Part shown: positions 1 to 39,114 of the stretch, one piece after another
How positions within the stretch are numbered: position 1 is the first letter of the stretch
Layout: every line of letters begins with the position of its first letter
Source of the DNA: a virus
Strand: one strand, 5' to 3'
Virus record (IMG/VR): IMGVR_UViG_3300020498_000008
Location: 1 to 39,114 of that record
DNA: 39,114 nt
Notes under the pieces: model-generated
What the model saw: the letters and a program-made list of their open reading frames with translations, nothing else
Told to the model about the DNA's origin: nothing
The model's database searches: none
Position numbers and translations under genes: made by a program

Positions 1-7
1 ACATAAT

Positions 8-1438
8 TTAGTAAATCTCCCTCCATTGAAGAGCAGCAGCAACGCCAGCAGTGGCATTACCAGTAGTAGTAATGGTTCTTACAACAAGCACATAAATTTC
101 AGAGTTTGTTGAATCTATATTTTGAACAATAATATTTTTCTTTGCCTGACTTAATGTTCCAGAAGCAACTGGTGAAAGTGAGTTTTGTGATGCACCAGAA
201 GGAACATAACCAGATGCAAAAACATCACCATTATTGTAAGTTGTTGCATTAATACAAAACTCAACACCACTATTATCAGAAGCAGAAGTCCAAGTTAAAG
301 TTCCTGCATTACTCAAATAAGCAGAACTTGGAAGTTTTATAACTTTATAAACAATACTATTGGTCTCACAAAATAATGAAAGATTATTTAATTTGACTGA
401 TATTCTATTTGGATATCCCTGAAAAATATTTTTGAGACGAATGGCAACCAAAGGAAGTTCTGTTCCTGCTGGTGTTGGTGTGGTTCTTGTAGTAGTCATT
501 GTATAAGCAAAGTCAATACCACTTTCTACATATCCACCTTCTGACATCACAGAAGAACAAATCTGATCAAATGATGCTCCAATACCTACACCAGTATTTC
601 GGAGTTCGCAACGAACTGGTAGGTTTGGATTTGCAATATAAACTGTGCTCTGATAGTTAGAATGGTTGAATTCGTGTGCGGTGATGAGTTGTCCATTATG
701 AGCAAATCCACAACGAACTCTACCAACACCTAACCACTGAAAATCTATAAATGCAAGTTGAGTTTTTGTAATGTCTAAATTAAATCCAGAAATTCCTGTT
801 CCATCACATTTATCTCTGTTCCATTGTGATTGTGGAATTCTTGTTTCTGTTGCAATTCCACTTACAAAAGTTCTGATTACCCAATTGTTTGTTCCAATAC
901 CAGGATTTATTCCATCAGAAGTATTAAGACCAACCTGTTCAAAATAAATTCCGTCTCTATCATCAAAATATCCAGTTCTTTTAGTTGCATTTTGTTGAGG
1001 GGCATAAAAATTGAAAGAACTAAAAATTAGTTGTCCTTTTCCTGGTTGATAGTGATGATAAAACTTTGTTTGGTGAACACTAAATGCAGTTGTTCCAATA
1101 CCAGTTTGTAATCTTGCACACGCTTGGTTTTGCAAAAATGTTACTGTTGAACCAGCACCAGAAACACTATCTAAAAAGTTTGGGTCAATAGCATATAAGT
1201 GCTTGTAGTCGCCAAGAGTAAAGGGTTCAGAAACTCTATTTCTACCAAATGCATCAACAGCATTTGTATCTGGATTAATAGTTACAAGAGTTTCTGATGA
1301 TATTCCAACAGTTCCAGTGACTGGAAATGGATTATCGAGTGTAACAACCTCGCCATTTTTATTGGCGATCATATTTACTTCAAAAAGAGTTCTCTCTTGA
1401 TTTAAAAAATCTTGAGTACTTTTATTAAATTGTGCCAT
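8..1438 (-). CDS. virion structural protein, cyanophage conserved
   Basis: This 476-aa protein lies at the end of the virion gene run, after gp16 and two other genes. It resembles a conserved T4-like cyanophage structural protein. The recognisable part is near the N-terminus: NPFPVTGTVGI at about residues 36-46 and AFGRNRVSEPFTLGDYKH at about 63-80. The body is rich in Gly, Thr and Asn with few charged clusters, as in beta-rich virion surface or fibre proteins. I see no signal peptide, membrane segment or enzymatic motif. The gene starts three bases after the upstream small gene ends, so the two are probably co-transcribed. An ATG at 2-4 just after its stop suggests another gene starts at the window edge. 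The exact virion location is unknown. Confidence 0.7.
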   Translation of the reverse strand: MAQFNKSTQDFLNQERTLFEVNMIANKNGEVVTLDNPFPVTGTVGISSETLVTINPDTNAVDAFGRNRVSEPFTLGDYKHLYAIDPNFLDSVSGAGSTVTFLQNQACARLQTGIGTTAFSVHQTKFYHHYQPGKGQLIFSSFNFYAPQQNATKRTGYFDDRDGIYFEQVGLNTSDGINPGIGTNNWVIRTFVSGIATETRIPQSQWNRDKCDGTGISGFNLDITKTQLAFIDFQWLGVGRVRCGFAHNGQLITAHEFNHSNYQSTVYIANPNLPVRCELRNTGVGIGASFDQICSSVMSEGGYVESGIDFAYTMTTTRTTPTPAGTELPLVAIRLKNIFQGYPNRISVKLNNLSLFCETNSIVYKVIKLPSSAYLSNAGTLTWTSASDNSGVEFCINATTYNNGDVFASGYVPSGASQNSLSPVASGTLSQAKKNIIVQNIDSTNSEIYVLVVRTITTTGNATAGVAAALQWREIY

Positions 1439-1441
1439 AAA

Positions 1442-1756
1442 TTATTCACCCCAAGATAATCTTTCTGGTTGATATCTTTGTGCGTTTTTAATTCTTGAAG
1501 TATTTACTTGAGCAGGATAAATGTTATGAACAATTGCTCCAGGATATTCCCCTTGAATTTGCTCTGCAAGTTCATTTTTGGAAATCATTTTTCCTTCTAC
1601 TTCTAGACGATATAATTTTCCTTCCCACACAACATCAGCAAAGAAAGATTCCTGTGCCTGTTCTGGTTCTGGTTGAGAGGAACCTACATTTAGAGTTCCA
1701 TTAAAATCACCATTAATAGTGATGCTTTCTGAAATAAATTGTTGAAAGGATTTCAT
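1442..1756 (-). CDS. conserved small phage protein of unknown function
   Basis: This 104-aa protein begins MKSFQQFISES, a start often seen on cyanophage proteins near capsid and packaging genes. Residues 9-25 form a short Gly/Asn stretch. Residues about 39-75 look like a small alpha/beta unit (FADVVWEGKLYRLEVEGKM followed by an acidic helix). The C-terminus is basic and polar. The gene sits one base after the DUF5661/DUF5872 gene and three bases before the structural gene, so it belongs to the same late transcript. I do not recognise a function. A minor virion or assembly role is inferred from context only. Confidence 0.65.
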   Translation of the reverse strand: MKSFQQFISESITINGDFNGTLNVGSSQPEPEQAQESFFADVVWEGKLYRLEVEGKMISKNELAEQIQGEYPGAIVHNIYPAQVNTSRIKNAQRYQPERLSWGE

Positions 1757-1757
1757 T

Positions 1758-3332
1758 TTAGTTACAGTTCCAACGACGCAATGCTTTGTTGATTCTTGAA
1801 TCTGGATCTCTTGCTGTTTTTGCTGTAGTAAGTTTAGACTTCATACCTTTCATACGACGGCAGAAGTTTGTACGACGCTTTGCTCTTTTTCCAGTTGGTT
1901 TCTTTTCGGTTACTGCAGTCTGAAGTTTTGAACCTGGGTTTTCACGACGATAAGCGTCTACCGCTTTTTGACTTAAACCGTCAGTTTTATCTTGACGATT
2001 AACTTTTTGCCAATCCTCAGATAGTCCAAAATCTGCTCTCCAGTTTGAATATTCATAAGAATCTGCAAGAGGTAATGAAGGTCCGGAAAGTTTTTTGAGT
2101 GCTGCCTCCTTTTCTCCTTTATTTGTAGTTCCGGTTGCAAGATTTCTAATTTTTGCTTGTTTTTGTGCTTGTCTATGACCAGAACCAATTTCAAAACTAA
2201 TTTGCTCTTTTTGCATCTCGCCACTATCTACATAATCTGCTGCTGTATCAATGTAGTCTGCTGCTTTTGTAATCTTTGATTGTACCCAAGCTTCAATGCT
2301 TCCCTCACCTTTTTTTACCTTTTTCTTAAGTCTATTTGCTGCCTTAATAATAGTAGAAATTTCTGAACGAGCCATCGAATATTCGTGATCATATCCTTCA
2401 TTAGCAGGATGAACTTGTGCAATATCAAACTTCATTTGATTTGTAGTTAACATAGGTGGTGTTGAATATAATGCCCAGAACTTTGGACCATACTTGCATT
2501 CAGACTGAGTTTCGTCTTTTTTGCATTTTGGGCAATATCTTACCATTCCAGTTTCCTCTTTGATAGGAACACAATTTGGAACCAGTTTTTTACCTTTCTT
2601 TTTCATACCTTCTTGTTTATATCCATCCCAACAATCTTCCGATTTTGTGCCCCAATTAGCAGCACCAACTTTACGACATTTAACCAATGCTCCTGATGCA
2701 TATGCACTAGGCCAAACAGCATATCTCGATTTTACTTTATTGTAGCAAGCATCTTTTTTACCGCTACCTTTGCCTGGTTTATCTTTTACTTCTTGGAGAT
2801 TCATTTCTTCTGTTCTTACATTTGTTGGTTTTGAAGCACCAGTTTTTTCTGGCTGATTTGGGTCTAGACGATTTTTTCTTCTTCTCGCAGATTCTTCTTC
2901 GTCTTTGGAAAGTGTTCTTTTCATTTTAGAACTTCCACACTTTGGTGTAGAAGTTTGTCCAGGTTGACGAGCACAGGGTTTACCTGCCCATTTACCTCCA
3001 AGTTGAACCCATCCTTTTTTTCCATCAGATGATTTCGATTTATTAAACCAATCGTGAAGACCTTCATCTCCAGACTTGGTTTCTTCCTTTACATCCTTAA
3101 ACTTTTTATGATGTTTTTTAGCATCTGCCTCCATTTTTTTCAAACGGGTATAATAATCTGGGATTTCGTCTAAGTGTTGAAGAGCAATTTCTGTTGCCAA
3201 CTTCTGATTCTTGGTATGTTCGTGCTCAATTGGAGCACCCATATCAAGTTGCTTCTGAATAAACGAAACTTCAAGACGATGCTTTTTGGCAATCTCCTCC
3301 ACCGTTTTATATGGTTTCAATTGCTCATTCAT
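1758..3332 (-). CDS. DUF5661/DUF5872-type phage protein
   Basis: This 524-aa basic protein has several phage-associated segments. Residues 1-75 (KPYKTVEEIAKKH, then YTRLKKMEADA) match my memory of DUF5661. Residues about 91-137 (LHDWFNKSKSSDGKKGW, then a Cys-containing stretch) match DUF5872. A second Cys-bearing segment lies at about 194-220 (DACYNKVKSRYAVWPSAY). The C-terminus is strongly basic (KRAKRRTNFCRRMKGMKSK). The middle holds the CPKCKK pair of a possible zinc knuckle. Lys/Arg richness suggests nucleic-acid binding. The gene lies between small terminase and a virion gene, where gp17 would be expected. A packaging-associated or internal virion role is inferred, not shown. Confidence 0.6.
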   Translation of the reverse strand: MNEQLKPYKTVEEIAKKHRLEVSFIQKQLDMGAPIEHEHTKNQKLATEIALQHLDEIPDYYTRLKKMEADAKKHHKKFKDVKEETKSGDEGLHDWFNKSKSSDGKKGWVQLGGKWAGKPCARQPGQTSTPKCGSSKMKRTLSKDEEESARRRKNRLDPNQPEKTGASKPTNVRTEEMNLQEVKDKPGKGSGKKDACYNKVKSRYAVWPSAYASGALVKCRKVGAANWGTKSEDCWDGYKQEGMKKKGKKLVPNCVPIKEETGMVRYCPKCKKDETQSECKYGPKFWALYSTPPMLTTNQMKFDIAQVHPANEGYDHEYSMARSEISTIIKAANRLKKKVKKGEGSIEAWVQSKITKAADYIDTAADYVDSGEMQKEQISFEIGSGHRQAQKQAKIRNLATGTTNKGEKEAALKKLSGPSLPLADSYEYSNWRADFGLSEDWQKVNRQDKTDGLSQKAVDAYRRENPGSKLQTAVTEKKPTGKRAKRRTNFCRRMKGMKSKLTTAKTARDPDSRINKALRRWNCN

Positions 3333-3345
3333 TGGATAAAACTAA

Positions 3346-3768
3346 TTACTCTTTATTATTTAGAAAACCTTGCTTGAGTAATTTTGAGAGTTCTGAAGTT
3401 GACCCGACAAATACTGCATTGTTAGTAACATTATTTGTAGTTTTGGTAGTATCTTCTTCGACTTCTTTAAGTTTCTTCTGCAAATCAATTAATTTATCTG
3501 TGGTGTCTGCAACATTTTTTATTAACTGACCAGCAACCTCATATGCTCTTGGGGAACCACCTTCTCCAGCAAGTTCCATAATTCCATTAATTGCTTCTTG
3601 ACCCTTCTCTATTAAAGAATATAAATTTGCACGAGTATATTCATAGTCTTTTTTAATATCATCAGATTTTACGGGAAGAATATCAAGTTTTTCTGCAGAT
3701 TTTTCTACCTCAACAATACTACTTTCAATGTTGAGAGCACTATCCAAACCTTCATAATTATTTTTCAT
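3346..3768 (-). CDS. 16: terminase small subunit gp16
   Basis: This 140-aa protein is mostly helical and highly charged, like the small DNA-packaging subunit of T4-like cyanophages. It opens MKNNYEGLDSALNIES and has a central helical region (YTRANLYSLIEKGQEAINGI, then a heptad-rich KNVADTTDKLIDLQKKLKE). It ends in a polar tail (SKLLKQGFLNNKE). T4 gp16 is somewhat longer. The protein is expected to form a ring that recognises genome concatemers and regulates the gp17 ATPase-nuclease. The gene lies six bases after gp15, in the standard T4 order 13-14-15-16. The large subunit gp17 does not follow directly, because three other genes intervene before the window ends. Confidence 0.8.
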   Translation of the reverse strand: MKNNYEGLDSALNIESSIVEVEKSAEKLDILPVKSDDIKKDYEYTRANLYSLIEKGQEAINGIMELAGEGGSPRAYEVAGQLIKNVADTTDKLIDLQKKLKEVEEDTTKTTNNVTNNAVFVGSTSELSKLLKQGFLNNKE

Positions 3769-3774
3769 AATTTT

Positions 3775-4572
3775 TTAAATATCCGTTTGTTGGGTTGGGC
3801 TCCAAGTCTTGGAGTCGTTGAAAAATTCCCAATTTTCATTAAATCCAAAATCATCATCTGGACCAGCATCAATTGGATCTGGTTCAACCGTATATCTCAT
3901 CTCTCTCTTCGCAGTTGTTCTATTCGTATCAGCATAAACATCAACCTGAACCTTACGAATCAGACCATCAGTACTATCTGCAACGGGACCAAATAGATAG
4001 GTTTTTGCTGTAAAATTAAAAGTATAAATCATAATTCTTCTTGTTGAAAAATCACCTTCATAATCATCAGTAAATGAAACATTATCTAAAGTTATTGGAA
4101 TATCTCTTTTCTCTCCAATAGAATCTACTAAATCTATAGTCAAAGTAAATGCAGGTTGAAAATATGGAAGAATTTGCTCAACTACTTGAAGAGCATCATC
4201 TTGAAGTTTTGCCATCAAATTTAATTGAAATCCAATGTTGTAAGGAACTGGAAGATAAACTTTTTTTAAATTAGTTCCATCAGATGCTTTGAAAGTTTGA
4301 GTCAAATTTGCCTTTCTTGTAGGATCATATTGTATAGATGTCATTTCAAATGATAATCTAGGCAAAGTCATAGCAATTGGTTTATTTAATTCCGCTTGCT
4401 GTTCAATTCTTGCAAGAAACTTTTGCATAGGACCATATGCTAAAGGAACTTTCATTTCACTAATACTATCTCCAGTGGAGTCTTTATGTCTAATGTAGAT
4501 ATCATTAAACAAAGTTCCAAAAGAAATAACTGTTCTTCTAATAATTTGGTGATAAAAATAAGTTCCTAACAT
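3775..4572 (-). CDS. 15: tail sheath stabilizer and completion protein gp15
   Basis: This 265-aa protein starts MLGTYFYHQIIRRTVISFGT, a start typical of cyanophage gp15. T4 gp15 is about 272 aa and caps the tail tube and sheath where it joins the neck. Further support comes from SVLAYGP-like and PRLSFEMTSIQYDPTRK segments, which recur in this family, and from the acidic C-terminus. The last base of its ATG region overlaps the end of gp14 by one base (shared position 4572), a typical translational coupling. Its order after gp13 and gp14 and before gp16 is the T4 order. Confidence 0.85.
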   Translation of the reverse strand: MLGTYFYHQIIRRTVISFGTLFNDIYIRHKDSTGDSISEMKVPLAYGPMQKFLARIEQQAELNKPIAMTLPRLSFEMTSIQYDPTRKANLTQTFKASDGTNLKKVYLPVPYNIGFQLNLMAKLQDDALQVVEQILPYFQPAFTLTIDLVDSIGEKRDIPITLDNVSFTDDYEGDFSTRRIMIYTFNFTAKTYLFGPVADSTDGLIRKVQVDVYADTNRTTAKREMRYTVEPDPIDAGPDDDFGFNENWEFFNDSKTWSPTQQTDI

Positions 4573-5960
4573 TAATAAGTACCAAATGGATTTGATTGTG
4601 AAAAGTCTAGAAAAGTATCTGCTTCGTTTTCTATTTCAATATTTTCACTATATTTATCATAAAGATCCCAAGTATTGTATGTTGATACTGCATATGTTGC
4701 TGAAGATGCTGTTCCAACAATCAATTCTCCAGGATAAAAACCTGCAGATGAAGCATTATCTGCAAAAGAAACCTTAAGTACTTTCGTATCAAGATCCCAA
4801 GATTTAACCCTTGCAGTAGTACCAGATATCGATCCCGTAACAATTTCATTAAATGCATAAGTTCCAATTCCAGAAATAATTGATGGTGCTCCAATAGATA
4901 CTATTGGTGCAACTGTATATCCTACTCCAGAATTTACAATTCTAATGGAACTTACACTTTGTCCAACACCAATAACCGCTCTTCCTGTAGCAGTTTGACC
5001 CAAACCAGGTCCTGCAACACTAATAGTTGGGAGATTACTATATCCGCTTCCATTATTTGTCATAACAAATCTAGTAACACCACTTTGTATTGTTTCAATA
5101 GAACAAGTTGCAGCAGCTCCGGTTCCACCTCCACCAGTTATTGTTATTGTCGGCGCTTCTGTATATCCAGAACCAGCATTAGTCAGAAGAATTTCTTTAA
5201 TAGAATATACTCCAGCAACACTAGTGGTAATGGCAACTGCAGAAGCATTTATCCCACCAAAGGGTGCGCTAGAAATTGCTACCGTTGGTGATGAAATATA
5301 ATCATATCCATCATTATTGAGATAAATCCTATTTACATATCCTGTTCCAAGCACTGCAATAGCAGTTGCTGTTTGACCTACACCAATTAAATTTAAAGTG
5401 GTAATATAACCTTCATCTTGAATTTGAGTATCAATTTCATTAATTGAAGTATCGATAACTTCATCTTCATATTCAAATAATTCACACTTTAATTCATAAA
5501 CATAAAGTTTCCCTAATTGATAAAAATTAACCTCGTGTTCAACAAATTTTACTTCAAATAATCTTTGACCAAGAGGAAAATAAATAAGATCTCCTTCTTT
5601 CGGTCTTGATGATATTGGGATTTCATAATCAGATTGAGGTTCTAAAAATGGCGAAATAAAATCTTCAAATCTTTCTTTAGAAATAATCAAACTTAATTCA
5701 TCTTTTAAACTCATTCCAAATTTTGTAAGAATATCACCTTGTCCACTATACCCATCATAATTGTTAACATATGCTTCAATTGCAAAATTATCATCAAATT
5801 TTGAAGAAGATATTTCCTTAAGAATGGTTTCTTTTCTGACAAATTTTCTGGGGATGTAAACTATTTCTACACCATAAATTTTTAACTGCTCATTAATTAA
5901 CTCTTGAACGAGTCGTTGTTCATTTGGTGATCCTTGTAGGAAAAAGGGATTAAGTGCCAT
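4572..5960 (-). CDS. 14: neck protein gp14 with inserted Gly-Tyr repeat domain
   Basis: The N-terminal about 175 residues match cyanophage gp14 (MALNPFFLQGSPNEQRLVQE; IYGVEIVYIPRKFV; ending DTSINEIDTQ). The C-terminal end also looks family-typical (ENEADTFLDFSQSNPFGTY). Between them, about residues 185-355 carry four degenerate repeats of about 40-45 residues built on NxGxGYxxxPTVxI followed by Gly/Ala-rich turns (for example NAGSGYTEAPTITITG and NNGSGYSNLPTISVAG). This makes the protein much longer than T4 gp14 (256 aa). gp14 helps form the neck that joins the head and tail. The repeats also occur in the neighbouring baseplate proteins and probably form an exposed beta-structured decoration. 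Confidence 0.8.
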   Translation of the reverse strand: MALNPFFLQGSPNEQRLVQELINEQLKIYGVEIVYIPRKFVRKETILKEISSSKFDDNFAIEAYVNNYDGYSGQGDILTKFGMSLKDELSLIISKERFEDFISPFLEPQSDYEIPISSRPKEGDLIYFPLGQRLFEVKFVEHEVNFYQLGKLYVYELKCELFEYEDEVIDTSINEIDTQIQDEGYITTLNLIGVGQTATAIAVLGTGYVNRIYLNNDGYDYISSPTVAISSAPFGGINASAVAITTSVAGVYSIKEILLTNAGSGYTEAPTITITGGGGTGAAATCSIETIQSGVTRFVMTNNGSGYSNLPTISVAGPGLGQTATGRAVIGVGQSVSSIRIVNSGVGYTVAPIVSIGAPSIISGIGTYAFNEIVTGSISGTTARVKSWDLDTKVLKVSFADNASSAGFYPGELIVGTASSATYAVSTYNTWDLYDKYSENIEIENEADTFLDFSQSNPFGTY

Positions 5961-5962
5961 TA

Positions 5963-6805
5963 TTATCCAATAAAATCGTAAGGTGGTAGTTCGTACTCTA
6001 AAGACATTCTTTGCTTTAGATCTTCTAATTCTCTCTCTGCATCTTCATAAAGTTCTCTACCATTTAATTCAATTCCACCAGGAAGTTTTACTCCTCGGAA
6101 TTTAATTAAATTTTGACCCCATTGCCTCTTCATAAGAGCAGTAAGATATTTTTTCAAGAAACTATCATTATATACTTTAGTAAAATCATTTGGATCGAGA
6201 ATCCTATAACAATCTATAACAATAAAGGTATCTTTATTTTGAGCATTCCAATCAATGTCAAGATACATTCTATTTTGTCTTTTATTAAATCTAATTTGCT
6301 TATCTGTTGTTAAAAGAAAATCAATATCTTCTAGATAACTTTTGACCATAGCATACTGTAATAATTCAACTGAATTAAAATAATAGAGATCATTTAAAAA
6401 TAACTGATATTTGATACTAAACATTCCACCAGAAATAGAACTCGTATCAAATTTGAATACTTTTTCAATTCCAATTACTGAATCTGGAACTTGAATAAAA
6501 TTTGAAGATTCATAAAAATTAAAAGTGGTTGTTCCAATACCACTAATATTTGCTGTACCCGTAGTTGTTACAATACCCACGCCATTTGTATTTTTTGCCC
6601 TACCCCTATTGATATCTTCATCAGTAAATCTATATTTTAAATACATTCTTTCGACACCATCAAAGTGTCTCTCTTGAAAATATTGTAATGCATCATCAAC
6701 TAAATCATCAATTTGGTCATCATCTATGTTAATTTCTAATACTGGAGCGCCTAAACGCCTCAAGCAATAATCTATAAGTTGTTGCCTTGTTGTTGGTTTT
6801 GACAT
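5963..6805 (-). CDS. 13: neck protein gp13
   Basis: This 280-aa protein resembles cyanophage gp13, part of the neck complex that closes the filled head and accepts the tail (T4 gp13 is 309 aa). Family-like segments include TTRQQLIDYCLRRLGAPVLE at the start, the acidic DDQIDDLVDDALQYFQERHF at about 27-46, and a C-terminal ELEDLKQRMSLEYELPPYDF. A short Gly/Thr-rich insert (GIVTTTGTANISGIGTTTF) lies at about 77-95. A strong Shine-Dalgarno GGAGGT sits eight bases before the ATG, supporting this start. It overlaps the upstream structural gene by one base and is two bases from gp14. Confidence 0.85.
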   Translation of the reverse strand: MSKPTTRQQLIDYCLRRLGAPVLEINIDDDQIDDLVDDALQYFQERHFDGVERMYLKYRFTDEDINRGRAKNTNGVGIVTTTGTANISGIGTTTFNFYESSNFIQVPDSVIGIEKVFKFDTSSISGGMFSIKYQLFLNDLYYFNSVELLQYAMVKSYLEDIDFLLTTDKQIRFNKRQNRMYLDIDWNAQNKDTFIVIDCYRILDPNDFTKVYNDSFLKKYLTALMKRQWGQNLIKFRGVKLPGGIELNGRELYEDAERELEDLKQRMSLEYELPPYDFIG

Positions 6806-7419
6806 TAGTACGCACCTCCATCTATGGTATTGGACCAGGTTGGAATACCAGAATTATCCGTTGTGAGTATATAGTTTGTATAATTGATAGCAGAACTAGT
6901 TGCTCCCGTAGAGACCATCAATCCAGATTGATTGAAATATGCAATTCCACTCCTCTCTGATTCGACATAATAAAATCCATTAATTACTGTAGCATTATTT
7001 GCTGTAAAATTATCCGATATAGTAAGACCAGTTATGTTTAAATTTTGTGAAGTTATGCTATTGGCAGTAACTAATCCAACAAAACCTGATGTTCCAGTTA
7101 CTACAAAATTATTAGTTGTAGTAACACCAGTTATATTTGCATTTCTGGCAGTAAATTCATCAAATTTTAAATCATCAAGTACATAAAGATCGCCATCAAT
7201 GTAAACATCATTTTTAAAAGTAGAAACACCAACAAAAGTTGATATTCCACTAACCTGCAATTGTGTTACAGATGCAATGCCACCAATAACATTTTCTGCA
7301 TTTACAGCTGATGCTCCAGCAGATCCAGATACACTGGAAATAACTTTTACTGCATTTTGTTGACCAACTCTAACTTTAATATCAGACTGTTGACCAGCTG
7401 TAACTTTAATATCAGTCAT
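6805..7419 (-). CDS. fibre-like virion structural protein
   Basis: This 204-aa protein is rich in Gly, Ser, Thr, Asn and Val with almost no Cys or Trp. It opens with two copies of a short unit (TDIKVTAGQQS then SDIKVRVGQQN). Residues about 50-130 carry beta-helix-like repeats (SVTQLQVSGISTFVGVSTF; ARNANITGVTTTNNFVVTG), as found in phage fibres and whiskers. It occupies the place of T4 gp12/wac, between baseplate giants and gp13. An AAGGAG Shine-Dalgarno lies 10 bases before the ATG, and the start overlaps the upstream gene end by one base. A short tail fibre, pin or whisker role is inferred from position and composition. Confidence 0.65.
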   Translation of the reverse strand: MTDIKVTAGQQSDIKVRVGQQNAVKVISSVSGSAGASAVNAENVIGGIASVTQLQVSGISTFVGVSTFKNDVYIDGDLYVLDDLKFDEFTARNANITGVTTTNNFVVTGTSGFVGLVTANSITSQNLNITGLTISDNFTANNATVINGFYYVESERSGIAYFNQSGLMVSTGATSSAINYTNYILTTDNSGIPTWSNTIDGGAY

Positions 7420-7763
7420 TAACGAGTAACTCCTTCTGTTACCAGAACCATACCCTCAATAACTCTATTCTTGACATTAAATTCATCCGTAATTACTACA
7501 TCATAAACATATCTTCCAGGTTTTATATCTGATGTTTCTGCTCCAGTTAATCTTAAAAAAATTCTTCCAGAAGTTGTTGGAGGTAAAATTGATGCTGTAA
7601 AATTTATTGCAGAAGAACTTCCTGCCCATTTTCTCATTTGAGAAGCTACCGTATATCCAGTTAAATTAAATAGAGAATTATTTTCAACACCTTCTAATGT
7701 GAAAGTTTGAGTAAATTCGGAACCGGCATTTATAACTAGGTTATTAACATATACGGCTGCCAT
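7419..7763 (-). CDS. small virion structural protein, possible fibre adaptor
   Basis: This 114-aa protein looks like an immunoglobulin-like or BppU-N-like adaptor domain. It has alternating strands (SEFTQTFTLEGVENNSLFNL; IFLRLTGAETSDIKPGRYV) and ends in VIEGMVLVTEGVTR, a pattern seen in cyanophage and siphophage tail accessory proteins. It is the first gene after a late-type promoter and is translationally coupled to the following fibre-like gene through a one-base overlap. Its place before the fibre-like protein suggests it joins that fibre to the tail, but this is inferred. Confidence 0.6.
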   Translation of the reverse strand: MAAVYVNNLVINAGSEFTQTFTLEGVENNSLFNLTGYTVASQMRKWAGSSSAINFTASILPPTTSGRIFLRLTGAETSDIKPGRYVYDVVITDEFNVKNRVIEGMVLVTEGVTR

Positions 7764-7786
7764 CTATTTTTTTAAGCTCTACTTCT

Positions 7787-7794
7787 TATTTATA
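7787..7794 (-). promoter_or_regulatory. T4-type late promoter TATAAATA
   Basis: The octamer TATAAATA on the minus strand is the exact T4 late promoter core, recognised by the gp55 sigma factor. It lies 23 bases before the ATG at 7763 and immediately after the upstream 56-aa gene. It sits in one of the few real gaps of the virion module, so it probably drives the 7763-to-left genes. Confidence 0.65.
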
Positions 7795-7795
7795 T

Positions 7796-7966
7796 CTATA
7801 TGGTGCCTAGTGATGCCATAACTTCTTGTTGCTTTAGATATAATTTACAATACAATTTGGAAAAATTTTTTAATTCATCGAAACTTAATTCTTCAATTAA
7901 TCTGGAATGTTTTTCGTACTCAAACATTTTATCAATTGTTTCTAGTTCAATCTCATTTGGATCCAT
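7796..7966 (-). CDS. conserved small acidic phage protein
   Basis: This 56-aa protein begins MDPNEIELETIDKMFEYEKH and is predicted to be entirely helical. I chose the ATG at 7966 rather than the upstream ATG at 8002. A perfect AAGGAG Shine-Dalgarno lies seven bases before 7966, and this start leaves a short 14-base overlap with the previous gene. The longer reading would add out-of-character residues (MKSNYYLRS). It is unrecognised functionally. Small helical ORFs at this place are frequent in cyanophages. Confidence 0.65.
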   Translation of the reverse strand: MDPNEIELETIDKMFEYEKHSRLIEELSFDELKNFSKLYCKLYLKQQEVMASLGTI

Positions 7967-8156
7967 TAAGCAACTCCTTAAGTAATAATTTGATTTCATC
8001 AATATCTTTTTTCATATTATCCAATTCCCTTTTTTGGGAATCACGATTATTAATGCTATTTACATATTGAGTATAAGCATAATTATCACAATTAATAATA
8101 GCACCCGTCTGTTCATCTCGATACAAATTTGGGTGACCCTTTACTGGAATCATCAT
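7953..8156 (-). CDS. conserved small phage protein with C-terminal coiled coil
   Basis: This 67-aa protein starts MMIPVKGHPNLYRDEQTGAI, a sequence I recall as recurring in T4-like cyanophages next to the baseplate giants. Residues 36-64 form a charged amphipathic helix with leucine/isoleucine heptads (ELDNMKKDIDEIKLLLKELL), a likely coiled coil. The start overlaps the end of the giant gene by four bases (ATGATG context), so it is translationally coupled. The second Met could be the true start. Function is unknown; a baseplate assembly or fibre-attachment role is only suggested by context. Confidence 0.7.
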   Translation of the reverse strand: MMIPVKGHPNLYRDEQTGAIINCDNYAYTQYVNSINNRDSQKRELDNMKKDIDEIKLLLKELLNGSK

Positions 8157-11100
8157 CTAATTGCAATACTCCTTAAATCTTTGAATCTTGGAGCATATGC
8201 TTGATTTGTTCCTGCCATTACAATCTTAATTGTGTACCCAGTAAATTCTCCTAAATTATTCGCATTGAATTCATAATCAAGAAATTGATTATCTAAACTT
8301 GCAGGGACAAAAACATCAGGTAATCCACTATTTTTTGCTGGATCTATAATATCAGGATATCCATCATTATTATTGTCGATTGTTAGATTGGCATAACCTG
8401 GGAATAGTTCAAACGCTTGTGCAATTTCACTAGAATCTGCTCTAATTAAACTATAGAGAACTCTGAAATCTGCAGATGAATGCCTATAAGCACTCACAAT
8501 AACTTTTAATGAAGTTGCTGGTTGTGCAAGTCTTACAGTATTTGATACATAAACTGCAGCGTGTGGATCATCAGAAATAGAATTAACTCTATTATCATCA
8601 ATATAATTTGATATTGGATAATTTAACCTATTACTTGACAGTTTTGCAGAAGAATTTTTCCAGAAAATCATTGGAGACAGATTTGTATCTGTAGTAGAAA
8701 GAACTACCTTCATATTGAATGACTTATTTCCAGAAAGATAAGTTTGCTCATTAATATTTGAACAAACAATTCTCGTAGAGGATAATATGTTTTCTTTTCC
8801 TAGTTCAACATTTTCATATGGTTGCTCGATGAATGAAGGTTCATCTCCATTGACACTAGTGCCACTTGTGCTCTTAATTTGTGCTGCCACCTTTGTCTTT
8901 GAACCTGGAATAATTAACGCAATTTCTGGATTAATCGAATTGTAATTAATATTTTCAGTTGCGAAAACATTTTCTCCTCCACCGGTAAATTCAAAATTAA
9001 ATGATAGTTGTGGAGCGTTTGTTAAACTTCCATCAGTGCCTCTGCTAGTTGCATTCGTATCAAAGTTTGTTCTATTGATTTCTACATAATAACTATCAAT
9101 ATCAATACCAGTATCACTAATATCATGAGTATTATTGAGTCTTCTTAAAGAAACACCCGCAAATTCATACTTATAAACAATAGCGTTAATATTATGTGCT
9201 TCAACTTTTGTAGAATCAATACCCCTTGTAATTGTAGTTAATTGGCCAGTTCCAACAACTTCATACTTAATAATTTCATTATCAATTTTAATATATCCTG
9301 GATTTGTTGTTGGAGTTACGGAAACTCCCTCAAATGTTCCGAATATTGAAGTAGATGCGACACTAACTGTCAAATCAGTCGCTGATAATGGGATTGATAG
9401 TGTTGTTGGTGGAAGATCGGAGACAATCTGACTTAATGTAAGTTTATTGGTATTAGCATACATTCCATGATCAAAATGATTAACTTTAAGGAAGTTTCCA
9501 CCATAAACTCCACCTATTGGAGTTGAAGAGAATATGGTTGTTCCTGCAAGAGAAACTAGAGTGCCCGAATTATTGTAATATGAAAGTGTGTTTATACCAG
9601 CAGTAGTAGTAAAGGATTCACCCTGAACATTTGACAGATATAAGGTATCGAGACCAGTAATTGCTGTAACTGTTATACGAGCACCACTACCTGCAGCAGG
9701 AGATACAGTACTAGTTACAATACCTACAACATCTCCAACAGCATATCCATTACCAAAAGATGCTACAGAAATTCCTGTAATTACTCCACTTGTTGCGGTA
9801 ATATTCAGTTTTAATCCACTACCATTTCCAGTAATATTATAAGTATCTACATTACTAGTGCTGCTATAATTAATTCCACCAGTTGTAAGTCCTACGGTAG
9901 AAACTGAACTTCCTGTGCCAACAATATATCCATAATTATAAGTTTTGGCTGGATCAGCAATCTTTCTTCCAGTTGTCAAAATTCCAATCAATGTAGAATT
10001 TGTTATGGTGCTAATTCCAAGTTTAACTCTTCTTGGAAGTGCCATAACTGGATTGGAGTTAAGTTTCGGAACATAACCATTACTTTGATTTAAAGTTGGG
10101 TTATCAAAATATACACTTCCAATTTTAGATGTAAACTCTGCCTTATAAAGTTTGAACTTCATATCTTGATATTGATTTGCTGTCCAAATCGTACCGTTTT
10201 GTGATTTGAATAGACTTCCAAGAGCAAACTGCCTAGTGTATCGTACACTCTCTGCATCTGGTAGAGTAGATGTATTAATAGTTTTTTCACCCATTTCGGC
10301 AATCCATACTTGATATTGATCGCTTTGTGGTGCTAAAAGAACAACAGCATACTCTTGTGAGGGTGCAAGATAAATTGGATAATCGAAAGTTACCTTTGTG
10401 GCAACTGTGGCATCCGTCGATACATTAATTTGACTTGGTTTTAATGTTACTGATTTTCCAAGTACAGTTCTGGTTGGAGTTCCAAGCTCAACTGTCCTAA
10501 TTTCAACAGTAAGAGGTGCATTACCCGAGTCTTTGGTTGCAAAGAATAAATCAACAGCGGTTAAATATGCACCATTAGAATCATCATTAGGAGAATTGCC
10601 ATTTAAATCTTCTACATTTCCACCTACTGAGAATGATTGTGCTAAGGGATCGACATAATAAATTGTTGTTGATACTGTCGTTACTCTTTGCCTTTCTTCC
10701 CAAGTACCTTCTGCTTTATAAATTGTCTCTGCAGATGAAATTAATTGACTACCTGGCAGCGGAGTTTCATTAGTTGGACTCGATGTTAATTTATAAGTTT
10801 TTGATCCAGTTGCAATTCTAACAGCTGGTGGTGGAGTTGTATTTGGTTCTCTTAAGAAAAATGCTCCTTGAAGATCTCCATAATTATCAGAAATAAGACG
10901 AAGATCTTTCACATAGGATACTGCTCCACTAGTTTGTCCAACTAGTTTCATTCCCTTCACCAAATACCCAGAATATAATCCTTGTGCTTCTGCACAAAGT
11001 CCGTTAACATCAATATTTAAAACCTTAGAGGTTGCACTATATGAAGAAGGGAGGTTTTCAGTTTTTATATATGGATTAATATCATATGTGGTTGTTGGAT

Positions 11101-14100
11101 TATTAAATGCACCATCTTTATGATTTGATTTTGCAACTCTAAAACTAATTAAATTCTTATCTTCAAAAGTTCCAATAACGGTTTCTCCAACAGTGAATGC
11201 TGAAGATGCACCATAATTTTCTAGAGTTGAATCTGTTGCAATTTCTACAAGTTTTGGAATAAAATCGACACCACTGCTACCATCTAAGAATTGATAAATT
11301 CTAGTTAATGGTTTTAGATTTACTGCAGAGAATCCCGTATTACGAGATCTCATATACAGTTCGGTTCCACTTGCTACTATATTATCTTGAACATCAGTAG
11401 TGGTTTCAGATCCAACTACTTCAAGTGTTCCTGTGGCAAAAAGCCATACCCAATTTGCTGCATTAATATTAGTAATATCTTCAAGTCTAATAGTTCTAAC
11501 CCAACTATCACTTTCTGGATTTAATTTTATCGTGCCATTGTACGATACTACATGAAATGGATTTACATTTTCAACTTTAGTTGCTAATGGTTGCTCAATC
11601 CATCCAATTGAATTATATTTTAAAGTAATGACATCTCCAGTTTTTTGGGTATTTGAATCGAAAAGATTGAAGTTTGTAGATAAATCTAAATTTTCGTCAG
11701 TAACTTGCTGTGCAGGAACAGGTTTTAAATTAATACTATTTTTACTAATTCTCGTAGTTAATTCATCGTTGTTTCTATCAATTTCAATACGAGATAAGTT
11801 AGTATTGATTAAATCGTAATTTTTAAAATCATCTACAAAAAATCCAGATTTAAACCTGTTAAATCCTTGAGCATCTTGAATTTGTAATGTTTGAGTATTT
11901 AATTCTAAAAGAGATAGCGAAGTAACTCTCTCTAAATTTTCTACTCTATCTTCGATAAGTCCAATATCACGCATTGTATATCTTCTGTTATCGACGACAG
12001 AAATAAAAGCATCTTTTGGATTGTAAAGATATGGTGGTAATGTAATGGTTGCCAACTCCATTACTTCATCGGGGTTATTTGGTGCTTTTGGATTTGTAGA
12101 TGGGGTTCCTTGAAGAACAATAAAATTACCAAGTTTATCGAGATAAAGTTTATCAATTCTTCCTAGGTAAAAATCATATCCAATTATGGAATTTTCATCT
12201 GGAGATAAAATTATTTTTGGATCAGTTCCAAAAGATCTTGAAGAGAAATCAAATGGTGAAGAAGTCGTACCAGAAAATACAGATACTCTTGGTCTAAAAT
12301 CTAGAGTATCTGACGCCCTTATTCCTCTTTTACCAATGGATGGAATATCTTCAGAAAATCTTTCTTGATCGTAACTATTAACTGTAAATAAATCTCCAGT
12401 GTCTCCAGTAGGAACTGTGTAGTAATCAAATACTATTAATAATTTTCTTGTAGGGGCATCTTCTCCACTATTTCTAACTATTCTAGAATAATCATAATAT
12501 TGATCTTTTTGACCTTTATCTAAAGTAAATTTGTTTGTAATATTTTTATAAGTTCCTAATGTAATAGAACTAATAGTTGTGTTTATATTAGATTCTTCAA
12601 AAGAAACACTTTCTCCAGAAACAAATTTATTTGTATTCAAATAAACAACACCTAATGCATTAGCAGATGGTTTTGTAACAATTCTAGCAATTGCATTACT
12701 GGTGCTTCCAATAATATTTTCTCCGATAATTGCATTAGTAGTAACATTTGCAATAGAGCTAAATGCTAAAACATCTAATGATGGGGAGTTAGTATCCAGT
12801 GATTCATATATTGCAATAACTTTTGCCACATCTGGGTAGTTTAGGCAAATCTCTTCATCCTGAACTCTTAGTCCATAATATTGATTATAAGTCAGTCCAT
12901 CATTAATTGATGTACTAATTCCAGTTCCAGATTGTGGATGTTTTGATAGAGTAATATTAAGTGTTTGGCTGCGATTGTATTTCTTTAATTTACTCTGAAT
13001 TCCATTTTTAATAAAAGTAGCATTTAAAGTAGCAATATTTTTGCTGCTAGCAATATTTGAAAAAGTAACCTGAGATGAGTTAGGTGATACGGTAACTTTA
13101 TCGGAAGTTAAGTTTTCAATCGTTCCATCAAAATAATGAATAGAATATCTTTCTTCATCAAAAGGTAAGAACGATGCAGTTGTTGAGCTGATTCCTAAAT
13201 CAAAATTACCAGTATTTACTGTTAGTACACCTGATGTTGGTGTTAAAGTAACATTTGACTGTGCAGTAAATGTTAAAGTTGATCCATTAAGATTTGTTGA
13301 TGCTATATTTGAATCTGGAAGTTGTGCATACAAATATCCAGATTCTTCATTTCTAATTCTTGGCACACCAATAGAAAATGTAGTTTCTGTTTGAGACCCT
13401 GGTAATGTACCATCACATATTTTGGTAACGCTACTAACAGCAGCCAAAGTCATAGATGTGCCATCTGCGGAGACTGATGCTACTCTATTATAAGTTTCTG
13501 TTGTTGCTCCAGCCTTTTGATATCTAATAATTGAGTCTGTTGTGATTCCACTAAATGATTTTGTGGGCGCTGAAACTGCACCTGATGATTGAATTGTGAT
13601 TTTATCGGTTGGAGTAAATCCAAAAGCAGTTGCCTTATCTAATTGAGTATCTGCAGCAAACGCGGTGCTAAATCCAGATACTGCAGTAGATTGAAATACC
13701 GACTTAATATCATTTGCCGAATATACTTTAATGAATCTGATAGTTCTTGGATATAATTCTACTCCATTAATTAAAATCTGTTCCCCAACAGAAAAAGAAC
13801 CTGAAGTTTGTCTTAGTGAAATAATAGCACTCCCTGCACCAGCAGATGTTACATATCCACTTGCTCCACTACTTTTACCTTTGATAAAAGATGTTGCTGG
13901 TAATTCTATGCTCGATAGAGATTGATTTAATGTTAATTGTGTATATGTTTGAATATCGTACAAATACAAATCCCAATTAGTAGACGCATCAGAGTAAGAT
14001 GCATCTGTTACACTTACTCCATATACTCTCGCGTCTCCAATTTTAGTACCTGTTGCAGCCGAGTTTGAAGTTTTTCTTAAATTATAAAGTTCTATCGATG

Positions 14101-15346
14101 ATTTTAATTTAGGTGCCCCAGATGTGTTATTAATTCTAACCAAATTTCCCATTTGAAATGGGATTGAAACATTACTTACTGTTTGTTTTGTTCTTGGTTT
14201 TGCAACATCTACAATCTCGATACCAGTTTTATCAATATCGTAACCTCTAACATATGCTTTTCCCGGAGCAAATTTAATACACATCAAATCATCTGATGGT
14301 GTATTTCCTTGATCAGTTTTTTCATTGCTAAAAAATATTCCATCATTACCAAGTCTGTTATTTAAAGAATTATTCAAAGAAAATTCAAATGGATCTACAA
14401 CATAATCTCCAGATTCATCGTAAGTTCTTTGTGCGAGGTAGTCTCTAATAATTGAATATTGCGATTTAGTCTCAATCTTTTTAATAGCGCCATCTTGTAC
14501 TCTCAAAAGTTCTACAAAATCAGTATCATTTTCAATATCTGTAAGTAATTTCTTAGTGAGAGATAAGGAAATTTTAAATCTATCTGCTCCAGGTGCAGCA
14601 TAATTCGTAAAACCTTTAGCATTATCATAAAGTGATGAGTCATCTTTTGCTGTGATTATTTGCTCATCGACTCTTAATCCTACTCTGTAAGATGGAGTAT
14701 TAGTATAATAATCAAGAATAATCGTTTGTTGAGGAACTCTTACAAAAGCACCTCTAATGAAATAAACCCCCTCACCAATAGATACAGCAGATCCAGTAGA
14801 AGTTGAATTTTCTGCAATAGTGTTAGCAAATGGTGTTCCAGAAGATATGGTTGTACCACTATAAACTACATCTTCACTAGCAAATAGAGATTCTCCATCT
14901 TGAAATGTGTTGAAAGTAAAATCGTTATCGGAATCAATATACTTTACATAAACTGTTACATATTCAACTTCGCTGTTTGGTAGTTGAACGAATTGAATTG
15001 TAGCAGTAGTACCTGAAACTTGTCCTGTAATTTTTTTACCTTTAAAGAATTCAATATATGAAACAATATTCACTCCAAATGCTGTTGGATTTAATTTAAC
15101 TGCGGAAAATTGATTGTCATAAACAACATTTCCTGGGATCACCATAGATCCCTCTTTAAAAATATGACTACCGAAAGATTCTAATTGATTTTGTAATATA
15201 GATTGGAGGGTATTTAATTCACGAGCTTGTATTGGTTTGCCCGGATTAAACAAGACCTTATAATAATTTTTATCTCTAGCACCCACATTAGGTTCACTAA
15301 AATCATCATAATATGGACTTACATTAAGATTCGTTTTTTGTGCCAT
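8153..15346 (-). CDS. giant DUF4815 virion protein, gp9/gp10 region
   Basis: This 2397-aa protein is a cyanophage structural giant. Residues about 10-75 (YYDDFSEPNVGARDKNYYK; FNPGKPIQARELNTLQSILQ; FGSHIFKEGSMVIPGN) are the hallmark of DUF4815. The remainder is beta-rich with many Ser/Thr/Gly turns. Around residues 1830-1890 it has a Gly-Tyr module (ISVASFGNGYAVGDVVGIV). Around 2030-2070 it has a module IKIDNEIIKYEVVGTGQ followed by TITRGIDS, also found in the 3963-aa neighbour. It takes the place of T4 gp9, gp10 and gp11 between gp8 and the neck genes, so a baseplate-peripheral or tail-pin role is likely. It starts three bases after gp8 ends. Confidence 0.75.
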   Translation of the reverse strand: MAQKTNLNVSPYYDDFSEPNVGARDKNYYKVLFNPGKPIQARELNTLQSILQNQLESFGSHIFKEGSMVIPGNVVYDNQFSAVKLNPTAFGVNIVSYIEFFKGKKITGQVSGTTATIQFVQLPNSEVEYVTVYVKYIDSDNDFTFNTFQDGESLFASEDVVYSGTTISSGTPFANTIAENSTSTGSAVSIGEGVYFIRGAFVRVPQQTIILDYYTNTPSYRVGLRVDEQIITAKDDSSLYDNAKGFTNYAAPGADRFKISLSLTKKLLTDIENDTDFVELLRVQDGAIKKIETKSQYSIIRDYLAQRTYDESGDYVVDPFEFSLNNSLNNRLGNDGIFFSNEKTDQGNTPSDDLMCIKFAPGKAYVRGYDIDKTGIEIVDVAKPRTKQTVSNVSIPFQMGNLVRINNTSGAPKLKSSIELYNLRKTSNSAATGTKIGDARVYGVSVTDASYSDASTNWDLYLYDIQTYTQLTLNQSLSSIELPATSFIKGKSSGASGYVTSAGAGSAIISLRQTSGSFSVGEQILINGVELYPRTIRFIKVYSANDIKSVFQSTAVSGFSTAFAADTQLDKATAFGFTPTDKITIQSSGAVSAPTKSFSGITTDSIIRYQKAGATTETYNRVASVSADGTSMTLAAVSSVTKICDGTLPGSQTETTFSIGVPRIRNEESGYLYAQLPDSNIASTNLNGSTLTFTAQSNVTLTPTSGVLTVNTGNFDLGISSTTASFLPFDEERYSIHYFDGTIENLTSDKVTVSPNSSQVTFSNIASSKNIATLNATFIKNGIQSKLKKYNRSQTLNITLSKHPQSGTGISTSINDGLTYNQYYGLRVQDEEICLNYPDVAKVIAIYESLDTNSPSLDVLAFSSIANVTTNAIIGENIIGSTSNAIARIVTKPSANALGVVYLNTNKFVSGESVSFEESNINTTISSITLGTYKNITNKFTLDKGQKDQYYDYSRIVRNSGEDAPTRKLLIVFDYYTVPTGDTGDLFTVNSYDQERFSEDIPSIGKRGIRASDTLDFRPRVSVFSGTTSSPFDFSSRSFGTDPKIILSPDENSIIGYDFYLGRIDKLYLDKLGNFIVLQGTPSTNPKAPNNPDEVMELATITLPPYLYNPKDAFISVVDNRRYTMRDIGLIEDRVENLERVTSLSLLELNTQTLQIQDAQGFNRFKSGFFVDDFKNYDLINTNLSRIEIDRNNDELTTRISKNSINLKPVPAQQVTDENLDLSTNFNLFDSNTQKTGDVITLKYNSIGWIEQPLATKVENVNPFHVVSYNGTIKLNPESDSWVRTIRLEDITNINAANWVWLFATGTLEVVGSETTTDVQDNIVASGTELYMRSRNTGFSAVNLKPLTRIYQFLDGSSGVDFIPKLVEIATDSTLENYGASSAFTVGETVIGTFEDKNLISFRVAKSNHKDGAFNNPTTTYDINPYIKTENLPSSYSATSKVLNIDVNGLCAEAQGLYSGYLVKGMKLVGQTSGAVSYVKDLRLISDNYGDLQGAFFLREPNTTPPPAVRIATGSKTYKLTSSPTNETPLPGSQLISSAETIYKAEGTWEERQRVTTVSTTIYYVDPLAQSFSVGGNVEDLNGNSPNDDSNGAYLTAVDLFFATKDSGNAPLTVEIRTVELGTPTRTVLGKSVTLKPSQINVSTDATVATKVTFDYPIYLAPSQEYAVVLLAPQSDQYQVWIAEMGEKTINTSTLPDAESVRYTRQFALGSLFKSQNGTIWTANQYQDMKFKLYKAEFTSKIGSVYFDNPTLNQSNGYVPKLNSNPVMALPRRVKLGISTITNSTLIGILTTGRKIADPAKTYNYGYIVGTGSSVSTVGLTTGGINYSSTSNVDTYNITGNGSGLKLNITATSGVITGISVASFGNGYAVGDVVGIVTSTVSPAAGSGARITVTAITGLDTLYLSNVQGESFTTTAGINTLSYYNNSGTLVSLAGTTIFSSTPIGGVYGGNFLKVNHFDHGMYANTNKLTLSQIVSDLPPTTLSIPLSATDLTVSVASTSIFGTFEGVSVTPTTNPGYIKIDNEIIKYEVVGTGQLTTITRGIDSTKVEAHNINAIVYKYEFAGVSLRRLNNTHDISDTGIDIDSYYVEINRTNFDTNATSRGTDGSLTNAPQLSFNFEFTGGGENVFATENINYNSINPEIALIIPGSKTKVAAQIKSTSGTSVNGDEPSFIEQPYENVELGKENILSSTRIVCSNINEQTYLSGNKSFNMKVVLSTTDTNLSPMIFWKNSSAKLSSNRLNYPISNYIDDNRVNSISDDPHAAVYVSNTVRLAQPATSLKVIVSAYRHSSADFRVLYSLIRADSSEIAQAFELFPGYANLTIDNNNDGYPDIIDPAKNSGLPDVFVPASLDNQFLDYEFNANNLGEFTGYTIKIVMAGTNQAYAPRFKDLRSIAIR

Positions 15347-15349
15347 TTC

Positions 15350-16903
15350 TTAGAATTCCAGGATAATTTTAACGTCTTCTTTTTGTCTAGAACTTCTTGT
15401 TACTGTGGGTCTATTATCAATATAAATTATATCCCCCGACTTATTATTTATCTCTGGATTTGCAAGACCATTTGTAAAGTTAACTCCTAAATTAATAATT
15501 TTATTGGATATTGTTGTAGTTATTCCACTAAATGTGCTATTTACTGTAGCACTAAATCCAGTATCTGTAGTTATTTGGGAGGAGGAATCAAAATCCAAAA
15601 CTTTTCCTTTAGTGGATATTCCAACATAATCAGTATTAGTATTTCCTCCACCTCCACCATAATATAAAGATCGATCTCTATAATATTTTAAAACTTGCGT
15701 TTCAGAATCATATGATGCGACATATCCAACAGCAACACCACCTGTTACTGTTTGTTTAATCTTATCCCCAATACTTACTGTTCCTGTAGGTGTTGGATTT
15801 AACCTAATTGAATATAAACCAGAGAATTCATTGGATGTGAATAATGTGGTGCTTATTCCAGTAGAATCGTAAACTGTCGGATTCTTAAGAATTCCTACTT
15901 GAGCAAATTTTGAGTCAATTGGAAAATCTTTCGTTGAGTCATCAAATCTCGCATAGATTAAAATTTTATCTGCACCAAGTTCTTTATAGATATCAAATCC
16001 GTGACCTTTGGATGGTGGGATAATGGGAATTAATTCGGCATATGTTCCAGGATTTGCTGTAGTTCCTAAATCAACGAGAGCATATGTGTATCCTTTACCC
16101 CCAGAAGTAACTGTAACATTTGTAATTTTTGAATCAGTTACTTCTACAGAAACAGTTCCTCCAGTTCCATCTCCAATGATATTACAAGATTGTCCAGATG
16201 CAAGAGTATATCCATTACCTCTATTTTGGATATATACCTTTTTAATTTGATTACTATTTAAGTAAGAATTTCCATTTTCTCTAACAGCACTAATTTGAGC
16301 ATCTGTTGAAGTTTCCCAATCATTTGGGACAGTAATATATTCAACAGAATCAAATTTAATAATATCGCTTGGAGAAACTGTGTATAGATATTTCCAAACA
16401 TATCCATCAGTTAGAGTTGATGGTTCCAAATCTGTAAATGTTGGTTCAACTTGAGAAGCATTTCCAGTTGTTTTAATTCCTGAAGAACCATTATCAATAC
16501 AAATATAAACTTTATAGTCAGAATTTAGAACATAATAATTAGCATCATACAATCTCATAGCACCAGTAGTTGGTGCTGGATTTATAACACTATAATCTGG
16601 TCTATACATTTCATATTGAGTTCCAGAAACCCAATCTATTCTTCTAACTACTCTTCGAACATTTGCACTTGTAATTTTTTTACCAAACAAAATAGTTGAT
16701 TCGTAATGATTTAAATAATCAGTATTATCAGTTGGATTTGGTGGAGATGTATTCCAGGAAGAACTTCTTCCAAATCCTGAAGAGGGTGAAGTAGCATTTG
16801 ATAATCCAACAAAAACATAATATGAGTTAGAAGAATTCTGCACAGAATCTACAAAATTCGATGCATTCAATATTCTAAACTGATCTGTTACAAGTGCAGA
16901 CAT
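15350..16903 (-). CDS. 8: baseplate wedge subunit gp8
   Basis: This 517-aa protein matches the cyanophage form of gp8. Family-like segments are SALVTDQFRILNASNFVDSV, SNSYYVFVGLSNATSP, VRRVVRRIDWVSGTQYEMYR and LEPSTLTDGYVWKYLYTVSP in the first 190 residues. T4 gp8 is 334 aa; the extra length lies in the C-terminal half. There, two Gly-Tyr modules (NRGNGYTLASGQ at about 228 and SGGKGYTYALVDLG at about 270) match repeats in gp14 and both giants. The protein is expected to be part of the baseplate wedge. A late promoter lies 21-28 bases before the ATG. Confidence 0.85.
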   Translation of the reverse strand: MSALVTDQFRILNASNFVDSVQNSSNSYYVFVGLSNATSPSSGFGRSSSWNTSPPNPTDNTDYLNHYESTILFGKKITSANVRRVVRRIDWVSGTQYEMYRPDYSVINPAPTTGAMRLYDANYYVLNSDYKVYICIDNGSSGIKTTGNASQVEPTFTDLEPSTLTDGYVWKYLYTVSPSDIIKFDSVEYITVPNDWETSTDAQISAVRENGNSYLNSNQIKKVYIQNRGNGYTLASGQSCNIIGDGTGGTVSVEVTDSKITNVTVTSGGKGYTYALVDLGTTANPGTYAELIPIIPPSKGHGFDIYKELGADKILIYARFDDSTKDFPIDSKFAQVGILKNPTVYDSTGISTTLFTSNEFSGLYSIRLNPTPTGTVSIGDKIKQTVTGGVAVGYVASYDSETQVLKYYRDRSLYYGGGGGNTNTDYVGISTKGKVLDFDSSSQITTDTGFSATVNSTFSGITTTISNKIINLGVNFTNGLANPEINNKSGDIIYIDNRPTVTRSSRQKEDVKIILEF

Positions 16904-16923
16904 TTGGATATAGTTTTTTTCTA

Positions 16924-16931
16924 TATTTATA
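16924..16931 (-). promoter_or_regulatory. T4-type late promoter TATAAATA
   Basis: TATAAATA on the minus strand, exactly abutting the stop codon of the 3963-aa gene (16932) and 20 bases before the gp8 ATG (16903). The 28-base gap is otherwise A-rich. This gives gp8 and the downstream genes a promoter independent of the very long upstream cistron. Confidence 0.65.
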
Positions 16932-19900
16932 CTAGGTCACGAAGTCTTTTTTGATTGGTCCAATATTTCTCAAACCATATCCTCTTCTTTGAATTGTTGG
17001 GAAAGTAGATAATCCAGAATCGACAGAATAAGAAGATACTGCTATTGATACAGAAGAGGATCTTGTAAATCCAGAAAGTCTTCCCCAAGATATTTTACCA
17101 ACCACAGGACCCGTTGTAGCAATACCAATCGTAGATGTTGTCGATAAAATATTGCATGTAACGATACCAGTTGATGCACTAAATGCACTAACATTATAAA
17201 TGTTGTCGGAGAAAGTAGTTCCAACAGCAACTTTTTCAGTATTGTTAGTATAAATTGAAGTTATTCCTCCACCAACTTTAGTATCAAAAACATAAATTGG
17301 ATAATTGACAGATAATCCTGTAAATGGAGATAGTGATGAATCTAAAGTAAATTTAATTGCTAGTGCAGTACCAATACCTACCGTAGTTCCTATTCCTACA
17401 ATATTTCCAGAAAATCCTTCAACGGTAGTGACATTTGAAATATTTTCATATGTTGGATCTGGTAATGGAACAATAACTTGTGGAACACTCGATATTGTGT
17501 ATCCAAGTCCAGGATTTGTAATTGTAATTGGAGTTGAGAGAGATCCATTAACTATAGAAATAGTTGCCGTTGCAGTAGTTCCTACACCGACTCCAATTCT
17601 TTGAGGTGCAGAGATACTTACAGTAACTGAAGCACCCGTATATCCACTTCCTGCGTTTGTAATTGAAAGTGACTGAATAGTTCCAGCAGCAGAAACTACT
17701 GCAGTAACTGCTGCAGATACAGGATCTGCTACTCCAGAAATAATTAATGCACTGAAATCTATCGGAATTTCATTTTCATAGTTAAAGAATTGTGCATTAT
17801 CGACAAATACTTGAGTATCTGTTGAAGATATGTTTTTAATTATTTTCGCTGTTGGGTAAATTTGAGGTTCAATAGAATCTCTAGCTTTGGAAACAATATT
17901 ACCATCTATAATTTTATCTATTTTTTGTTTAGTCCAACTTAATGGTTTTTGATATTGAGTATCAATTCCTTGTTCAGTATAAAGATTTGTTTGAATTCTA
18001 TTTGATGATACAATATCCGTGATGATTCTTTGATTTTGTGTAGTAGTAATTCCTAGATAGTTGTTATTACTGAATACCTGAACATCATCTCCTATTTTTA
18101 GTGTCTTTCTGACAGTTGTAATTCCACTATCTGCAGAACTTCCTCTGTAGAAGAAAATTGATATATTATCTTCTATTTTTGGTGCCTGAGTAAATGTGAA
18201 TGATGTTCCACCTTCAAATTGATATGCAACTTTTGGTTGTTGTAGAATACCATTAATAAAAATTAAAAGTAAGGAATCAAAATCAATCACTTGAGAATCA
18301 GGATCAGAAGAATTTTTTTCAAAACTTATCAATGATGAGTTATAATAAAGTGGAAATCTAGTTCTCGTTCCATCTTGATAATTTTTGACTGAATCAATAT
18401 AATCTAATTCTCCAAACTGCCAAGCAGAAAATGAATCATTAAATGTATCAAGAACTGTTAACTCGAAATTAGAAATAGGTTGTGGAAGACCATATGCAGT
18501 CACAAGACCTACTGGTCTAATTACATCTCCTTTCTTAAATCCATATCCATTTCTCGTAATTTTAAAACCAGTAACTTCAAATAATGTTGATCCAATACCT
18601 GTAGTTGAACTTGCACCAACCTCAACATTGAGAAGTAATCCAACTCCAGCATCAGTTGTTGTACCAATACCTAATCTAGACACACCAGTTACTGGTAGAT
18701 TTTCATAATTTGGAGATGAAATATTAATAGTTGGTCTAGTATATCCCGTACCTCCTCCAACAATTGTAAATGAAAGTGTTCCGCCAGCACCGACTATCGC
18801 AGTAATTGTTGCACCAGTACCAGTATGACCACTTTCAGTTACAGCAACAGAAACTGGATTTCTATATCCAGAGCCCCAGTTACCACTGGTCCCAATACCA
18901 ATGGTTGTGATTATTCCACCAGATACAATTGCTGTTACTGAAGCACCAACTAATGGTGCATATCCTAAACCTGGAGTTGACCCAAGAGATACAATCAATC
19001 CACCTCTTGGCAGTTGGTTTACATTTACATCATCTTGAGAGATTACTATCGAACCATTTGTTGAAGTAATTCCTGAAAATACTACGCTACTAATTCCTGC
19101 CGAAGTATTTTCTACAATTCTAAAATTATTATTTTTATTATTTTCTGTTGTTGGTGTTTGGAATATTCCATTTATGATTACTAAACCATTTCCACCAATA
19201 GTTCCTAATCCAGCGGTATTAATTCCACCAATAGTCAATGTGTAAGTTTGCCCAATTCCAGTAAAACTTTCAGAAATATTGTCATAAACTTGATTTGAAG
19301 TATAATCTTTTCTTAAAAAGACTCTACCATTAAAATAAGCTCTAGATTCTGGCAAATTATCGAAATCTGCAAGTAATTGATCTTCAAGACTTCCTTCTGG
19401 TGGATCTGTAAAATAGATTTTATTTCCTGAGAAATTAAATGAACCCCTATAAACAGAAGCAATTCCAGAGTTTGAATGTGTCGATGCTGAAGAACCAACA
19501 AATCCTCTTTCAACTTGAACTAATGAAAATGTACCACCAAAAGATATTGGTCCAGAATATGTAGTTCCTAAACCAACATTGGTTACTTTCATATATTCAT
19601 TATCAATTTTTAAAATATCTCCAGGATTAATTGAAGAAATACCACTCAATCCAAAAATAGTAGATGCTGTTCCAATTTGTCCACCATTATCCACAGTATA
19701 GTTAAGTAATGAATATGCTAAAGGAGATTGGATGATATTATTAATTGTGATAATAGATTTACTATTTTTATTAGTCATTTCAAATTGGTGGGCGTTACCA
19801 GATCCAACAGATGTAAAGGTTACTGAAATTCCAGCGGTTGCATATTCTTTTCTTGTTGAAATTTTAAATTTATCATTATTGATTTTAATCGCATAAACTG

Positions 19901-22900
19901 TACTTGGTAGAATATTTGTAACTATACCAACATTATTGAGAGTAGATCCTATACCAACAGAAGTTGCAGCAATTCCAAAAAAAGTTGAAGTTGGTCTATA
20001 GATTAATTCTTCACCTGTATTGAAGAAGTGATTGGTGATATTAAATTCTCCAGTAGAAAGATTTAATATAGATGAATCCGAAGGATTAAAAGTTTTTACA
20101 AAGATTGGTGTTCCCTGATATTCCAATTCAAAATCTAATTTATTGATACTTTTATCATTGGTAGCAAAATACTTAGCAACCCCAACTGACTCCACAATAT
20201 TTCCATATTCTAAATTCAAAGGTGTATTTACATAATCATTTTCAGAATAAAAACTTTCTGTAAAACTTAATACTTCAAAAGTTCCTGTCAATGAAGAATC
20301 TGGATAAAACTTCAGTTCTGCGATAGAACCCGAAATGTTTCCACCAAAAGTTCCAATACCATTAGTACTTCCAATTGATAGGAAAGGATATTGAGTAGTA
20401 TATACATCAGTATTATCTGCCACTAGCATTACTTGATGCAATGCACTCGTCTGTCCTATACTGACTCTAATTGTAGATTTTAATGAGGTAAAATTATTTT
20501 TATTAAAAGATATAATCGTTGATGCGGAAGATACATTAGAATATGATGATGTATAATTTACTGTCTTCTCATACCCATCTAGTTCCCCTGCAGATTTAAA
20601 TCTATAAGTTCCAATTCCAGTTGCAGTTGTTCCAAATCCTACATTCCTTGATCTTATTGTTACTGTATTACTTGATGTATTTGTATAATTTAAATAAAGA
20701 ATACCTCCACTTATTGATGCCCCAAAAGATCCTATGAAATTAGAACTAAGACCATCATCAGTATCAAAATAAAATTCGGAAATGTTGGTATCTGTTCCAT
20801 CGTGGTCTACAAAAACTTCAACATAATTCATTTCATTTGTTATGTTATCAATCAAGTGAATTCCGGAATGCACTGCTTCGGTGGTTAACACACTTATTTG
20901 TGCTAAAATTGCAGTTGATCCTGCGGAAACAGTTGATGTTATTCCAGTAAGATTCACAAATCCTATTGAAGTAGTCCCAACACCTGCAGTAAAGTTTCCA
21001 AAAGTATTATTCAGGTATTTAATATTATAAGAAGTATTGTATGCATCATATGGATCAAACTTTAAATAATAATTTCCTAGTTCGTCAATATACCCATAAA
21101 TTTCTCCAAGTTGATTTGGTGTATACCCAACTTCTGTCGAAAATCCAGTATTTATTGTCCCCTTTTCTAAAGTAAATGTGTCATTATTGTTGTTTAATAT
21201 GATAAGTTCCGTAAGTTGAGATTTTGAATAATCATTATTTGTTACTTGAACTAAATATCTGTTATATTTTTTAGATGGATTAATAGTAGTAATTTTTGAA
21301 GATGTGATAATTTCTTGATCGCTACTTGAGAATTCTCCACTAATATCATCTATTTCAAGAACTCTATTGGTGCGACAATCCACATAATCTGCAAGTTTTA
21401 TATTTTTAAATTTTAAAAATCTAGAATTATTTCCGACAACATCAACATCAAGAGTTAAATCAAAATTGTTAATAGTATCAACTCTATTTTCATCTATAAT
21501 ATCATAAAGTATAGTTGTGTATTCTTCTACGGTAGTAGTACCAATACCAACATTATTAATAATTTGGGTATCAGCAAAATTTTTAAGTCCACTGATATGG
21601 AGAAGATTATTGACGGGGCTGACTATATCGATCCATTCTTGTTGACTTTTTATAGAATAGGATAGATTTTGATAGTAATCATTATCTGGGATAACTTGAG
21701 TATCTTCATCAAGTTTTCCTACATTATCAGACCAACCAATATTTTGTTTGGATGCATAACTAATATTAAATTGACCAGTAGACTGTTTTATGTTATTAAT
21801 TGACGCTATTGATCCAGACTGAGTTCCTCTAAGAACTTCTCCAATTTCTAATTCATAAATTCCAGATACTTTAATATAATTTTCATTTGATTCTACAATT
21901 TTTAAATCTTGCTCAACAAATCCCGACTGAGATTTTACTTCCAGGGTCTCTCCTATAATAAATTCTGAGAAATTTTGAGTAACATTAAATTTTGGATAAT
22001 TTTTATAATTTACAATAGTTCCATATAGATCTTGAATGGTCTTTGCTATGCCTGGATTTGTGGTTAATCCTGAGAGATTAAATTCTAATTGTACTGGATT
22101 AACTGCAGAATTGTACGATGTAATTTTAAAAAACTCATATCCATAATTTTCAGAATTAAATCCATCACCATCAGTTCCATATTTTTGAATCCCTTCAACA
22201 AAAATCTTGTCGCCAGTAGCAAATGGTTGTATACCAAATCCAGAAAGAGGTGTAACAAGGGTGCAAGTAACAATTCCAGATGATGATGCTTGTACTGTTT
22301 GAATTCCTATTCCATTTGTATTATTAGTTGCAACTATTGTTACAATTGATGATGGTAATCCTTTTGGTGGGGCATTAATAGATACTGAAGTAATAGATGT
22401 TCCAGAAATATTTGCTATCAATAATCCAGAATCAATTTTTTCACCAGTTTCAGAATCAACAATTATCAAGTTTGGTGTTGAAACATAATTCTTTCCACCA
22501 TCTGATACAGAAATACTGTCAATGGTATTTGAATTTTCTATTGTTAAAAATCTAGGTATTGATGCTTCTGGTCTTAAAGTTTTGTCTGAAGAATATTCAA
22601 AACCTTCATTTAAAATTCTAATCTGGTTAATTTTACCAATAGTATTAGATACTGGAATAATGTATGCTCCAGTACCTAATACAGATTCAACTCCAGTAAA
22701 AATAGGTAATTTTTTAAAGTTTGATCCTGGGGAAATAGTTCTGATATTTGAAATACCACCAGAAGTAGATGTGGAAGTTGTTGTATATTCTAATAAATTA
22801 CAATCCGACTGAGTATAAGAAGTTTTTTCTGGTGAGTTTGGTAAAGATATATTAAATGTTGTTGTTCCAATCCCAAAGACCTTATAAGATCCATTATAGT

Positions 22901-25900
22901 AACTATCTACAAAAGTAATTTGAGAATAATTATTTACTTCAGTGTCTGCCGTACTAATATAACCAGATTTCTCTAGTGCATAAAGTAATGGTGTGGATAT
23001 TTTATCGCTGTAATTAATTGTTAAACTTGCAGTTGTCGATACTCCAACTGTCCCTACTCCAATTATTGAAAATGTGCTAGTAGATCCTGCAGAAACAAAT
23101 TCATCTTTAAAATCTTTATCATAAAATATTTTAAAATTATATCCACTAAGGGAAGAATCTGATAAATCAAATACAAGATTATTATTTTTAACTGATGCTA
23201 ATGGTGGATTAATTGGACCTAATTCGTGCGTTGAAGCAACAGCGTTCGTAATATTAACAGTTAATGGTGGATTTGAAGTGGAGTCCTTTAAAGTTTCACA
23301 TAATTTAAATATGTTTCTATCAACTTTATAGACATAATATGTTCCAGTAGATAATCCTGTAGCAACAGTTGATGCAGTATAAACTACTTTTTGTCCAGTT
23401 TCCAAACCGTGATTAGGTATAGTTATTTGGTCTGTTAAAGTATTAATTCCTGATGAAGAAAATTGGAGTGAATTTATTATTAATTTTTTTCTTGTAGAAT
23501 CATATTTAACTCTAATTGAAATCGATGTTCCAATTCCTACTGACAGATTTGGTTTAACATCAAGATTTATTGTATCGCCTGAAGTGAGGTTATGTGATGT
23601 AGATACTGAAACTCGTGTTGTAATTCTTTCGACATCGCCTTTTATTTGAGTAAAGTTTGATTGTAATGAATATTGGTAATCATCGGTTCCATTTGTTCTA
23701 AAGAACAATCCATTAGTTGTAGTTGTTAATCCAATTTGTGTAACAATTCCAATATAATCGACAGATTGTTTAATGACATAAACTGTCTGTTGATTTCCAC
23801 TTATAGGGAGACTGAATAAAGTACCACCAGAGGTATTTGCCACTGAAATAGCAGAAGCAGATGCTGGTTTAGATAAAATGACTTCTTGATTATTTTGGAA
23901 AGGATGATTTGGTAGATAAATTGACTGTGTTGGAATAGAAATTGTATTGCTACGAGTTCCAATTGTATAATTAACTGCTATTCCAATGCCAGAAGTTGTG
24001 CCAACACCAACAGACTGAACTGGATTAAAATAAACTATATCATTAACTTTAGAATCAAAATAATCTAAAGATTTGTTTATAGTAAAAGTATCTGGAGTAA
24101 AATATACTGTTGTTGTTGCAGTATGAGCAGCTCCAGTAGTTTCTCTAACAACTCGAACAACATTATCATAATTAAATACATTTAAAACCGACAGAGTTTC
24201 AGATTCAATTACAATACTGCTTCCTATAGAAATATTTTCAGGAATATTAGAAATATAGATGTCTGTTACAATACCTGCTACAGAGTACGCAGGCATATTT
24301 TTAATCAATGTTGATGTGTAAGAAGTAACACCAATTTGTGTAAATTTATTAAGTGCGCTAAGATTTGTTGAGAATCCAGAAATACTTACATAATCTAGAT
24401 TTTCTAAGTTGTGTTTTGGTGCTACTTTTACTTTGATTGTTTTTCCACTATCCCAAGTAAAAATTACATCATCATAGAATGTAGATGTGGATTGTAAGTC
24501 CACAATATCTTTTCCTTTGATTTCAGAAACTTGTGCAATTAACCCACCACCATTTGTATTACTTTCATCAAATTGAAGAGTATCACCAATTTTATAATCA
24601 GCACCAGAGTTGATAATTTCGAAATTATCAATTGAACCACTAGTAACCGATTCTACAACCGTAATTTGATTGATAATTTCATTTGACTCAGTAATAAAGT
24701 CATTATCAGCATATTCATCATTTACCTTATAAGGAAATGTATTCCGAATCAAGTTTGAATTGTTAAAATCAAACGATTGATTTAAAGTTTTATTTTCATT
24801 TATGAAGTTTGATCTATATCTATTACCAATAAAGTACGGAAATTGTCCGACAACATTGCTGTTTGCATCAATAGTTGAAGTTGCAAAATATGCATAAACA
24901 CCATTAGGAAATTCTGGAGTTACACAAAATCTTCCATTACACTCGTCCAAATCCCCAGAATTTGTAAATCCATAATCTTCAACAAAAAATCCTTGATTAA
25001 ATCCTGTCGGTCTATTTGAAATATTAGCAGAATTTGCGGTATATCCAGGAACTAACTTTTTAATAGTTGAATTTTTATCTTTAGGATCTTTGTATCCATA
25101 AGAACCATAGATTGGATTTCCATCATATGCCCATCCAATAATAGGTGAGTGTGAAGACCCAGTATCATTAAATGTGCTTTGAATTAAATTTGAATATCCA
25201 CAAACACTATATTGTAAATTTTTATATGAAGATCTAATTAATTCAGTTGCTTCTACCTTTGTATCATTAATATCATCATATAAAATATTATTATTAACTG
25301 TAATTGATCTCACCTGAGATTCAAAAATTGCATTTTTCCCTGCAGGTTTGGCAGTAATGAGAGTGTTTGATTCTAAATATCCAGATCCCCTATTTACAAT
25401 TATTACATGAGTAATTTTATTATCTACAACTACTGGTTTTAAAATTGCTCCTGTTCCAGATCCTGATACTTCAATATCAGGCGTAGAATAATATTCGGTT
25501 CCTCCGTATAGAATAGAAACATCTTCTATTCTACCATTAATAATAACAGGTTTAAATTGAGCATCTTTACCATTTTTAACAGTAATTGATGGTCTATTAT
25601 GATAATTTAAAATAGTGGATCCATAATCCGATCCTTCATTATAAACATATGTTCCGTCAATTTTTCCTCTTACAATTGGTGTTGCAATAATTGATCCTTT
25701 AAATTGAGTACTACCAAGACCAACTGAACTGTATTCAACCTTTAAAGATATTTGTGGATAGTTGAATATCTGATAACCAGACCCAGAAGTAGAAAATTGT
25801 ACGGTTTTCCCTCTTTCATAATCTGCTCTGTAAGTTCCAGCAATTCCAGCATCAACAAGTTTAAAATTATCATCATCAACTTTCATTACATAATATTGTT

Positions 25901-28823
25901 TTTCTGTAGATAATCCACTAATTGCTGTTGTTTGATAATCATATGTTACCAGTTCGCCACTATTAAATCTATGATTTGTAAATTTTATTGTGCTGTCTGC
26001 AGTAGAAATACCTGTTGGCAAAACTCTGAGTTTTTTATTCTGATATCCACTTCCACCATTCAATACTTTGATATGGGTTAAAGTATTTTTTGTGCCTGTC
26101 ACAAATTTTTGAATTCCAGAAGTTCCAATTGTTGTAAATCCAACAGTATTGATTCCAGATCTATAATCGGAGAGAGACTGATAAAGTTGTATAGTGGTAT
26201 CGTTGACAAATTTTACATAATAAGTAGATTCATCTACTAATGTCTGACCACTATCAGAATTGGATCCGTTAAATGGACCTATTCCTAATGGGGGATTATT
26301 TCCAGGTCTATATGTAATTGGTTGCCCATCGATTAAACTATGAGGAGTTAAAAATGTAAGAGTTTCATTGGTAATATCAATTCCACCACCATAACTTAAT
26401 TCTTTCGCATCGAACTCAATTTCCCTCCTTCTTTTCTCAATTACTGGTTCAAAAGAAGATCCATTACCATTTCCTCCAGTAAGAGCTACAGAAACTACAA
26501 CATCAATATCAAAATCTTGAGGATCTATATAAATTTTTTCTACCGATCCATTTACTATTGGTTGGACTAACGCACTACCAGAAGATAGTGATAACACTGG
26601 GGGATTAATAACATCATAACCAGTTCCACCATTCAAAACATCAACTGATTTGAGTGGTCCATAATAAATTTTATCATTTGATTTATAACTGGAAACCTCA
26701 ACACCATTAATCAACATACCAACTGAACCTGGTTCGGTTAAATCAGATTGTCCATCACCAATATTAACTGAGAGGGGAAACTTTCTAAGTATTTTTTGTG
26801 GAGATAATACTTTTTGTTTTTGTGAGTTGAGTATGAAATTGTGTGTTCCAGAGGTTAATTCACCAAAACTTATATAATTTGAAGAACCTATAACGGATCT
26901 GGAAGCATATAATTTGATTTGAAGATTTCCGGGGAGAACTTCAACATAATATACACCTTCCAGTAATCCAGAAATTGGAGATTGTGATGGAGTATAGTAT
27001 ACTTCACTTCCTGTTAAAAATGAAACTTTAGTTGAAAATGTGATGATTGAATATAGTCCAGTACTAGAATCTTGTCCCGAAACTCCAATAGCATTATATG
27101 AAAAAAGTGATTTGGTTATTTGATATGATGGTAATGAATTTGATGCAACATACATGTATTCATTATTTTCATTATAAACATTTTGAACATCTGCAATTGT
27201 TGGATTAAATTCTAAAGAGACTAAAGAACTACTAGCATTAATAATTTTTCTTCTAATATCATAATTAAAACTAGAATTTAAAGTAAAAGATTGATTAGTT
27301 GTGACTTGTGTTCCCGTAATTCCAGTAATTCTTAAATTTGAAAAAATTATTGTTTGAGAATCTCTAGAAACAATATCAATGTAATCACCGATTTTTAAAC
27401 TCGACTTATCAATTGAACTCTTAAGATTAAATTGGGAAATTGATCCAGATCCAAAACTATCAATTTGATATCTGGAACTTGTATTATAAATCCAACTATT
27501 TGCAAAAATTTCTTTATATGATGGATTGGTGGTCGGATTTTTGATAATTTCTCCAATATTTTTTACTGTAATTTGTTCACCTATGTTAATTGAAGAATTT
27601 TCAGTAATTGATTTGTAATCAGATAAAACGCCAGTAATTCTTATCTCAACTTTTTTGGAAATATCTCCATCTTCATACCCATAATAAGTTTCATCGGAAC
27701 GAATTACTGAAGCAGTTGCAATTCCAGAAGTAACCCCAGAGCATCCAAAAAATTGATTAATACTTTTATCAGTATATGTAATCACATTACTTCCAGAGTA
27801 TAATTTTCCGGAACTTGGAAATCCAATTGTAGAATCTACACTAATGACAGAACTACCAATACTTACATAATCTAAGTTTTTAGTATTTCCGGTAATATTA
27901 AATGTTCCAGTAATTGTTGGAAATGCATCATCATATCCAATGAAAAGTAAAAGTTTATAATATGTTTTTCCCTTCCTACTAATAACTTCAACTTCAGATA
28001 CAGATGCAGTAGTATTTGGATCTGTACTTTTTGTAATAGTTTGTCCGGCAAGTTTGATTGGATTTCCACTAATTGTTTCGGCAATAACAACATCTCTTCT
28101 TATATAAGTCGCTGAAGATGCTTTAACAAGAAATTTCTCCAGGTCTATTACTTTTGGAGTTTCCCCAAAAAGAACATTAAATAAAATTCTAAATGACTCT
28201 TCAGTTCCTTTTGCTTGATATAAGGTTCTTGCTTCTTTAATAAAATTACCAACATTTAAATCAGAAACAAAATCTACACTTTCTAAACCTGGTGTGAGTG
28301 TATATTTTAGTTTTTTATAAAATTCTTGTAGAAAAAGAGAACTTAAATTTTCTACAGTAGAATTTTTTGCGTGTGGAACTGCAACAGTGTCTGAAAAAAC
28401 AAGTTCCTCAGAATATAGTTCTTTGTGATAATTTGTAATTCCACTAAATCCACGAATACATCCTGTGAAGGTATTTGTAGTAATACCAGTATATGTTATT
28501 ATTTCATCATCAATTTTTAATAATCCATAAGAAGAAGGAAACCCTTTTGTCGATGTAACAGTAATTGCAATTCCTGAAGAGGCAGAAATATCAGTTGATA
28601 GTCCAACTGAACCTACAATAACTTCTGGTGTTAGATTGTCTAATTTTAAATATTGATCTAAATTCTCACCAATATCAATAGGACCACCTTGATATTCTTG
28701 AGAAATATAATATTGCTTTAAAAATTCTGCAGCCTTTGGACTTTCATCTAAGATAAATTCTGGAAGCTGATTTTCAATTATTTGTTGAACTTTTACCCTA
28801 GATTCAAAACCAGTTTGTATCAT
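16932..28823 (-). CDS. giant virion structural protein in the gp7 position, with YHYH domain
   Basis: This 3963-aa protein fills 11.9 kb. It sits between gp6 and gp8, where T4 has gp7 (1032 aa), so it is probably the baseplate wedge giant. The N-terminus (FESRVKVQQIIENQLPEFIL; FKLTYTLTPGL-like region; ARTLYQAKGTEESFRILFNV at about 198-217) is the conserved cyanophage part. Repeated modules follow. One is LKIDDEIITYTGITTNTFTG with CIRGFSG near 100-130, and a related one lies in the C-terminal half (LKIDNEYMKVTNVGLG, then VERGFVG). At least eight are Gly-Tyr modules (such as NGGTGYDVINPPVLSL and GGGTGYTRPTINIS). Near residue 1233, GWAYDGNPIYGSYGY is a YHYH-type domain core. There is no signal peptide or enzyme motif. 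Strict gp7 orthology is unproven. Confidence 0.75.
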   Translation of the reverse strand: MIQTGFESRVKVQQIIENQLPEFILDESPKAAEFLKQYYISQEYQGGPIDIGENLDQYLKLDNLTPEVIVGSVGLSTDISASSGIAITVTSTKGFPSSYGLLKIDDEIITYTGITTNTFTGCIRGFSGITNYHKELYSEELVFSDTVAVPHAKNSTVENLSSLFLQEFYKKLKYTLTPGLESVDFVSDLNVGNFIKEARTLYQAKGTEESFRILFNVLFGETPKVIDLEKFLVKASSATYIRRDVVIAETISGNPIKLAGQTITKSTDPNTTASVSEVEVISRKGKTYYKLLLFIGYDDAFPTITGTFNITGNTKNLDYVSIGSSVISVDSTIGFPSSGKLYSGSNVITYTDKSINQFFGCSGVTSGIATASVIRSDETYYGYEDGDISKKVEIRITGVLSDYKSITENSSINIGEQITVKNIGEIIKNPTTNPSYKEIFANSWIYNTSSRYQIDSFGSGSISQFNLKSSIDKSSLKIGDYIDIVSRDSQTIIFSNLRITGITGTQVTTNQSFTLNSSFNYDIRRKIINASSSLVSLEFNPTIADVQNVYNENNEYMYVASNSLPSYQITKSLFSYNAIGVSGQDSSTGLYSIITFSTKVSFLTGSEVYYTPSQSPISGLLEGVYYVEVLPGNLQIKLYASRSVIGSSNYISFGELTSGTHNFILNSQKQKVLSPQKILRKFPLSVNIGDGQSDLTEPGSVGMLINGVEVSSYKSNDKIYYGPLKSVDVLNGGTGYDVINPPVLSLSSGSALVQPIVNGSVEKIYIDPQDFDIDVVVSVALTGGNGNGSSFEPVIEKRRREIEFDAKELSYGGGIDITNETLTFLTPHSLIDGQPITYRPGNNPPLGIGPFNGSNSDSGQTLVDESTYYVKFVNDTTIQLYQSLSDYRSGINTVGFTTIGTSGIQKFVTGTKNTLTHIKVLNGGSGYQNKKLRVLPTGISTADSTIKFTNHRFNSGELVTYDYQTTAISGLSTEKQYYVMKVDDDNFKLVDAGIAGTYRADYERGKTVQFSTSGSGYQIFNYPQISLKVEYSSVGLGSTQFKGSIIATPIVRGKIDGTYVYNEGSDYGSTILNYHNRPSITVKNGKDAQFKPVIINGRIEDVSILYGGTEYYSTPDIEVSGSGTGAILKPVVVDNKITHVIIVNRGSGYLESNTLITAKPAGKNAIFESQVRSITVNNNILYDDINDTKVEATELIRSSYKNLQYSVCGYSNLIQSTFNDTGSSHSPIIGWAYDGNPIYGSYGYKDPKDKNSTIKKLVPGYTANSANISNRPTGFNQGFFVEDYGFTNSGDLDECNGRFCVTPEFPNGVYAYFATSTIDANSNVVGQFPYFIGNRYRSNFINENKTLNQSFDFNNSNLIRNTFPYKVNDEYADNDFITESNEIINQITVVESVTSGSIDNFEIINSGADYKIGDTLQFDESNTNGGGLIAQVSEIKGKDIVDLQSTSTFYDDVIFTWDSGKTIKVKVAPKHNLENLDYVSISGFSTNLSALNKFTQIGVTSYTSTLIKNMPAYSVAGIVTDIYISNIPENISIGSSIVIESETLSVLNVFNYDNVVRVVRETTGAAHTATTTVYFTPDTFTINKSLDYFDSKVNDIVYFNPVQSVGVGTTSGIGIAVNYTIGTRSNTISIPTQSIYLPNHPFQNNQEVILSKPASASAISVANTSGGTLFSLPISGNQQTVYVIKQSVDYIGIVTQIGLTTTTNGLFFRTNGTDDYQYSLQSNFTQIKGDVERITTRVSVSTSHNLTSGDTINLDVKPNLSVGIGTSISIRVKYDSTRKKLIINSLQFSSSGINTLTDQITIPNHGLETGQKVVYTASTVATGLSTGTYYVYKVDRNIFKLCETLKDSTSNPPLTVNITNAVASTHELGPINPPLASVKNNNLVFDLSDSSLSGYNFKIFYDKDFKDEFVSAGSTSTFSIIGVGTVGVSTTASLTINYSDKISTPLLYALEKSGYISTADTEVNNYSQITFVDSYYNGSYKVFGIGTTTFNISLPNSPEKTSYTQSDCNLLEYTTTSTSTSGGISNIRTISPGSNFKKLPIFTGVESVLGTGAYIIPVSNTIGKINQIRILNEGFEYSSDKTLRPEASIPRFLTIENSNTIDSISVSDGGKNYVSTPNLIIVDSETGEKIDSGLLIANISGTSITSVSINAPPKGLPSSIVTIVATNNTNGIGIQTVQASSSGIVTCTLVTPLSGFGIQPFATGDKIFVEGIQKYGTDGDGFNSENYGYEFFKITSYNSAVNPVQLEFNLSGLTTNPGIAKTIQDLYGTIVNYKNYPKFNVTQNFSEFIIGETLEVKSQSGFVEQDLKIVESNENYIKVSGIYELEIGEVLRGTQSGSIASINNIKQSTGQFNISYASKQNIGWSDNVGKLDEDTQVIPDNDYYQNLSYSIKSQQEWIDIVSPVNNLLHISGLKNFADTQIINNVGIGTTTVEEYTTILYDIIDENRVDTINNFDLTLDVDVVGNNSRFLKFKNIKLADYVDCRTNRVLEIDDISGEFSSSDQEIITSSKITTINPSKKYNRYLVQVTNNDYSKSQLTELIILNNNNDTFTLEKGTINTGFSTEVGYTPNQLGEIYGYIDELGNYYLKFDPYDAYNTSYNIKYLNNTFGNFTAGVGTTSIGFVNLTGITSTVSAGSTAILAQISVLTTEAVHSGIHLIDNITNEMNYVEVFVDHDGTDTNISEFYFDTDDGLSSNFIGSFGASISGGILYLNYTNTSSNTVTIRSRNVGFGTTATGIGTYRFKSAGELDGYEKTVNYTSSYSNVSSASTIISFNKNNFTSLKSTIRVSIGQTSALHQVMLVADNTDVYTTQYPFLSIGSTNGIGTFGGNISGSIAELKFYPDSSLTGTFEVLSFTESFYSENDYVNTPLNLEYGNIVESVGVAKYFATNDKSINKLDFELEYQGTPIFVKTFNPSDSSILNLSTGEFNITNHFFNTGEELIYRPTSTFFGIAATSVGIGSTLNNVGIVTNILPSTVYAIKINNDKFKISTRKEYATAGISVTFTSVGSGNAHQFEMTNKNSKSIITINNIIQSPLAYSLLNYTVDNGGQIGTASTIFGLSGISSINPGDILKIDNEYMKVTNVGLGTTYSGPISFGGTFSLVQVERGFVGSSASTHSNSGIASVYRGSFNFSGNKIYFTDPPEGSLEDQLLADFDNLPESRAYFNGRVFLRKDYTSNQVYDNISESFTGIGQTYTLTIGGINTAGLGTIGGNGLVIINGIFQTPTTENNKNNNFRIVENTSAGISSVVFSGITSTNGSIVISQDDVNVNQLPRGGLIVSLGSTPGLGYAPLVGASVTAIVSGGIITTIGIGTSGNWGSGYRNPVSVAVTESGHTGTGATITAIVGAGGTLSFTIVGGGTGYTRPTINISSPNYENLPVTGVSRLGIGTTTDAGVGLLLNVEVGASSTTGIGSTLFEVTGFKITRNGYGFKKGDVIRPVGLVTAYGLPQPISNFELTVLDTFNDSFSAWQFGELDYIDSVKNYQDGTRTRFPLYYNSSLISFEKNSSDPDSQVIDFDSLLLIFINGILQQPKVAYQFEGGTSFTFTQAPKIEDNISIFFYRGSSADSGITTVRKTLKIGDDVQVFSNNNYLGITTTQNQRIITDIVSSNRIQTNLYTEQGIDTQYQKPLSWTKQKIDKIIDGNIVSKARDSIEPQIYPTAKIIKNISSTDTQVFVDNAQFFNYENEIPIDFSALIISGVADPVSAAVTAVVSAAGTIQSLSITNAGSGYTGASVTVSISAPQRIGVGVGTTATATISIVNGSLSTPITITNPGLGYTISSVPQVIVPLPDPTYENISNVTTVEGFSGNIVGIGTTVGIGTALAIKFTLDSSLSPFTGLSVNYPIYVFDTKVGGGITSIYTNNTEKVAVGTTFSDNIYNVSAFSASTGIVTCNILSTTSTIGIATTGPVVGKISWGRLSGFTRSSSVSIAVSSYSVDSGLSTFPTIQRRGYGLRNIGPIKKDFVT

Positions 28824-28824
28824 A

Positions 28825-30747
28825 TTACGACCTCGTTAATTCCCCGTTCGAATAGCTTGATCTGTAAGAGTCTTTTGAAAATACCACTCCAGATATATCA
28901 TCACCAGAAGCAATGACATCTTTAATCATATTTATTGTGCTTTTAGAAACATCAAATAGAATATAAAGATCTTTGAGACCAATGATGTCATTTGATTCTG
29001 GAAATGCTTGTATTTCAATAATATCTTGATCTAACTCAGTCGAAGTAATAGTTAAAGATCCGAGAAGAATTTCACCAGTTTCATAATTAACTGTTCCTGC
29101 AGATTGAACCACAACTGGAGTTTTCATCACCGAGGTTGTACCAACACCAGAAATTACTGGATATGGTTTTACAATTGAAATGGTTCCAGTTTTCAAATCA
29201 CTATTTGGAGTGTCTGTAAAGTATACAGTGTCCGGTTCTCCAGCAATGTGGAATCCCGTCGATTTGATATTTTTTCCTGCTGGGTTTGCATGAAATTTAT
29301 TTCCATAACAAATTTCATATTGGGTTGGTTGATTAATAAGTGCTTTTAAATCTCTTCTAATTCTTACCTTCGTAATATTTGAAGTTATTGCGGCATCTGT
29401 ATTATCAATAACCTGAAGTAATTTACTATACTTAAACCTGCCGCCAAAAGTATTTAAATTTGTGGATTCTGAATATGTGGTAAGTGAATTATTGACTCTT
29501 GTTTTTAAATCTTCTACACTGCTAATTTGAGAGTAGTTGTAATAAATTGAAGAATCAATTTCCACATATAATACTTTTAAATCTATAATTTTGGGATCAA
29601 TTCCTGCAACAGTATATTGTTTTAATTTATTTTGAATTTGCTGTTTATTGAAATCGGACACATATGTTCCATTTTTTGGTTTAATGCTAATCAACACTTT
29701 ACCAAATTGTGGGGGAGTTAATTCTTCACCTCCAATAACAGAAACTGACTCAGTATCTGGATAAACTTTTGATTTGATAATTACCTCATAATCTTTTGCA
29801 GTAACTGCTCTATATTGAGATGAATAAATTCTAGGTGCAAAATACTTAATCGAATCTATTCCTTCAATATCACCTCCATTTTGAGATCTTTGATTTGTGG
29901 TTACGGTAATTGTATTCGTTGGAACAATAGTAATACCACTTGCATCCTGTAAAGTTCCAGCAAATGAAAATGTATCAGCACCATTTCCATCCTTACCATC
30001 TGTTACGATATAAGTTACTGTAATAATAGTACCATTTTCAAGTTTTTTGCCAAAATACCCATCTCCAAAGAGAAGTTCATATTTTTCATCCTGAACCTCT
30101 TGTATCAAATAAATTTCTGATGTTGAATTAATATCAAAAATATTATCAGCAAGAGAATATACTCTGCCCAATCCAGTATCGCTAGTCCCCTTTACATAAA
30201 CAACGATGGTTGAAGTATCAATAAACGAATTATTCAAAATAAATTTTTGATCGAGAGACCCATCAACCGTAAATTGCTTCTTTAAAAAAGTTCCTTCTTT
30301 AATACTAACATTGTTGAATGTTGCAGTACCGTTTATAACGGTACTAGAAATATTAGATGGAGAAGAAAAAACATATGATGACCCATCAACGCTACCAACA
30401 CACACTAGACCCGCCTGTAAGGTTAGTGTAGGAGTTGCTGCGGCAGTGCTTACAGAAAATGTAATCTCTGCTGTAGAGGCGGTTCTAGAGCGTGGTACAT
30501 AACCAATATTCCTTGCTAGAGAAACCACATTTTCTCTGACTGTTGCAGAATCCAAGAAGGATTCATTAACAGTCATATTAGAATTAAATGCTGTAATATA
30601 TGTGTTATATGCTAATGTATCAATAAGGACAGAAAAATTAGACCCCTCAAAGTCAAAGTCCGTGAAATTTGAATTTGCACGGAGATAATCTTTGATAGAG
30701 GTCTTTATCTGATCAAAATCTAGGTTGGCGAACTTTGTAAAAGGCAT
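28825..30747 (-). CDS. 6: baseplate wedge subunit gp6
   Basis: This 640-aa protein matches gp6 in length (T4 gp6 is 660 aa) and in key segments. These are FANLDFDQIKTSIKDYLRAN at the start, the LIDTLAYNTYITAFNSNMTV helix at about 47-66, LDSATVRENVVSLARNIGYV at about 70-89, and the PRIYSSQYRAVTAKDYEVII stretch in the middle. These are typical of the gp6/Mu gp47 (baseplate J-like) family. gp6 dimers form the inner ring that ties the six wedges together. The start follows gp25 by one base and the stop is one base from the giant's ATG, so the three are one coupled cluster. Confidence 0.88.
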   Translation of the reverse strand: MPFTKFANLDFDQIKTSIKDYLRANSNFTDFDFEGSNFSVLIDTLAYNTYITAFNSNMTVNESFLDSATVRENVVSLARNIGYVPRSRTASTAEITFSVSTAAATPTLTLQAGLVCVGSVDGSSYVFSSPSNISSTVINGTATFNNVSIKEGTFLKKQFTVDGSLDQKFILNNSFIDTSTIVVYVKGTSDTGLGRVYSLADNIFDINSTSEIYLIQEVQDEKYELLFGDGYFGKKLENGTIITVTYIVTDGKDGNGADTFSFAGTLQDASGITIVPTNTITVTTNQRSQNGGDIEGIDSIKYFAPRIYSSQYRAVTAKDYEVIIKSKVYPDTESVSVIGGEELTPPQFGKVLISIKPKNGTYVSDFNKQQIQNKLKQYTVAGIDPKIIDLKVLYVEIDSSIYYNYSQISSVEDLKTRVNNSLTTYSESTNLNTFGGRFKYSKLLQVIDNTDAAITSNITKVRIRRDLKALINQPTQYEICYGNKFHANPAGKNIKSTGFHIAGEPDTVYFTDTPNSDLKTGTISIVKPYPVISGVGTTSVMKTPVVVQSAGTVNYETGEILLGSLTITSTELDQDIIEIQAFPESNDIIGLKDLYILFDVSKSTINMIKDVIASGDDISGVVFSKDSYRSSYSNGELTRS

Positions 30748-30748
30748 T

Positions 30749-31150
30749 TTATCTTGTTGCCTCTAATATAAATGAGAATTGCTGTGTTGGAATTTCTTGT
30801 CCGATAATATTGAAAGTAACTGTAACTTCAAATTCATTTGTATCAGGTCTTGGATCTACATCAACAATTACATCAGTGACTCTAGGTTCATAGTTCTGAA
30901 TACAGGTAATAATTTGGTCTCGGACTGTCGATGCAGTACCGAAATCAACAAAATCAAATAAACTAGAGCGAACATTCGAACCGATTGTAGAATTAAAAAA
31001 TCTTTCGGTAGGAATTGTTTCAACTAAATTGCGAATTGACCTTATAATTGCATTTTGATTCTTCAAAATTGGCAAATCCTTAGTAACAGGATGAGGTTCA
31101 AAGGATAAACTAATATCTTTGAAGGATCTAGATATCCTAGTAATTGCCAT
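30749..31150 (-). CDS. 25: baseplate wedge subunit gp25
   Basis: This 133-aa protein belongs to the GPW/gp25 family (T4 gp25 is 132 aa). Supporting segments are DISLSFEPHPVTKDLPILKN at about 12-31, the AIIRSIRNLVETIPTERFFN helix at about 34-53, and SLFDFVDFGTASTVRDQI, with the conserved acidic C-terminal strands (EPRVTDVIVDVDPRPDTNEF). gp25 contacts gp6 and the sheath initiator ring. It is the first gene of the baseplate run and lies just downstream of a CATAAATA late-type element. No clear Shine-Dalgarno is visible before its ATG. Confidence 0.9.
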   Translation of the reverse strand: MAITRISRSFKDISLSFEPHPVTKDLPILKNQNAIIRSIRNLVETIPTERFFNSTIGSNVRSSLFDFVDFGTASTVRDQIITCIQNYEPRVTDVIVDVDPRPDTNEFEVTVTFNIIGQEIPTQQFSFILEATR

Positions 31151-31171
31151 CGGACATAAAATTTCTTTATT

Positions 31172-31179
31172 TATTTATG
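31172..31179 (-). promoter_or_regulatory. late-type promoter CATAAATA
   Basis: CATAAATA on the minus strand, one mismatch from the T4 late core TATAAATA, lies 21 bases before the gp25 ATG at 31150. The spacing equals that of the other two late promoters in this window (20-23 bases). It abuts the stop codon of the upstream 80-aa gene. Confidence 0.55.
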
Positions 31180-31180
31180 T

Positions 31181-31423
31181 TCATTTCCAAGGAGATCCAT
31201 ATGTTGGCTCTGTTCCATACGACCAATCATCATAGTCTTCATCATTTCTAATTTTTTCGTGCAATTCAATTTGTTTTTTAAAGTCATGTTTTGGTGCCAA
31301 GTCGTGCATAACCTCTTGAATTACTCTTTTTGTGGGTTCTGCATCATAATCCGTAATTAATTTGGTGGTTCCCCACATCTCTCTCATATAATTGTTGTCT
31401 CTATCAACTGGTAAATTAGACAT
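31181..31423 (-). CDS. conserved cyanophage protein of unknown function
   Basis: This 80-aa acidic, hydrophilic protein begins MSNLPVDRDNNYMREMWGTT and ends DDWSYGTEPTYGSPWK. I recall similar small proteins near speD and gp25 in T4-like cyanophages, but no function. It has central helices (EPTKRVIQEVMHDLAPKH) and no Cys or membrane segment. An AGGAG Shine-Dalgarno (31429-31433) lies five bases before the ATG and decides the start. Part of that site falls in the stem of a hairpin (31432-31453). Confidence 0.7.
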   Translation of the reverse strand: MSNLPVDRDNNYMREMWGTTKLITDYDAEPTKRVIQEVMHDLAPKHDFKKQIELHEKIRNDEDYDDWSYGTEPTYGSPWK

Positions 31424-31431
31424 TTTAGCTC

Positions 31432-31453
31432 CTGTTTTAATCGAATAAAACAG
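31432..31453 (-). promoter_or_regulatory. stem-loop overlapping a Shine-Dalgarno
   Basis: A perfect 7-bp inverted repeat CTGTTTT...AAAACAG with an 8-base loop lies just before the 80-aa gene. On the mRNA strand its 3' arm runs into the AGGAG site, taking up two of its bases. It could tune initiation or mark the 3' end of the speD transcript. There is no U-run, so an intrinsic terminator is less likely. Confidence 0.4.
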
Positions 31454-31464
31454 AACTTTTATGA

Positions 31465-31482
31465 AGGAGGTTTCTATCTCCT
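31465..31482 (-). other. short stem-loop between speD and the 80-aa gene
   Basis: AGGAG (31465-31469) and CTCCT (31478-31482) form a 5-bp inverted repeat with an 8-base loop, directly after the speD stop. It may protect or end the speD mRNA. The stem is short and no U-run follows, so this is only a weak structural call. Confidence 0.3.
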
Positions 31483-31491
31483 ATTGTCTAT

Positions 31492-31818
31492 TTAACGGTT
31501 TACTTCCCTAAGAGAATAGTTATCAGAATCTAAGTATTTTAGTAACTCTAATGCGATTAATTTTGGATTTCCTTCACCACAGGTGTAAACATCTATCGCA
31601 ATACACCCATTTTCTGGCCAAGTATGACAAGAAACATGACTTTCTGCCAGTGCAATGACGATAGTACACCCTTGTGGATAGAAACAATGTTGAAAAACAT
31701 TCAAAATCGTCATCTTTGCCCTTTCAATTCCTCTCTCCATCACTTCCTGAAGAGAAATTGAATCGTTTAAAAGACCAAAATCAACATCATACACCTCCAA
31801 AAGAAGGTGTTTGCCCAT
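31492..31818 (-). CDS. speD: S-adenosylmethionine decarboxylase proenzyme
   Basis: This 108-aa protein is the small bacterial-type AdoMet decarboxylase. The enzyme makes decarboxylated AdoMet for spermidine synthesis and uses a pyruvoyl cofactor produced by self-cleavage. The motif ESHVSCHTWPE holds the cleavage site Glu59-Ser60. His65 and Cys80 (VYTCGE) follow at the spacing of the Thermotoga enzyme (Ser63, His68, Cys83), so all processing and catalytic residues are present. I chose the ATG at 31818 (MGKHLLLEVYDVDF), with GGAAAGAG just upstream. A GTG at 31836 would add six residues. It is a known auxiliary metabolic gene of cyanophages. No speE is visible in the window, so host spermidine synthase is probably used. 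Confidence 0.92.
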   Translation of the reverse strand: MGKHLLLEVYDVDFGLLNDSISLQEVMERGIERAKMTILNVFQHCFYPQGCTIVIALAESHVSCHTWPENGCIAIDVYTCGEGNPKLIALELLKYLDSDNYSLREVNR

Positions 31819-31853
31819 AGAAACTCTTTCCAACACACAAAAGTCTTAAAAAT

Positions 31854-32312
31854 TTATTTATTTCTAATATTTTGAACCATTTCATAGTCTTTTTCCAAGA
31901 TTTTTTTTAGATAATCATCATCCCAAAGATCATAGTACCCAGTTTTTGCTAAAATTTGTCTCATTTTAGTCAAAAATTTTTCATTTTGATACAATATTAG
32001 ATTATACAGTCCATTATTTGTTTGAATTCCATTAATGAAACTTGGTTCATCTCTAAAATCATCAAAAAACTTGTATTTTGGATATAATTCATTTAATTCT
32101 TGAATTTTCTGATACCCATACTCTAAGTCTAAATCATCTTCAACCACAAAAATGACGACACCAAACTCTTCATCAAGAGGTTTGATATCGTCAATTGAGC
32201 ATTTTACAATTTTATATGTATTTGTTTTCGCAAAGGGGCATATTGAATAACCTTTAAGGTCTGGATGAGATTTTTTTATTTTATCAATCCACTCCTCAAG
32301 ATCATTCATCAT
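31854..32312 (-). CDS. conserved cyanophage protein, DUF1415-like CPFA motif
   Basis: This 152-aa protein has the sequence GYSICPFAKTNTYKIV at about residues 21-36, reminiscent of the CPFA motif of DUF1415 proteins. An alpha/beta region follows (FGVVIFVVEDDLDLEYGYQK). The C-terminal half is helical and acidic. I recall similar proteins in T4-like cyanophages next to speD. Two ATGs in tandem (32312 and 32309) could start it. The first overlaps the stop of the upstream 49-aa gene (TGATG), suggesting translational coupling. Enzymatic function is unknown and the DUF1415 link is tentative. Confidence 0.65.
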   Translation of the reverse strand: MMNDLEEWIDKIKKSHPDLKGYSICPFAKTNTYKIVKCSIDDIKPLDEEFGVVIFVVEDDLDLEYGYQKIQELNELYPKYKFFDDFRDEPSFINGIQTNNGLYNLILYQNEKFLTKMRQILAKTGYYDLWDDDYLKKILEKDYEMVQNIRNK

Positions 32313-32458
32313 CCTTTACCTTGACCTCTATACTTTTTACGAGCTCCATTACGAGAAGACGCTGCATATTTGGTCCCTCCTCCTTCTCCTTGGCGAGACT
32401 TTTTAGGAGGACCAGGAATATAAGAACTCTTATTTAAACCAACTTTTGCTTTAGCCAT
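32309..32458 (-). CDS. 49-aa basic conserved cyanophage peptide
   Basis: This short gene reads MAKAKVGLNKSSYIPGPPKK, then SRQGEGGGTKYAASSRNGAR, and ends KKYRGQGKG. It is Lys/Arg/Gly rich and probably disordered. I recall near-identical peptides in many T4-like cyanophages, usually in this neighbourhood. A GGAG Shine-Dalgarno lies about nine bases before the ATG. Its ATG overlaps the stop of the previous gene (TAATG), and its own stop overlaps the next start. The coupled chain supports that it is real. Nucleic-acid binding is possible from charge alone. Confidence 0.8.
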   Translation of the reverse strand: MAKAKVGLNKSSYIPGPPKKSRQGEGGGTKYAASSRNGARKKYRGQGKG

Positions 32459-32622
32459 TAATTTTCTCCTACAATTTCAGTTTCAATTTCACTTGGATTT
32501 GGAGAACCTGTCTGATAATACTCAATTGCCAGGTCCTCCATAATATTGAAATATTCCTCCTCTGTGAGTGAGGAATAAATTTTACGCCCTTTGCAAAGTA
32601 TGTTGTAAGATTCGTTAGACAT
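32458..32622 (-). CDS. 54-aa conserved cyanophage protein
   Basis: The product starts MSNESYNILCKGRKIYSSLT, continues EEEYFNIMEDLAIEYYQTGS and ends with an acidic tail. The segment LTEEEYFNIMEDLAIEYYQT resembles small cyanophage proteins I recall from this operon. It is acidic and helical, with no membrane segment. It begins five bases after the glycosyltransferase stop and its stop overlaps the next ATG (TAATG), so it is part of the same transcript. Function unknown. Confidence 0.78.
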   Translation of the reverse strand: MSNESYNILCKGRKIYSSLTEEEYFNIMEDLAIEYYQTGSPNPSEIETEIVGEN

Positions 32623-32627
32623 TCAAA

Positions 32628-33383
32628 TCAGATAATTCTTGTTTTTTCGTGACCAACTCTAATACGAGGGTCGCACCAAATCTCAAAACCTGCTTCTTTT
32701 GCATCTAAACAGAATGATACATCTTCTCCACACATATCCTGAACTTCTCCAGATTCAAATACTTGCATCTTAGGAGCAAACCAAGGATACTTCATTTCTG
32801 GATGTTCGAATACTCCATTCTTAATAAGAAGCCAACCAAAACCAGTATAGTCTACAGTAAATGGTTTACGACGCTTTGAAATACTCTCTACGGTTTCATG
32901 ATTCATTACTCCACCATTATTACGGAAATCATCTTCTTCTAACCAGTGAGCAACAGAAGTTGTAACACCATCTTCAGTAGCATACCAACCAGCTGAGATG
33001 TCTTGGTCCATCAGAATAAGTTGCCAGAAATTATTGGTATTAAAAACAATATCAGAATCAATCCATAATTGCCAATCATATTTTAATTTGCCGTCCCAGG
33101 GAATCTGATTCGGTCCTCGCAGAACATTCGCCCCTAAACACTTGCATCTTGCAAAGTTTACCATCGAAGAATAATCTTGCGAAATTTGAATGCTTGCCCC
33201 TGCCTGCACTAAGTCAAAGCAAAGCTGTACAAAATTCTTTAAGTAAGTGTAAGAAACTCCTCGACCAGGCAAACAGAATACAACGGACTTGCCGCGCACC
33301 ATTTCTTTTGCCAGGTCATAATCCCATTCCTGTGTTTGTGAAGCTACAGGCGTTTTTGCCTTTACAGTAAATCCTTTAGCCAT
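32628..33383 (-). CDS. GT-A-fold glycosyltransferase-like protein
   Basis: This 251-aa protein looks like a GT-A nucleotide-sugar transferase. VVFCLPGRGVSYTYLKNFVQ (about 34-53) fits the first Rossmann unit. The metal/sugar-nucleotide motif is WIDSD at 107-111 (DxD = Asp109-Ser-Asp111). The acceptor-side motif CGEDVSFCLDAKEAGF (about 218-233) is followed by His245 near the C-terminus, the usual GT-A order. Cyanophages commonly carry such genes; they may modify virion proteins, DNA or host surface sugars, and the substrate is unknown. A near-consensus sigma70 promoter lies 23-51 bases upstream. No Shine-Dalgarno is obvious, so it is probably an early or middle gene leading the cluster to speD. 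Confidence 0.8.
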   Translation of the reverse strand: MAKGFTVKAKTPVASQTQEWDYDLAKEMVRGKSVVFCLPGRGVSYTYLKNFVQLCFDLVQAGASIQISQDYSSMVNFARCKCLGANVLRGPNQIPWDGKLKYDWQLWIDSDIVFNTNNFWQLILMDQDISAGWYATEDGVTTSVAHWLEEDDFRNNGGVMNHETVESISKRRKPFTVDYTGFGWLLIKNGVFEHPEMKYPWFAPKMQVFESGEVQDMCGEDVSFCLDAKEAGFEIWCDPRIRVGHEKTRII

Positions 33384-33405
33384 AAGATAAGTCGTTTACA
33401 TTCAT

Positions 33406-33434
33406 ATCATACAGTATTATGTATGGTTTGTCAA
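33406..33434 (-). promoter_or_regulatory. sigma70-type promoter for the glycosyltransferase cluster
   Basis: On the minus strand TTGACA (33429-33434, perfect -35) is followed after exactly 17 bases by TATGAT (33406-33411, 5 of 6 of the -10 consensus). The -35 begins right after the stop codon of the AbrB-like gene. The ATG at 33383 follows after a 22-base gap. This is one of the best host-type promoters in the window. Confidence 0.75.
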
Positions 33435-33605
33435 TTAGTCTCTTTCTGAGAGGATTACTTCATTTCCCTCTATTGAAAGTTTTATCTCAGTATCTTCGTA
33501 CCAAGAAAGTTCATTCATAATGTGCTCTGGAATAATTACAAAGTATTCGCCTGTAATTGGATCGACTTGTATGGACTCAAAAATATCTCCGGAATTTTTT
33601 TTCAT
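33435..33605 (-). CDS. 56-aa AbrB-like DNA-binding-type protein
   Basis: The product begins MKKNSGDIFESIQVDPITGE, continues YFVIIPEHIMNELSWYEDTE and ends with a beta strand (IKLSIEGNEVILSERD). The pattern of strand, xxIPxxxxNELxWxxxTE and strand is that of SpoVT/AbrB swapped-hairpin domains. Such small proteins recur in T4-like cyanophages, where they are annotated AbrB-like or hypothetical. It could be a transcription regulator or antitoxin-like peptide. It is only about one domain long, so it would need to dimerise. A TATAAT box lies about 30 bases upstream. Confidence 0.72.
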   Translation of the reverse strand: MKKNSGDIFESIQVDPITGEYFVIIPEHIMNELSWYEDTEIKLSIEGNEVILSERD

Positions 33606-33634
33606 TTTGAGTATTATGATTGACCTTTTTCAAG

Positions 33635-33640
33635 ATTATA
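33635..33640 (-). promoter_or_regulatory. -10 box TATAAT upstream of the AbrB-like gene
   Basis: A perfect TATAAT lies 29 bases before the ATG at 33605. No convincing TTGACA is seen 16-18 bases further upstream, so the promoter would depend on the -10 or an activator. A T4-like TCTAAATA element lies further upstream at 33670-33677. Which one is used is unclear. Confidence 0.45.
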
Positions 33641-33731
33641 TAGTATCCGGAATTTTTTAAAGAGTGAGATATTTAGAGGTCGATTTGGGTCGTTTATAGC
33701 TTAGGGTAGTGATGCGTTTTTATATCGCGGG

Positions 33732-33754
33732 GCGGCGGCATAAAAACCCGCCGC
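33732..33754 (-). terminator. GC-rich stem-loop at the edge of the GC-rich island
   Basis: A perfect 7-bp stem GCGGCGG...CCGCCGC with a 9-base loop (on the mRNA strand the loop contains TTTTTA). It lies about 70 bases downstream of the last GC-rich gene, where base composition drops abruptly to AT-rich. An alternative stem pairs GTTTTTAT with ATAAAAAC around the same sequence. No U-run follows, so termination would be inefficient or factor-aided. The stretch 33641-33790 otherwise contains no gene that I can support. Confidence 0.45.
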
Positions 33755-33790
33755 ACCCGACTGCCAAACACGAACGCATAAGGAACTGCC

Positions 33791-33824
33791 CCCCACCCGT
33801 AAGGGCAGAGGGCAGGGGGTGGGG
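33791..33824 (-). terminator. GC-rich stem-loop directly after the 63-aa gene
   Basis: CCCCACCC (33791-33798) pairs with GGGTGGGG (33817-33824), an 8-bp stem with an 18-base loop, starting immediately after the stop codon at 33825. It is followed by only a weak T-run. It likely ends or stabilises the transcript of the last mini-unit. Confidence 0.45.
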
Positions 33825-34016
33825 TCACCAGGTCGGCAGTGCCTCCTCTGCTTCCTGAGCGTGTGTCTCAGCATACTGGGCTGCCAGCACGGAAGCGGGC
33901 AGACCCCAGTGGATGTATGCCGAAGGGCGGGACCCGTTCTTCAGTTGGTCGGCACGGGAAATCCACTTGATTTGACGGGTCTGGAGGTCAGAGCACATCG
34001 CAAGGGGGAAGCGCAT
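33825..34016 (-). CDS. 63-aa protein of unknown function in the GC-rich island
   Basis: The product begins MRFPLAMCSDLQTRQIKWIS and ends YAETHAQEAEEALPTW. I chose the ATG at 34016 because a promoter (TTGACC, 18 bases, TACAAT) ends 24 bases upstream, which matches the neighbouring mini-units. A longer reading would start inside that promoter. GC content is far above the virion module. Residues 19-42 contain a Trp/Tyr-rich core (IKWISRADQLKNGSRPSAYI) and the C-terminus is an acidic helix. No family recognised. Confidence 0.55.
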   Translation of the reverse strand: MRFPLAMCSDLQTRQIKWISRADQLKNGSRPSAYIHWGLPASVLAAQYAETHAQEAEEALPTW

Positions 34017-34040
34017 CGGTCGTCTGTCGGTTGCTTTGGA

Positions 34041-34070
34041 ATTGTAGGGCACGAACGGGGTAGGGGTCAA
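34041..34070 (-). promoter_or_regulatory. promoter of the 63-aa gene
   Basis: On the minus strand TTGACC (34065-34070) and TACAAT (34041-34046) are separated by 18 bases, each 5 of 6 to the sigma70 consensus. The -35 overlaps the stop codon region of the upstream 62-aa gene. A 24-base leader containing CAAAGCAACCGAC leads to the ATG without a Shine-Dalgarno. Confidence 0.6.
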
Positions 34071-34255
34071 TACCCCAACCACACCAGAAACTCACCCGTA
34101 TCGACAGGACCGAAGCGGGCGGTCACCCCATAGTCGGTGCGGAAGTCATCCCACAGACCGTGATCCTTTGCTGCCTGGCAGGCGGTGCCCCATCGGATGC
34201 ACCCGTTCTCATCAGTGCAGGATTCCAGCAGGTCAGGGAAGGTGGCGAAGGTCAT
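34067..34255 (-). CDS. 62-aa protein of unknown function
   Basis: The product begins MTFATFPDLLESCTDENGCI and ends PVDTGEFLVWLGY. It is acidic with two Cys (residues 13 and 19) and several Trp. The start at 34255 is supported by a TACAAT box exactly 24 bases upstream and a leader (CAAAGCAACCGAC) nearly identical to that of the next unit. Codons are GC-rich. I recall no named family. Because it has its own promoter and leader it is a separate mini-unit, not part of a long operon. Confidence 0.62.
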   Translation of the reverse strand: MTFATFPDLLESCTDENGCIRWGTACQAAKDHGLWDDFRTDYGVTARFGPVDTGEFLVWLGY

Positions 34256-34279
34256 CGGGTCGGTGTCGGTTGCTTTGAT

Positions 34280-34285
34280 ATTGTA
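34280..34285 (-). promoter_or_regulatory. extended -10 box TGC-TACAAT
   Basis: TACAAT preceded by TGC (extended -10) lies 24 bases before the ATG at 34255 and three bases after the TGA of the HicA-like gene. No good -35 is visible at 16-18 bases. The 18-bp block around it recurs at 34749-34766. Confidence 0.5.
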
Positions 34286-34290
34286 GCAGG

Positions 34291-34512
34291 TCAGGCGGCG
34301 GATTTGGCAGCGAGCATCAGGGCATGGAATTTATGGAATTCGTGGGTCATGCCAGGGGAGAGCGTCGGGCGTCCCTTGCTACCGTGAGCGGGGAGGTGGA
34401 AGGTCTGGGCGATGGCGGGGTGAGTCACTTTGTCGTGACTGCCGCCTGATTTGATTGTGGCGCCTGCCTTCAGAATCAGGCGGCGGGCGTCACGAATCTT
34501 GAGCGGTTGCAT
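34291..34512 (-). CDS. HicA-like small protein
   Basis: This 73-aa protein reads MQPLKIRDARRLILKAGATI at the start. It then has GGSHDKVTHP (about 23-32), FHLPAHGSKGRPTLSPGM (about 38-55) and a C-terminal helix. The layout is that of the HicA dsRBD-like fold: helix, GSH motif, RHP-like turn, strand with V/LPxHG, and LxPG before the last helix. HicA toxins are mRNA interferases whose catalytic His is the first His of GSHH; here it is GSHD, so His26 is kept. I chose the ATG at 34512, 22 bases after a TACCAT box; a longer start would run through a terminator hairpin. No HicB partner lies next to it. A non-toxin HicA-fold RNA-binding role is possible. Confidence 0.6.
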   Translation of the reverse strand: MQPLKIRDARRLILKAGATIKSGGSHDKVTHPAIAQTFHLPAHGSKGRPTLSPGMTHEFHKFHALMLAAKSAA

Positions 34513-34534
34513 CAGGTCGGTTGCGGTCTTCCTA

Positions 34535-34540
34535 ATGGTA
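34535..34540 (-). promoter_or_regulatory. -10-like box TACCAT before the HicA-like gene
   Basis: TACCAT lies 22 bases before the ATG at 34512 and directly after the hairpin 34541-34569. The leader ends CGCAACCGACCTG, matching the CAACCGAC leaders of three nearby units. The hexamer is only 4 of 6 to consensus and no -35 is seen, so support comes mainly from the repeated layout. Confidence 0.38.
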
Positions 34541-34569
34541 AGACCCCCAGCGGCGAACCGTGGGGGTCT
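34541..34569 (-). terminator. stem-loop between the 47-aa gene and the HicA-like gene
   Basis: AGACCCCCA (34541-34549) and TGGGGGTCT (34561-34569) form a perfect 9-bp stem with an 11-base loop, 10 bases after the stop of the 47-aa gene. It is followed on the mRNA strand by TTACCATT, not a proper U-run. A likely 3'-end or insulating structure. Confidence 0.55.
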
Positions 34570-34579
34570 GGGGTCAGAT

Positions 34580-34723
34580 TCAGAATTGGATCGCTTCGAA
34601 GTAGGCGGCGCAGTCTGCAATGTTGGCGTCTGCCTCATCGTTGGCGATGGTCTCCAGAATCTCCAGCAGTTGGGCGCCAGTGGCAGCGCGATTCAGGAGG
34701 GCGGTTGCGAGGTCCAGGGTCAT
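34580..34723 (-). CDS. 47-aa acidic helical peptide
   Basis: The product reads MTLDLATALLNRAATGAQLL, EILETIANDEADANIADCAA, then YFEAIQF. It is a short helical, acidic, Ala/Leu-rich protein. Similar peptides (LLxILDxI cores) occur in cyanophages as I recall. The start at 34723 is supported by a TGC-TACAAT box 26 bases upstream and a leader ending GAAACC-ATG with no Shine-Dalgarno. A strong hairpin follows the stop. Function unknown. Confidence 0.6.
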   Translation of the reverse strand: MTLDLATALLNRAATGAQLLEILETIANDEADANIADCAAYFEAIQF

Positions 34724-34749
34724 GGTTTCAGGGGATGTGGGGTGAGAGT

Positions 34750-34755
34750 ATTGTA
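34750..34755 (-). promoter_or_regulatory. extended -10 box TGC-TACAAT
   Basis: TACAAT with an upstream TGC lies 26 bases before the ATG at 34723 and starts soon after the TGA of the 58-aa gene. The same 18-bp block is found 470 bp away at 34279-34296. No -35 element is evident. Confidence 0.5.
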
Positions 34756-34760
34756 GCAGG

Positions 34761-34937
34761 TCAGGCAGCGATCAGAACGTCATCCTCCCAGCGGGCAGCG
34801 GTCAGAATCTCATCGTAAATTCGGTCTGCGACCTGCTCAACATAACGACGCTCATCTGCCTTCAGGATGGCAGCGCGACACTGGGCAGCAATCTCATCGA
34901 TGGAGATGGCACGGTCGGTGGCGGGGTTGTAGCGCAT
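34761..34937 (-). CDS. 58-aa protein of unknown function
   Basis: The product begins MRYNPATDRAISIDEIAAQC and ends WEDDVLIAA. It is helical, with alternating acidic and basic residues (RAAILKADERRYVEQVADRI). The start at 34937 follows a TAGAAT box by 28 bases, and the leader carries CAACCAAAGGCAACCGAC, as in the neighbouring mini-units. It is GC-rich with strong third-position G/C use. I do not recognise the family. Confidence 0.6.
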   Translation of the reverse strand: MRYNPATDRAISIDEIAAQCRAAILKADERRYVEQVADRIYDEILTAARWEDDVLIAA

Positions 34938-34965
34938 GGGTCGGTTGCCTTTGGTTGACTTTAGA

Positions 34966-34971
34966 ATTCTA
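34966..34971 (-). promoter_or_regulatory. -10 box TAGAAT before the 58-aa gene
   Basis: TAGAAT lies 28 bases upstream of the ATG at 34937 and directly downstream of the GC-rich hairpin 34980-34999. The leader contains the CAACCGAC element. No -35 is visible because the hairpin occupies that place. Confidence 0.42.
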
Positions 34972-34979
34972 AGGGGTCA

Positions 34980-34999
34980 GGGGGTCGGGCGTGACCCCC
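34980..34999 (-). terminator. GC-rich stem-loop after the SGDEAREF protein gene
   Basis: GGGGGTC and GACCCCC form a perfect 7-bp stem with a 6-base loop. It lies 14 bases downstream of the stop at 35014. The bases between the stop and the stem contain ACTGGCACA, an element also found near hairpins at 37090 and 37544. On the mRNA strand CCTTAGAATT follows, which is partly U-rich. Confidence 0.5.
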
Positions 35000-35013
35000 A
35001 GTGTGCCAGTGCC

Positions 35014-35190
35014 TCAGTCGGCATAGAGGCGCTGGAAGTCGTCCACAAACTCCCGTGCCTCATCGCCACTCATGCGGGCGATCATCTCACGGGCGATGGT
35101 CTCCCAGGAGAAATCGTCTGCCAGGTCAAAAATGGCGCAGCGTGCCTCAGAGGCGGAGAGTTCGGAGGCGGTGATCTGGGCGTAGGTCAT
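35014..35190 (-). CDS. 58-aa acidic protein with MSGDEAREFVDDF motif
   Basis: The product begins MTYAQITASELSASEARCAI and ends MSGDEAREFVDDFQRLYAD. The C-terminal motif SGDEAREFVDDFQRLY resembles small proteins common in cyanophages, as I recall them, of unknown function. It is acidic and helical. The ATG at 35190 follows a TAGGAT box by 25 bases in a leader ending CCCCACC-ATG with no Shine-Dalgarno. The leader is nearly identical to that of the next gene upstream. Confidence 0.65.
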   Translation of the reverse strand: MTYAQITASELSASEARCAIFDLADDFSWETIAREMIARMSGDEAREFVDDFQRLYAD

Positions 35191-35191
35191 G

Positions 35192-35229
35192 GTGGGGTTC
35201 GTTTGGTATGGGATAATCCTACAGGGTCA
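35192..35229 (-). repeat. leader repeat copy A with -10 TAGGAT
   Basis: This 38-bp block lies between the DUF8033-like gene and the 58-aa gene. It matches 35491-35527 with a single extra C. It holds TAGGAT (35216-35221), a possible -10 box 25 bases before the ATG at 35190, and an A/C-rich leader ending ACCCCACC. It begins with TGACCC, so in copy B it also carries a stop codon. Confidence 0.65.
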
Positions 35230-35234
35230 GGGGG

Positions 35235-35486
35235 TCAGAATGCCACCAGTTGGTCCAGATCCCATTGTGGCACACGCGCCGCCCCATCGATCACATAGGT
35301 GCCCTGATGCTTCCGCAGCCAGGCGTTAATGTGCTTTGTCGTCGTCGCGCTCCACTGGTAGGCGGTCCGCATCCACCCTTTGCCAGGGACGATGGCGGCG
35401 ACGGGGGTCTGATAGGAGAACAGGACGCAGGTCCCGTCTGCCAGGGTGACTTCGGTTTGGTTGCTGCCGACTTGCTGAACTTTCAT
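35235..35486 (-). CDS. DUF8033-like conserved phage protein
   Basis: This 83-aa protein begins MKVQQVGSNQTEVTLADGTC, followed by VLFSYQTPVAAIVPGKGWMR and YQWSATTTKHINAWLRKHQG. The order of NQTEV, VLFSYxTPVAA, PGxG and TTxKHINxWL matches my memory of the DUF8033 family, found in many phages and some bacteria with no known function. It is a full-length small alpha/beta protein. Its leader (35487-35524) is one copy of a 37-38 bp repeat holding a TAGGAT box 27 bases upstream of the ATG. No Shine-Dalgarno. Confidence 0.75.
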   Translation of the reverse strand: MKVQQVGSNQTEVTLADGTCVLFSYQTPVAAIVPGKGWMRTAYQWSATTTKHINAWLRKHQGTYVIDGAARVPQWDLDQLVAF

Positions 35487-35490
35487 TGGA

Positions 35491-35527
35491 GTGGGGTTGT
35501 TTGGTATGGGATAATCCTACAGGGTCA
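35491..35527 (-). repeat. leader repeat copy B with -10 TAGGAT
   Basis: This 37-bp copy matches 35192-35229. It overlaps the stop of the 38-aa peptide (35525-35527) and supplies a TAGGAT box (35514-35519), 27 bases before the ATG at 35486, plus an AACCCCAC leader. Duplication of a whole promoter-leader block in front of two unrelated genes. Confidence 0.65.
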
Positions 35528-35641
35528 GCGGCGCAGTTGGTCGGCAGCGAGTGCCAGTGCGTCAGCTGTCACATAGCGAACGGGTGCCAGCGGTTGCCAC
35601 AGTAGGAAGGTGACACCAGCAGCTGCTAGGAGCTTGAGCAT
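35525..35641 (-). CDS. 38-aa peptide with hydrophobic N-terminus
   Basis: The product reads MLKLLAAAGVTFLLWQPLAP then VRYVTADALALAADQLRR. Residues 3-18 are hydrophobic enough for a membrane anchor or signal segment, followed by a short amphipathic helix. I recall similar tiny cyanophage proteins ending TADALxxAAD. The ATG at 35641 is preceded by GCTACC with no Shine-Dalgarno. A TATGAT box lies 46 bases upstream, overlapping the end of the previous gene. It ends inside leader repeat copy B. Confidence 0.62.
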   Translation of the reverse strand: MLKLLAAAGVTFLLWQPLAPVRYVTADALALAADQLRR

Positions 35642-35687
35642 GGTAGCGCGGTGAAAGTCAGCGGAGCGGGAACGGGTCAGGGAGTGG

Positions 35688-35693
35688 ATCATA
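35688..35693 (-). promoter_or_regulatory. -10-like box TATGAT at the end of the PD-(D/E)XK-like gene
   Basis: TATGAT overlaps the stop codon of the nuclease-like gene and lies 46 bases upstream of the 38-aa peptide's ATG, longer than other leaders here. No -35 was found. It may serve the 38-aa gene. Confidence 0.35.
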
Positions 35694-36135
35694 CCATAAA
35701 CTCCTCTACAAACTGTTCGTGAGAGATGATGCGAACATCAGGATAGATTCGCTTCATATCAGTCTGAAACTCATCGCTGAGATAGTATTCTTTCCACTTC
35801 CATGCTTTATCAGGTCCAGCAATCACAATCACGGCATCTTTGTAACCATGATCATTCACAGCATGTTGCAGTTTCATTACCTCAAACGGAATCTTTTCTT
35901 CCGCAGTTCCTTGCACACGCTGATACTTCAGACTGATAAGATGTTGCTCATTCAGAAGAATGTCAACATAATGACGCCCACCATTGCGTTTGGCACCGAT
36001 GTTAACTTGTGCCTGAACTTTGTGATCGGTGTGCTCAGTGAGCAGTTCTTCCACCACATCTTCATAAGATTTGCCAGTGGTAGTGTTGCGGGATGCGGTG
36101 GTTGCCACGGGGTTTCTCTCAACTGAAGATATCAT
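35689..36135 (-). CDS. PD-(D/E)XK nuclease-like protein
   Basis: This 148-aa protein has the core of a restriction-endonuclease fold. A helix with GKSYEDVVEELL (21-32) is followed by strand GGRHYVDILL with Asp58, a short loop, strand ISLKYQ with Lys70, and RVQGTAEEKIPFEVMKLQ (73-90). The catalytic pattern would be Asp58 ... Ser68-Leu-Lys70, i.e. D...SxK instead of D...ExK. The following QGTAEEKI helix is a hallmark I associate with small nuclease-like proteins of this superfamily. The ATG at 36135 lies inside a TATGAT box; a GTG at 36108 (22 bases after that box, leader GAAACCCC) fits the neighbouring units better and would give 139 aa. DNA cleavage is inferred. Confidence 0.65.
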   Translation of the reverse strand: MISSVERNPVATTASRNTTTGKSYEDVVEELLTEHTDHKVQAQVNIGAKRNGGRHYVDILLNEQHLISLKYQRVQGTAEEKIPFEVMKLQHAVNDHGYKDAVIVIAGPDKAWKWKEYYLSDEFQTDMKRIYPDVRIISHEQFVEEFMV

Positions 36136-36136
36136 A
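36131..36136 (-). promoter_or_regulatory. -10 box TATGAT for the nuclease-like gene
   Basis: TATGAT overlaps the possible ATG at 36135 and lies 22 bases before a GTG at 36108. It closely follows the hairpin region after the DUF6267 gene. If this is the real -10, the GTG start must be used. Confidence 0.42.
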
Positions 36137-36165
36137 AGGCATCAGGCAGTCCCCACAAGGGGGTG

Positions 36166-36189
36166 TGTGCCACTTGTTCAGCTGGCACA
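36166..36189 (-). terminator. stem-loop spanning the DUF6267 stop codon
   Basis: TGTGCCA and TGGCACA form a perfect 7-bp stem; the TGA stop (36178-36180) lies in the 10-base loop. A second small hairpin (CCCC-TTGT-GGGG) follows. The 3' end of the coding region therefore doubles as part of the terminator-like structure. Confidence 0.5.
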
Positions 36190-37074
36190 CTGAAAGCGTC
36201 CGCTGTTGAAGTTAGCATAACTGAAGACCTCACGATTCACCAGTTTGAACATACCAAACTGATTGGTGAGAACATAACCTTCTGCATCGATTCTGTTGCC
36301 GTAGAGATAAGCAGCAGGACCATCATTGCGGCAGAGGAACAAACAGTCATCTTTGATAGACTTCACCAATGCCCACAGACGCAGCAGGTTAGCATCACAA
36401 TCAAAGTCATCGGGATTCACTTCCTCACCAGCACGAATACAAGCGTTGATTTGCTGTTTAATCTTTGCTGCTTCCTTAACAGAAACGAACTCACAAGCAG
36501 TAGACATTTGACGGGCGAACTTGCACACCTCTTCAACATCAGCGAACGACTCCTGATTGTGCAGGATGTATGCATTCGGTTTCACGAACTTCACCGTTTC
36601 GGTATCAGTCCAGATGCTACGGTCAGGGAAAGCTTCCGCATCACGAAGATCGCTCTTTGCATAATAGCAAGTGTGAGGAGCGATGATGATACTTTGAGTA
36701 ACTACTTCTGGGAACTTATAGGTAATTGTGTTGGGAGTGTACTCAGACAATCCACCAAACCCGATAAAATCACCTTGGTAGATAGTATCGAACCGAGGAA
36801 GAGAATCCAGGCAACAATGTAGAATTTGCGCGACATTACCCTCATGGTTTGCATCAATGTCCTCATGCGATTCGTTGATTTTGATTTTAACTTTGTTGAA
36901 CACACTTTTGGTGCCAACGAAGAAGTTTCCAGTAGCAGGATTGGTGCCCCAAACAATAGCAGGAGCACCGTCAATCTTAACACTCAAGGTGCCAGGATTC
37001 ACGAACCAATTCAGAACAGAAAGGTCACCCGTCAGGATGGTGTCTTCGGGGTGTTCGAGGTGTGTGTTTTTCAT
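36178..37074 (-). CDS. DUF6267 family protein with nucleotidyltransferase-like motifs
   Basis: This 298-aa protein matches the DUF6267 family as I recall it from T4-like phages (THLEHPEDTILTGDLSVLNW at 4-23; FVGTKSVFNKVKIKINESHE at 52-71). I see a motif order like covalent nucleotidyltransferases (DNA/RNA ligases). SVKIDG at 31-36 resembles KxDG motif I with Lys33. Then FVGTKS, YQGDFIGFGG at 99-108 (motif III-like), AEGYVL at 264-269 (motif IV-like, Glu265) and FKLV at 276-279 (motif V-like, Lys277). This suggests an ATP- or NTP-dependent ligase-like or pseudo-ligase role, an inference. A TATCTT box lies only six bases before the ATG, so the mRNA could be nearly leaderless. The 3' end forms a hairpin. 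Confidence 0.75.
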   Translation of the reverse strand: MKNTHLEHPEDTILTGDLSVLNWFVNPGTLSVKIDGAPAIVWGTNPATGNFFVGTKSVFNKVKIKINESHEDIDANHEGNVAQILHCCLDSLPRFDTIYQGDFIGFGGLSEYTPNTITYKFPEVVTQSIIIAPHTCYYAKSDLRDAEAFPDRSIWTDTETVKFVKPNAYILHNQESFADVEEVCKFARQMSTACEFVSVKEAAKIKQQINACIRAGEEVNPDDFDCDANLLRLWALVKSIKDDCLFLCRNDGPAAYLYGNRIDAEGYVLTNQFGMFKLVNREVFSYANFNSGRFQCAS

Positions 37075-37080
37075 ACTCTT

Positions 37081-37113
37081 AAGATAGCAGGGGTTGCTGC
37101 CAACCGCAACCCC
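37081..37113 (-). terminator. stem-loop plus -10-like TATCTT before DUF6267
   Basis: GGGGTTGC (37090-37097) and GCAACCCC (37106-37113) form a perfect 8-bp stem with an 8-base loop, 22 bases after the stop of the 78-aa gene and preceded by AACTGGCACA. It is followed on the mRNA strand by TGC-TATCTT (37081-37086), an extended -10-like site for the next gene. It likely separates the two units. Confidence 0.5.
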
Positions 37114-37135
37114 CCTTGTGCCAGTTCCTCAACTG

Positions 37136-37372
37136 TCACATCTCAGGAGTTTCTTTCAACTCCACGCCATTATCTTCGAACCATTCATCACCATAACACT
37201 CACGAATGTCGGTGATAAGTTCTTCCTCACTGTAGTCATTATAAGACGAAACAAGTGTATCAAACACGAATTGTTCCATCGTCTTCATGTCCATCGAATC
37301 CATCACGAACTCGGCATACTTCTCAACAAGTCCGCTGAAATCGTCGGTCCAGGTTTTAGCGTTGTTGGTCAT
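37136..37372 (-). CDS. conserved acidic cyanophage protein
   Basis: This 78-aa protein reads MTNNAKTWTDDFSGLVEKYA, EFVMDSMDMKTMEQFVFDTL, then SSYNDYSEEELITDIRECYG and a DEWFEDNG tail. It is strongly acidic and helical, and very similar peptides recur in T4-like cyanophages. The DMKTMEQFVFDTL segment is the most typical. It starts five bases after the 41-aa gene stop (TGAAACC-ATG), so the two form a short operon. Function unknown; an acidic DNA-mimic or inhibitor peptide is possible but unproven. Confidence 0.75.
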   Translation of the reverse strand: MTNNAKTWTDDFSGLVEKYAEFVMDSMDMKTMEQFVFDTLVSSYNDYSEEELITDIRECYGDEWFEDNGVELKETPEM

Positions 37373-37376
37373 GGTT

Positions 37377-37502
37377 TCAGTAATCGTAGTTAGCGTTCAG
37401 GTACTCATTGACATCGAACTTTTCATCTTTGAGTTCAGGAATGTCAAGGTCAAAAATCTCACCAGGCATGTCTTGGATTTCAGACCAGAGTTCATCAAAC
37501 AT
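37377..37502 (-). CDS. 41-aa acidic conserved peptide
   Basis: The product reads MFDELWSEIQDMPGEIFDLD, IPELKDEKFDVNEYLNANYD and a final Tyr. It is very acidic and probably helical. The ATG at 37502 follows a TAAATT box by 24 bases in a leader ending GACAAACC-ATG, the pattern of this region. It is the first gene of a two-gene unit with the 78-aa protein. Too short for family assignment; similar peptides in cyanophages are likely. Confidence 0.68.
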   Translation of the reverse strand: MFDELWSEIQDMPGEIFDLDIPELKDEKFDVNEYLNANYDY

Positions 37503-37526
37503 GGTTTGTCTCTCAGGAACAAATGT

Positions 37527-37532
37527 AATTTA
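37527..37532 (-). promoter_or_regulatory. -10-like box TAAATT
   Basis: TAAATT (TACATT overlaps it a few bases later) lies 24 bases upstream of the ATG at 37502 and about 12 bases after the hairpin 37544-37568. The spacing matches the other mini-units. No -35 is evident. Confidence 0.38.
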
Positions 37533-37543
37533 TCAGGGATTCA

Positions 37544-37568
37544 GGCACACCGCAAGGGGGTGTGTGCC
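37544..37568 (-). terminator. stem-loop with ACTGGCACA element
   Basis: GGCACAC and GTGTGCC form a perfect 7-bp stem with an 11-base loop (ACCCCCTTGCG on the mRNA strand). The 5' arm belongs to an AACTGGCACA element shared with 37090 and, in variant form, 34980. It sits between the upstream inverted repeat and the -10 of the 41-aa gene. Confidence 0.48.
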
Positions 37569-37586
37569 AGTTCTCCAATTGGTTGC

Positions 37587-37616
37587 ATTCTCAATAACTA
37601 AGGTCTTATTGAGAAT
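37587..37616. repeat. perfect 11-bp inverted repeat ATTCTCAATAA
   Basis: ATTCTCAATAA (37587-37597) and TTATTGAGAAT (37606-37616) flank an 8-base spacer. A further half-site, TTGAGAAT, follows at about 37633. The 15-mer TTGATTCTCAATAAG on the minus strand here is repeated exactly at the 38311-38346 element. It could be a bidirectional hairpin or an operator. The gap 37569-37664 holds no other feature. Confidence 0.6.
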
Positions 37617-37664
37617 CAATAAGGACTATTAATTGAGAATAAGGACAATATTCAAACTGTCACA

Positions 37665-37817
37665 TTAATCAAACGGATCGAATTCCCTGATGCTAGAATA
37701 AACTTCCTCGTCACCTTCGAGTTCCAGTAACTCTTTCCAATCGATATCATGTACATCTAGATCATCATAACACATGATGTCTAATGTAACACGGACTAGG
37801 CGTTTCTGTGCTAACAT
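37665..37817 (-). CDS. 50-aa acidic conserved cyanophage protein
   Basis: The product reads MLAQKRLVRVTLDIMCYDDL, DVHDIDWKELLELEGDEEVY, then SSIREFDPFD. The pattern of KRLVRVTLDI, YDDLDVHDIDWKELL and an acidic end is, as I recall, a common small cyanophage protein. I chose the ATG at 37817 over the internal one at 37775. It restores the KRLVRVTLDI strand and puts a perfect TATAAT 26 bases upstream. No Shine-Dalgarno. Function unknown. Confidence 0.72.
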   Translation of the reverse strand: MLAQKRLVRVTLDIMCYDDLDVHDIDWKELLELEGDEEVYSSIREFDPFD

Positions 37818-37843
37818 GAGGTCTAGATGTGTATGTGTACTAG

Positions 37844-37872
37844 ATTATATCATGCATAATGACGATATGCAA
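37844..37872 (-). promoter_or_regulatory. promoter TTGCAT-17-TATAAT
   Basis: On the minus strand TTGCAT (37867-37872) and a perfect TATAAT (37844-37849) are exactly 17 bases apart. The -35 lies inside the last codons of the upstream 50-aa gene and its TGA abuts the -10. It drives the 50-aa gene starting at 37817. The same TTGCAT-17-TAYAAT layout is used at 38033-38061. Confidence 0.65.
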
Positions 37873-38002
37873 GTGCTTCGAGATCATGTGTATCTCGTGC
37901 ATAATCCTCGTCGAGATCTAGTGCATCAGATGCATAATACTCGTCGAGATCGTATGAGTAATCTGTTGCGTATGTATAGTCGAGATCGTAGTCGTCGTAC
38001 AT
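37850..38002 (-). CDS. 50-aa Asp/Tyr-rich repeat protein
   Basis: The product reads MYDDYDLDYTYATDYSYDLD, EYYASDALDLDEDYARDTHD and ends LEALAYRHYA. It is extremely acidic and built from YDLDxxY-type repeats; the DEDYARDxxxLxALAYRHYA end resembles small cyanophage proteins I recall. The start at 38002 is preceded by a TACAAT box 30 bases away. A longer reading upstream would run through the promoter and repeats. The repeated codons GAT-CTC-GAC-GAG that give DLDE are also part of the DNA palindrome that recurs in the non-coding leader. Function unknown. Confidence 0.62.
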   Translation of the reverse strand: MYDDYDLDYTYATDYSYDLDEYYASDALDLDEDYARDTHDLEALAYRHYA

Positions 38003-38032
38003 AGCTCGTCGAGATTGTATGAATGCTTGTGT

Positions 38033-38061
38033 ATTGTAGCACAAATCTCGACGAGATGCAA
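38033..38061 (-). promoter_or_regulatory. promoter TTGCAT-17-TACAAT with palindrome in the spacer
   Basis: TTGCAT (38056-38061) and TGC-TACAAT (38033-38038) are exactly 17 bases apart on the minus strand. One perfect ATCTCGACGAGAT copy (38045-38057) fills the spacer and overlaps the -35, as an operator would. It is 30 bases upstream of the Asp/Tyr-rich gene start. Confidence 0.6.
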
Positions 38062-38153
38062 GAACTAGATGTAGTCTCGTCGAGATCTTATGATAGTATA
38101 TATGTAGTCTAGTCGAGATTTGTGTGCTTCTAGACACATAAGATCTCGTCGAG
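38040..38153 (-). other. candidate structured leader RNA with competing inverted repeats
   Basis: CTCGTCGAGATCTTATG (38076-38092) is complementary at 16 of 17 positions to 38137-38153. Inside it GTCTAG (38107-38112) pairs with CTAGAC (38130-38135). A third pairing, 13 perfect bases between 38040-38052 and 38112-38124, crosses the first, so the long stems cannot all form as a simple nested fold. This layout suggests an attenuator-like or switch-like leader, or simply inverted duplications of the repeat. Confidence 0.45.
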
Positions 38154-38182
38154 ATTCTATCACGAACTTATAAGAATGTCAA
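38154..38182 (-). promoter_or_regulatory. strong promoter TTGACA-17-TAGAAT
   Basis: A perfect -35 (38177-38182), a 17-base spacer and TAGAAT (38154-38159, 5 of 6) form a near-consensus sigma70 promoter. The expected start site (about 38147) lies in the centre of a perfect ATCTCGTCGAGAT palindrome (38143-38155). It would produce a leader of about 145 nt rich in inverted repeats before the Asp/Tyr-rich gene. Confidence 0.7.
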
Positions 38183-38404
38183 GGTCCTGGGGATTTCGGC
38201 GCGTCGTGGGGCTTGACAAACTGCGCGTCTTATGCTAAACAGACTTAGCCCACAAGAACTGGAGGGGTTTAGAAGACTTATAACACTCTATTCTCAACAA
38301 TAATACTCAATTGATTCTCATTAATATTATACTTATTGAGAATCAAATAAAACAGTAATATATGTTTTTTAATACCTTTTTTAATTAAATTTAAGTTAAA
38401 AACA
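38183..38404. other. non-coding stretch between the 49-aa gene and the strong promoter
   Basis: No coding gene is supportable here. It holds the 10-bp inverted repeat with central TATAAT (38311-38346) and a half-site at about 38290. It also has two direct GCGCGTC copies (about 38200 and 38224), and a small hairpin GCTAA/TTAGC at about 38234-38249. A GC-rich patch at 38190-38230 contains a plus-strand TTGACA without a good -10. No tRNA fold was recognised. Confidence 0.4.
38311..38346 (-). promoter_or_regulatory. operator-like inverted repeat centred on a TATAAT box
   Basis: Perfect 10-bp arms TTGATTCTCA (38311-38320) and TGAGAATCAA (38337-38346) flank 16 bases. A TATAAT on the minus strand (38326-38331) sits exactly in the middle, five bases from each arm. 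One arm plus flank is identical (15 bases) to the element at 37587-37616. The half-site TGAGAATC resembles half of a Fur-type box; this resemblance is weak. Confidence 0.5.
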
Positions 38405-38554
38405 CTATAAAACTGGTATAATTTCAGTATTTTGGCATCCTTGACTCTTTACATACTTCTCCCAATCATTAGCATCCTCAATCGTATAGAAAGTTACGAT
38501 TTGTTTTGAGAATGCTTTCTTCTTTGGTTTGAGATAGATGACTTGGTACTTCAT
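38405..38554 (-). CDS. 49-aa basic conserved cyanophage protein
   Basis: The product reads MKYQVIYLKPKKKAFSKQIV, TFYTIEDANDWEKYVKSQGC, then QNTEIIPVL. It has a strand-helix-strand pattern; small proteins with MKYQVIYLKPKKK are familiar to me from T4-like cyanophages. A longer reading in another frame (38478-38750) covers this region but gives a less plausible product. There is no clear Shine-Dalgarno before its ATG. Function unknown. Confidence 0.75.
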   Translation of the reverse strand: MKYQVIYLKPKKKAFSKQIVTFYTIEDANDWEKYVKSQGCQNTEIIPVL

Positions 38555-38593
38555 AATAATACAGATTAATGGTTGGTCCGTCGTTCCAATGTC

Positions 38594-38686
38594 TTATGAC
38601 ACCTGCGATAATGAATAGATTAGTAAGAAGATAAGTACCGAATATAACAGTGCGTATACCAGCAATGTGGTCTGATTCTCTGTCAT
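38594..38686 (-). CDS. 30-aa single-pass membrane peptide
   Basis: The product is MTENQTTLLVYALLYSVLIF then LLIYSLSQVS. Residues 8-28 are a continuous hydrophobic segment, so it is a likely one-pass inner-membrane peptide with a short polar N-terminus. Its ATG lies two bases after the stop of the 95-aa gene, and GGAG lies somewhat upstream. I recall tiny membrane ORFs beginning MTENQTT in cyanophages. A role in membrane remodelling or lysis is possible but only by analogy. Confidence 0.68.
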   Translation of the reverse strand: MTENQTTLLVYALLYSVLIFLLIYSLSQVS

Positions 38687-38688
38687 TT

Positions 38689-38976
38689 TTACTTGCTTTC
38701 TCCCCAATCGCTTTTGCCCACAATCTCCACAGTGTTTTTTTCTTCTTCATACTTTGAATCTCTTGATTTAATATAAGTCAATTCTTTCCACTGTTCAGGA
38801 TAACAAACTACCAGCACTCTTTCATTACGATGAAGTGAACAACACAGATAATTAACCTCATCCTTTGGGCGTACAGACTGTTCAATTGTAATATATTCCT
38901 TATCAGTGAAATACACCCAACCTTCCACATCATTGGTCCAAACAACATAATCATTGACCTGTGGTTGATAACTCAT
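38689..38976 (-). CDS. conserved cyanophage protein of unknown function
   Basis: This 95-aa protein reads MSYQPQVNDYVVWTNDVEGW, VYFTDKEYITIEQSVRPKDE and NYLCCSLHRNERVLVVCYPE, and ends in a charged helix (SRDSKYEEEKNTVEIVGKSD). The first 65 residues look like a small SH3- or KOW-like beta barrel (DYVVWTN, GWVYFTDKEYITIE, RVLVVCY), a known compact fold in many phage proteins. I recall it as highly conserved in T4-like cyanophages. Its ATG overlaps the stop of the upstream gene by four bases (ATGA). Function unknown; an association with a baseplate hub cluster is only suspected. Confidence 0.72.
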   Translation of the reverse strand: MSYQPQVNDYVVWTNDVEGWVYFTDKEYITIEQSVRPKDEVNYLCCSLHRNERVLVVCYPEQWKELTYIKSRDSKYEEEKNTVEIVGKSDWGESK

Positions 38977-39114
38977 ACAAATGCAGATTCAAGTGGAGTT
39001 TGCTTTGGTATCATAGCAGAGTAAGGTGATGTTTGTTCTATACTAACAACGTTCCCAACTGTACTTGAGTTGATGGGGGCGGAATATACTCTTTTCTTGG
39101 TGTCATAGAATCCC
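38973..39114 (-). CDS. C-terminus of an unidentified phage protein (partial)
   Basis: The reading frame enters from the right edge and encodes the last 46 residues: FYDTKKRVYSAPINSSTVGN, VVSIEQTSPYSAMIPKQTPL, then ESAFV and TGA. It overlaps the next gene by four bases (ATGA), the coupling typical of this genome. The composition (Ser/Thr/Pro/Val) suits a virion protein, but 46 residues are too few to name it. The start lies outside the window. Confidence 0.6.
   Translation of the reverse strand, partial: GFYDTKKRVYSAPINSSTVGNVVSIEQTSPYSAMIPKQTPLESAFV

Follow-up and report, generated by a model that had tools for sequence, protein, structure and literature searches.

Palindrome-headed candidate promoter cassettes in the small-gene region of a T4-like cyanophage

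The small genes that form a minus-strand chain at 33.8-39.0 kb of the viral record IMGVR_UViG_3300020498_000008 (analysed as a single stretch of 39,114 nt, hereafter the window) are probably expressed from tiny promoter cassettes that would be read by host RNA polymerase together with a palindrome-bound factor, give mRNAs with starts lacking a Shine-Dalgarno (SD) sequence and undergo exchange. Sequence statistics establish the element, its spacing, a start-site signature, the lack of SD sequences, sharing between genes and absence from the 121 host-family genomes scanned. Each cassette would drive one or two small genes and comprise five parts: the palindrome, 29-30 nt usually capable of forming a GC hairpin, a -10 box, a purine start and a leader. 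A preliminary description of this DNA is partly confirmed in what it observed and partly supported in how it interpreted it.

The virion genes of the window are T4-like, with their nearest relatives among cyanomyoviruses and best matches in S-SRM01, S-SKS1, Bellamy and DSL-LC03; by its sequence, the phage is a T4-like cyanophage of Kyanoviridae type. The genes considered here, all on the minus strand, run from gE (37377-37502, 41 aa), which has no assigned function and whose family comprises 39 ORFs from related loci, through gF (37136-37372, 78 aa, DUF7326), 5 nt downstream of gE, gG (36178-37074, 298 aa, DUF6267 at 1.3e-80) and the PD-(D/E)XK nuclease-like gH (35689-36108, 139 aa, PF20472 at 1.2e-8, GTG start at 36108), to gI (35525-35692, 55 aa), which overlaps gH. 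They continue with gJ (35235-35486, 83 aa, phrog_5643 at 1.7e-28), gK (35014-35190, 58 aa, a family of 41 ORFs), gL (34761-34937, 58 aa), gM (34580-34723, 47 aa), the HicA-like gN (34291-34512, 73 aa), gO (34067-34255, 62 aa) and gP (33825-34016, 63 aa). Genes gI to gP have a GC content of 60% against ~32% elsewhere in the window, a shift that the preliminary description had missed. When the GC-rich proteins were compared with named phages by tblastn, the matches listed were to gJ, which also matched enterobacterial phages, and to one other protein; a search of host-family genomes with the gJ protein, run without a positive control, was empty. An Rfam scan of 33.0-39.1 kb with E values up to 1 was empty, so the stretch contains no known riboswitch or sRNA.

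Most genes of the chain had been credited with a -10 hexamer of their own, and the counts bear this out. Scored as TA...T with at least four of six matches to TATAAT, and with expectations drawn from shuffled leaders, a box lies 24-34 nt upstream of the start codon in 10 of the 15 minus-strand genes at 33.8-39.0 kb (1.3 expected), whereas the same criterion finds 5 of 21 in virion and other genes (4.4 expected). It is very unlikely that the region is covered by just a few long early mRNAs, or a single one, with the -10 boxes as chance or minor sites: the placement of all genes on one strand, the coupling of gE with gF and of gH with gI, and the want of a good terminator between units would all suit such transcripts, but the excess of correctly placed boxes would not, nor would the conservation of the window's boxes, with a start-site signature, in relatives. 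The proposal that the units are autonomous stands as far as most genes have one promoter each; since gF and gI have none of their own, and no good terminator separates the units, full autonomy is unsupported.

The leaders that follow these boxes are rich in A and C and frequently end in ACC or CCC. As the preliminary description had it, they lack an SD sequence: the mean energy of duplexes with CCUCCU at 33.8-39.0 kb is -0.42 against -0.36 for shuffled leaders, not above chance, while virion genes reach -3.32 against -1.28, a clear SD signal. The virion module also holds a few matches to the late promoter NATAAATA, 18-24 nt upstream of starts, and the contrast drawn earlier between the two regions therefore holds. 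Translation of the chain would initiate without SD pairing, from leaders of 15-20 nt or, for gG, from none. Short A/C-rich leaders devoid of SD sequences, and leaderless mRNAs such as that predicted for gG, are likewise known from cyanobacteria and phages; here, unlike elsewhere, the leaders belong to cassettes common to unrelated genes.

Upstream of the boxes lies an element that the preliminary description had overlooked, together with its fixed spacing. It is a composite of an imperfect palindrome, NNKGMCASTT-N4-AASTGGCACA, followed after 29-30 nt (often a hairpin) by a TATAAT-like box, and it occurs across T4-like cyanophages. Five units of the window carry it. The gE palindrome (37563-37586) has the right half AACTGGCACA, an exact half-site match at 37563-37572, and a degenerate left half; 30 nt further on are the -10 box TAAATT (37527-37532), the leader (37503-37526) and the ATG at 37502. 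For gG, the palindrome TGTGACAGTT GAGG AACTGGCACA (37117-37140) overlaps the gF stop region, and the box TATCTT (37081-37086) ends just 6 nt upstream of the ATG, so that the gG mRNA is predicted to be leaderless. The gH palindrome (36166-36189) encloses the gG stop codon and precedes TATGAT (36131-36136) by 29 nt, with a leader at 36109-36130. A variant, TGTGACAGCT GACG CACTGGCACT (35550-35573), lies within gI and serves as the gJ palindrome (box TAGGAT at 35514-35519, leader 35487-35513). That of gL, TATGCCGACT GAGG CACTGGCACA (35002-35025), contains the gK stop codon and is kept in gL relatives; it is followed by TAGAAT (34966-34971) and by a leader (34938-34965) containing CAACCGAC.

The remaining units, about half of those in the interval covered by the preliminary description, have no palindrome, and several genes of the GC-rich block represent a short form of the cassette. 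These are gK (TAGGAT at 35216-35221; box and leader 35191-35221), gM (TACAAT at 34750-34755 from the -10 scan; box and leader 34724-34755), gN (a weak TACCAT at 34535-34540, 3' of a hairpin), gO (TACAAT at 34280-34285, extended by TGC; box and leader 34256-34285, leader CAAAGCAACCGAC) and gP (TACAAT at 34041-34046; box and leader 34017-34046), all on the minus strand.

The spacing of the composite is strict. Across eight genomes the palindrome-to-box offset was 29 nt in 29 cases and 30 nt in 11, with other offsets at 0-3 each; a count over 975 unique half-sites in viral contigs gave 124 at 29 nt and 121 at 30 nt (245 of ~290 counted cases), the next highest being 12. Among 89 composites, the position 7 nt after the -10 box is a purine in 87 and the eighth is T in 70, neither position having played any part in their selection, and transcription would start at that purine. 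Annotated gene starts adjoin the ends of composites, for example those of a peptidase and cobS in P-SSM2, a helicase and an endonuclease in S-PM2, and a MoxR ATPase in S-SRM01; the composite also points out genuine starts among the hundreds of small ORFs that lack annotation. A -35 hexamer is mostly missing: matches to TTGACA at 16-18 nt reach at most three of six in 65 of the 89. Since the other 24 have at least four of six (8 expected), its loss is not universal. We suggest that host RNA polymerase, carrying its primary sigma factor, recognises the -10 box, and that a putative activator protein at the palindrome, centred near -54, compensates for the usually missing -35.

Could these simply be host-type sigma-70-like promoters, often with an extended -10, coupled to terminators, the palindrome being part of an upstream terminator or RNA-processing hairpin? 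We consider this unlikely, though it deserves serious weight. The -10 box resembles that of the host, as does the purine start, short-form leaders have no need of the palindrome, a hairpin plus T5 is found in 13 of the 89 spacers (T5 in 17 of 375 in another set), and the palindrome overlaps or follows the upstream stop codon, which the element encloses in 45 of 89 composites. But the palindrome stays 29-30 nt from the -10 box whatever sequence intervenes, and it pairs poorly: its eighth position is complementary in 23 of 89 composites (16% in another count), and the left arm GAGGACA of many copies cannot pair with TGGCACA; on these grounds an RNA hairpin was rejected for most copies. Furthermore, the strict composite pattern, with 35 matches in 16 phage records and none when reversed, is absent from 121 host-family genomes, making a phage-specific factor likelier than plain host promoters. 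The earlier suggestion of host-style expression accordingly survives for the -10 box and purine start and not for the palindrome-to-box composite. A host origin was discarded for the composite and the common leader alike, the latter also being absent from the 121 genomes. The strict pattern had no matches in DSL-LC03, S-SKS1 or two viral contigs, and the exact palindrome had 27 scattered matches in 257 Gb of genomes, most of them outside cyanobacteria. Two familiar sites were rejected on spacing, a sigma-54 site (TGGCACA-N-TTGC) and a CRP-type site by its half-sites; cyanobacteria are not known to have sigma-54. In the cyanophage papers searched, the sole match to 'tggcaca' was a cobS primer.

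GC-rich hairpins had been described as frequent between units, and they do lie between several of them. The 30-nt gL spacer (34972-35001) folds as GGGGGTC/GACCCCC at -15.1 kcal/mol, with compensatory changes at two pairs in relatives; the 30-nt gG spacer (37087-37116) reaches -17.7 kcal/mol, without a U-tract; and a hairpin upstream of gN (34526-34572) about -22 kcal/mol (-22.0). No inter-unit hairpin in the window is followed by a U-tract; on the gene strand, good terminator-like hairpins are confined to the 3' end of the chain, where there are two (33751-33815). Spacers fold into hairpins more stably than their shuffled versions do (mean z -1.6 and -1.4 in two spacer sets); many fold poorly, and a hairpin is seen in a large proportion of copies rather than in every one. 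In some copies, this slot may insulate the unit or terminate upstream transcription.

Several leaders have sequence in common, as first noticed; that leaders move between unrelated genes had been missed. All four copies of CAACCGAC in the window (0.27 expected) fall in the leaders of gP, gO, gN and gL; those of gJ and gK are nearly identical (repeat D7, 44 nt, 89%); and the gO leader region lies in repeats D6 and D10, the latter pairing the gO and gP leaders at 77% identity. One 24-nt leader stands upstream of ten unrelated gene families at 37 loci, and gL, whose relatives are encoded in 107 viral stretches (80 loci retained), has 16 leader types across its loci. Sequence comparison therefore indicates that leaders and promoter units are cassettes exchanged between phages and unrelated genes, presumably by recombination, and new small genes would arrive pre-wired for expression. 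That cassettes are swapped, with the palindrome exactly at unit borders, would also fit a recombination or site-specific exchange site whose distance to the -10 box was inherited by copying and has no function. This we regard as highly improbable, as marine and freshwater phages alike keep the 29-30 nt although their spacers can no longer be aligned, and copying alone would not preserve the distance while the whole intervening sequence changes.

In T4 middle promoters, a phage factor (MotA) acts alongside a -10 of host type and stands in for the -35. The MotA box sits near -30, whereas the palindrome is centred near -54, and a search for a MotA-like 9-bp box found no strongly conserved positions near -30 in the 89 composites. 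The candidate promoters described here are most likely of early or middle class. Doron et al. (2016, ISME J) reportedly found a 'novel regulatory element' that is conserved among T4-like cyanophages and controls early transcription in Syn9 and P-TIM40; it may well be the same composite. Cyanophages lack motA and asiA, and how T4-like members switch on early and middle genes without them has been unclear (PMC2984593). Tentatively, the palindrome could be the site of a phage-encoded activator that replaces MotA/AsiA and sets apart the early/middle promoter class of T4-like cyanophages, the whole unit, from stop codon through hairpin and promoter to leader, being a plug-in expression cassette; if so, small genes acquired by the phage, GC-rich foreign genes among them, would be wired into its programme. 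The conserved, strictly spaced composite offers a concrete site to test, a bait for its factor and a possible mechanism by which T4-like cyanophages gain and express new host-takeover genes.

The closest parallel is the promoter-early stem-loop (PeSL) cassette of T4-like phages (Arbiol et al. 2010; Comeau et al. 2014, as presented in PMC4503421). As outlined there, PeSLs join a stem-loop to an early promoter in intergenic positions of small, variable gene regions, as here, where the promoter is known by sequence only; they too precede genes that are unrelated and have been connected with gene shuffling, matched here by leader sharing and by D7 and D10. They differ in that the present cassettes place a palindrome 29-30 nt upstream of the -10 box, often with the upstream stop codon inside, mostly lack a -35 and often have a hairpin without a U-tract. 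In the account given of S-PM2, PeSLs were few and judged unlikely to explain its ORFan region; that phage has nine composites, four of them at 5.1-11.3 kb, at or inside the region.

The virion genes of the 39,114-base window match those of T4-like cyanophages, best of all S-SRM01, a phage of a Singapore reservoir, and S-SKS1; its small-gene end, where every gene of the chain under discussion lies on the minus strand, matches S-SRM01, Bellamy and DSL-LC03 in parts only. The preliminary description held that most of these small genes carry a -10 of their own, and this was borne out: a -10 box starts 24-34 nt before the gene in 10 of the 15 genes counted (gA to gP, named from right to left, with gB omitted), compared with 1.3 expected from shuffled leaders. 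Among virion and neighbouring genes the figure was 5 of 21, against 4.4 expected. The leaders of the chain are also free of Shine-Dalgarno sites as described, pairing with the anti-Shine-Dalgarno CCUCCU no better than shuffled ones (-0.42 vs -0.36), and the contrast drawn with the virion module persists, where leaders pair well (-3.32 vs -1.28 when shuffled) and NATAAATA late-promoter matches, absent from the chain, stand 18-24 nt before the genes at 7763, 16903, 31150 and 31836. All four copies of CAACCGAC in the window fall within leaders. The proposed autonomy of each unit fared less well: most genes have their own -10, but gF and gI lack a promoter of their own, and none of the inter-unit hairpins carries a U-tract, terminator-like hairpins occurring only at the 3' end of the chain.

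Relatives of the gL protein are encoded on at least 107 viral stretches. Upstream of 45 distinct gL relatives the same order recurs almost without exception: the preceding gene's stop codon, then ACTGGCACA, then GC-rich DNA that varies, and finally a -10 with an A/C-rich leader behind it. Wider scanning revealed that ACTGGCACA forms the right half of a palindrome, imperfect and with four bases at its centre, elements of which numbered 644 in the fetched loci and 48 in shuffled loci, each palindrome being able to score on both strands. Across whole genomes, pairs of TGGCACA and a -10 are strongly strand-biased, with a reversed-pattern control near zero. In eight genomes (S-SRM01, S-PM2, Syn9, P-SSM2, part of S-CRM01 and three viral contigs) the palindrome lies 29 nt from a TATAAT-like box in 29 cases and 30 nt in 11, with 0-3 at any other distance. 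Similarly, 975 unique half-sites from viral contigs yielded 124 boxes at 29 and 121 at 30 (next highest 12), counting only boxes in which the -10 is followed by A and +7 is a purine; a mirror control peaks at 43-44, where it views the same promoters from the other half-site. In 89 such composites with a nearby ORF start, +7 is a purine in 87 and +8 is T in 70, positions that played no part in selecting the set. A -35-like hexamer (at least 4/6 bases) occurs in 24 (8 expected), so most lack one, and the upstream ORF's stop codon falls inside the element in 45.

The palindrome is more plausibly a DNA site than an RNA stem. Only 23 of the 89 composites have a pair at position 8, and many left arms in S-SRM01, S-PM2 and the related contig G005 read GAGGACA or similar. 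Unlike the palindrome, the spacer between it and the -10 forms a fold in many copies (mean z values of -1.6 and -1.4); in gL relatives two pairs of the spacer stem have changed on both sides, compensation that, in only eight sequences, lends the stem modest support.

The strict form AASTGGCACA-N29/30-TAYAATA-N5-R has 35 matches in 16 phage records, with none for the reversed pattern, none in T4 or Microcystis phage Ma-LMM01 and none in 121 host-family genomes, from which the commonest leader is likewise absent. Composites end at the starts of annotated genes in P-SSM2 (a peptidase at 129,430, cobS at 132,801 and many small genes), S-PM2 (a helicase at 192,507, an endonuclease at 195,718) and S-SRM01 (a MoxR ATPase at 149,914, and 157,884). 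In the Syn9 peptidase gene gp150 (L373:1053-1074, on the Syn9 stretch), the composite suggests a translation start 21 nt downstream of that annotated.

At 37 loci, covering ten protein families, the gene is preceded by the 24-nt leader TACAATACTCTCAGTTCAAACGAC or a near copy of it. Leader groups with five or more members number 67, of which 24 occur in front of more than one family, and gL relatives alone use 16 groups. Within the window, gJ and gK have 44 nt in common (89% identity), gO and gP 43 nt (77%). As the identity extends across positions with no known role, it points to copying rather than convergence. In most distinct upstream regions of gG relatives (DUF6267), exactly 6 nt separate the ATG from a -10-like box (TATCTT, CATACT, AATACT or TACAAT), in 27 of 35 by eye and in 14 by a script's stricter test; in the window the box is at 37081-37086 and the ATG at 37074. 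Under the purine rule, this spacing would start the transcript at the A of the ATG, and gG mRNA is therefore predicted to be leaderless.

Most simply, T4-like cyanophages would have a class of promoters at which a putative factor, bound to the palindrome, would assist the host RNA polymerase where the -10 lacks a good -35. The promoter parts are coupled to a hairpin slot and a leader without SD, making up a unit that would be exchanged between genes. Doron et al. 2016 reportedly found a new regulatory element of early genes that T4-like cyanophages share, and the palindrome composite may be its rediscovery. In its way of working the arrangement resembles the PeSL cassettes known from T4-like phages (as cited in PMC4503421), from which the palindrome, the fixed spacing and the stop-codon overlap set it apart.

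Genes gI to gP form a GC-rich island (33,825-35,692; 58-62% GC, ~60% overall, GC3 0.62-0.76) inside a phage of ~32% GC; in the virion genes GC3 is 0.12-0.31. Related AT-rich phage contigs have islands of this kind too (G001 at 59-63 kb, G004 at 53-55 kb, G005 at 59-60 kb), as does S-PM2 at 21-24 kb; the single island gene searched in host-family genomes, without a positive control, gave no match. Within the island, gN (34291-34512) resembles HicA-type toxins (phrog_18430, 3.5e-18; Pfam HicA 3.7e-4, below cut-off), with no obvious HicB adjoining. Outside it, gH (35689-36108), with a GTG start, is PD-(D/E)XK nuclease-like (PF20472, 1.2e-8). Seven TCTCGACGAGA-type palindromes, possibly a second operator-like repeat, lie at 37906-38154 (10 matches counting both strands, against 0.2 expected). 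They stand upstream of gC, a small ORF rich in Asp and Tyr, and within it; S-SRM01 also has CTCGACGAG, near 88.2 kb. Finally, gC and gD are flanked by an imperfect inverted repeat of 55 nt (37587-37641 and 38289-38343, 647 nt apart) in which TTGAGAATC is frequent.

Follow-up and report, generated by a model that had tools for sequence, protein, structure and literature searches.

An array of near-palindromic sites over two promoters in cyanophage genomes is a probable operator of a phage AbrB/MazE-fold protein

We describe an array of near-palindromic sites that runs through a small gene and the promoters before it, and that is probably a multi-site operator by which a phage repressor of the AbrB/MazE fold closes early promoters. 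The window (the whole stretch of DNA that was analysed) is a 39,114-base IMG/VR virus record, and the annotated phages closest to it are T4-like cyanophages that infect Synechococcus and Prochlorococcus.

Results

The original prediction held that near-palindromes recur at this locus, and we found eight copies of ATCTMGWCKAGAT with at most two mismatches at 37905-38155, far above chance (Table 1). The whole window contains 11 such matches, compared with 2.88 expected and with 9 in the richest of 100 shuffles; eight of the 11 make up the array and the remaining three are scattered over the window, while every match with at most one mismatch lies inside the array. The exact form ATCTCGWCGAGAT occurs twice, as palindromes 5 and 8 (expected 0.00), and half-sites read by eye extend to about 37878. 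The array spans a gene of 50 amino acids, its start codon and then two sigma70-type promoters, with copies 1-3 in the gene, copy 4 at the ATG and the rest in the leader. As had been predicted, one exact copy fills the spacer of the proximal promoter and the other covers the start of the distal one. Repressor operators classically lie in just these places, between the -35 and -10 boxes or across the transcription start.

Table 1. Positions in the window of the array, its promoters and the genes discussed (-, minus strand)
Feature	Positions	Strand	Remarks
Candidate repressor, 56-aa AbrB/MazE-fold protein (phrog_661)	33435..33605	-	
CTATATAA box before candidate repressor	33636..33643	-	conserved in relatives
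Next gene downstream of the 50-aa gene, 50 aa, phrog_12516 (unknown function)	37665..37817	-	
50-aa acidic Asp/Tyr-rich gene (MYDDYDLDY...LAYRHYA)	37850..38002	-	sites inside codons
Half-site ATCTCGT	37892..37898		within YARDT codons; read by eye
Palindrome 1, TCCTCGTCGAGAT	37905..37917		in coding DNA, DLDE codons
Palindrome 2, TACTCGTCGAGAT	37938..37950		in coding DNA, DLDE codons
Palindrome 3, GTATAGTCGAGAT	37974..37986		in coding DNA
Palindrome 4, AGCTCGTCGAGAT	38003..38015		directly before ATG of the 50-aa gene
Proximal promoter TTGCAT-17-TACAAT	38033..38061	-	-35 at 38061-38056, -10 at 38038-38033
Palindrome 5, exact, ATCTCGACGAGAT	38045..38057		in proximal promoter spacer, overlaps 2 bases of its -35
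Palindrome 6, GTCTCGTCGAGAT	38074..38086		upstream of proximal -35
Palindrome 7, GTCTAGTCGAGAT	38107..38119		
Palindrome 8, exact, ATCTCGTCGAGAT	38143..38155		over start of distal promoter
Distal promoter TTGACA-17-TAGAAT	38154..38182	-	palindrome over likely start

The sites had also been described as phased at steps of about 33 bp. Within the array the steps are 33, 36, 29, 42, 29, 33 and 36 bp (mean about 34), and when the spacings of primary arrays were pooled, 30-33 and 40-43 bp were preferred, with 16-17, 24, 29 and 35-36 bp also common. A loose preference of spacing thus stands, but strict helical phasing is not supported: for 348 primary-array spacings R was 0.26 at 10.5 bp (0.29 at 11.0), many spacings being off phase, and the Rayleigh p of the spacing phase, tiny as it is, ignores shared ancestry.

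Two other features were noted around the array. The locus is bracketed by direct and inverted copies of TTATTGAGAATCAA at 37605-37641 and 38289-38346, about 650-730 bp apart, and similar words, TTGAGAAT, stand near arrays in other contigs. The adjoining region at 38213-38420 carries a divergent TTGACA-17-TA promoter (read by eye) followed by an AT-rich stretch with a GC content of 0.17; matching origin-like regions are found in the fetched loci L009 (2600-3140), L007 (3560-3860), L189 (1180-1420) and L194 (1150-1340).

The same layout was read in S-SRM01, P-SSM2 and S-T4, and exact matches to TCTMGWCKAGAT in P-SSM2, S-T4 and S-SKS1 fall at this locus only. A second set of sites in S-T4, of the same layout and near the other end of the record, is probably a terminal repeat. 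S-SRM01 has additional sites: a further array at 90.9 kb, 5 kb from the locus, three more loosely grouped sites at 88.1 kb, and isolated copies. At the S-SKS1 locus complete sites are scarce and half-sites ATCTCGT prevail, with 9 of the 16 copies in the genome lying within the 450-bp locus; here (L007 3130-3530) the array appears decayed to, or replaced by, direct half-sites, and the protein, read by eye, repeats YARDT instead of DLDE. Two scans of viral contigs for site pairs returned at least 120 and 68 stretches. The collected loci hold 177 arrays of at least three sites, of which 112 are non-redundant and comprise 706 sites, the commonest single site being ATCTAGTCGAGAT (98 of 706).

We then asked how the sites lie relative to the promoter. 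From 120 matches to the 50-aa gene we obtained 90 non-redundant motif-selected loci, most of them fetched for having two close sites. The proximal promoter was chosen in each as the best sigma70-like one whose -10 box falls 20-70 bp upstream of the ATG, ignoring the palindromes, and two loci were dropped because the promoter score was insufficient, leaving 88. A spacer site, with its centre at -15 to -10 counted from where the -10 box begins, was present in 77 of the 88, where about 11% are expected from the mean site density; sites also lie at +19 to +34 in 84 loci and at -50 to -38 in 61. The proximal -10 box is exactly TATAAT in 51 of the 88, but many -35 boxes are poor, only 48 agreeing with TTGACA at four positions or more. 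The 11 loci that lack a spacer site include S-T4 and S-SKS1. In 15 rows of the motif-selected loci the distal promoter is the best one, with a site centred at +10 from its -10 box.

As a control for selection, loci were fetched with the 50-aa protein alone, taking the best 80 of 371 stretches that encode a relative. These 80 are the closest relatives of the window protein, some on contigs shared with the motif-selected set; one leader was too short, and 47 loci were non-redundant. The original prediction had named the loss of leader palindromes in relatives that keep the protein as the observation that would speak against a functional array. All 47 loci retain at least two leader sites at up to two mismatches, and under the stricter limit of one mismatch 45 still have a site and 37 have three or more. 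The spacer site is present in 39 of the 46 protein-selected loci with a proximal promoter. Sites thus cover promoter elements in a register conserved in both sets, the anatomy expected of a repressor operator cluster, and the proposal of protein-binding sites at these promoters is well supported.

The sites inside the 50-aa gene appear to be constrained as well. Across 90 relatives, the final 11 codons show 9,735 synonymous and 3,349 non-synonymous one-base differences (10,289 and 14,219 when all codon differences, including two- and three-base ones, are counted), and the first codons of 61 genes beginning MYDDYD gave 1,018 synonymous and 600 non-synonymous differences. The DLDE codons are nearly fixed: among 118 motifs, GAT is used in 116, CTC in 110, GAC in 111 and GAG in 112, compared with 480 of 806 (GAT), 121 of 283 (CTC) and 115 of 232 (GAG) for the same residues elsewhere in these genes. 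From this codon bias and the synonymous excess, the 50-aa gene looks truly coding, with its sites kept at the DNA level, in agreement with the earlier proposal that selection for DNA sites shapes the protein. The protein gave no confident fold in a structure model (pLDDT 59) and no match in a Pfam search as a single sequence. The small Asp/Tyr gene is present, without annotation, in the published S-SRM01 (L006 5650-5790) and S-T4 (L008 2608-2754) genomes.

A candidate for the protein that binds the array emerged from a comparison of genomes, in which S-SRM01 ORFs of at least 45 aa were searched (E 1e-3) against three array-bearing genomes (S-SKS1, S-T4 and P-SSM2) and four array-less ones (DSL-LC03, S-SCSM1, the first 200 kb of Bellamy, and S-SM2). 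Four S-SRM01 frames were shared by every array-bearing genome and missing from each array-less one. One encodes a 58-aa protein annotated as 'DNA-binding domain-containing protein', whose homologue in the window is the 56-aa candidate of Table 1; of the other three, one has 536 aa and two are short and on the minus strand. As a single sequence the S-SRM01 protein had no match in Pfam. Within its family, a match to PF04014 (MazE_antitoxin) was obtained for 16 of 36 members, with 9.7e-5 as the lowest E-value; the window member scored E 0.042 and 14.2 bits, below the cut-off of 24.7. The AbrB model TIGR01439 matches nine of the 36 (best 0.002), the window member not among them. An AlphaFold model (pLDDT 87.5, pTM 0.58) gave the monomer a beta-beta-alpha-beta-beta fold, its first two strands being two-residue bridges only. 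The best matches among PDB structures were MazE, AbrB, SpoVT and VapB, well above unrelated rows, with Foldseek E-values of 0.055 or worse at probabilities up to 1.00 and structural alignments of Z 6.6 at most (SpoVT, Z 6.4, 1.1 Å over 45 residues); a PDB search by sequence alone with the regulator profile gave nothing credible. On the predicted fold and the genome comparison, this phage protein is likely to be the regulator of the array. The idea that the 50-aa gene regulates itself, raised in the original prediction, was close without being the best reading: the regulator would be another gene, AbrB/MazE-like in fold and linked to the array, the 50-aa product being acidic and without a confident fold.

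The regulator gene seems to be driven by a promoter class other than that of its target. A [CA]TATATA box is found 15-60 bp before the regulator ATG in 78 of 81 relatives (background 0.6%), the CTATATAA-like box standing some 30-40 bp before the ATG, whereas neither TATAAATA nor TTGACA-16..18-TANNNT precedes the regulator in any of the 81, and no palindrome with at most one mismatch lies within 400 bp upstream of it in any of 76. The CTATATAA-like box possibly represents a separate promoter class. In P-SSM2 and S-T4 it also stands before the adjacent gene, which encodes 251 or 252 aa. A late promoter had been considered for the regulator; TATAAATA, the T4 late promoter, precedes 24 of 192 S-SRM01 ORFs of at least 120 aa (0.8 expected), and with 0 of 81 regulators carrying it this candidate was rejected.

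The regulator is linked to the array. Of named records, a non-random set, the regulator is in 5 of 5 with the array and 3 of 10 without; AG-345-F15 (array-bearing), S-CAM7, ACG-2014f and Sf-CH5 entered the set on account of their regulator relative (S-CAM7 had also come up through the downstream gene), and we give no p value. Downstream of the array and on the same strand, the regulator was found in 15 of 18 non-redundant motif-selected loci and in 18 of 20 protein-selected loci with at least 7 kb of downstream sequence. Both are present in 28 motif-selected loci; they share a strand in all 28, and in 27 the regulator follows the array at a distance of 2.6 to 10.7 kb. The motif scans also yielded 35 contigs of at least 40 kb, which are fragments and some of which have only two sites or chance matches; of these, 25 had a regulator match of E 9e-9 or better, three a weak one and seven none. 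Relatives of the regulator occur in 91 phage records, the check for arrays covering those that were fetched. A sample of the 80 closest loci fetched through gp25 had the regulator in 38 of the 39 with at least 2.7 kb upstream, but of the 19 with 5 kb or more upstream only seven had three-site arrays (arrays of at least two sites in 9 of 80, many loci being short), so within this lineage the presence of the regulator says little about its linkage to the array.

S-CAM7, ACG-2014f and Sf-CH5 carry a regulator relative without the array, and by this pattern the protein has other targets or another site in them. A search for a changed motif in 24-kb regions of ACG-2014f and Sf-CH5 turned up no 7-mer with five occurrences within 300 bp. 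S-CAM7 (L190 1096-1260) has a repeat array of its own, ACTGCG / CGCAGYATATA, without a match to TCTMGWCKAGA, upstream of a homologue of the phrog_12516 gene. The share of CTAG half-sites differs with the type of regulator, being 0.21 for YED and 0.37 for YEG (p 0.0016; 44/50 rows; relatedness uncorrected).

Further arrays occur without the 50-aa gene. In the secondary arrays of this kind that were read closely, the sites follow at shorter steps, frequently of 24 bp, separated by GCACACAT-like spacers; promoter scores are mostly near those of shuffles in a class of 50 that still includes some primary arrays. Stoperators are defined by their place between co-directional genes or at the ends of such genes. 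Among 26 hand-picked secondary arrays, some of them near-duplicates, 17 lie between co-directional ORFs (55 aa or more) and four overlap an ORF, while 11 have one end no more than 5 bp from an adjacent stop codon. Tandem 24-bp units made of the palindrome and a GCACACAT-like spacer stand between genes at L048 6629-6714 and L144 3734-3819, and some tandem 24-bp arrays begin right after a stop codon.

Discussion

Taking the array, its fit to the promoters, the codon constraint, the predicted fold and the linkage as read from sequence, we infer that the phage AbrB/MazE-fold protein would bind ATCTMG-W-CKAGAT as a dimer. Upon entry the host sigma factor would drive both promoters. The regulator would then fill the proximal spacer, the distal start and the neighbouring sites into the 50-aa gene, and the occupied sites would keep host RNA polymerase from using both promoters. 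The regulator gene lies 4.2 to 4.4 kb downstream of the array in the same gene direction, behind the different promoter-like box CTATATAA; its product may accumulate later and then silence the early cluster, as a delayed negative feedback. The extra arrays between cluster genes in relatives may block elongation.

The same anatomy would serve a host protein, for example a cyanobacterial AbrB-like or other repressor, in which case the early genes would follow the state of the host, or the array would titrate the protein: the promoters are of sigma70 type, and operator anatomy is silent on the identity of the binder. However, when one genome each of 84,980 bacterial and archaeal species was scanned for two close copies (contigs of at least 3 kb), seven stretches were found, none of them cyanobacterial, and the gene linked to the array is phage-encoded with a predicted DNA-binding fold; we consider a host binder unlikely. 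Small hairpins in the leader and coding RNA that control translation or decay would account for the site directly before the ATG, overlapping the ribosome-binding region, in the 15 leaders shown, and for the site at +19 to +34 from the -10 box in 84 of 88 loci. This RNA-level reading is very unlikely, because the commonest site, ATCTAGTCGAGAT, breaks a pair near its centre; the spacer site, moreover, is upstream of the proximal transcript. Neutral expansion of the repeat out of the DLDE codons into the leader, also raised at the outset, would explain the codon-word repeats in and beside the gene, but the promoter register is conserved in diverged relatives, the codon bias is kept over divergence and arrays exist without such a gene nearby, which makes expansion very unlikely.

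The array had also been proposed to be the iterons of an origin; it would then load an initiator beside the AT-rich region at 38280-38420. In the relatives read, the adjoining region has a divergent promoter (by eye) and an AT-rich stretch, which in S-SRM01 is the lowest-GC 120-bp window, and TTWTCCACA occurs within 1 kb in DSL-LC03 (7 of 13 in the genome), S-SKS1 (3 of 9), S-SM2 (2 of 4) and S-SCSM1 (1 of 7), but not within 1 kb in S-SRM01, P-SSM2, S-T4 or Bellamy. The region is retained without palindromes in DSL-LC03, S-SM2 and AG-345-O18, and the palindromes track promoters, with extra arrays elsewhere. Cumulative GC skew in six whole genomes has no consistent switch at the locus; the detrended maximum is at 65.7 kb in P-SSM2, close to the locus, and at 67 kb in S-SRM01, not close to it. 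Iterons are thus a quite improbable function of the array, and the region beside it, with DnaA-box-like TTWTCCACA in some phages and not in others, is a candidate replication origin. A more far-reaching scheme would make the 56-aa AbrB-fold protein a master off-switch that silences the early cluster through promoter operators and stoperator-like arrays, with operators in the codons of a disordered acidic protein, a possible antagonist, and, beside an origin, with early shut-off and replication coupled; we give it a small chance.

The multi-site operator of a phage repressor, which we favour, may be how marine and freshwater cyanobacterial viruses switch off early genes. It names a candidate regulator, a likely site and target promoters in the sequenced isolates P-SSM2, S-SRM01, S-T4 and S-SKS1, and makes early-gene control in T4-like cyanophages that lack MotA, AsiA, Alt and Mod a testable question. 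The array is also a recognisable DNA signature for cyanophage metagenomes. In the literature searched, which was thin on subscription journals, we found no description of the array or of its combination with operators in a conserved small gene, and no papers naming PSSM2_098, PSSM2_102 or phrog_661.

AbrB-fold repressors, operator arrays and stoperators are each of known kinds. T4-like cyanophages are taken to be lytic, and the stoperator site of Cluster A mycobacteriophages is about 13 bp long, as here. In Cluster A (L5-type) phages, as in the system proposed here, a phage protein has sites at early promoters and many elongation-stopping sites elsewhere (PMC9283540; PMC6550527). Cluster A phages are temperate; their repressors are of the helix-turn-helix type, and their sites are asymmetric and for the most part share one orientation. 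The cyanophage sites, unlike these, are near-palindromes in packed arrays and lie both ways round within single arrays.

The swapped-hairpin proteins MazE, AbrB and SpoVT resemble the regulator in predicted fold, in the size of the DNA-binding domain and in an operator over promoter elements. Published accounts describe the mazEFG operator as an alternating palindrome within promoters (PMC4803016) and MazE6 as binding an 18-bp operator that bears the -10 region (PMC9477884). In contrast to MazE-type antitoxins, the regulator has no room for a toxin-binding tail, nearly all of its 56 aa falling within the modelled DNA-binding fold. The gene beside it (32628-33383) encodes 251 aa and was not recognised as a toxin. 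Unlike autoregulated MazE-type antitoxins, the regulator has no array site upstream of its own gene (0 of 76), its target being a separate gene cluster.

AbrB-type domains are reported for transcription factors of some jumbo phages (PMC7824862). A cyanophage MarR-type factor is likewise a cyanophage-encoded transcription factor, but is of a different family and is reported to act on a host gene, that for RNase E (PMC9692554). Cyanomyoviruses are without motA, asi, alt, modA and modB, and their early and middle mechanism was called still unclear in a 2010 review (PMC2984593). The control proposed here would resemble that by T4 MotA, AsiA, Alt and ModA/B in ordering early expression on the host polymerase.
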